Virus record (IMG/VR): IMGVR_UViG_3300021478_000254
Span: 1 to 32,447 of that record
Length of the DNA: 32,447 nt
Direction: 5' to 3' (one strand)
Source of the DNA: a virus
In this document: positions 1 through 32,447 of the stretch, one piece after another
Position numbering within the stretch: the stretch's first letter is position 1
Layout: every line of letters begins with the position of its first letter
The notes under the pieces: generated by a model
The model's input: the letters and a program-made list of their open reading frames with translations, nothing else
Told to the model about the DNA's origin: nothing
Database searches by the model: none
Program-made: the position numbers and the translations under genes

Positions 1-727
1 ATGCAGGTTGATCAGGAATTACAATTTCATAATCGTTATATTGTATTGAATTATATTGAGCTGTATTATATGGGCCATATAGACTATATCTTCCAGTAGT
101 TAAACTAGGACGTGGAAGTCCATAAATACCTTGACCTACCCAATCTAGCAGCGCACCATTTATGCTATCACTAGTGTAAACTGGTAAATTAAGTCCATTA
201 TATGTATCAGTTATATCTTGTTGCATTGAATTATAAGCAGACACAAATGCTTGCAAATCACTATCATCTGAATATTCTTGATATAAATAAGATTGGATCG
301 GTTTTAATAGACCTGTAGGTCCAGTAGGTGGAAATGTTCCTTTTATATAAGCAGCATCCAAACTAGCTTGTGTTGGAGGCAATAAACTTAATGGTACAAT
401 TTGAACTGCTGTAAATTTATGTCCAGATGCATTAGAATTTGCCCAAATGCCTAATCCGACATTAGGTGGAAAATCGTAACGACCTCCTGGTTGAATTGCA
501 ACTGTTGTATTGGTTGTAGTATTAGCAGCAGGTCCAGTTGGATCTACATAAAGAACATTAAGAATTGGTATTCCTTGATCTGCAACAGTACTTGGATTAA
601 TAATATAACCATCAATAGCATCGCCGCCAGCTACAATAAGGGCCGTACCAGCAGTTACTATCTTAGAACTAAGACCAGCAATAGGTACTACTTGTTGGAC
701 AATACCAGTTTTAACAGCTTTATTCAT
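1..727 (-). CDS. gpI-like tail/baseplate protein (3' end cut by window)
   Basis: The reading frame opens at ATG 727-725 and is still open at position 1, so at least 242 residues are visible and the C-terminus is missing. The start overlaps the stop of the gpJ-like gene as ATGA, which points to translational coupling. The N-terminal part has a beta-rich segment that reads like a small structural domain (residues about 1-120). A later part contains LLDWVGQGIYGLPRP (about residues 200-215), similar to the segment seen in phage tail proteins that follow baseplate J. In P2-type order gpJ is followed by gpI, which links the wedge to the tail fibre. The position and the motif support that role; the exact family is inferred. 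Confidence 0.6.
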   Translation of the reverse strand, partial: MNKAVKTGIVQQVVPIAGLSSKIVTAGTALIVAGGDAIDGYIINPSTVADQGIPILNVLYVDPTGPAANTTTNTTVAIQPGGRYDFPPNVGLGIWANSNASGHKFTAVQIVPLSLLPPTQASLDAAYIKGTFPPTGPTGLLKPIQSYLYQEYSDDSDLQAFVSAYNSMQQDITDTYNGLNLPVYTSDSINGALLDWVGQGIYGLPRPSLTTGRYSLYGPYNTAQYNSIQYNDYEIVIPDQPA

Positions 728-2226
728 TGCTGCCCAACCTGGACTACTTCAATTTGTGAAATATCAGTATAGAAATAGCTATTGGGATCTCCATAAATAA
801 CACCAGTTCCAGGTACTGGATAATAACTTGATCCATCAAACGAGACTACAAAGTTCAAAACAGTTATATTTTCAGATGGAAGGATATTAGCAACAGAATT
901 AACAAATAAAGTAGTCATATCGTATATGTTAATAGGAGATACACCCACATAAAGACTATTAATATATTCAACTAATACAGGGCCAGCAGCTTGCGCCACA
1001 GCTTGAGGAGACACATAATTTGGATTATCAGTATTCCATGTGCAAACAATATTCACATATTGTTGTGCTGGTAAAATAAATGGAACAAGATATGTATCAG
1101 GATAACTATTCAAAAATATTTCTTGAAGAATGGGATTAGGAGAAACGGTTCCACCATGTGTGTATGGAAGATAAACGGCTGTATTTGTTCCATCTACAGG
1201 ACCAGAAAATACTGGAGGTACAGGAGGCACTATAGTACCAGGAGTAAATCCAGTATATAAATTGAAAGTATTAGGACCAGTAATATTAACGTAGTATTGA
1301 TTACCATTTAATATAGTAGTACCATGTACACCATTAATAGTTTCTAACATACCGTCAGAAAGATTGTGATTTGTTGCAGTAGTAATCATAACTGGATTAG
1401 TATTACTTACCCACGCAATAGGAATCATTGGCGCTTCTAAAGCAGAAAGATCAAATAATGCATAGTAAATTGCCCAAGCAACTTGATAAGGGTCACCTCC
1501 TCCAACAATAATGATATATTTGCTATTTGTTGTGTCTTGACGAACAGATACCAGTCGTTGCTGTACTCCAGGAATATTCCAAAGTAATGTTTTAAGATAA
1601 CGATCCATACCTGTTGAAGAGGCAAGACCAGCAGTTAAGGTTCTAGTTCGGAAAGAAGTTTCAGACTCGGTTGAAGTAGATGGAATTCCATCTACTGGAT
1701 TAACACAAGTTAATTGAATATTTGACGGAACAGATGTAACAAGTTGATTTACACTTCCAGATGGAACAGCCCAAGTTCCAGGCTGTGTTGCAACACAATG
1801 AATAGGAAGTGATTGTCCATTAGATCCTACAACTCCACCTTCTGTGCTAACGTATTGATAATTTGCATCTGTAACAGTAAATCCAGGAATAATAATAAAT
1901 CCTGGAGTTCCCAAAAATACAACATCAACAGAAGTATTAGTTGCTGCTGTCGGTTGAATACCATATACATCAACACCTAATTGATTCAATATAAAAGAAT
2001 TTGCAGCATATGGAGAAATAGAATTAATCAAATCTATCATAAATTGATTTGAAATAATAATTCCACCAACGTCTGTCGAGGATATATCCTCAATCAAAGA
2101 TGCTGGAAGAGTAGCAGTATATCCAGGATTTGTAGATGTAACCAAATCAATCAACTGTTGGCGCAACGTAGCAGGTGGTGTAGGTATGGGTCCTTCAGGA
2201 CCCATTATGATAGGGAGAGTAGTCAT
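724..2226 (-). CDS. Baseplate J-like wedge protein
   Basis: 500 residues. The overall pattern fits the Baseplate_J family (P2 gpJ / T4 gp6 type), which forms the baseplate wedge ring: an N-terminal helical part, then a beta-rich core with residues such as GVDVYGIQPTAATNTSVDVVF (about 83-103), the ETSFRTR segment (about 188-194) that is typical of the central domain, and a C-terminal helical and beta domain. Residues about 275-335 (VSNTNPVMITTATNHNLSDG onward) look like an inserted FCCH-type small beta domain often seen in phage structural proteins; it is not part of the minimal gpJ core. The start ATG overlaps the upstream stop as TAATG, and the stop overlaps the next start as ATGA. The place right after the gp25-like gene is as expected. 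Confidence 0.85.
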   Translation of the reverse strand: MTTLPIIMGPEGPIPTPPATLRQQLIDLVTSTNPGYTATLPASLIEDISSTDVGGIIISNQFMIDLINSISPYAANSFILNQLGVDVYGIQPTAATNTSVDVVFLGTPGFIIIPGFTVTDANYQYVSTEGGVVGSNGQSLPIHCVATQPGTWAVPSGSVNQLVTSVPSNIQLTCVNPVDGIPSTSTESETSFRTRTLTAGLASSTGMDRYLKTLLWNIPGVQQRLVSVRQDTTNSKYIIIVGGGDPYQVAWAIYYALFDLSALEAPMIPIAWVSNTNPVMITTATNHNLSDGMLETINGVHGTTILNGNQYYVNITGPNTFNLYTGFTPGTIVPPVPPVFSGPVDGTNTAVYLPYTHGGTVSPNPILQEIFLNSYPDTYLVPFILPAQQYVNIVCTWNTDNPNYVSPQAVAQAAGPVLVEYINSLYVGVSPINIYDMTTLFVNSVANILPSENITVLNFVVSFDGSSYYPVPGTGVIYGDPNSYFYTDISQIEVVQVGQQ

Positions 2227-2600
2227 TAGTAAGGAACCACTGTAGACAAATAAGCACCATATTGAGTTATAACAGTGACACTATATCCAGGCGATGGTAT
2301 ACCACTATCATCAGTTGTTCCTGGCGCAGAAGTTATAGATAAGAACATAAAATAACCAGAGAAATTTTGTTGAATATAATTCATATAATAATCTGGAGCA
2401 AGTTGGGCAATTATAGAAGAATGTGCTGGAACTCCATAATTAGAATAAAAAGGACTTTCACCTAAATTTAATTTTATAACTTGAATTAATGTTGTCAACC
2501 AAACCATATCGTTAAAGCCGTTAACATCAGTATCTACCTGTACCCATTTCTTAACATCTGGGTATAGAGGATCAGGTATGATGCGCCCATATGTTCTCAT
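2226..2600 (-). CDS. gp25/gpW-like baseplate wedge protein
   Basis: 124 residues if started at ATG 2600-2598 (MRTYGRII), which overlaps the spike stop as TAATG. An upstream in-frame start would add six residues but lies inside the spike gene. The conserved pattern is an early YGR, then a KWVQVDTDVNGFNDMVWLT segment and LNLGESPFYSNYGVPA, which is the hallmark of short phage wedge proteins related to T4 gp25 / P2 gpW: a small protein that contacts the sheath initiator and gpJ. It lies directly before the gpJ-like gene, the usual order. Family assignment is by pattern; role by family and position. Confidence 0.75.
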   Translation of the reverse strand: MRTYGRIIPDPLYPDVKKWVQVDTDVNGFNDMVWLTTLIQVIKLNLGESPFYSNYGVPAHSSIIAQLAPDYYMNYIQQNFSGYFMFLSITSAPGTTDDSGIPSPGYSVTVITQYGAYLSTVVPY

Positions 2601-3988
2601 TATGATCTCTTCGCCCAAATATTACCAGTAACAGTGCAAGTTCCAGATGAAAAATTACATTGAGCAACTAAATAATAAACTGTATTAACTGTCACATTAA
2701 CTCGGCATGTCCGTAATGGTAAAGTATTAATACCAGCAGTAATAGCAGCAATTAATTCAGATCGTGCTGTTGCAAGTGAACTTGCTCCTGGAAATGATAC
2801 ACTAACTGTATTAATTGCAGCAACAATTGCTGATGCAGCAGCTGACGTATTAAACCAGACTTCACCATGAACATCCCAAATTCCAGGTGTTAATGTGATA
2901 GTCGTAACATTCAATGCAGTAGCAGATGTTGCAGTCAAACCAGCAGTAATATTACTAAATATTATTTCTCCCAAAGATCCTGGTAAGAAAGTACCACCTC
3001 CTGGTGTACCTCCAAATCCTCCACCAGCATTAATACTGCCACCGGCACTAATATTGATACTTGCATTTATACTACCAATAACATTAACATTTGTTGGAGT
3101 ATTTGGAACCGGAGGTTTTGTAAGATCATATGCAGAAACATAACTAGCTGAAGGCCCTCCTATATTGAGTGTTTGTTTACTAACCAAATTAACAGCATTA
3201 GTTAATGATGAAATAGTAGCTATGCCATTTACTGATGTATGACTAATAGCATTTGTGGCAAGATGCATGATACCTTGTAAATTGGCTGGAATAATACTAC
3301 CCAATGCATTATCAGCAATATGCAAAATGCCTTTTTCAGCAATGTGAAGAATACCATTAAGACCAGCAGGAATTGGAAGTCCGCCACCTTGTAAAACATT
3401 TCCAGCAAGCTGAACAATACCTTTAAGTCCAGCTGGAATTGGAATACCGGAAAGTACGTTTTGAAAAATATTACCAGAAAGATGAACCATACCCTGTGCG
3501 GCATTATGAACAATATTATTAAATTCATCTAAAAGATGAAATGTTGTTCCATCTTGAGTTTGTACTTTGTGACCTTTTGGTCCTCCAGTTTGTACAAATT
3601 GATCCTTATCTCTTTTTGGAAAATTAGTATTACTAATAGGATGAAATACACCAGTTGCTAAATTTCCTCTTTGAAATAAATTAGCTGTATTACCACCTAA
3701 ACCGCTCTCACCTCCTAAATTTACATCATTTGGTACGATATATCCTTTATCACCTGCTTGTGTCGGTTCACGACTCCATTTAGAATATGCTTGAGGATAA
3801 GTAGCATCAGGTAAAGTAAATGTAGTATCAACAATATCAAATGTTACTGTAACAGTATCATCATTATTTACTGTCTTTACATGACATGGTAATTTCTTAG
3901 CTTGATTTTGAAAATTGTCAGCCGCTTTGGTAGTAGTAAAATTATGCTGTTGAACAGCAAGAGAATATTTTTGGCCGCTCGAAGTCAA
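2600..3988 (-). CDS. Baseplate spike protein (gpV-like) with repeat shaft and fibre-type head
   Basis: 462 residues. The start is TTG 3988-3986 with a GAGGTG ribosome site five bases upstream; it overlaps the plug stop as TTGA. Residues about 30-130 form an OB-fold-like spike N-domain (PCHVKTVNNDDTVTVTFDIV, then QAYSKWSREPTQAGDKGYIV and LGGESGLGG). Residues about 155-255 are an irregular repeat: GMVHLSGN, GIVQLAGN, GILHIAEK, GILHIADN, GIMHLATN, with IPIPAGL linkers. This fits a beta-helical or trimeric shaft. A glycine/serine-rich linker (about 300-335) leads to a C-terminal beta sandwich (about 340-462, TITLTPGIWDVHGEVWF) like the C1q/TNF-type heads of phage fibres. A membrane-piercing spike is the likely role; the terminal head may bind a partner or receptor. 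Confidence 0.7.
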   Translation of the reverse strand: MTSSGQKYSLAVQQHNFTTTKAADNFQNQAKKLPCHVKTVNNDDTVTVTFDIVDTTFTLPDATYPQAYSKWSREPTQAGDKGYIVPNDVNLGGESGLGGNTANLFQRGNLATGVFHPISNTNFPKRDKDQFVQTGGPKGHKVQTQDGTTFHLLDEFNNIVHNAAQGMVHLSGNIFQNVLSGIPIPAGLKGIVQLAGNVLQGGGLPIPAGLNGILHIAEKGILHIADNALGSIIPANLQGIMHLATNAISHTSVNGIATISSLTNAVNLVSKQTLNIGGPSASYVSAYDLTKPPVPNTPTNVNVIGSINASINISAGGSINAGGGFGGTPGGGTFLPGSLGEIIFSNITAGLTATSATALNVTTITLTPGIWDVHGEVWFNTSAAASAIVAAINTVSVSFPGASSLATARSELIAAITAGINTLPLRTCRVNVTVNTVYYLVAQCNFSSGTCTVTGNIWAKRS

Positions 3989-4473
3989 GGATTCACCTCG
4001 AAATAGCCATTTCTAAATATCATAGTAGATTGAAAATATCCCTTAGTTATGCTCATATAATATTCAACAACTCCTAAAACAGTATTAGGTCCAGGATCTA
4101 CAGGCAATGGATATACAATTTGATTTTTACTCAATATATAAATAAATCCAGTACCGTTGTATTCTGTTGGAACACAGTTTATGACACTTGCATACAATAC
4201 TCTTCCAGCTTTAAAAGTATATTGAGATCCAATTTCTGCTAACACTCTATGATTTTGAAGATCATAAGACATATCCAAAATCGGAAAAGGATCCATATTT
4301 TCAATTAATGGAACCATAAAAATTAAATTTCCACTTATATCTTTGCAATTGATATAATAGCGTTGTGCTGATATGTTCCAAACTACTGTAACATTATACA
4401 ATGTTCCATCAAACGTAGGCATAAATGATTGTGCCTTACGATTAGATGGTAAAAATTGAAAATAAGTAGTCAT
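3985..4473 (-). CDS. Pam3 gp18-like baseplate plug protein
   Basis: 162 residues. The first third, FDGTLYNVTVVWNISAQRYYINCKDISGNLIFMVPLI (read from about residue 20), has the pattern of the plug domain described for cyanophage Pam3 gp18: a tryptophan between two beta strands, YYIN, then a second short strand pair. The C-terminus ends in STMIFRNGYFEVNP, also typical. In Pam3 this small protein closes the baseplate hub near the spike. It sits between the Dit-like gene and the spike gene and overlaps both by four bases (ATGA upstream, TTGA downstream). The middle part (about 60-130) is an added segment without a recognised family. Confidence 0.65.
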   Translation of the reverse strand: MTTYFQFLPSNRKAQSFMPTFDGTLYNVTVVWNISAQRYYINCKDISGNLIFMVPLIENMDPFPILDMSYDLQNHRVLAEIGSQYTFKAGRVLYASVINCVPTEYNGTGFIYILSKNQIVYPLPVDPGPNTVLGVVEYYMSITKGYFQSTMIFRNGYFEVNP

Positions 4474-5195
4474 AAAAGAATAGTTGGGTTTGTGCCGCCA
4501 ATATTGACTGGTGGCGCCAAAGGAGCAGTTCCACCAGCACCTGCGGCTTGATTAAGAGTAGATGCTGGTAATCCCAATGCAGTCAATGCAGAAGTCCATT
4601 CTGCTGAAGTTTGAACACCGCCTGTGATTTTAGCATACAAATTATTTTCAGCAAAAACCAAATCTTGTTGAGAAATAAGAGGTTTTCTAAAATCCCATTT
4701 CCAAGTATTCTGCGGAGTAACAATTTGAGGATTTGACATATCAACTAAATTTAACATAACCATATTATAATATGTATATGCTGGTGTAAATACAGTATAA
4801 GTTCCACCCATATTATTATGAGTATCTAATGCTGACTTAAGAGCAGTCATCGTAGCGTTTTTAACCGCCCACGCATACTGCGTCTTCATAGGAGTTACCA
4901 TAATCAAAGAAACTTCAAGAGGACTTCTTACAATGGCATTCGCAGCAACATTCAAATTAGCAAAAGGATACTCAGCAATCTGTTGCGCCACTAAAGAGCC
5001 GCCAGATGCAGGTTGAAATATACCAAAATAACTATCCATATTAAAAGTGCCGCTACCACCAGAAAATAAAATGTTATAGGCACTTGGATTAAGTAAAGCC
5101 ATTATTGGAAGTATACTGCCATTAATATTTGAAGCAATACCATTATTCAAAAATATAGGAGTTATCTGATATAAAAGTTCATAAAAACTACGCAT
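4470..5195 (-). CDS. Dit-like / baseplate hub-associated tail protein
   Basis: 241 residues; ATG 5195 overlaps the upstream stop as TAATG. Recognisable stretches are YPFANLNVAANAIVRSPLEV (about 76-95), an alternating segment THNNMGGTYTVFTPAYTYYN (about 125-144) and WKWDFRKPLIS (about 165-175). These resemble conserved tail proteins placed between the hub and the plug gene in contractile-tail prophages, which are compared with distal tail (Dit) proteins. The C-terminal 40 residues are rich in Ala, Gly and Pro and look like a flexible tail. The structural role rests on pattern and position; no catalytic motif is visible. Confidence 0.5.
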   Translation of the reverse strand: MRSFYELLYQITPIFLNNGIASNINGSILPIMALLNPSAYNILFSGGSGTFNMDSYFGIFQPASGGSLVAQQIAEYPFANLNVAANAIVRSPLEVSLIMVTPMKTQYAWAVKNATMTALKSALDTHNNMGGTYTVFTPAYTYYNMVMLNLVDMSNPQIVTPQNTWKWDFRKPLISQQDLVFAENNLYAKITGGVQTSAEWTSALTALGLPASTLNQAAGAGGTAPLAPPVNIGGTNPTILL

Positions 5196-6382
5196 TAATC
5201 ACCAGCTTCTGATGAGGTTAATGGAACAAATAGATGTTGTCCAGATGCATTAGCCACTGCCGCAATAGGGTTTCCTCCTTGAGTAGGATCAGCAGTAGCT
5301 TCAATAACGGTTATCCAATTTTGATCTGCAGCTGGGCTTCTGAAGCGCCCCATGTGCCTAACGCTTTGAACAGCGAATGTTCCTTGGAAAAGTAAAAGAT
5401 TACCATGTGCAAACGTATTCAATACTAATCCTAATCCACCACGTGCTGACGAAGTAGTTAGAACATTCGATGGCAATACAACTTGCATATTTGGAGCAAT
5501 ATCAGATCTTAGAGCAACTTTAAATTGGATTTTATTTGCATCAATCCAACAAGGTTGTCCTATTAAATCTTCAAAATTTATGTATATTAGAGAACTAGGT
5601 CTTGTTCCATCAAAAAGATTAATTGCACCTTTTGAAGAATCAGCTCTAACACCTTGATAACCGGACGTATATGGTGTTCCAAGAATACTATGAGAAAGTG
5701 TTTTAACGTAATCCATATATTGTTCAAGACTTTGATAAAATCCTTTATCATCATAATTAAGAATTAGATTTGGACTAATAGCTGCATCAACTGGAACACC
5801 AGGAAATGCAGTATTCAAAGCTTGATAAATCGCTTGACTTAATGGAGTGCCTTTTGGCATATTATGAATAATATTTACAGGTTTGGTAGGACCTCCAGCA
5901 TTACCTTGATTAGGTTTTAAAAAGAACGTAAGACTTAGCTCAGTGCCTGTCCAATCTCCTACAGCTGGATAAATTAAAGCATTACAAAGCAATCCTTGAT
6001 GTGTCAACTGCATATTTGCTAGAGGTAATCCATCTGTAAATCCACCATATATAGCTACTTGACAACCTGTAAAATAAGTTGATTGTGAAAGTAAATTCTG
6101 TGCAACTCCATAAATTTTAAGCGATCCGCTCATAACTTGGCTACCAGGAGCAATTTGAATATCTAATTCAACATCTAATGCTCCTGGATCATTTTCTGCA
6201 TCAACAACGCTACACCATTGAGATCCAGGTATAGCCGCGCCAAATATAGGTGCAATATCTACTGGAACAGTTTGCCCTGCTATTGTAGCTAAAGTCATAG
6301 ACGTAGCGCCAGCAAGACCTGGTATTTGTGCTAAATTAGTGTAACCAATTCCTCCAGAAACAGTAATGGCATAGAAACGCAT
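5195..6382 (-). CDS. Baseplate hub protein (gpD/gp27-like)
   Basis: 395 residues, beta-rich, lying directly downstream of the tape measure where the hub protein is expected. Residues about 70-170 hold a beta segment (DVELDIQIAPGSQVMSGSLK and GGFTDGLPLA) like the first beta domain of gp27/gpD hubs. Residues about 180-230 include a helical segment with ISPNLILNYDDKGFYQSLEQ, where the hub folds usually place a short helix pair. The start ATG overlaps the tape measure stop as TAATG. No enzymatic signature is seen. It probably forms the trimeric hub that carries the spike and sits at the end of the tube. Assignment is by order and general pattern. Confidence 0.55.
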   Translation of the reverse strand: MRFYAITVSGGIGYTNLAQIPGLAGATSMTLATIAGQTVPVDIAPIFGAAIPGSQWCSVVDAENDPGALDVELDIQIAPGSQVMSGSLKIYGVAQNLLSQSTYFTGCQVAIYGGFTDGLPLANMQLTHQGLLCNALIYPAVGDWTGTELSLTFFLKPNQGNAGGPTKPVNIIHNMPKGTPLSQAIYQALNTAFPGVPVDAAISPNLILNYDDKGFYQSLEQYMDYVKTLSHSILGTPYTSGYQGVRADSSKGAINLFDGTRPSSLIYINFEDLIGQPCWIDANKIQFKVALRSDIAPNMQVVLPSNVLTTSSARGGLGLVLNTFAHGNLLLFQGTFAVQSVRHMGRFRSPAADQNWITVIEATADPTQGGNPIAAVANASGQHLFVPLTSSEAGD

Positions 6383-9300
6383 TAACCAAAACTTCCTTGA
6401 GCAGAACCAAGCATAGCTGTTTGAGTAGCTACATCAGCACCTGCTGGATTATTAATGTTTAATTTAACAGATTGATTAGTATGATATTGGCTTAAATCTC
6501 CAATATGTGGAGGTAATTTTGATGCAGATCTTGTTGAACTCTCTCTAGCTGCATCACGTTGAGTCAACGGGTTATTTTCACCACCAAGATGTCCACCACC
6601 TGCTACATCAATTGCAGAATAGTTTCCTGCATCATGTTCACCATATCCTCCTCCAAAATAATACGGATGCTGATTGTGTACTCCCTTGCTTCCTGCCCAT
6701 TGATCAGCGACATTCATACCAATAATTTTTCCATTTCTATCTTTAATATAACTTTCAAATACAGCAGCATGATCAAGACCAACTTTGGGTCTACCACCGG
6801 TACCACCTGCATAAATATTTTGATTTTGCTCTCCGTGCAAACCAGCAAAAGTAGCTATGGGAGTTCCTTTAACTAAGCCACCTTCTGCTGCTGATTCTCC
6901 TTTACGCCAAGTACTTGTCCAAGCACCTTTTTGGCCGCTACCTAGTTTGATTCCAACAGAAGCTGTAGCTAATGAAACACATTGTTCATTAGTTATCAAC
7001 CCCTTATCACGAGCAGATTTTAAATGATCTAAAACATCGTCACTATCTTTAACACCAAAATTCGCCTCTGGAGCGCCACCAGTAGCTTTTCCATCACCAG
7101 TACCGGTACTACCAACTTCGCCTGTACCTTTTCCTCGACCAAGATTAATTCCAGCTAGAATTTGTTCGTGAGTTGCAGTATGTGAGCCTTTTCTACCCTC
7201 ACGTTTAAATTGTTGCTCCAACATACTAGCAACTTTTTCTGGATCAGCTGTAGAAAGATCATATGTATCGTTAGGATCAACTCCTAAACTTTTTGCTAAT
7301 GGACCAATATATCCATTTTCAGCCCATCCTTTAAGTGCTCCTTGAAGTGTTTTACCATTTTTGGCTTGATTACGAATCAACAATTTATATGCTGCTGCCA
7401 CACCTTCTGGCATAGTCTTAAACACACCCATGGTGTGCATTCCACCAGTTTGTGGATCGCGATAGCTATATTTGCTGGCTGCACCTTCCCAACTAGCATA
7501 GTTCAAATTACCAGGATTATTTGCGCGCGTACCGTAATCACCCCATATTTTATCACCAGGAAGTTGAGATATTTCTGGTGCATTGGTATTTATTGTGTTT
7601 GATTCAGTTCCTCCTGTATATTTTCCACCATCAAGACCACTACTGGAAATGCCGCTACCCTTGCCAATAGTACCTTCGCCAAGAGTTCTTGGCATTGCTG
7701 TATCGCCAATTCCACCGGAAGAATAACGTGGAGCAGCGCCACTCTCTAGTCCGCCACCTCCACCGCCACCGCCTCCAGGAGCCGCACCTTGTCCAAAATT
7801 AGAAGCTAAATATTGACCAGAGCCTCCCACCATAATGCGTGAGCCTCTAAGAAGTTGTTCATTAAATTCTGCCAAACTCTTAGTTGTATCAATAACATCT
7901 TTATTCAATTTTGCAATTTTTGGACTAAATATACTAACTCTAGTAACTCCACCAAGAACTTTGCCACCTCCTTCATCTACAGCACCGCTACCTTGAATTT
8001 CACTCTCAAGCGGAGGATTGTTATGTGGAGAATGGAGTGTAGCACCAGGACCAGTATATTCTGGAACTTGCATATCAGGAGTAATATCGGATGGTTTCAT
8101 CCAATCTGGCACAGGAAAACTAAACGGTTTATCACCAGGCCTAGTTTGAATAAGCGGACCTCCGCCACCAAAATTGGGTTGTGTTTTTGGTTGTGTTGTA
8201 TCTACTGTAATCAAACCTTCTTGACGTTTCAACATTTCTTGGATTGTATCGTATCCTGGGAGCGCCCCAGAAGCCATGCGTTCAGCCCATGTCTTTAAAG
8301 CAGTAGAAGCTAAGTCAATGTTGGTAACAAGATCTTGATAAGCTGTAATTTGATCTTTAGTTAAATCTAATGTGTCTTTTTGTTCAGCAGCGGTACCCAT
8401 TAATTTCTTCATATCTGCTGGTTCACCGCCAAATAATCTAATCATATCCTCGCTTCCCATACCGCCTAGGCCAAAAGCCTGTGCCATAGGAAGCATGGTT
8501 CCTTCTTTACCTTTGAATCCTTGTAAAAAGTTTTGAACTTTTGGAAGCGCGGCAATAGCCATTTCATCAGTAGTTTTATACTTTTTAGGATCAATACCTA
8601 AACTCAACATCGCTCTATATGAGTCTGATGTAAGGTCAAATTTAGCCTCAGCCATCATACCCATAAAGTTTTTAGGATCAACAAGCCTTTGAGCAGTTTT
8701 ATCGAATGCTTCAAATCCTCCTAGAGATGCGCCAACACCTCCTGCTGTTCTGGCTCTGCCAGTAACATCGCGAGACATTTTGTCCAGTGCAAAAGCTGTT
8801 GCTCCAACAGCAGTTGCTGCTACACTGACAATTTTAACTGGTAAAGGCATTGCTGCCCAAAGACCAGCACCTAGTGCGTTGCCAGCTACTCCTTCAGCTG
8901 CGCTAGCGCCTTCAGCGCCTTCCTCAGCAGCGGCTGCACCACCTCCGCCTCCGCCACGTCTACCGCCACCTCTCATTAAAGCGGCACTTGTGATAGCATT
9001 ACCTAGAAAACCACCTCCGCCACTTCCACTTCTGCCTTGTAATTCTCTAACGATAGGTGATACTAATCCACTTAAACCTCCTCCAGTTGCAAATGAATAT
9101 AAGCCCTTTGCTGCGCCACCAGCAACCCTGGCTGTTATGTTTTCTCGATGATAGAAATCATATTGTTCCTTTTTAACTCGATAATTGAAAGCATTATAAG
9201 CTGGAGATCCAGGAGTTGTTATGCCACCAGATTTGGCTTTATCAACTGCACCGGGAGGTTGCCATTGAGCTTTCTCAAATTTCTCCCATGCAGATCCGCG

Positions 9301-9633
9301 TCTGGGTTGTTCTCTCCTTTTCGCAGCATAAAATTCTTCAGCTTTCTGATAAGAAGTCCGAGTATCAACTCTTACATCAGGATCTCTAAATTGTTTTCGA
9401 TATGCTGCCCAAGAAGGTTGATATTCCGGATTTCTTTGAAATCTACCAGTTTCTGGATTTCTAATAGATGTTGGTACATGTGGGCCATATTTTGGCTCAT
9501 AAATAGGTTTACTTGACTTATTTTTTCTGTCAATTCTTTCCAAAGAAGCTTCAAGCTGCGCTAGCTTGGCAAGCACAGTATCAATATTAGATTTGATATT
9601 TAGATCTACTTCTGATTTGCCCTTAGCTGCCAA
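6382..9633 (-). CDS. Tail tape measure protein with two cell-wall-hydrolase-like domains
   Basis: 1083 residues, the longest gene in the window, starting at TTG 9633-9631 with GGAGA seven to eight bases upstream. The N-terminus is helical (residues 1-170), followed by Gly/Ala-rich stretches (about 170-300) with a hydrophobic segment near 255-285 that may insert in the host membrane. Residues about 697-830 form a lysozyme-like domain that starts with the NNPGNLNY motif (705-712). Residues about 865-985 resemble the BPSL0067 / NlpC-P60-type amidase fold, with candidate catalytic Cys885 (NEQCVSLA), His955 (LDHAAVF) and Asp977 (VADQW). Such domains open peptidoglycan during DNA injection. It follows the frameshifted chaperone gene, the standard order. 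Confidence 0.85.
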   Translation of the reverse strand: MAAKGKSEVDLNIKSNIDTVLAKLAQLEASLERIDRKNKSSKPIYEPKYGPHVPTSIRNPETGRFQRNPEYQPSWAAYRKQFRDPDVRVDTRTSYQKAEEFYAAKRREQPRRGSAWEKFEKAQWQPPGAVDKAKSGGITTPGSPAYNAFNYRVKKEQYDFYHRENITARVAGGAAKGLYSFATGGGLSGLVSPIVRELQGRSGSGGGGFLGNAITSAALMRGGGRRGGGGGGAAAAEEGAEGASAAEGVAGNALGAGLWAAMPLPVKIVSVAATAVGATAFALDKMSRDVTGRARTAGGVGASLGGFEAFDKTAQRLVDPKNFMGMMAEAKFDLTSDSYRAMLSLGIDPKKYKTTDEMAIAALPKVQNFLQGFKGKEGTMLPMAQAFGLGGMGSEDMIRLFGGEPADMKKLMGTAAEQKDTLDLTKDQITAYQDLVTNIDLASTALKTWAERMASGALPGYDTIQEMLKRQEGLITVDTTQPKTQPNFGGGGPLIQTRPGDKPFSFPVPDWMKPSDITPDMQVPEYTGPGATLHSPHNNPPLESEIQGSGAVDEGGGKVLGGVTRVSIFSPKIAKLNKDVIDTTKSLAEFNEQLLRGSRIMVGGSGQYLASNFGQGAAPGGGGGGGGGLESGAAPRYSSGGIGDTAMPRTLGEGTIGKGSGISSSGLDGGKYTGGTESNTINTNAPEISQLPGDKIWGDYGTRANNPGNLNYASWEGAASKYSYRDPQTGGMHTMGVFKTMPEGVAAAYKLLIRNQAKNGKTLQGALKGWAENGYIGPLAKSLGVDPNDTYDLSTADPEKVASMLEQQFKREGRKGSHTATHEQILAGINLGRGKGTGEVGSTGTGDGKATGGAPEANFGVKDSDDVLDHLKSARDKGLITNEQCVSLATASVGIKLGSGQKGAWTSTWRKGESAAEGGLVKGTPIATFAGLHGEQNQNIYAGGTGGRPKVGLDHAAVFESYIKDRNGKIIGMNVADQWAGSKGVHNQHPYYFGGGYGEHDAGNYSAIDVAGGGHLGGENNPLTQRDAARESSTRSASKLPPHIGDLSQYHTNQSVKLNINNPAGADVATQTAMLGSAQGSFG

Positions 9634-9635
9634 GA

Positions 9636-9869
9636 CTATCTCCGTCTATAGTCATGAACTGTTTTATAGTCAGAATTATATTGCCACATAAAATCACGAA
9701 AGCCTTCGCCTATTATCCAATTTAGGATGGAATTGACGATACTTTCTGAACCGAAACATTCTGGGTCGGTTGTGGGTTCTTTCCAATATTCTCGTCTGGA
9801 CTCGATGTCGTCAACGAATTGGCGTAATCCATAGCGCTCAATGATGAAGTTTCCGCATCCCAAATTGCA
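9636..9869 (-). CDS. Frameshift extension of the tail-assembly chaperone (T part)
   Basis: This frame is entered by a -1 shift at the slippery site 9875-9869 and gives 77 residues after the shared 153, so the fused protein would be about 230 residues. It has no convincing start of its own: the first possible start is TTG 9863, without a ribosome site. It is open from the slippery site to TAG 9638-9636, which lies a few bases before the tape measure start. The residues are rich in Tyr, Trp and charged side chains (for example FIIERYGLRQFVDDIESRRE), quite unlike the Ser/Gln-rich tail of the unshifted protein. In lambda the GT fusion binds the tape measure and the tube protein; the same role is likely here. 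Confidence 0.85.
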   Translation of the reverse strand, partial: CNLGCGNFIIERYGLRQFVDDIESRREYWKEPTTDPECFGSESIVNSILNWIIGEGFRDFMWQYNSDYKTVHDYRRR

Positions 9870-10327
9870 TTTAAACCTACCATTATCGACGGCAGTTCGC
9901 TCCTTAGATGAATTGCCGAGGCTACAATAAAATAAACAAGAGCATTTTCAACCTCTCTAATAACATCATCATCAAGAAGATTTTTCATTTTTACTTCAAT
10001 AAAAGATTTTGAAGTCCATTTATTAGTCGCAGGATCTACCATCAATACGTACGTGAGACGATATATTTCTTGAATAACAGGAATAGTAATGTCAGTTTTA
10101 TCATCAATTTCTTTTGCCATATCTTTCAATGCAAGAGCAGCAACACGTGGAGCCATGCCTGGACCAACCCCATTAAAATAGAGGTTGGACAAAGTCCTGA
10201 CAAAGAGCATATAATTTGCTTCAAAAACCTCTCTCGATATGGGTGTAGAATGAACCCACATCTTGTTGCCATCGACCTCCAGCGGAAGAACCAAATTTAG
10301 TTTTTTGTTGATAGTGATGCTAGCCAT
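9722..10327 (-). CDS. Tail-assembly chaperone, short form (G part)
   Basis: 201 residues without frameshifting. It starts at ATG 10327-10325 and lies between tail tube and tape measure, the invariant site of tail-assembly chaperones. Residues 1-150 form a mixed beta and helix domain (MASITINKKLNLVLPLEVDG at the start, VRTLSNLYFNGVGPGMAPR near 43-61). The last 48 residues (SSLSAMDYANSLTTSSPDEN onward) are low complexity, polar, and read from the frame that competes with the T part. The short form is normally made in excess over the fused form. No catalytic residues are expected. Confidence 0.8.
   Translation of the reverse strand: MASITINKKLNLVLPLEVDGNKMWVHSTPISREVFEANYMLFVRTLSNLYFNGVGPGMAPRVAALALKDMAKEIDDKTDITIPVIQEIYRLTYVLMVDPATNKWTSKSFIEVKMKNLLDDDVIREVENALVYFIVASAIHLRSELPSIMVGLNAIWDAETSSLSAMDYANSLTTSSPDENIGKNPQPTQNVSVQKVSSIPS
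9869..9875 (-). promoter_or_regulatory. Programmed -1 ribosomal frameshift site
   Basis: The minus strand reads T TTA AAT with TTA (9874-9872) and AAT (9871-9869) in the chaperone frame, i.e. a canonical X XXY YYZ heptamer. Slipping by one base gives TTT AAA and enters the frame that runs to 9636. The position fits lambda-type G/GT frameshifting. I see no obvious strong stem-loop just downstream, nor a Shine-Dalgarno-like stimulator at the ideal distance upstream. Confidence 0.88.
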
Positions 10328-10351
10328 TTGCTACCTGCTACCTTTTGATTG

Positions 10352-10831
10352 TTACGTATTGAACATAAACGCATTCACCTCGTAGTAACCTTTAATCGTC
10401 ACAACGTAGGTAGGCTCCTCTCCAGCAAATGACATTGCATTTACACTTTCAAGGACACAGTTCAAAAGAACATATTTACCCAAAACACCTTGGCCGTTGA
10501 CAAAAGCGTTGGCAATAGCAGAAACATCTGGGGTTATTGTAATTTGTCCCAAAAGCGTATTATTCTCAAATTGGCCTTTGACTTGATCTGATTGCGGCTG
10601 CGACTTAAGCAACGCAATTGTCAACGTAGCAATTTGAAAAGGTGCTGGGGAAGGAACAGCACCTGTCATTGTCGGGAAATAATCTGTGGCATTTCCCTCA
10701 AGAGTCAGTCTGATACCCTCCCTACCCAAAAGGTAGGGAGTGACTGGAAACAAATAACCATTGTCGAAGGTGACGAGAGCCGCTACTCTATTGAGTACGC
10801 CCTGCGGCACATTTAGATTACCAGCGGCCAT
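10352..10831 (-). CDS. Tail tube protein
   Basis: 159 residues starting at ATG 10831 with AGGAGA six bases upstream. It lies right after the sheath, the usual sheath-tube pair. The pattern is of a small beta-barrel tube protein: LNRVAALVTFDNGYLFPVTP (about 13-32), GREGIRLTLEGNATDYFPT (about 36-54) with MTGAVPSP following, and a C-terminal YVVTIKGYYEVNAF (about 142-155). These match tube proteins of Pam3-like myophages. Hexameric rings of this protein form the inner tube through which DNA passes. Confidence 0.75.
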   Translation of the reverse strand: MAAGNLNVPQGVLNRVAALVTFDNGYLFPVTPYLLGREGIRLTLEGNATDYFPTMTGAVPSPAPFQIATLTIALLKSQPQSDQVKGQFENNTLLGQITITPDVSAIANAFVNGQGVLGKYVLLNCVLESVNAMSFAGEEPTYVVTIKGYYEVNAFMFNT

Positions 10832-10862
10832 CGTTCTCTCCTATCTCAAAAACCTCTATATT

Positions 10863-12320
10863 TTACAGCGTAACGATATTGGTCGCTACAACTGTTACAA
10901 GAATGTGGACAAAACCACGAGCCGGGATGAATAGGGTGCTCAATCCGTCATATTCACCTGTACCGTAATCGGCAGGATTCAATGCAGTATAAGTGGCAAA
11001 CGGAACTGCATTGACATTGCATACTGCCGCATAAGCTCCAGCACTGATGGCATCTGACAAATCGGCCGGACCAAGTTGAGATTGAATAACTGGCCCGTTA
11101 ACCATCCCATACTGGTTACCAGTAAGCATGGTTCTCGCAAGAACACCTTGCAATTGAGAAACACCGACCTGGTTATAGTACAGAGGCGAAGTTGGATTGT
11201 TCGAGCCGTTGATAACGGCATTAGCGATATTGAGATTAACATTGATTTGGACCCAGTCGATAGTCCACCACCAATTGAAGTAGTCGAACCCATCGGCAGT
11301 AACGCCCTGATACACATTGGTGTAGGAAATGCCTCCCTGCGCTCCAGTTTGGATATAGTTGATGCAGTTAGTCTTGAAGCTGCTAAGAGTAGGTCCATTA
11401 TTCGGAACTGGGTAAGGAGTAACGCCATAAATGTACTTGAAGCACATCGGCGACACTCTAGTCACCGCAGTAGCGCGGAAACGCATCGCCCAATAAAACA
11501 TTCCAGCAAGTGAAAATTCAGCAAATGTTCCAGGCGCTGCTGCCGCTCTAGCAGCTTGAACACCTGGCGCTTCCATCATCTGGATAACAGACTTATTGGT
11601 CTTGTCGATTAAACCAACAGCGTTAAGACCACTAAGTGTAACCCAAAAATAAGTCATTGCTTCTGGATTAACATACTGTTGGAACAACTCAATGACAGGA
11701 CCATCAGGCGCAAGGTTCGCAGGAGTTCCCCAATAATCTGGAAGAAGATACCCATAGAACGAACCTGGACTTGTAGTTAGCCAATCAGCTAGAGCTGCGA
11801 CTTCAGTATCGAATATAGGCTGATAACCAAGTTCCAGAAGCCAAATGCCAACAGCAGTTCCTTGTCTAAAGAACGTAGCAACTTGAGCATTAAGCTGGGA
11901 AACAGCATTCAATTGCCATGTACCAGGAGTTGTCATTGCACCAGGATCTGTCACGGCAGGAACAGTAAAGCTCGTTGGAGTTACCACAGTTGCATCGAAA
12001 ACGCCATTGTAAGCGTTCGGAACTATACCAGTAAGTGATAACTTCAAAGTTGTTCCAGTAGTGGCATATGTAGGCAATTCTCCATCAATATTATATGTAA
12101 TAACACCTGTTGCAAAAGTTGCACTGGTAACCTTACCAGAAGCAGCAGGATTTAGCAATGGCTTAAGATCAGTAAACTGTGTCAAAAATGTCCGAGAATT
12201 TGGAAGAATATTAGTTCCTCCAAAGGACACAATAGCACCAGTTTGCTGAAGCGTCGCAGGATAAGGCGCAAGAATAGTTGAAACTTGCACATTGACGATA
12301 GAGTTTGGGTCTTGATACAT
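10863..12320 (-). CDS. Tail sheath protein
   Basis: 485 residues starting at ATG 12320 (MYQDPNSIVNVQVSTIL), which has GGAG seven bases upstream; the longer in-frame opening to 12434 would run into the preceding gene and is rejected. Early residues VSTILAPYPATLQQTGAIVSFGG (read 13-35) are a typical sheath N-terminus. Residues about 62-135 (VTSATFATGVITYNIDGELP onward) look like an inserted FCCH-type beta domain that may face outward. The rest has the mixed alpha/beta core, including LLPDYWG and a C-terminal beta part. The protein contracts on infection and drives the tube. The product name rests on pattern and on its place before the tube gene. Confidence 0.75.
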   Translation of the reverse strand: MYQDPNSIVNVQVSTILAPYPATLQQTGAIVSFGGTNILPNSRTFLTQFTDLKPLLNPAASGKVTSATFATGVITYNIDGELPTYATTGTTLKLSLTGIVPNAYNGVFDATVVTPTSFTVPAVTDPGAMTTPGTWQLNAVSQLNAQVATFFRQGTAVGIWLLELGYQPIFDTEVAALADWLTTSPGSFYGYLLPDYWGTPANLAPDGPVIELFQQYVNPEAMTYFWVTLSGLNAVGLIDKTNKSVIQMMEAPGVQAARAAAAPGTFAEFSLAGMFYWAMRFRATAVTRVSPMCFKYIYGVTPYPVPNNGPTLSSFKTNCINYIQTGAQGGISYTNVYQGVTADGFDYFNWWWTIDWVQINVNLNIANAVINGSNNPTSPLYYNQVGVSQLQGVLARTMLTGNQYGMVNGPVIQSQLGPADLSDAISAGAYAAVCNVNAVPFATYTALNPADYGTGEYDGLSTLFIPARGFVHILVTVVATNIVTL

Positions 12321-12340
12321 AACATGCTCCTCAGAACGGA

Positions 12341-13414
12341 TTAAGGTAGAGGTGAAGACGCTCCTTGAATACAAACCTTGTCTTGAGGCGCCACATGCGC
12401 TCTCTTGTTCCCCACCGTGTTGGCGGTATCCCAAACATCAATATCTACAAGCGCATGTTTAATAAGTTGACGTGTCAGACCTGGATCTGAAGATAATGTT
12501 TGGAGATAAGAAATCTTAAATTCAATCGTCTTTTTCTGAGCTATGGCACTTAATTCAGCTTGTGCGTGTTTTTCATCAAGTATAATTGGCATATTCATAA
12601 TACCAAACAAACCTACTTCCATGCTATATTGAACAACAAAATTTAAAAAACCAATCATATCGTTATTAGCTACTCCATATGTAGTAACTTCAACAGTATC
12701 ACAAACTAATTGGGAACTCATACTAGTTCCACTAATTAGTGGAAAAGCTTGCAATGCTTTTGATTCTTCTATATGAATTGCAGCATATGGAGGCGGTTGA
12801 TTATCTGGAACAAGAAATGAAGGAAATATATTTTTAATTGGACAAATAGGACCGCCAGTGTAATCTGGCATATAAGTTGCAAACGATAACCAAATTGGCA
12901 AAGAATTTGTAATTATCAACTTATTTGCTAAAGAGTTTAAAACATCAATATCATCTATAATTTGGGTACTCATAATAGAAGTAACAGCAACTCCCAAATA
13001 ATGATATAAATCTGCCTGTTGAAAATATTTACCTTGTGAACTAAATGAAAAACGAATTCCTTTATAATTAGCCAGATACATAAATTGAGGATTAATTTGA
13101 TTAAATGTGTCTACCTGGGTTAACGCTGTAAATACAACAGTATTCAGAGAAATAGTTGATTCTTGTTCTTGTTCAGTTTCTACTGAATAATGTAATGCTC
13201 CTTGAATGTTTAATGTAGTTGGAGGATCACCTACACTTGGATGTGCCACATTCATATTAACCCAAAAAATAAATCCATCTAATGGAAGAACTATTCTTTT
13301 ATAAAGTGTGAAAGTAATTGTTTGATTTGCATCAAGTGTATTAACACCTGCCTCAAGTATAGCACCAAGAGGTGGTTTTGTATTACTATTAATTGCTTCA
13401 TTAATAGTAGTCAT
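12341..13414 (-). CDS. Structural protein, probably neck or tail terminator
   Basis: 357 residues; its start overlaps the upstream stop as ATGA. The N-terminal third is beta-rich and holds ILEAGVNTLDANQTITFTLY and VLPLDGFIFWVNMNVAHP (about 20-60), a stretch I recognise as conserved among proteins found just before sheath genes in contractile-tail prophages. LHYSVETEQEQESTISLNTV and YFQQADLYHYLG are further conserved patches. The length and location, between the small neck protein and the sheath, suggest a neck, tail terminator or sheath-linked collar protein. No enzyme motif is seen; function is inferred from order. Confidence 0.45.
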   Translation of the reverse strand: MTTINEAINSNTKPPLGAILEAGVNTLDANQTITFTLYKRIVLPLDGFIFWVNMNVAHPSVGDPPTTLNIQGALHYSVETEQEQESTISLNTVVFTALTQVDTFNQINPQFMYLANYKGIRFSFSSQGKYFQQADLYHYLGVAVTSIMSTQIIDDIDVLNSLANKLIITNSLPIWLSFATYMPDYTGGPICPIKNIFPSFLVPDNQPPPYAAIHIEESKALQAFPLISGTSMSSQLVCDTVEVTTYGVANNDMIGFLNFVVQYSMEVGLFGIMNMPIILDEKHAQAELSAIAQKKTIEFKISYLQTLSSDPGLTRQLIKHALVDIDVWDTANTVGNKRAHVAPQDKVCIQGASSPLP

Positions 13415-13917
13415 TTAATGTCTGCCCAGCATCTAAATGATGCTCGATAAATACCAGATCTTTCAAAAGAAGGTCTTTTTGGAGTGCTTATACCACGTTT
13501 TCGCTTTTTGCCTTTTGAAGCTTTAGTAGGAACACCATCTACCATACCGTTCATTTCTTCGTTATGAATAAAACTTCTAAATAATTTTTCAATTTTATTT
13601 GTCCTAGAATTCATAAATTCTGCCATTCTAGCGCTGGTAGGTTTTTTAACTTGAGTTAAAACATCTACCACATAATTCTCAAATGTTTCAGTAACTAATT
13701 CATCAATAGCTTCTCCATGAACATCTAAAAATGTACCAACAATTCCATATTTATTTTCTAATATACCAGCTATATTCTCAGCATTTCTACTTGGACCTGC
13801 GCTACTACGTCGCTTTGCTTCATGAGCTAAAACAGCAGCTTTAGCATTTCTCATATTCTTCGATGTATATGGGGTATTTAAAAACCCCATATGTATGACA
13901 ATATCTCTTGCAGCCAC
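13411..13917 (-). CDS. Putative neck / tail completion protein
   Basis: 168 residues. The likely start is GTG 13917-13915, which overlaps the preceding stop as TAGTG, without a strong ribosome site. The protein is basic. Its middle part is helical (GIVGTFLDVHGEAIDELVTE), and the C-terminus carries TPKRPSFERSGIYRASFRCW, like the 'RRPSFIDTGLYQSSFKAW' ending of proteins located between connector and sheath genes in related phages. That ending suggests a HK97 gp10-like or tail-completion fold that joins head and tail. The function is inferred from order and this motif. Confidence 0.45.
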   Translation of the reverse strand: MAARDIVIHMGFLNTPYTSKNMRNAKAAVLAHEAKRRSSAGPSRNAENIAGILENKYGIVGTFLDVHGEAIDELVTETFENYVVDVLTQVKKPTSARMAEFMNSRTNKIEKLFRSFIHNEEMNGMVDGVPTKASKGKKRKRGISTPKRPSFERSGIYRASFRCWADIK

Positions 13918-14114
13918 TAGAATAAATCTTTCTCAGGAGGTTCTTTTGGCTGTACTATTGGAGGAATATTACCTCCAGTGCGAATAATTTTTGCTTTTGG
14001 AGCAGGCAAAGTAGAACCTTCCTTTTCAGAAGAAGGTGACGGAACAGCACCAATAACTGTGCCAAAAAACGATTTGGCATAAGCTGCGCTCACTTTTAGA
14101 AGGTGTTGTGGCAT
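13917..14114 (-). CDS. Small phage protein of unknown function
   Basis: 65 residues from ATG 14114 (MPQHLLKVSAAYAKSFFGTV). Two adjacent ATGs occur (14117 and 14114); the AAGGAG ribosome site, which overlaps the stop of the Ig-like gene, gives better spacing to the second. The N-terminal half could form an amphipathic helix, and the C-terminal half is rich in Pro, Lys and Ser (PSPSSEKEGS, PPIVQPKEPPEKD). I do not recognise a family. The setting, within the head-tail decoration cluster, suggests a minor virion or assembly protein. Confidence 0.5.
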   Translation of the reverse strand: MPQHLLKVSAAYAKSFFGTVIGAVPSPSSEKEGSTLPAPKAKIIRTGGNIPPIVQPKEPPEKDLF

Positions 14115-14124
14115 CATCTTCTCC

Positions 14125-14496
14125 TTAAGGAACGACAATTCCATTAGATGGTGGCGCTGCTGTAGTACCAATAGTATTTGTAGCTGAAACTACACAAGTC
14201 ACAGTAGTTCCACTATCACCAGCTACAAGAGTACGTGTTCCAACTGATGCAGGAACACCAAAATTAATCCCATTGCGGCGCCACTGCCAAACATAAGTAT
14301 CAACTAAATCACCCATATTATTCCAATTTCCATGCGTACATTCTACAGTATCTCCAACATGCCCTGATCCGCTTGTCACAAATAGAGCAGGCACATCAAC
14401 ATTGACAGGAGGAGAAGTTGGCGGAGGTTCCGCAACTTCAATATGCCACAATTTGGCTGCTCTCTCAGGACTCATTACGAGCGGATATTGCGGCAT
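14125..14496 (-). CDS. Ig-like domain virion decoration protein
   Basis: 123 residues from ATG 14496, preceded by AGGAG at six bases. After an N-terminal Pro-rich stretch (VAEPPPTSPPVNVDVPA) residues about 38-118 form one Ig-like domain: GHVGDTVECTHGNWNN, then YVWQWRRNG with the core Trp, and the closing GDSGTTVTCVVSATN with the second Cys. Such domains are common on phage capsids and tails, where they help bind surface glycans or mucus. The neighbours are the collagen-like protein and other small structural genes. The exact place on the virion cannot be told from sequence. Confidence 0.7.
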   Translation of the reverse strand: MPQYPLVMSPERAAKLWHIEVAEPPPTSPPVNVDVPALFVTSGSGHVGDTVECTHGNWNNMGDLVDTYVWQWRRNGINFGVPASVGTRTLVAGDSGTTVTCVVSATNTIGTTAAPPSNGIVVP

Positions 14497-14505
14497 TTGA
14501 TACTC

Positions 14506-14814
14506 CTATGGGGTAGTAATAACTACCCATGCGCCAGCTTGTCGCGCGTACATTTGCCCATCATTGGGTGCATCTTCAAGTCCATCAACTCCTGCTGGAC
14601 CTTCTGGACCTATTTGACCTTCTGGACCTGGATCGCCTTGCGGACCTTGAGGCCCCTCTGGACCTGGTTCACCTTGCGGACCTTGGGGTCCTTCTGGACC
14701 TGGAGGACCTGCTGGACCTGCTGGACCTGGAGGACCTGCTGGGCCTACACTCATAGTTTTATGTTCATAATAACCTATGCCGCCGTCACGGCCTGGACCT
14801 GGGCTAAATGGCAT
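14506..14814 (-). CDS. Collagen-like repeat protein (late operon)
   Basis: 102 residues from ATG 14814, which overlaps the preceding stop as TGATG and has GGAG seven bases upstream; an in-frame ATG at 14826 is less likely. Residues 24-80 consist of 19 uninterrupted G-X-Y triplets ([18 protein letters not shown]), which fits a collagen triple helix. The C-terminus, [15 protein letters not shown], resembles a segment common in phage fibre proteins and may trimerise the rod. It probably forms a thin virion fibre or collar whisker. A shorter collagen-like gene is encoded at 29937-30269 on the other strand. Confidence 0.75.
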
Positions 14815-15071
14815 CAGACACTCCAAACGGGCATGGCATTAGCCGCTGTAGATTCATAAACTGGAATTGCATTATTATCGACGCCTTGATCGTTACCAAA
14901 AGGAGGCGTTCCTGGTCCTGCTACTATCCTAACTGGTATAGGACCAAAATTTCTACCAGTTGCGCCAGCAAATATCTGAATTGGAATTGCTTTAGGACTT
15001 GCTGACAAGAACACTGGAATTGCTCCAGCAGGATTTGTTCTGTCATTAGGATATTTAATCGCAGATGGCAT
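14814..15071 (-). CDS. Small repeat-containing structural protein
   Basis: 85 residues from ATG 15071, which overlaps the connector stop as TAATG. It is built from repeated short strands: [40 protein letters not shown], each with an (A/P)-(I/M)-P-(V/I) core, spaced 13-20 residues by Gly/Pro/Ser-rich turns. The repeats suggest a small beta-stack. I do not know a function, but similar repeat proteins occur next to collagen-like genes in other phages, so a virion decoration role is likely. The frame is open further upstream, but the ATG used here is the one with coupled start/stop geometry. Confidence 0.55.
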
Positions 15072-15550
15072 TAGAGTGTTAATCCCCACAAAGAACCAAC
15101 ACTTTGTGCGATACCCAAATAGACACGACCCCAAGGAGTTTTCAACATTTGCAAATCAGAAATGGTTAAATTCTCCATACTTGCAAGCAATTTTATTCCA
15201 GCACTTGTTCCTTGATCAGCAGCATTATCAACAAGACCTGGAATAAAGCTATTAAGATTCAAACTTGTTCGTAAATCAGTCCAATATGTAGCAGCATTAG
15301 CTGGAGGTGGAACAGCATTTGGATTATCTTGTGCAATCATTACTAAATAATATCCAGCAAGATTATAGACTGCAATGGTATAAACACCGGGTGATGCACA
15401 ATAAATAAATCTATTAACCATTTCTAAAGCTAAATCATAAGATAGTTGAATATAGATACTATCAGGCGGCAACACAGATTCAGGCACGCCCATAACAGTA
15501 TAGACCCAAGTAGTATAGTCATCTATATCTGGCGGAGAAGGTAAAGTCAT
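15071..15550 (-). CDS. Head-tail connector / adaptor-like protein
   Basis: 159 residues starting at ATG 15550, overlapping the upstream stop as TAATG. The protein is largely helical with patches I recognise from proteins placed after DUF2184 capsid genes: WVYTVMGVPESVLPPDS (about 15-31), YTIAVYNLAGYYLV (about 57-70) and a closing LQMLKTPWGRVYLGIAQSVG (about 133-152). The size and helical pattern fit gp6/gp15-type head-completion adaptors that bind under the portal. The role is inferred from position and pattern. Confidence 0.5.
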   Translation of the reverse strand: MTLPSPPDIDDYTTWVYTVMGVPESVLPPDSIYIQLSYDLALEMVNRFIYCASPGVYTIAVYNLAGYYLVMIAQDNPNAVPPPANAATYWTDLRTSLNLNSFIPGLVDNAADQGTSAGIKLLASMENLTISDLQMLKTPWGRVYLGIAQSVGSLWGLTL

Positions 15551-16113
15551 TAAAATACTGATCTTTTTGGCTGTTGTGTACGAAATAGATCAGTCACAAT
15601 TCCACCCAACGTACTCCTTTCATTAGGATCTTGAGGCGCGCCTCGCTCTTTGGAGCGAGTGATAACGATTTTTTCTTCAATTTCTGGGTCACGATCCTTA
15701 GTTTGTTTCTCAGTAATTTCCATTTCGAATGATGTAAGTTTCTCTCCAGCATTTTCCTCGATTTGATGATTAACAGCTACGGCTGCCTCAGCACGTAGTT
15801 TTTCACCCAATTTCTTATTAACTTCTCTATTACGCTCAACAAGCTCTACAATTTTTTCAGCAGTGACAGGAACATCAATTGAATAGATATAAGGGATAAA
15901 ATAGCCCTTAAATTGATCTAATTCATTAACTCGAATCATTCCATATTTTGCGTGAAACTGTGCAATAATATCAATTTGTTCAATAGTTAACTCTCCAGAC
16001 AGTTTAATCTGTCCACCAATAGAAATCATTTGCCTTCGATAGTTTTTGAATTCAGGCAAACGATATTGGAAATCTACGTTTTGGTGTGTTCCATTAGCTA
16101 TATACATTTTCAT
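15550..16113 (-). CDS. Conserved phage head protein of unknown function
   Basis: 187 residues. ATG 16113 is used; a second in-frame ATG lies at 16107. The N-terminal half (YIANGTHQNVDFQYRLPEFK, IGGQIKLSGELTIEQIDIIAQFH) is a pattern seen in proteins downstream of DUF2184 capsid genes. The second half is a charged helix (about 90-160, many Glu/Lys), probably coiled coil. The weak ribosome site (AGGA, 8 bases upstream) lies inside an RNA structure at 16121-16172, so its translation may be limited compared with the capsid gene. Function unknown; a head assembly or completion role is possible. Confidence 0.5.
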   Translation of the reverse strand: MKMYIANGTHQNVDFQYRLPEFKNYRRQMISIGGQIKLSGELTIEQIDIIAQFHAKYGMIRVNELDQFKGYFIPYIYSIDVPVTAEKIVELVERNREVNKKLGEKLRAEAAVAVNHQIEENAGEKLTSFEMEITEKQTKDRDPEIEEKIVITRSKERGAPQDPNERSTLGGIVTDLFRTQQPKRSVF

Positions 16114-16120
16114 TTGCTTA

Positions 16121-16172
16121 ATCCTGCTACCAAGGGTAGACCACGGGGTAGCAATCCGTGGCCTCCCAGGAT
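16121..16172 (-). promoter_or_regulatory. RNA structure between capsid gene and next gene; covers its ribosome site
   Basis: Read on the minus strand, ATCCTG (16172-16167) pairs with CAGGAT (16126-16121), which contains the AGGA ribosome site of the next gene. Inside, CCACGG (16161-16156) can pair with CCGTGG (16146-16141), or TGCTACC (16153-16147) can pair with GGTAGCA (16131-16125). These inner options exclude each other because the loop of one is an arm of the other. No T-run follows, so this is not a simple terminator. Confidence 0.5.
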
Positions 16173-16210
16173 CGTCCAGTTTCGAGAAAGAAGATCTCTA
16201 CAGCTGGAGA

Positions 16211-17239
16211 TTACTCATACGCCATTGTGGCAATAACAATGCTCTCAGGACGAACACCCCAACCTGATGTGAGGCGCCACTCAGAAAGCACGTCAATGGC
16301 GCCGCCGGCGAGAGGAGTTGGAATCTCGCGAGGTGCAGCCATATCAGCGTACATAAGAGTGCAAGCTTCAATGCCAGGCGCGATTTTGGCAATTTCATTC
16401 GTGTTGATTCTGCTGCCAACCGGCTTTTTGACTTCCGGCATGACAATAAGAACAACGTCGTTGTTACCGCCACCAACGCCCTTACCGATCAAAGTATCGT
16501 CGTAAACCCAGGAAATAGTATCACCGTTGTTGCCAAGAACGGTTTCAAACATTCCCTTCGTTGACACAGAACCTGCACCTTCGCGCTGGAACTGAACAAC
16601 TTGGACGATGTTTTGATATTCCATCGCCGCTAGAGTTCTCTGCGGACCCAAAATTGTAAAGTGACGACCAATGCCGAGTTGGTTTGTCAATGTCTTCAAC
16701 GCGCTAATTTGTGTGATAAGCCACACACCCAACTCACCGTTATCATAGGTAACAACGGTATCATTGCCGTTGCTATCAGGCGGCAGCGTTACCGCTGTGG
16801 CGCCCTGTGCGTTGAGAAGTCCTTCGCCGTTAACAGGATTCATACCATATAGAAGCGCGTTCCGAGCAAGTTGGAAATGACCCTGTCTCATGCCAAGGCG
16901 TTGTGCCTCAACCATGTTAAGGCCCCAATTGCCCATTGCCGCGGTATCGTGATGATCATATTCCGCGCGCACCCTGAGAAGGTAGCTGGCAGTAGAGATC
17001 ATCGACAGAGCAATGCTGACGCTTGGCAGCTGATTGTAAGCAGCCTGTCCAGCTGCCATACGCGTGCGAACGTCGAGACGCTTCATATAAACATAAAGGT
17101 CTCCATCTCCCAATCTGACAAGAGGTTCTTCTCCGGCCAAAGTGCTAAAAGCCCCTGATGCTTGCACATAAGGGAGAATGATACCGGGTTCAACGAACGA
17201 CGGATTGGCAATGGTATATGAAGGATTGACGCTACCCAT
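16211..17239 (-). CDS. Major capsid protein (DUF2184 family)
   Basis: 342 residues from ATG 17239, with GAGGTGAAC upstream. The sequence fits the DUF2184 type of HK97-fold capsid protein: an N-terminal arm (NPSFVEPGIILPYVQASGAF), the long spine-helix region (SMISTASYLLRVRAEYDHHD and AEAQRLGMRQGHFQLARNAL-like stretch, 80-128), the A-domain strands (GRHFTILGPQRTLAAMEY and DTISWVYDDTLIGKG) and a closing SEWRLTSGWGVRPESIV. It shows a visibly more GC-rich codon choice than the tail genes, which fits high expression. It lies after the cement protein gene and is flanked on both sides by hairpin-bearing gaps. It forms the icosahedral shell. Confidence 0.85.
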   Translation of the reverse strand: MGSVNPSYTIANPSFVEPGIILPYVQASGAFSTLAGEEPLVRLGDGDLYVYMKRLDVRTRMAAGQAAYNQLPSVSIALSMISTASYLLRVRAEYDHHDTAAMGNWGLNMVEAQRLGMRQGHFQLARNALLYGMNPVNGEGLLNAQGATAVTLPPDSNGNDTVVTYDNGELGVWLITQISALKTLTNQLGIGRHFTILGPQRTLAAMEYQNIVQVVQFQREGAGSVSTKGMFETVLGNNGDTISWVYDDTLIGKGVGGGNNDVVLIVMPEVKKPVGSRINTNEIAKIAPGIEACTLMYADMAAPREIPTPLAGGAIDVLSEWRLTSGWGVRPESIVIATMAYE

Positions 17240-17261
17240 GGAAGTTCACCTCATATTTTGA

Positions 17262-17278
17262 GAGGCGGGTTGCGCCTC
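17262..17278 (-). other. Hairpin between cement and capsid genes
   Basis: On the minus strand GAGGCG (17278-17273) and CGCCTC (17267-17262) form a six-base stem with a five-base loop. It lies just upstream of the capsid ribosome site. It has no T-run and may act in mRNA processing or stability. Confidence 0.35.
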
Positions 17279-17296
17279 AGGTTACACCTATGACGA

Positions 17297-17938
17297 TTAG
17301 ATTTCGAGAAGAATAGTATCAGCGTTACGGTTCCAAGTTGCGAAACCAGTAACACTGTTGTAGACAACTGTCATCGAATTTCCAAGATTGTATCCGATGA
17401 CATTTATACCTGACGTGGGTAGTGCAATTCCACCAGCCGCTGTTGCCGTAACCCACTGGTTCGTAATGTTGAAGAACAACGGGCCAGGTGCCAATGCAAC
17501 AGGAACTGGATAACCTGGAGGCGCCAATTGTAGCATGAGCGCCGGATCCATCGCCATAGGAATACGTGCGCGACTTCCAAAACGATAGAAGTTCACAAGC
17601 ATTCCAGGGCCTGCTTGCGGAACTGGACTTTGCGGCGTGCTAATCATAGCGTGATTTTGGTTAAACACGCTAATTCCAGTAGGTGCCACGGCCGCAGTTG
17701 CACGCATAATGGAATTTTGCAGTGCTGGATCCCACAAGCTGCCAGTAGGCGGCAGATGCTCAGAGATTGGAACGCCACCAAACATAGGAAGCGTTTCAGT
17801 CGCTGCCAGCTGACCACCCGTCAACGCATTTCTGATTGCAGGATCGTCCATTGCCATACCCTGCATCATCCCGTCGAGGGTGATTTTGAAGGTACCAGCA
17901 GCATTTGTAGTAATTACGGGATTCATCGTGATAGTCAT
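17297..17938 (-). CDS. Capsid cement / decoration protein candidate
   Basis: 213 residues, directly before the major capsid gene. It begins with a short extended segment, then DGMMQGMAMDDPAIRNALTGGQLA (residues 22-45), which resembles a motif in proteins encoded between protease and DUF2184 capsid genes in related phages. The second half is beta-rich with SRARIPMAMDPALML and ITNQWVTATAAGG. The position between protease and capsid is where cement or stabilisation proteins lie (lambda gpD position). There is a clear AAGGAG ribosome site upstream of ATG 17938. The role is inferred from position. Confidence 0.55.
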   Translation of the reverse strand: MTITMNPVITTNAAGTFKITLDGMMQGMAMDDPAIRNALTGGQLAATETLPMFGGVPISEHLPPTGSLWDPALQNSIMRATAAVAPTGISVFNQNHAMISTPQSPVPQAGPGMLVNFYRFGSRARIPMAMDPALMLQLAPPGYPVPVALAPGPLFFNITNQWVTATAAGGIALPTSGINVIGYNLGNSMTVVYNSVTGFATWNRNADTILLEI

Positions 17939-17978
17939 AGCAGAAGTGCTCCTTAATGGTTACAGACGATGAAGCGCC

Positions 17979-19790
17979 TCAGTTGCTGTTGTTACCACCG
18001 TGGTTTCTGATACCAACAAGCATCCTCTTAGGCGCAGCGAATTGATTCATCCAGGCAGAAGGTCGCCCAACAAAGGTAGAGATTTTGCGACCTGTGGTGT
18101 CCTCGCTCTTGATTTCGCGAAGGAAGTCTTCACCCATATCTGCCGGATGCAGACCAGCTTCTTCAGCATCAGCATAGATCGTATTCTCGATAATGCCAAA
18201 TGCTGCATCGTCCGCAATGACCTTAAGGTCAATGTCCTTCCATGTCTTGGAATGGGTCTTCAACCCATTCGCTAGACGGCGGCGATATGCAATCAAGCTT
18301 TCGCCGTCAAGAGCGCGCGGTGCGCCTTGTTCGCCATGCATGAGATAGAGGCGATTGGCGCGGACTTGAGAGTCAGCCATCGCGGCATAGTCAGCGTCAG
18401 TCATCTGCTTAGGCAAACGTGACTCAACATCAGCGATGCGCTTGCGGACCTCTTCCTCAGCATCAGCTCTTGCCTTAGCTGCTGCATCAGCTTTTTCTTT
18501 TTCTTCCTTTTCAGCATCGGCTTTTGCTTTAGCCTCAGCATCTGCTTTGGCTTTTGCATCAGCTTTTTCACGTTCTGCTGCATCCATCTTGGATCGAGCA
18601 TCCGCCTTTTCTTTCTCTTCAGCGTCTGCCTTGGCTTTATCAGCCTTATCCTTCTCACTCTTATCCCAAGCGTCGAAACGCGCCATAAGTGAGTCCAACT
18701 TCGCGCCTAGCGCGGCATCTGCCATTGCAGAAGCTGCGGCTGCATCAGCCTTTTCTTTGTCAGCATCTGCCTTGGACTTTGCTTCATCTGCCTTACGAGC
18801 GGCTTCAAGGGCCGCAGCCTTATCGTCGTCTGCCATAACTAAATCTCCAACGGTTGCGGTTGAAACACCACTCGGTGCATTACCTTTGTCCCATACTCCA
18901 ACAAAACAAACTGCTATATGATCGAGTAATTTGGGTTTACCTTCAATTAGCAGCTTACTACCACTCTTTAGTCTAATTTTTTGATCATCTTCACCAGTTA
19001 GGACAACGCATGGTGAAGTAGATAATTGATTCTCTTCCATAATTCTTGCGGCATGTTCATCCCAAACTTTAACGATTGCCCAAACATCTTCGCCTTTAAT
19101 GTATGGAATAAATACAGAACCAATATTACGATCCACATACTCTTGAGTATTAAGAGTTCTTGATTCAGGATGTTCAAAAATAACAGGTAGACCAGCACAA
19201 CGCTCCAAAAATTCTTCATTCAAATAAATGCTCTTGTCGCGCCACACATGCTCCTTAATGCCACTTCGATATGATAACCCAGTACCAGTAATTCTAATAT
19301 CAAATAAAGTGATATTCGCATAACGCTGAGGTGAGGTTAACTCACCCTCCTTCATAAGTTTAGCGATACCTAACTCATCTGAGAATAGTTTTCTCAAAGA
19401 GACAATAACACCAGGATGCAAAGGTGTAGGTGGATTATCTAGTGGTGCCCAAACCCACGACGTGTGTTCGTCAGACAGTTTAGGTGGCGTAAATTTCTTA
19501 TCAACTTCTTGAATAAATGTTATATAATCAACAGCACGGGTTGGATTATCACTATCTCCCTCTATTGTGGCGTTTCGACGGGAGAGTTCAAATAATTCTC
19601 CAGAAGGGTAAAATCCAATCTCTTCTGAACACTCTCTAATAGCGCATTCTTGAGAGGTTTCTCTTGGCCTTCTTTTGCCACCAGGTAAGTCGTAATATCC
19701 AACAAAATCTCCATCCCCTGAACGTTCAAGGAATAGTGCCCTCTTGTCAGGGGTGACAAATAAGATCCCGGCTGCATAGGTGGTCTCCAT
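17979..19790 (-). CDS. NUDIX / DUF2213 prohead protease / coiled-coil fusion
   Basis: 603 residues with four parts. Residues 1-145 are a NUDIX hydrolase domain with a complete box: G38, E44, R52-E53, E56-E57 and G59. Residues about 155-305 fit DUF2213 prohead proteases, with LPVIFEHPE (His207), the GSVFIPYIKGEDVWAIVKVWDE stretch (224-245) and QLSTSPCVV (Ser257/Ser259); a further His291 is conserved-looking. Residues about 323-455 are an Ala/Lys/Asp/Glu-rich repeat that reads as a long coiled coil, i.e. a scaffold. The C-terminal 150 residues have no known family. The DUF2213 part would cleave head proteins; the NUDIX substrate is unknown. ATG 19790 overlaps the stop of the preceding gene. Confidence 0.8.
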   Translation of the reverse strand: METTYAAGILFVTPDKRALFLERSGDGDFVGYYDLPGGKRRPRETSQECAIRECSEEIGFYPSGELFELSRRNATIEGDSDNPTRAVDYITFIQEVDKKFTPPKLSDEHTSWVWAPLDNPPTPLHPGVIVSLRKLFSDELGIAKLMKEGELTSPQRYANITLFDIRITGTGLSYRSGIKEHVWRDKSIYLNEEFLERCAGLPVIFEHPESRTLNTQEYVDRNIGSVFIPYIKGEDVWAIVKVWDEHAARIMEENQLSTSPCVVLTGEDDQKIRLKSGSKLLIEGKPKLLDHIAVCFVGVWDKGNAPSGVSTATVGDLVMADDDKAAALEAARKADEAKSKADADKEKADAAAASAMADAALGAKLDSLMARFDAWDKSEKDKADKAKADAEEKEKADARSKMDAAEREKADAKAKADAEAKAKADAEKEEKEKADAAAKARADAEEEVRKRIADVESRLPKQMTDADYAAMADSQVRANRLYLMHGEQGAPRALDGESLIAYRRRLANGLKTHSKTWKDIDLKVIADDAAFGIIENTIYADAEEAGLHPADMGEDFLREIKSEDTTGRKISTFVGRPSAWMNQFAAPKRMLVGIRNHGGNNSN

Positions 19791-19987
19791 CAGGAGGCGT
19801 TCTTTTTACCTAACATGCCAGGTTCATCCTGCGTATCAGGCTTTTTGCTATCTCCAGCTATCGCACATTCTTTAGTTTCAAGACCACCCTTGTCAGAATC
19901 ACGTCTTGATAGGACACTATCCATGCGCGTAGCAATTGAATCAAGAATTGCATCAGCCTTTTTTCTCATTTCAGGAGAACATGGCAT
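19790..19987 (-). CDS. Small charged protein of unknown function
   Basis: 65 residues, from ATG 19987 which overlaps the preceding stop as TAATG. It is hydrophilic, with MRKKADAILDSIATRMDSVLSRRD (read 7-30) forming a likely helix and a disordered, charged C-terminus (DSKKPDTQDEPG). I do not recognise a family. It is translationally joined to both neighbours, between the 85-residue protein and the protease fusion, so a role in head assembly is possible. Confidence 0.5.
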   Translation of the reverse strand: MPCSPEMRKKADAILDSIATRMDSVLSRRDSDKGGLETKECAIAGDSKKPDTQDEPGMLGKKNAS

Positions 19988-20244
19988 TATTGCGCCTCCG
20001 TAACAGGTGGCTCCACTTCAGGTTCAGGGAATGAACCAGGATAAAGTTTGTTGACATATGCCTCAGCATCAGCACGTTCAACAGTTTGGATTGGCAAAAC
20101 ACCATTTCTTCTGATTTCTGGACCGCCCATCCAAGGCGGACGATAATATACCCACATACCATAATGGTCCTGTTCTAGTTCCATTGGCGGTCGTGTAGGT
20201 GATAGTTCAAAAATTCGGGTTTTGGGTGTTTTCTCTTCTGTCAT
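19987..20244 (-). CDS. Small Pro-rich protein after the portal gene
   Basis: 85 residues from ATG 20244, with AGGAGGAA a few bases upstream. The middle holds aromatic residues and prolines (HYGMWVYYRPPWMGGPEIRR, 27-46). The C-terminus is acidic and Pro-rich (PEPEVEPPVTEAQ). Its stop overlaps the next start as TAATG. No family is recognised. It is placed between portal and protease, so it is most likely a small head protein. Confidence 0.5.
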   Translation of the reverse strand: MTEEKTPKTRIFELSPTRPPMELEQDHYGMWVYYRPPWMGGPEIRRNGVLPIQTVERADAEAYVNKLYPGSFPEPEVEPPVTEAQ

Positions 20245-20253
20245 TTCTTCCTC

Positions 20254-21846
20254 CTATTGACCCTCAGTCGTTTGTTGTGGCTGTAAACGCTGCTGTATCC
20301 TGGTTTTTCTCGCTTCCACCTCTGTAAGATAGTCAATAACAGCTTCTTCAACAGAATCCACACGCGTAGAGCCGCTTCTGCTCAATTCACCCATCTTATA
20401 ATGTGGTTTTCCAGTTGCTCCTGGTGCACCACCAGCTTCTCCGCCAGCTCCCTCCATAGGAGGCTTAAATTTAGCCATTTTCTTATAATCTAATATCAAA
20501 GGAGATGGGAACATTGTCTTTAAATCATTAAAATTGTCTGCTCCCCACTCGAAAATTGTCGCTTTATTGTCATCATCAGCGATCGGTAGCAATACTTCAA
20601 GCATTGAAAGCACTGCTCTCAACTTAACATTTGCTACTTTTATCTTTTCAGAGTCAGGTTCAGTCAACAAAGATGGCCAGATTGCAATGAAGTGATCTGA
20701 CCATTCTGTAAAAGCTTGATTGTAAGTCTTTTTCTTGTATACTTCAGGAAAATCATTCTGAACTGTCTCGTAAAACTCCATATTCCAAGCACGATATTGA
20801 ACAATTCGAGTGAAAAAATTGTATAAAGGTTGCATAGATTCACGTAATTTATCAATAAATCGCGCTATCGCTTTGGCATCTTCCTCACCCTCAGCAAAGG
20901 CAACCGCTAATGTTTCAGAATTTACTAATTTTGCTGGCATTCCAGCTGCTGCTGCTATATTTTCAAGTATGTTTTTTCGTGCTGTGCGTGATGACGTGTC
21001 TATATTCTGCAAGTTTAAGGATTCAATACTTTCATCGATCGCTATGTTCATTACTGAACCGGTCATCGCCTCCTTAAGCATCCCTCTTTTGATGCCAGCG
21101 ATCTGTTGCATCACATTATTTATGATAGAACCTGGTGCTTTCAACTTAGCGACGACAATTCCAGCTTTTTTCGTCACCAAATCATCTGTAATCATCGACT
21201 GTAGAAATGATTTAAGTGGATAAAGTGCGCGCTGATAAACAGAGCGACCAACATAACCCCAAGCTGAAGTAGTATAATCCAAATATATGGGGTCTTCATT
21301 TTGATAAATGCAAGTTCGGGTAAAATGATATGCTTGCCCTTGGACTTGTATGGTAATTGGCTTCAAAAACGTCGGAGAATTTGGATTTTGGTTTAAAACT
21401 AGGCTTCCAGCCGTATTTAATGGGTCAAAAACGTTAAAAGTGATCGCTTTTGTGGCTAAACTTGCAAAATCTAATGGTTTTCCTGGATCTTCTTTTGGAA
21501 TCATCGCTGCTACAGAAGAAATTCCATAAATTCTCGCTAATCTTACCACATTTGCTATGATTCTATCAGCATCTATATTTTGCCATTCATCTGTAAACGC
21601 TTTTCTCACTCGATCTTCTGGTGATCCAGGAATATTTATGGTACGTCCCTGAGATTGCGCCAATTGAACAGGTACATCTACGAGTTTTGCACCATAAGGA
21701 TGGTAAGAATAAATGAGTTTGCATAGCTCGTAACTCGCACTGGATCCCAGTTCGATGTTATCTGCCATCAATATTTTCATTAAAGGAGTACCTAGTGGAG
21801 AGCCATTAAATAGCCCAGCACTAGGTTCTATAACTGCTTCAGCCAT
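20254..21846 (-). CDS. Portal protein (DUF1073 family)
   Basis: 530 residues from ATG 21846. The pattern matches DUF1073-type portals: an N-terminal SSASYELCKLIYSYHPYGAK (35-54) followed by VDVPVQLAQSQGR, a central DPLNTAGSLVLNQNPNSPTF stretch, then YQRALYPLKSFLQSM (208-222), TSSRTARKNILENIAAAAGMPAKLV (wing/stem helices) with AFAEGEEDAKAIARFIDKLRE after it, the crown-like helices with PDSEKIKVANVKLRAVLSML, and a Gly/Ala-rich C-terminus. The dodecameric ring is the DNA entry channel and the docking site for TerL. The gene follows TerL and the Pro-rich gene, the usual order. The start has only a weak ribosome site (AAGAAG). Confidence 0.85.
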   Translation of the reverse strand: MAEAVIEPSAGLFNGSPLGTPLMKILMADNIELGSSASYELCKLIYSYHPYGAKLVDVPVQLAQSQGRTINIPGSPEDRVRKAFTDEWQNIDADRIIANVVRLARIYGISSVAAMIPKEDPGKPLDFASLATKAITFNVFDPLNTAGSLVLNQNPNSPTFLKPITIQVQGQAYHFTRTCIYQNEDPIYLDYTTSAWGYVGRSVYQRALYPLKSFLQSMITDDLVTKKAGIVVAKLKAPGSIINNVMQQIAGIKRGMLKEAMTGSVMNIAIDESIESLNLQNIDTSSRTARKNILENIAAAAGMPAKLVNSETLAVAFAEGEEDAKAIARFIDKLRESMQPLYNFFTRIVQYRAWNMEFYETVQNDFPEVYKKKTYNQAFTEWSDHFIAIWPSLLTEPDSEKIKVANVKLRAVLSMLEVLLPIADDDNKATIFEWGADNFNDLKTMFPSPLILDYKKMAKFKPPMEGAGGEAGGAPGATGKPHYKMGELSRSGSTRVDSVEEAVIDYLTEVEARKTRIQQRLQPQQTTEGQ

Positions 21847-21876
21847 TTTCTTCTTATTTTGAAAAAAGAAGCGCGG

Positions 21877-21896
21877 AGGAGGCTGTCAGTCCTCCT
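21877..21896 (-). terminator. Possible attenuator hairpin upstream of portal
   Basis: On the minus strand AGGAGG (21896-21891) and CCTCCT (21882-21877) pair around an eight-base loop. A TTCTTTTTT run follows after nine bases of other sequence. This resembles a weak terminator; partial read-through would reach portal. Confidence 0.35.
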
Positions 21897-21945
21897 TACC
21901 AGTTCACAGAGTGTTAATTCACCCCGCCGCGCCGCCTATCCAGTA

Positions 21946-22545
21946 TTATCGCTTCGGTTGAGGGGCGCCGCCAGCTGGCAATCCCTGATCTGGTACCGGA
22001 GGCTTAAGTTCAACTACCACATAGCGATAGCCAACGCCCTGGACCCATGCCAGAAGAAGTGCCTTGCCTGTTGGCGCGCCAGGAGGCAACGGAGGCCAAA
22101 CAGTCCCAGGAGGCGGGTTGGTCGGAGGAGTTGGCAATCCCTGATCTGGCGCCGGCGGAAGCGTATTGTCTGGATGAGAAGGATCCATCGGCCAAACAGG
22201 AAGTTGACCTGCCGTCGGAGGCGTACCATCATCAGGAAGTCCAAAACCCGGATCAATAGGGCGTTCTGGACGCGGCGGACGATGGCCAGGATGCTCGCCA
22301 CTGCCAGGCGGACGATGACCAGGATGCAAGCCACCGCCAGGAAGTCCTTGATCAGGACGCGGTGGACGACCACCCCAACCTCCGCCAGGAAGGCCTTGAT
22401 CTGGGCGTTCACCACCCCAACCACCGCCAGGAAGACCCTGGTCAGGATGACCGCCTTCATCAACCCCATAGTCAGGGTCAATAGGACGACCAAACCGATC
22501 AAAGTGGACAGGGGTAATCCACACAAGCTGTCTATTTCTACCCAT
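21946..22545 (-). CDS. Pro/Gly-rich repeat protein
   Basis: 199 residues. The start is ATG 22545 with AAGGAGAAAG closely upstream. The first 30 residues (MGRNRQLVWITPVHFDRFGR, PIDPDYGVDEG) match a conserved opening that I recall from proteins next to DUF1073 portals. Then comes a low-complexity part with repeated PDQGLPGGGWGG and PGHRPP units, and near residue 165 a short hydrophobic segment KALLLAWVQGVGYRYVVVEL, which ends such proteins. The opposite strand also has a long open frame, but its Arg-rich translation is an artefact of this repeat. A virion or packaging-linked structural role is possible; the function is unknown. Confidence 0.6.
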   Translation of the reverse strand: MGRNRQLVWITPVHFDRFGRPIDPDYGVDEGGHPDQGLPGGGWGGERPDQGLPGGGWGGRPPRPDQGLPGGGLHPGHRPPGSGEHPGHRPPRPERPIDPGFGLPDDGTPPTAGQLPVWPMDPSHPDNTLPPAPDQGLPTPPTNPPPGTVWPPLPPGAPTGKALLLAWVQGVGYRYVVVELKPPVPDQGLPAGGAPQPKR

Positions 22546-22699
22546 TTCTTTCTCCTTTTACGTTTCCGTCATATCAGGCTCTTTAAGCACTACGCCCCTG
22601 ATAAAAGTGCAGGGTGGAATCAAATCGACGGGAGGCCGAGACGCGCTCAATTGCCGCGAGTTGGGAGGACGGCTGCGACAATTTATCCCCTGCTGAAGT

Positions 22700-22915
22700 C
22701 TATTGTAGTGTTCGTCCAACAAAGTGACCCATTTTCATTATATCTTTAAATCCAATTCTATTAAGCGCCTCAGTACATACTTGACAATGCCAACCAATAG
22801 GATAACTTCTTAATTTATGTCTATCAATTGCAGTTCGTTTATACTCAAATCTATAAGTCCAACCATTCTCTGTTGGTAATTCTGTTGTTCTATCACATAT
22901 TTTACATGTCACCAT
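22700..22915 (-). CDS. Small CxxC zinc-binding-like protein
   Basis: 71 residues from ATG 22915, seven bases inside the end of TerL. Two CxxC pairs (Cys4/Cys7 and Cys44/Cys47) could bind one zinc ion. The remainder is basic and aromatic, with ENGWTYRFEYKRTAIDRHK (about 16-34). It lies between TerL and the Pro-rich gene, and a 150-base gap without a visible gene (22546-22699) follows. It might be a terminase-linked or HNH-like helper, but no HNH signature is complete. Function unknown. Confidence 0.55.
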   Translation of the reverse strand: MVTCKICDRTTELPTENGWTYRFEYKRTAIDRHKLRSYPIGWHCQVCTEALNRIGFKDIMKMGHFVGRTLQ

Positions 22916-24417
22916 AGATCAGAATTACCTAGTGCGCTGCATACACCATAACAAAAACAATCTACCAAGTCATCTTCTTGATCTGGGACTCCAACATTGA
23001 AACTATGAACTTGCTTAATGAGATGATTTGCATGTCTTTGTTTGAAATCGACTGTTTTTCGATAAGCGTAATCAGAATACTTAACTCTGCCAACAGATAC
23101 GTAGCCTGAAGCATTAAGTGCTCTCGGCTGTTTTCCGAGTTGGACAAGCTTTGCGTCAATTCCCGTGGCAAGTTGGTTTCTTCGGTTCGCTTGTTGGAGC
23201 AAGACAATTCCAGAACCTTTTTCTTCTATCAATGCGCCAATAGAACCTCTGCGTGACCTACAAACTTTAGCAAATTCTTCAAGTCTCATATAAACATTAG
23301 GCATCCAATCTATCAATAAATCAGCAGGAACTTGGATTATATCATAATCTAAAATCGTTAGTGGCGCCTCAAAACGTTCGTTCAGTGCCCAATATATTAC
23401 GGCTGTGGCATCGTGTTTCGCATCAGCCTTAATACCAGTATCAATAGTGGCAAAGACGCAATCAGTCCACTCAGGATAGTTGACAGGAGATCCGTCAACA
23501 AGTAAGTCCTTTTCGAGGAAAAACGTACCACCAGGCGGCTGCGGATTTTGCTGATAAAGCGATTCAAAATCTCTCATCCCTAAGATCGTTCGCTTTCTCT
23601 CAAGTGCCTGTGCATCTTCCCATTTTGGCCAGAGAGCTTCACCTACTTGGCGCTTCAAAGGATCATTAGCTACCGCGAAGGCTGGGAGATTTATAACGTG
23701 CCATTGGTCTCCACCCTTTTCTGCCTCGTGAAGCAACATCCCTCCCAGATCTTCTAAATGCCATCTAGTTTGGATAAGGATAATTCTAGCGTCTGGCTTA
23801 AGACGAGTCACCAAGTCCGATTTATACCATTCATAGGTCTTCGTCCGAACGGTTTCGGATTCAGCATCTTCTCTTGACTTGACTGGATCATCAATAATTG
23901 CAAGATCAGCGCGTCTGCCAGTAATCGCGCCACCCACTCCCGCTGCGTAATATTCACCTCCGTTTGTAGTTTCCCAACGAGAAGCGGCTCTATTTGATTC
24001 GTCAAGTGAATAACCTAAAAGCGGAGCTTTGAGAAGAATTCTATTTCTGACTTTACGACCAAAGCGCTCAGCTAATTCTCCGGTATGTGAGCACCCAATA
24101 ACACTTGAACGAGGAAATATCTTAAACCAATAAGGCGGTAACAGTTCAGATGTATAAGTAGACTTGGCGCTCCCAGGAGGAGCAAATATCATTAACCTAT
24201 CTATTTCACCACTTATAACTTTGTTTAGGGCTTTGATAATATGTCTATGGTGCGTTGCTGGTTCAAAACCAAAATCATGTACACACTCTTCACACCATGC
24301 CAATAAAGAAGTCTGACAAGAACGACGCCAAGCCTCAGAACGGTATTTAAGAATTTGGCGCTTGCGTATAATCTCGAATTGGGATGGCTGCTGTGGAGGC
24401 TCGAATCCCATAGACAC
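22909..24417 (-). CDS. terL: Terminase large subunit
   Basis: 502 residues. The N-terminal ATPase has Walker A APPGSAKST (79-87), a hydrophobic Walker B LAIIDD (172-177) and the coupling-type segment IILIQTRWH (212-220). The C-terminal nuclease has TIDTG (Asp326), LIEEKGSG (Glu398/Glu399) and DDLVDCF (Asp486), the expected three acidic positions of the RNase H-like fold. It cuts concatemeric DNA and drives it through the portal. The GTG at 24417 or the ATG two codons later (24411) may be the start; neither has a strong ribosome site. The gene is followed by an overlapping small gene. Confidence 0.92.
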   Translation of the reverse strand: MSMGFEPPQQPSQFEIIRKRQILKYRSEAWRRSCQTSLLAWCEECVHDFGFEPATHHRHIIKALNKVISGEIDRLMIFAPPGSAKSTYTSELLPPYWFKIFPRSSVIGCSHTGELAERFGRKVRNRILLKAPLLGYSLDESNRAASRWETTNGGEYYAAGVGGAITGRRADLAIIDDPVKSREDAESETVRTKTYEWYKSDLVTRLKPDARIILIQTRWHLEDLGGMLLHEAEKGGDQWHVINLPAFAVANDPLKRQVGEALWPKWEDAQALERKRTILGMRDFESLYQQNPQPPGGTFFLEKDLLVDGSPVNYPEWTDCVFATIDTGIKADAKHDATAVIYWALNERFEAPLTILDYDIIQVPADLLIDWMPNVYMRLEEFAKVCRSRRGSIGALIEEKGSGIVLLQQANRRNQLATGIDAKLVQLGKQPRALNASGYVSVGRVKYSDYAYRKTVDFKQRHANHLIKQVHSFNVGVPDQEDDLVDCFCYGVCSALGNSDLW

Positions 24418-24436
24418 AATTAGAAGCGCCCAATTT

Positions 24437-24685
24437 TTAGACTATACCAGGCTCGACGCTTCCAATAGCCGCAGCAATGGTTGCTCGATATTTTTCAAAT
24501 TGTGCTTGTCGCTGCATTTGATTACCAAGATCGGCAGCTGGTAGCATGCCAATTTCTTGGGTTGCGATAAGATCAACAGCAGCTTGGGTAGGGCCGTCTG
24601 GCTCGGAAGCCATATATTCTTTGATAATGGAAAGTTGTTCATCAGTAATAAGATAAATGCGAAGTCCGCGTCCAGCTTCAGCCAT
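24437..24685 (-). CDS. Small protein upstream of TerL, candidate small terminase subunit
   Basis: 82 residues from ATG 24685, with AGGA seven bases upstream. It is mostly helical: EQLSIIKEYMASEPDGPTQA (16-35) and QMQRQAQFEKYRATIAAAIG (56-75). It ends 20 bases before TerL, where TerS often lies, but the length is short for TerS and no clear helix-turn-helix is seen. The assignment as TerS rests only on place. It is the first gene of the block that leads into TerL. The overlapping frame at 24442-24711 is a shadow. Confidence 0.45.
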   Translation of the reverse strand: MAEAGRGLRIYLITDEQLSIIKEYMASEPDGPTQAAVDLIATQEIGMLPAADLGNQMQRQAQFEKYRATIAAAIGSVEPGIV

Positions 24686-24744
24686 TTTGGCATCCTATAG
24701 TATAGTGACACTTCCGCTAATCTGGTTTTTCACAGCTTGGGCCC

Positions 24745-25002
24745 TTATTTTGGCCTCGTTCCCCGCCTTAGCAGGACTGACTTAACTGGCGCAGTAGGCC
24801 GATGGTAGATCCTGGGCCCTCTCTGGGCTGGGGGGCTCAATTCAAATGAGAGGGTCCAGGTTTCTAATATCATCTCCGGGGGATCGGAGATGTGGGCTTT
24901 TGAGCATGGTTGGTAATTACGGCTTTTGCAAGGCTTTTTCATGTCTTTTTCAAGGCAATCCGGTAACTTTTTATTACAACAGGAACAAAAAGTTATTTCC
25001 AT
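24745..25002 (-). CDS. Small Cys-rich protein in the divergent region
   Basis: 85 residues from ATG 25002, with a perfect GGAGGTGA ribosome site immediately upstream (spacing short). Cys6, Cys8, Cys9, Cys16, Cys25 and Cys33 cluster in the first 35 residues (FCSCCNKKLPDC, PCKSRNYQPC) and could bind zinc. The rest is Pro/Arg-rich. Two strong inverted repeats lie inside the frame, so it is either a coding gene that carries them or a chance opening over a control region. No family recognised. Confidence 0.45.
   Translation of the reverse strand: MEITFCSCCNKKLPDCLEKDMKKPCKSRNYQPCSKAHISDPPEMILETWTLSFELSPPAQRGPRIYHRPTAPVKSVLLRRGTRPK
24811..24860. repeat. 13-base inverted repeat in the divergent region
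   Basis: CCTGGGCCCTCTC (24811-24823) and GAGAGGGTCCAGG (24848-24860) are inverted copies with a single mismatch and a 24-base spacer. It may be an operator, packaging signal or RNA structure. It lies within the small Cys-rich frame. Confidence 0.6.
24871..24892. repeat. 8-base perfect inverted repeat, possible operator
   Basis: CATCTCCG (24871-24878) and CGGAGATG (24885-24892) are perfect inverted copies around a six-base spacer (GGGGAT). It has no T-run on either strand. Together with the 24811-24860 repeat, the region between the two operons is unusually structured. Confidence 0.55.
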
Positions 25003-25024
25003 TCACCTCCGCTTGTGCTATAGT
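24996..25024 (+). promoter_or_regulatory. Candidate promoter for the rightward operon
   Basis: TTTCCA (24996-25001), 17 bases, TATAGT (25019-25024). This resembles a sigma-70 promoter with a weak -35. The -10 lies in CTATAGTATA (25018-25027); the same ten bases recur at 24695-24704. It would start RNA a few bases before the GGAGG at 25047. Confidence 0.4.
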
Positions 25025-25056
25025 ATAAAGCAATAAAAGCAAGCTTGGAGGGCCCA

Positions 25057-25584
25057 GTGCTGGATCTGTTCGCATCACAAACACAAGATGATTTCAAATG
25101 GGTAGTAGCCGTATTTGCTAATACTGGCGCAGTAGAAGTCATTAGAAGAGCCAATGACGTACCTCTTAGAACATTTTATCCAATACGATTTAACGTCAAA
25201 GGCGAGCCAATTCCCTTGATGCGCCCATATTTATTCATAGAATTTCGTAACACTGTGACAGCTCAAATATGTCGCAGTACAAGAAAGTTCATTAAAGTGA
25301 TTACAATGCGTGACGATGAAGGAATAGAATATCCAGTAATGGTACGTAAAAATGCGATAGACGAACATTTATCATTAATGTTAGCTGGTAGATTTAACAG
25401 TAAAACTCATACGCGACGCTATTACGGAAAAGGATCAATAGTCAGAGTATTAGATGGAATTTTTATGGATAAGAGGGTCCGTTTGGATACTGATATAACT
25501 CCAGATATGCCTGGTAATCGTAAGGTAACAATAGATATTAATGGTATGAAGGGTAGCATTGAGATTTGGAAATTGGCACTATAA
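25057..25584 (+). CDS. NusG-like (NGN/KOW) transcription factor
   Basis: 175 residues from GTG 25057, with GGAGG five bases upstream; a TTG at 25045 overlaps that site and is less likely. The N-terminal part FKWVVAVFANTGAVEVIRRA followed by FYPIRF and MRPYLFIEFRN (read about 13-75) matches the NGN fold: an opening W-V strand, a strand with YP, and the RP-YLF-EF strand. Later, KGSIVRVLDGIFMDKRVRLD (about 126-145) reads as a KOW-type barrel. NusG/RfaH-type proteins bind RNA polymerase and promote elongation. It is the first gene after the divergent region, so it may control the rightward operon or the late genes. Confidence 0.6.
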   Translation: MLDLFASQTQDDFKWVVAVFANTGAVEVIRRANDVPLRTFYPIRFNVKGEPIPLMRPYLFIEFRNTVTAQICRSTRKFIKVITMRDDEGIEYPVMVRKNAIDEHLSLMLAGRFNSKTHTRRYYGKGSIVRVLDGIFMDKRVRLDTDITPDMPGNRKVTIDINGMKGSIEIWKLAL

Positions 25585-25730
25585 TGGATGATAATGATCA
25601 AGATCACGAAGATTATGAGTTCCCGCCATATAAGCATCCGTGGCGTGAAATAACCACTTTTGTATGTTTCGTAATAGCCATTATTTGGTTAGTATGGGAA
25701 GGTGTGTCATGGTTGATACAAGCACTGTAA
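25584..25730 (+). CDS. Small single-pass membrane protein
   Basis: 48 residues from ATG 25584, overlapping the stop of the NusG-like gene as TAATG. The N-terminus is acidic (MDDNDQDHEDYEFPP). Residues about 24-48 (ITTFVCFVIAIIWLVWEGVS...) form one strongly hydrophobic helix. The acid N-terminus with a helix to the end suggests an N-out or N-in anchor, but it could also be a holin-like or superinfection protein. It is too short to give a family. The overlap with the next gene (start 25709) supports that this is a real gene. Confidence 0.6.
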   Translation: MDDNDQDHEDYEFPPYKHPWREITTFVCFVIAIIWLVWEGVSWLIQAL

Positions 25731-25978
25731 TCAAACAAGTCCGGGATAACATCCAGGCGGCTCTTGAGGGAGGACACAAATTTGACGATTACACGGATGA
25801 AGAACTTGCGGGTGATCTTCACGCGTATGCTGAGGATTTGGAGAACAAGACGTTTGAACAAATACTTTCAGCCGTCAAAGTCGTCAGAGCAGAGGGAATA
25901 GCTTGCCAAAAAGCAAAAGGATCTGATGATGGAGCAGGGCAATCAAAAGGTTGGGGATGGGATAATGGACAAACATGA
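25709..25978 (+). CDS. Small helical protein of unknown function
   Basis: 89 residues from ATG 25709, preceded by AAGGTG. An in-frame ATG at 25664 lies within the previous gene and is rejected. The first 65 residues are helical and acidic (KQVRDNIQAALEGGHKFDDY, DEELAGDLHAYAEDLENKTF), and the C-terminus is Gly/Trp-rich (GQSKGWGWDNGQT). It overlaps the end of the membrane protein gene and the start of the next gene. I do not recognise a family. Confidence 0.55.
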   Translation: MVDTSTVIKQVRDNIQAALEGGHKFDDYTDEELAGDLHAYAEDLENKTFEQILSAVKVVRAEGIACQKAKGSDDGAGQSKGWGWDNGQT

Positions 25979-26216
25979 CGAAATAGCAAATCGTGTAGCT
26001 GAAATTTTTGCCTCAAATGCATATGTCCATGTCAAACATCAAGGTCATGAATGGGCGATAGGTGTAGATACAGTTGAAATGACAGTTGACTCACTAAAGA
26101 AGGCGATGAGTTTAGCCCTTAGCGCCTTCGCTCGTGAATATGGACTTGAAACACCAATTAGGTGGGATAAAGGACACGATCACCCATTAGGTGGATTTAA
26201 AGACACTGAGAGGTAG
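25965..26216 (+). CDS. Small protein of unknown function
   Basis: 83 residues from ATG 25965 (MDKHDEIANRVAEIFASNAY). An upstream ATG at 25926 is in frame but lies inside the previous gene and has no better ribosome site. It has a helical N-terminus, then a beta strand segment HEWAIGVDTVEMTVDSLKKA (about 34-53). The composition is AT-rich like the rest of the operon. No family recognised. Confidence 0.5.
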   Translation: MDKHDEIANRVAEIFASNAYVHVKHQGHEWAIGVDTVEMTVDSLKKAMSLALSAFAREYGLETPIRWDKGHDHPLGGFKDTER

Positions 26217-26219
26217 CAA

Positions 26220-26654
26220 ATGTGTGATCCATGGGAATGGGAGAAAAATCACTTCTTCATATTGGTAGACAAAGTTGCAGTTTCAACTACTATGGAAGGA
26301 TGGTCTAAATGGTTTGAAAAAGCCTATGGTACTAATGAAACTATGGTAGCATTTACCAAAACAGATATAATTGAAGTAAGCACTGTATTTCTAGGTATCA
26401 ATCATAATTTCCGCTTCGATGGAAGTCCACCTGTTCTGTTCGAGACTATGGTTTTTCATAAGCTAGCTGCGCCCAAAAATGTTCTCGGTCATGAAGTAGA
26501 ATGGGATGGTGAAGAGTGTATGCGCTGTAGTACATGGGAAGAAGCTGAACTACAGCATAAGATGATGGTAGCAGAAGTAATCAGCAAAGAGTATCTGGGA
26601 ACTCCAGAACAGCTTAAAGAAATGGTAGAAACAATCCTCAAGGAGCAGAAATGA
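26220..26654 (+). CDS. Conserved phage accessory protein
   Basis: 144 residues from ATG 26220, with GAGAGG upstream. It holds a segment I recognise as widespread in phage genomes: VSTVFLGINHNFRFDGSPPVLFETMVF (read about 53-79), then EVEWDGEECMRCSTWEEAEL with a helical end. The family is known only as hypothetical and mostly found among early or accessory genes. The pair HNF-FETM and CSTWEEA is a stable signature. Its function is unknown. It overlaps the next start as ATGA. Confidence 0.65.
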   Translation: MCDPWEWEKNHFFILVDKVAVSTTMEGWSKWFEKAYGTNETMVAFTKTDIIEVSTVFLGINHNFRFDGSPPVLFETMVFHKLAAPKNVLGHEVEWDGEECMRCSTWEEAELQHKMMVAEVISKEYLGTPEQLKEMVETILKEQK

Positions 26655-26881
26655 GCCAATTTGGAGCAACAGGCGACTATCCACACGGTAAAATGAACGA
26701 AGAAGATGAGGGAGGGCTTTTGGTCGGTTTTACACATGACAAAGGAAAAGTCATTATTAATTTTGGTAAGCCATGTGCTTGGATAGGATTATCTCCAGAA
26801 GAAGCGTTTGGATTTGCCAGATTGATAGCAGAACACGCTCGTGATGCAATGAAAGATATAACAGAGAGTAATGATGGATGA
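26651..26881 (+). CDS. Small conserved phage protein
   Basis: 76 residues from ATG 26651, overlapping the preceding stop as ATGA, with AAGGAG upstream. The core DEGGLLVGFTHDKGKVIINFGKPCAWIGLSPEEA (read 19-52) resembles short phage proteins of unknown function with a 'V-I-FG-P-WIGL-PEEA' motif. It has a helical end (ARLIAEHARDAMKDI). Likely an accessory protein; no enzymatic residue is evident. Confidence 0.55.
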   Translation: MSQFGATGDYPHGKMNEEDEGGLLVGFTHDKGKVIINFGKPCAWIGLSPEEAFGFARLIAEHARDAMKDITESNDG

Positions 26882-26925
26882 TGGGTCAAATGTCTGACGT
26901 ACTGAGATTCAAATAGGTAGCAGAA

Positions 26926-27420
26926 ATGAAGCTCAAAGAAATATCAAGCGAAGGCGATCTCAGATATTGGCTCCAAGAATGGATATTTGAATGCGAGGGT
27001 AGATTAAAATTAGAATGGGTAGAACCTATGATGTATGGCAGCACTGTTGGCGCTCCAGATTGTAAGGTTAGTTGTGGCGAAAAAACTGTTGGATTAGAAC
27101 TCAAGTATTTAATAACCAACCGCAAAGGAATCAAATGGGAGGTGCGCCCAGCTCAAAGGCGTTATCATCATATGCACGCTAAGAGCGGTGGTAGAAGCGC
27201 CCTGTTGGCTTATATACCAGCCACCAACGTGTTAGGTTTAGTTCGTGGCGATAATATTCCATTACGAGACTACGCCAAAGATCCTCAAAGCGGCTGCCAT
27301 GATGGCAAAGTCAAAATGTGGGATTTAAGTTATTTCAGTGTAGATACTGATAAAAATTCTATATTCAATTTAGAGCGAGCCTTGTTTGGAGAAAATTTCT
27401 GGGAGAAGCGCCATGGTTAA
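26926..27420 (+). CDS. PD-(D/E)XK / VRR-NUC-like nuclease
   Basis: 164 residues from ATG 26926. The catalytic pattern is GAPDCKV (Asp45), then GLELKYL (Glu58 and Lys60), followed by VRPAQRRYHHMHAKSGGRSALLA (Gln77 and helix). This is the order of VRR-NUC or Holliday-junction-resolvase-like PD-(D/E)XK enzymes: PD, a strand with E-x-K, and a helix with Q. Its substrate is unknown; in phages such enzymes act on branched or host DNA. It is in the middle of the rightward operon, between small genes. Confidence 0.65.
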   Translation: MKLKEISSEGDLRYWLQEWIFECEGRLKLEWVEPMMYGSTVGAPDCKVSCGEKTVGLELKYLITNRKGIKWEVRPAQRRYHHMHAKSGGRSALLAYIPATNVLGLVRGDNIPLRDYAKDPQSGCHDGKVKMWDLSYFSVDTDKNSIFNLERALFGENFWEKRHG

Positions 27421-27655
27421 AATGGTACCGCCACAGTATAAAGCAGGAGGATCACACGCCATGCCTAGCGAAAAAATTGCTCATCATAAGCTTAACCAGA
27501 AGGTCCAGAAGCTAGATGGCTACAAATATCCAGGTATTATTGTGGCTATATTCACTACCACAGAGGGTAAAATTCGATATGTCGTGGAAGCAGATCATCC
27601 TGATTTTCGTGGTATGCTTCACATATTCACTGATGCACAGCTTGAGGAACGGTAA
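27413..27655 (+). CDS. Small conserved phage protein, KOW/SH3-like strand pattern
   Basis: 80 residues from ATG 27413 (GGGAG seven bases upstream); a downstream ATG at 27461 with a more distant AGGAGG is possible and would remove 16 residues. The C-terminal 45 residues, YKYPGIIVAIFTTTEGKIRYVVE and GMLHIFTDAQLEER, follow a pattern common in phage accessory proteins: a strand with YPG-VVA-F and a strand with RYVVE. It reads as a small beta barrel. Function unknown. Confidence 0.55.
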   Translation: MVKMVPPQYKAGGSHAMPSEKIAHHKLNQKVQKLDGYKYPGIIVAIFTTTEGKIRYVVEADHPDFRGMLHIFTDAQLEER

Positions 27656-27928
27656 ATGAGATGCCAAAATTGCCACGGCAGCGGAGTTCATGCCGACAAT
27701 AAAGATGGCAGATGGATCTGTGTCGTATGCGAAGAATGCCACGGCAGCGGTATAACATCATGCTGTGAAGGAAACCCAAATATAAATAAATGGTTTGAGG
27801 TGCCCATTTCAGATAGATTAAAAGAAGCTGAAATATTGATTGTCAGTACAAAATTTGATAAAGATGGTAATTTAGTAGAGATCAAAACTCTCGTAGATCA
27901 AAAACCAGGGAATAAAAATGAAAGCTAG
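27656..27928 (+). CDS. DnaJ-type CxxCxGxG zinc finger protein
   Basis: 90 residues from ATG 27656, which follows the preceding stop directly. The N-terminus has CQNCHGSG (3-10), CVVCEECHGSG (22-32) and CCEG (36-39), i.e. the CxxCxGxG-type units seen in the zinc domain of DnaJ and in many small phage proteins. The rest (about 45-90) is a helix and two strands without known family. The role could be RNA/protein binding or chaperone-like, but the sequence does not tell. Confidence 0.6.
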   Translation: MRCQNCHGSGVHADNKDGRWICVVCEECHGSGITSCCEGNPNINKWFEVPISDRLKEAEILIVSTKFDKDGNLVEIKTLVDQKPGNKNES

Positions 27929-28217
27929 CCACAAAGCACAATTTCGATGGTTCGCTAGACGATACTTCATCAAGGATATGAAAATGAGTGAGCCGCGCCC
28001 CATGTATGAATGTGATGCAGAAATTCATACGTGTCCATACTGTAAGGAACCTGTTGTGGTATATGTTGGATTAGATGGCGGCGGTGTTTTTCCACACGAG
28101 AGTTATGATTTAATTGCTAATTGGGTTTATCATTCTAAGTGTTGGGATGAGCAAATGCGAAGGTTTCCACCAAATGAAAAGATCGTGGAATGGCCAGACG
28201 ACGATACCACATTATGA
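27918..28217 (+). CDS. Small zinc-binding-like protein
   Basis: 99 residues from ATG 27918, overlapping the preceding gene by 11 bases. After a basic N-terminus it has CPYCKEPVVVYVGLDGGG (Cys39, Cys42), and later HSKCWDEQM (His72, Cys75), so a single zinc could be bound. A GVFPHESYDL segment lies between. No family recognised. It belongs to a group of at least four small Cys-rich proteins in this operon. Confidence 0.5.
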   Translation: MKASHKAQFRWFARRYFIKDMKMSEPRPMYECDAEIHTCPYCKEPVVVYVGLDGGGVFPHESYDLIANWVYHSKCWDEQMRRFPPNEKIVEWPDDDTTL

Positions 28218-28269
28218 TTGGTTATCAAATCTGGTCTATAAACTGAGGCTAACAATACCGGAGCCAGAT

Positions 28270-28599
28270 ATGCCTAATGGAATGGAAAACGACCCAGAAT
28301 TCATACAATGGCAAAAAGAGCGTTTAGAACTCTTTCTCAATCCAACACTTGAAGCTGCCCAAGCGTACTGGCTGCGCCACGAACTTCCTAAATGGAATAG
28401 GCCGGACGTTCCATTAGCTTCAGTTCATAAGGCCCGACTACAATGGCTAGATGCCACAGACGAAATGTTAGTTGAAAGTAAAGCTTGGCTACTAGCAAAT
28501 GATTATCAAGCGGAGTGGCAAGGTGCGCCACCACTCACACCTGAGCAACGTGACGCAGATAGAGTGACAATAGGAAAGAAACCACTAGGAGAAACATGA
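28270..28599 (+). CDS. Small helical protein of unknown function
   Basis: 109 residues from ATG 28270, with GGAG six bases upstream. The frame opens further upstream, but that part overlaps the preceding gene. It is helical and acidic: PEFIQWQKERLELFLNPTLE (10-29), then KARLQWLDATDEMLVESKAW. A Trp-rich surface may bind a protein partner. No known family. It overlaps the next start by four bases (ATGA). Confidence 0.5.
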   Translation: MPNGMENDPEFIQWQKERLELFLNPTLEAAQAYWLRHELPKWNRPDVPLASVHKARLQWLDATDEMLVESKAWLLANDYQAEWQGAPPLTPEQRDADRVTIGKKPLGET

Positions 28600-29027
28600 T
28601 GGGAGAAGCCAAAATAAAACGCCTTAAAATAGAGGCCAGGAGTATTTTGAATACTGAGTTCCAAACAACAAGACTCAGTACAGGGTGCAATTGTCTGAAC
28701 TGTGGCATCTTGATTGACGCCGCCACCAGTGTTGGCCATAAGCATTTACCAAAAGAAGGCGCTATTGCCATATGTATGATCTGCTCTCATATTATGGCAT
28801 ACGACGAGAAAATTCATCTACGAGAAATGACAGATGAAGAATGTTTAGCTATAGCTGGTGATAAAGAAATACTATTTCTTATCAATGGCTTGCACGGCGC
28901 CAAAACCGAATGGGAAAAGATACATGGCAAAGACTCCTGGGGAGCCACCAGCAGAGAAAGGCTCGCGAAAATTCAAGCATCCAGGGCTCAAACTCAACAA
29001 GACCAAGAAGAAGTTGCGCCCCAATGA
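28596..29027 (+). CDS. Zinc-ribbon phage protein
   Basis: 143 residues from ATG 28596 (a second ATG follows). Cys31, Cys33, Cys36 (CNCLNCG) and Cys60, Cys63 (CMICSHIMAYDE) form a zinc ribbon, as in small phage proteins with 'CPNCG...DAAT...I-CI-CGHLMAF' that are widespread in phages but not functionally described. The LREMTDEECLAIAGDKEILF segment (about 76-95) is part of the same signature. The C-terminus is helical. Probably a nucleic-acid or protein binding accessory protein. Confidence 0.6.
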   Translation: MMGEAKIKRLKIEARSILNTEFQTTRLSTGCNCLNCGILIDAATSVGHKHLPKEGAIAICMICSHIMAYDEKIHLREMTDEECLAIAGDKEILFLINGLHGAKTEWEKIHGKDSWGATSRERLAKIQASRAQTQQDQEEVAPQ

Positions 29028-29223
29028 ATATGAGTGCGCCGCCTGTCATAAGGTCTACACCAAAGGAGTGTCGGATGAAGAGGCTCTGGCGGAAGCTGCG
29101 TCAATTTTTCCTACTGTACCGATTGAGGATACTTCATTGGTATGTGAGGACTGTTTTCAGAAAATGATGGCAGATATCAAAGCGCGCCATTGGGCATACC
29201 CAGATTTACCGGAGGATGAGTAA
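28924..29223 (+). CDS. Small CxxC...CxxC protein
   Basis: 99 residues from ATG 28924, which lies 100 bases inside the preceding gene in another frame; no start after that gene is available. Cys38/Cys41 (CAACHKVYTKGVSDEEALAE) and Cys74/Cys77 (CEDCFQKMM) form a zinc pair, with a pattern common in phage accessory proteins ('C-C-F-K/W-SDEEA...VCDDC'). The N-terminal 30 residues are basic and low complexity, perhaps because they share DNA with the previous gene. Function unknown. Confidence 0.55.
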   Translation: MAKTPGEPPAEKGSRKFKHPGLKLNKTKKKLRPNEYECAACHKVYTKGVSDEEALAEAASIFPTVPIEDTSLVCEDCFQKMMADIKARHWAYPDLPEDE

Positions 29224-29936
29224 TGCCATTCCAAAAATGTTCGTTCAAAGAAATGACTCATATACGGGTCAAGGGCCGCATTCATTTCGTCCGCCACAAA
29301 AGCAAAACCATCAATGGAACCAATGATGTTGTATTAGGAGACACCACTAGAATAGTATTGACTGAATATAGAATGAAAGAAAATCAAATTGAATTTCTTT
29401 TCTATACTGCTCCACCTCCAGGTCCAATATGGAATGATGTTGATAAAGAAATCATTTTAGCAGACATCGCCTACCTCAAACAACAAGAAATAGAGAACGG
29501 CAATTGGGCTAAGTGGGAAGCTGATCAAGCACAATGGAAGAGCTACAACGCAATCAGAGAGCTATCACATTCTGATCCAGATTACGGCAGAATGAGCAAT
29601 GATATTGTCAGAATCACTGTACGAGTTAGACATGATCCCCCAGATGTATTAGCTGGGAGGTTGCCAAATGGCGTTTACGTCGCCATACCCCGGCAGCGCC
29701 CAGTTACTGGAAACGTCACACCCAGCATATGGCATCTGTGCATAGGCCGTGAAGCCCAGAACGACGATATAGAGCGCGCCAATTGCTTGGATGAAGGCCA
29801 GCCAGGTCACCGTGGCTGCGGATGGTGCAGTTCATGTTTGAAGCCTAGATGGATGTGCAATCACGGATACTTCCAAGGCGAAGATCAGCCAAGATTTGAA
29901 GTACCTTGGCCACCACATTGGATGGAGAATGGATAA
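29223..29936 (+). CDS. Unknown accessory protein with Cys-rich C-terminus
   Basis: 237 residues from ATG 29223, overlapping the preceding stop as TAATG; GGAGG lies upstream. Residues 1-130 have a beta-rich start (HIRVKGRIHFVRHKSKTING) and then long helices (IILADIAYLKQQEIENG). The C-terminal part contains HLCIGREAQNDDIERANCLD and CGWCSSCLKPRWMCNHG (about 199-215), where several Cys and His may bind metal. I do not recognise a family. It is the longest unknown in the rightward operon. Confidence 0.6.
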   Translation: MPFQKCSFKEMTHIRVKGRIHFVRHKSKTINGTNDVVLGDTTRIVLTEYRMKENQIEFLFYTAPPPGPIWNDVDKEIILADIAYLKQQEIENGNWAKWEADQAQWKSYNAIRELSHSDPDYGRMSNDIVRITVRVRHDPPDVLAGRLPNGVYVAIPRQRPVTGNVTPSIWHLCIGREAQNDDIERANCLDEGQPGHRGCGWCSSCLKPRWMCNHGYFQGEDQPRFEVPWPPHWMENG

Positions 29937-30269
29937 ATGAAAAAGAAAGAGTTCAGAGAACAGCTACTCCAATTGATCGCTTCCATACGAATTCACGGCC
30001 CACAAGGTCCACCAGGACCAATGGGTCCAATGGGAGAGCGCGGCCCTCAAGGCATTCAAGGCCCTCCAGGACCGCTTGATGTAACCAACTATGAATTAGC
30101 AGAACAGTTCGCATGGCTAAAAAATGAAGTAGCTGTCATGAAAGCTGAGATCGACCACAACACTAAGCCGCGCCCAGAAAAAGAAGTGAGGAGGTTCCGT
30201 GAAAATAAAAGATTACAAACCAAAAAGCGAAGCAGAGGCCGTAGGGTGGTTGATGGAGGAAGCGTGTGA
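29937..30269 (+). CDS. Second collagen-like protein, in the early-type operon
   Basis: 110 residues from ATG 29937. A helical, basic N-terminus (KKKEFREQLLQLIASIRIH) leads to nine G-X-Y triplets (21-47: GPQ, GPP, GPM, GER, GIQ), then a predicted coiled coil (YELAEQFAWLKNEVAVMKAE, 52-71) and a basic tail that overlaps the next gene. Collagen-like parts are commonest in structural proteins, so its place far from the virion operon and on the opposite strand is unusual. It may be a virion component expressed separately. Confidence 0.6.
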   Translation: MKKKEFREQLLQLIASIRIHGPQGPPGPMGPMGERGPQGIQGPPGPLDVTNYELAEQFAWLKNEVAVMKAEIDHNTKPRPEKEVRRFRENKRLQTKKRSRGRRVVDGGSV

Positions 30270-30414
30270 AGTTGTTCTATCCATCGGTCGCTGTATGAGG
30301 TTTGGAATCGAAACCATACATGAGGGGCGCTCCAATCGTCAAATCCTCCTCGATGAGATGGATGATCTTCGCAACGCGCTCTTTGAGACTGAAACCTGGG
30401 TAGCCAGGAAATGA
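30199..30414 (+). CDS. MazG-like pyrophosphohydrolase fold protein
   Basis: 71 residues starting at GTG 30199, with GGAGG four bases upstream; the start lies inside the collagen-like gene. It has the MazG-type metal pattern EExxE (Glu20, Glu21, Glu24), 28 residues, then ExxD (Glu53, Asp56), together with CMRFGI after the first helix, as in short phage MazG-like proteins. Such enzymes cleave nucleoside triphosphates or related nucleotides such as (p)ppGpp; activity of this short form is not certain. Confidence 0.6.
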   Translation: MKIKDYKPKSEAEAVGWLMEEACEVVLSIGRCMRFGIETIHEGRSNRQILLDEMDDLRNALFETETWVARK

Positions 30415-30440
30415 TATCAGCCATTGGGTTCAATCATTGA

Positions 30441-30653
30441 TTGATCTTGGAGCGCCCATTTGATTATCAATCAATGTGCCTGTATGATGGTCAATGGGTG
30501 AACTTGCATGGACTCAATTCACAGATCCAGGTTGTAGAAATGAGGGTGAGTGAATTTTTGACGGATAAGTACGGACGGTCACCACCAAAGGTGGCCCTGA
30601 AACAGGTAAAACAGAAAATGGCGGAACAAACCGCGAACGGTTTTCGGAAATGA
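30441..30653 (+). CDS. Possible small gene, weak support
   Basis: 70 residues if started at TTG 30441; an ATG at 30474 is another option. Neither has a good ribosome site. The C-terminal part (MRVSEFLTDKYGRSPPKVAL, 34-53, followed by KQVKQKMAEQ) is plausible for a small helical protein. It lies at the border of the GC-rich segment. No family recognised; it could be a chance frame. Confidence 0.35.
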   Translation: MILERPFDYQSMCLYDGQWVNLHGLNSQIQVVEMRVSEFLTDKYGRSPPKVALKQVKQKMAEQTANGFRK

Positions 30654-30954
30654 CGAACATGCGTTTAAACGCGCAAGGGAGGGCAAGGGATAGGCGCGAG
30701 CGAAAAGAGCTAGTCGCATAGCGGAAAGCAAATGAAAGCGGCCTAGCCAGCCTCTAATGCGATTTAAACGCATATCGCATTGCGTCGCATTGCAACGGCG
30801 AAAAGAACGAACATTACAAAAAGTTAATGTTTTCGTAATAAAAAACACGTTGCACCGTGCGAGAAAATGTTGTTTATAGGTGTTGCGCCGCTTTCGCGGT
30901 GCACCGCTCCCGCTGCGTGCGGCGCGGTTTCCCTAGTAGAAAGGTTATCGTGTT
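30654..30954. other. Gene-free upstream region of the GC-rich moron
   Basis: No convincing gene on either strand. It contains GCGTTTAAACGC (a perfect palindrome, 30661-30672), a related GCGATTTAAACGC, an interrupted inverted repeat TTAC...GTAA in an A/T-rich part (about 30814-30838), and TTGCAC with TTTATA 17 bases later (about 30850-30880) as a weak promoter guess. The AAGG about ten bases before ATG 30955 is the likely ribosome site of the next gene. Confidence 0.45.
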
Positions 30955-31401
30955 ATGTCGATTAAAGGCGAAAAAGCGGCTCCGGCCGCTCCGGTCGTTC
31001 CTGCCGTCGCGCAGGACGATTTGCGCGAACAAATCGCGCAGCTAACGGCGACGGTGCAAACCCTCGCTATCGCGGCTCTTGCGCCGCGTACGCGCAATTC
31101 GCGCAAGGCGACGGTTTCTGCCGTTGCACTCTCGCCGGTGCAGACGTTCTGCGCGCAAGCGGGATTTCGCGACGGTTCCGCTCGGAACCGTTTGTTTTCC
31201 GCTCTTTTCGCCTTGCTAAACGGCGAAAAGGAAATCGACGTTCCTCTCGCCGATTTCCCTTACGCGAATACGGGAGACGCGCAGGTTATCGCGCGGCGCA
31301 TTTCGCCGTCGCGTAAAAACCTGCCGTTTTCTCTCGCCGTAGACGGCGAGGAACGCGGCGCGGCGCGGCTTATCTTCCGCGATTTGCGCGAAACCGCCTA
31401 A
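30955..31401 (+). CDS. GC-rich protein of unknown function (moron candidate)
   Basis: 148 residues from ATG 30955. The codons are rich in GCG, CGC and CTC, clearly unlike the AT-rich genes around it. The N-terminal part is Ala/Pro-rich (AAPAAPVVPAVAQDDLREQI), then an amphipathic helix (QIAQLTATVQTLAIAALAPR, coiled-coil-like), then a compact domain with RNRLFSALFALLNGEKEIDV and the closing FRDLRETA. No family recognised. It has its own upstream region and a strong stem-loop terminator right after the stop, the layout of an acquired single-gene cassette. Confidence 0.6.
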   Translation: MSIKGEKAAPAAPVVPAVAQDDLREQIAQLTATVQTLAIAALAPRTRNSRKATVSAVALSPVQTFCAQAGFRDGSARNRLFSALFALLNGEKEIDVPLADFPYANTGDAQVIARRISPSRKNLPFSLAVDGEERGAARLIFRDLRETA

Positions 31402-31410
31402 CGGCGCAAC

Positions 31411-31437
31411 GGGAGGGCGCGAAAGCGCCCTCCCTTT
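31411..31437 (+). terminator. Stem-loop terminator after the GC-rich gene
   Basis: GGGAGGGCGC (31411-31420), loop GAAA, GCGCCCTCCC (31425-31434): a perfect ten-base stem with a GNRA-type tetraloop, followed by TTT. The T-run is short, but the stem is very stable and lies ten bases after the stop codon at 31401. Confidence 0.75.
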
Positions 31438-31469
31438 CCCTTGCCCTCTTTCATCAGGAGCATCCTGTC

Positions 31470-31583
31470 ATGCGTCATGCCATCAAAGTCGCCAACGCCA
31501 TCTATGTGCCAACCATTGCCCTTGCCACAGCCACTGTGATCTGGACCGTGGTTCTCATCATCCACAGCAACTGGGGGTGGTGA
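31470..31583 (+). CDS. Very small membrane protein
   Basis: 37 residues from ATG 31470, with AGGAG eight to ten bases upstream. After a basic start (MRHAIKVANAIYV) it has a hydrophobic helix (TIALATATVIWTVVLII). It is followed by the next gene after one base (TGAGATG), so the two are probably translated together. It may form a pair with the next protein, for example in lysis or membrane exclusion; no family is recognised. Confidence 0.55.
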   Translation: MRHAIKVANAIYVPTIALATATVIWTVVLIIHSNWGW

Positions 31584-31584
31584 G

Positions 31585-31779
31585 ATGATTCTCATCCACT
31601 TCGCGGTTGGTCTCATCATCGTGACCGTGGTTTCAATGTTCTTCAGGAACAGTGCCAAACCAGACTCAGTCAAGCAAGCTGAGTGGGACGCCATGATTGA
31701 CGCCAAGTCCAGAGACAAACATGGCAGGAGACTGTCACTGGAGGAGTTTGCTGAACGCAACGCCAGAAACCAGCGATAA
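31585..31779 (+). CDS. Small membrane-anchored protein
   Basis: 64 residues from ATG 31585, with GGGGGTGG upstream. Residues 1-20 (MILIHFAVGLIIVTVVSMFF) form an N-terminal membrane helix, followed by a charged helical domain (SVKQAEWDAMIDAKSRDKHG, LEEFAERNARNQR). It has an anchor-plus-soluble-tail shape. The gene ends at the terminator at 31779-31800. A part in lysis (spanin-like or holin partner) is possible but not shown by any motif. Confidence 0.55.
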   Translation: MILIHFAVGLIIVTVVSMFFRNSAKPDSVKQAEWDAMIDAKSRDKHGRRLSLEEFAERNARNQR

Positions 31780-31800
31780 TGGGGCATCAGCCCCATTTTT
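31779..31800 (+). terminator. Rho-independent terminator
   Basis: ATGGGGC (31779-31785), loop ATCA, GCCCCAT (31790-31796), then TTTTT. A textbook stem with T-run, overlapping the stop of the preceding gene. It ends the rightward transcription unit. Confidence 0.85.
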
Positions 31801-31840
31801 CGTGACCATGAATCTCAAAAATTGACGTTCATTCATTGGC

Positions 31841-31985
31841 ATCAATGGCTGATGATTGTCAAACTGATTTCCCAATGGTTGATCCCAATATTTGATTCAA
31901 AAGTTGATGATTGATATTTGACCTTGGTGGCGCCCAATCAATGGCTGATGACCACCAATATGATTTCCCAATGGTTGATACCAAT
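31841..31985. repeat. Duplicated block, period 96 bases
   Basis: ATCAATGGCTGATGA occurs at 31841-31855 and 31937-31951. TGATTTCCCAATGGTTGAT occurs at 31865-31883 and 31961-31979. In both copies the two words are nine bases apart with different spacers, and CCAAT follows after one base. The distance between copies is 96 bases. Confidence 0.85.
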
Positions 31986-31996
31986 TACTGAATTGA

Positions 31997-32028
31997 TTAC
32001 TGATGGTTTACTGATGGTTTACTGATGG
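31997..32028. repeat. Tandem TTACTGATGG, three copies
   Basis: TTACTGATGG at 31997-32006, 32008-32017 and 32019-32028, i.e. period 11 with a single T between copies. The period is close to one helix turn, as in iterons bound by replication initiators. Confidence 0.8.
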
Positions 32029-32131
32029 ATGTGCCCACCAGCAGAGTGGTTACCATTGAACCATCAACCATTGATTGACCATCACCACCCACCAAAGACG
32101 CGCCACCATGGGATTCACTACCAGCTAAGCT

Positions 32132-32344
32132 GTCCTGTTAGTCCTGTTATTTTTCATATATAATAGGACATAAAAAGCGCAACGATTACAACAGGTTACG
32201 GCGACCAGTCCTGTTAGTCCTGTTTGTCCTGTTACCATTTTCATATGCGAGGCGTCTTTTTCATACCTCTTTCCCACCCATAACAGGACTGATCAATGGT
32301 GGCCGAAAAACCCTGCAATAACAAGGACTTAGCCTGTCCCGTTA
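32132..32344. repeat. GTCCTGTTA iteron-like cluster
   Basis: GTCCTGTTA at 32132-32140, 32141-32149, 32208-32216, 32226-32234, plus GTCCTGTTT at 32217-32225. Inverted copy TAACAGGAC at 32281-32289, and a one-mismatch copy GTCCCGTTA at 32336-32344. The two direct groups have a nine-base period and flank an AT-rich segment. Confidence 0.75.
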
Positions 32345-32365
32345 CGGTTTTTCAGAAACCGGACA

Positions 32366-32387
32366 AAACATATTTTCACTGTATAAT
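32366..32387 (+). promoter_or_regulatory. Weak promoter candidate at the right end
   Basis: TATAAT at 32382-32387. CGGACA lies 16 bases upstream (matches the -35 consensus at four positions). It may drive a gene beyond the window; this is a weak guess. Confidence 0.3.
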
Positions 32388-32447
32388 TAATTAGAATTCT
32401 CTATCTGGCTTATAGAGACTGAAATCAAAATCAGTATTTCCTTTAAG

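Follow-up and report, generated by a model that had tools for sequence, protein, structure and literature searches.

Results

Genomic context of the window

The analysed stretch of DNA, further referred to as the window, is the virus record IMGVR_UViG_3300021478_000254, a fragment of 32,447 bp. The terminase, portal, capsid, and baseplate genes lie on its minus strand, and small rightward genes extend up to position 31779, followed by a noncoding region with several families of repeats and by the 3′ end of a helicase gene (Table 1).

The relatives considered here are metagenome contigs. One of them, G001 (IMGVR_UViG_3300021171_000007, 79,611 bp), was the single contig matched in the exact scan for two tandem iteron units; it is collinear with the window and about 80% identical to it overall, the ends being permuted. 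Contig G002 (IMGVR_UViG_3300021478_000045, 47,760 bp) starts approximately 12 bp past the right end of the window (position 32447), within the same helicase gene, and its far end, when placed on G001, falls approximately where the window begins. Judging by these positions, the window and G002 probably are two halves of one genome with the joint length of about 80.2 kb, close to that of G001. This phage of about 80 kb has a contractile tail and its own DNA polymerase III alpha, ligase, and ThyX. Searches with ORF 31585–31779 or ORF 29223–29933 as handles found no relatives.

The first early gene of the window (25045–25584, plus strand) shows similarity to a transcription antiterminator of phages (phrog_6386, E 0.014) and is kept in G001. 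One of the early-region ORFs (29937–30269, plus strand, 110 aa) contains a collagen-like Gly-X-Y stretch, and a second region of collagen-type repeats is found among the late genes (14591–14746). The protein predicted at 67054–67776 of G001 ends in VPEPSTWAMLVAGFGLLAFLGVRRQRKD, which, by our own reading, looks like a PEP-CTERM sorting signal; to our knowledge, such a signal is unusual in a phage.

Table 1. Features of the noncoding region and its flanks (window coordinates), and hammerhead-like copies in relatives (contig named in the coordinate column).
Feature	Coordinates	Strand	Comment
Last rightward ORF before the noncoding region	31585..31779	+	64 aa, no assigned function
Terminator-like hairpin TGGGGCATCAGCCCCA-TTTTT, closes the rightward genes	31780..31800	+	By eye; similar hairpin in most relatives
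96-bp-spaced duplicated block, 72 bp	31841..32008	+	75% identical copies; not conserved in G001
GCGC..CCA-type box	31929..31936	+	By eye; others near 32031-32040 and 32100-32108
11-bp tandem TTACTGATGGT x 3.9	31985..32028	+	90% matches; not conserved in G001
Iteron block A, GTCCTGTTA x 2	32132..32149	+	Identical in L002/G001
AT-rich spacer TTTTTCATATATAATA, candidate unwinding element	32150..32165	.	80% AT in the 20-bp window from 32151; other relatives also AT-rich
Inverted iteron GTCCTATTA	32161..32169	-	47 bp before block B in the window, G001, G003, G030, G037
Conserved 38-bp core TAAAAAGCGCAACGATTACAACAGGTTACGGCGACCA	32170..32207	+	Alignment of seven relatives
Iteron block B, GTCCTGTTA, GTCCTGTTT, GTCCTGTTA	32208..32234	+	Three tandem units aligned in the window, G001, G003, G030, G006, G037
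CATTTTCATATG, with motif TTTTCATA, after block B	32235..32246	+	Recurs in most relatives
Inverted iteron GTCCTGTTA	32281..32289	-	Same place in G001, G003, G030
Degenerate unit GTCCCGTTA	32336..32344	+	Position not conserved
Last inverted iteron GTCCGGTTT	32356..32364	-	26 bp from the helicase stop
3′ end of the DUF5906/VapE-like SF3 helicase gene	32391..32447	-	Last 18 codons and stop, 57 bp
Hammerhead-like copies, G001	G001: 36208, 36937, 37244, 38370, 38941, 40197		
Hammerhead-like copies, G002	G002: 6131, 6934, 7435, 8103, 10018, 11570		
Hammerhead-like copies, other relatives	L081: 13938; L082: 11984, 12486, 12848, 13396; L083: 12415		

Structure of the repeat array

The initial annotation described three repeat families standing side by side at the right end of the window. 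All three are present, but only one of them, the GTCC family, aligns with the closest relative, G001. The 96-bp-spaced block (31841–31912 vs. 31937–32008) has 54 identical positions out of 72 (75%), the best of 300 shuffles, which here and below are first-order Markov sequences rather than exact dinucleotide shuffles, reaching 40 out of 72. The GTCC family, noted as GTCCTGTTA units around an AT-rich segment, is likewise real, and the array formed by it spans positions 32132–32364. Units that match GTCCTGTTA exactly or with one mismatch start at 32132+, 32141+, 32161−, 32208+, 32217+, 32226+, 32281−, 32336+, and 32356−; nine units with at most one mismatch to GTCC[GT]GTT[TA] were observed, compared to 0.43 expected and the maximum of three in 300 shuffles. 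Eight out of nine units, each 9 bp long and with the consensus GTCC[T/G]GTT[A/T], have fixed order, orientation, and spacing (++-+++--). Opposed groups of iterons flank the AT-rich spacer; the AT-rich stretches of the region are 32151–32170 and 32371–32400.

The array is the sole site of the window where an 8-mer is repeated at the 9–10-bp spacing and has an inverted copy within 250 bp, and the 8-mer GTCCTGTT has one other occurrence in the 32-kb window, at position 20167. In G001, two inverted iterons (AACAGGAC twice, 9 bp apart) are found at 13170–13187 in a structural gene; they are absent from the window and possibly arose by chance. To the left of the array, two to three GCGC..CCA boxes are seen by eye in the relatives. 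The hairpin at 31780–31800 is not among the matches of the terminator scan.

Helicase encoded next to the array

The array had been placed at the right end of the sequence, with a replication gene, for example, a primase or VapE-like one, expected beyond it. Its right boundary is the 3′ end of a gene rather than open sequence, and this gene is indeed a replication one: a DUF5906/VapE-like SF3 helicase, the remainder of which was found in the relatives. The C-terminus encoded in the window reads LKGNTDFDFSLYKPDREF before the stop and may be compared with LRGNTDFDFSLYKPDA, which ends the 494-aa helicase of L002/G001. Since the window includes the last 18 helicase codons, the array is immediately 3′ of this gene. 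The latter is transcribed toward the array, with 26 bp between the last iteron and the stop codon in the window, and likewise in relatives.

The 494-aa helicase matches Pfam DUF5906 (2e-13, above the cut-off); DUF5906 is the passing family, the VapE-like domain PF05272 scoring 22.0 bits, below its cut-off of 25. Matches of the helicase in PHROGs cover only C-terminal parts of phage DNA primase families. A fused TOPRIM primase was not found in Pfam at E up to 0.1, nor was a fused N-terminal prim/pol domain in Pfam or PHROGs at the same level. ORF 49213–50457 of G001, selected by eye as a candidate for the missing primase, is supported by neither Pfam nor PHROGs.

The AlphaFold2 model of the helicase, built from nine relatives, is of moderate confidence (pLDDT 67.8). 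The closest solved structures are the helicase region of the NrS-1 polymerase (Z 20.7) and SaPI5 PriRep1 (Z 17.3), and pox D5 is also among the structural matches, so that the fold is of the SF3/D5 type. Residues 355–463 are modeled as helices and a wing-like hairpin, and the last third of the protein would suit a winged helix.

Conservation of the array in relatives

The array was sought in the relatives of the capsid and those of the helicase. It is located 3′ of the helicase gene in G001, G003, G030, G006, and G037 (the latter also denoted L093), that is, in all five other distinct relatives with readable units, and a sixth one, G004, has a weaker array with two strong units only. Absence of the repeats from close relatives, which would have spoken against an origin, thus holds in part: it is seen in G001 for the 96-bp and 11-bp families, but not for the GTCC family.

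The sequences of the arrays have diverged in the relatives, and their geometry is kept. Counting from the first inverted unit, block B follows at +47 bp in the window, G001, G003, G030, and G037, the distal inverted unit, at +120 to +124 bp in the window, G001, G003, and G030, and the last inverted unit, at +195 to +199 bp in the window, G001, G003, G030, G006, and G037. In G006, the inverted iteron lies 47 bp ahead of the position of the more diverged first unit of block B, and the units share a changed letter (GTCTGCTTT, GTCTACTTT, GTCCGCTTT, GTCTGCTTA). The core TAAAAAGCGCAACGATTACAA.. between blocks A and B is recognizable in all aligned relatives (seven-relative alignment). The GTCC block of the window is 88% identical to that of G001, against about 80% overall, and the alignment of G001 with the window joined to G002 starts at the first GTCCTGTTA (32132) and runs unbroken over the helicase gene, at 81%; the 670 bp to the left of the array (31463–32131) do not align with G001.

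Similar arrays in unrelated elements

An unrelated phage contig, L105, contains an exact copy of the core sequence AAAGCGCAACGATTACA inside an iteron array of other sequence (TTTGCGGGG), and this array is located directly 3′ of a helicase-like gene (phrog_29234). Other matches to the core pattern, L100, L103, L106, L107, and L108, have no iterons or helicase, leaving L105 as the only relevant one. By our own estimate from the collection size, chance alone would give a handful of exact 17-mer matches, consistent with the five irrelevant ones; the placement of the L105 core within an array does not seem accidental. Exact matches to TTTCATATAWAATAGGAC other than G001 are without iterons.

Among homologs of the L105 helicase, opposed 9–10-bp iterons are found directly 3′ of the gene in an Azospirillum prophage, M. 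tardum pMt-1, pMNOD06, and the 6.5-kb plasmid pA32H2. The plasmid homologs L111 (Legionella) and L113 (Psychrobacter) have no match in the strict iteron scan; by eye, an inverted pair TTAACCCTCCC is seen in L113. In Bordetella phage BPP-1, 9-bp repeats GCCTCGTTT oppose each other two against two, and a single small gene separates them from the primase gene.

Cultured phages of the YuA group and others (M6, Pam3, RHph_I65, Bhz59, J2) also have DUF5906 primase-helicases. The gene there is inside a replication operon, and no such array was found within 6 kb; hence the arrangement is not universal. Phages sharing the capsid family only (PdC23, Chronis, vB_YenM) have lambda-like replication genes and no array. 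The seven control loci (M6, Pam3, RHph_I65, Bhz59, J2, PdC23, Chronis) yielded no comparable array and one chance match, in M6. Scans of host genomes gave nothing, and BLASTN searches with the array in phage, plasmid, and E. coli sequences yielded no meaningful match.

Hammerhead-like elements ahead of early genes in relatives

Five relatives contain 18 copies of an element of about 60 nt with the pattern GAYC-GAAAC-[stem III]-GUC-[stem I]-CUGANGA-GRUC (Table 1). This is a full hammerhead ribozyme core, in which three stems retain pairing through sequence changes and stem II is open (type II layout). The only Rfam match of the element is RF00008 at 20.1 bits, below the threshold. Most copies are followed by a short early gene, immediately preceding its ribosome-binding site and start codon, and this placement suggests that many early messages of these phages may have self-cleaving leaders. 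The pattern was not found in the window.

Discussion

The array changes together with the helicase

The phages compared allow us to see which gene the array follows. Relative to G001, the identities of the terminase small subunit and of the helicase are, respectively, 92 and 82% in G002, 89 and 38% in G003, 86 and 37% in G030, 69 and 33 or 34% in both G006 and L093, and 46 and 32% in G004. The capsid protein of the window shows 97% identity with its G003 counterpart and 96% with the G001 one; despite this likeness to both, the array of the window matches G001, and its iterons differ from those of G003. Hence, the array tracks the helicase rather than the terminase small subunit or the capsid. 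This joint change favors the helicase as the protein reading the sites.

The same comparison bears on the possibility that the array serves packaging, as a pac or cos site to which the terminase small subunit binds. Repeat arrays also occur at packaging sites, synteny of the small-subunit gene is kept in each of the seven relatives, with its start about 0.8–1.2 kb upstream of the helicase start, and the ends of the window and G002, about 12 bp apart at the array, could hint at a physical end. However, G001 and G003 have different iterons despite the high similarity of their small subunits, the sequence of G001 runs straight through the point where the window and G002 end, and related arrays are found beside helicase genes on plasmids, some of them with no phage genes in view. 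Taking this into account, together with the joint change of the array and the helicase, we consider packaging highly unlikely.

Still less likely is a transcriptional control region with operators of a regulator or early promoters situated between converging units. Tandem 9-bp sites are also typical of operators, and one weak promoter-like match is present at 32360–32387; but promoter-like matches do not exceed those in shuffles (one found, 1.7 expected), the genes flanking the array converge on it, no gene starts close by, and linkage of the array to the 3′ end of the helicase gene persists across unrelated elements.

The repeats might also act as RNA hairpins, in a structured RNA or in the 3′ untranslated region of the helicase transcript, given that inverted units could pair and that some relatives have a TTAATG..CATTAA hairpin after the helicase stop. 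We assign this a very low probability: no Rfam family matches at threshold (a weak sub-threshold match to RF02880 lies outside the array and was set aside), and direct tandem units at constant spacings are rather what would be expected of protein-binding sites in duplex DNA. Finally, decay of low-complexity noncoding DNA without function, perhaps true of the left part (31841–32030), for which there is no alignment with the closest relative, has a negligible chance for 32132–32364, where the GTCC block has retained 88% identity in phages with an overall identity of about 80% and the spacing is kept even where the iteron letters have changed.

Candidate replication origin and proposed mechanism

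An origin with initiator-binding repeats, as proposed in the initial annotation, thus gains support from the helicase gene itself and from retention of the array in relatives with this helicase. We believe that region 32132–32364 very probably is the replication origin of the phage of about 80 kb, its iterons being the sites predicted to bind the DUF5906 helicase that the phage itself encodes. The decisive part of the repeats is the GTCC family, not the 96-bp duplication or the 11-bp tandem; participation of the latter two families in the origin was considered and is unproven. The GC skew, suggested as a check, is uninformative because it follows gene direction: on G001 the minimum is near 23 kb, and no switch is seen at the array.

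We infer the following order of events. The helicase would dock on the iterons through its C-terminal winged-helix-like domain and assemble as rings on the two opposed iteron groups. It then might melt the AT-rich spacer and the conserved core and start unwinding, after which a primase and the phage DNA polymerase III alpha would take over.

The findings in unrelated elements may be generalized, if tentatively and with the chances somewhat short of even, to a widespread, modular class of swappable origin cassettes in phages, prophages, and plasmids. Such a cassette would consist of opposed clusters of 9-bp iterons, freely re-lettered from one element to another and typically ending in GTTT or GTTA, 3′ of varied SF3/D5 primase-helicase genes, sometimes with the iteron-independent core AAAGCGCAACGATTACAA, and would move with the helicase.

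For an uncultured phage family, the likely origin has been placed to approximately 250 bp and its predicted reader protein named. The re-lettered iterons together with their cognate helicases form a natural series for studying the DNA-recognition code of SF3 initiators. The layout seen around unrelated helicases on small plasmids suggests an approach to finding origins, namely, to look for opposed 9-bp repeats 3′ of a helicase gene.

Comparison with known systems

The origin of the archaeal plasmid pRN1 is a stem-loop 3′ of the primase-helicase gene (ORF904), and a similar stem-loop has been proposed 3′ of the BIP-1 replication gene (PMC4234260). As in pRN1 ORF904 and BPP-1/BIP-1, the candidate initiator element of the phage studied here is 3′ of a primase/SF3-helicase gene; in contrast to the large stem-loop of those systems, it is formed by iterons, and the BPP-1 repeats are separated from the primase gene by a small gene.

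The primase-polymerase-helicase of NrS-1 is one polypeptide with a prim/pol domain and recognizes the primase site TTTGGTTA (PMC8718748, PDB 6k9c). It is the best match to the helicase part both in sequence (1.8e-16) and in structure; unlike NrS-1, the helicase considered here has no fused prim/pol domain, and its iteron differs from TTTGGTTA.

The alpha protein and the iteron origin of phage P4 have also been described (PMC4234260). Origin binding by a helicase via a winged helix, as in P4 alpha, is the mechanism proposed here, although P4 alpha has a fused TOPRIM primase, whereas the 494-aa helicase has no detectable fused primase.

SaPI origins are located directly downstream of rep, and their iterons are read by the C-terminal domain of Rep; similarly, Cch2 of SCCmec binds repeats downstream of its own gene (PMC7581432). 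The differences from these systems are that the phage, of about 80 kb and with polymerase III alpha, ligase, and ThyX, is not a satellite, that the iteron sequence is other and an additional conserved core lies between the groups, and that the binding here is predicted only. The similarities are the SF3/D5-type helicase, the iterons directly 3′ of its gene, and the putative C-terminal DNA-binding domain. By analogy, the best reading of the locus would be an iteron origin for a self-loading superfamily-3 helicase, as in the SaPI, SCCmec Cch2, and P4 replicons.
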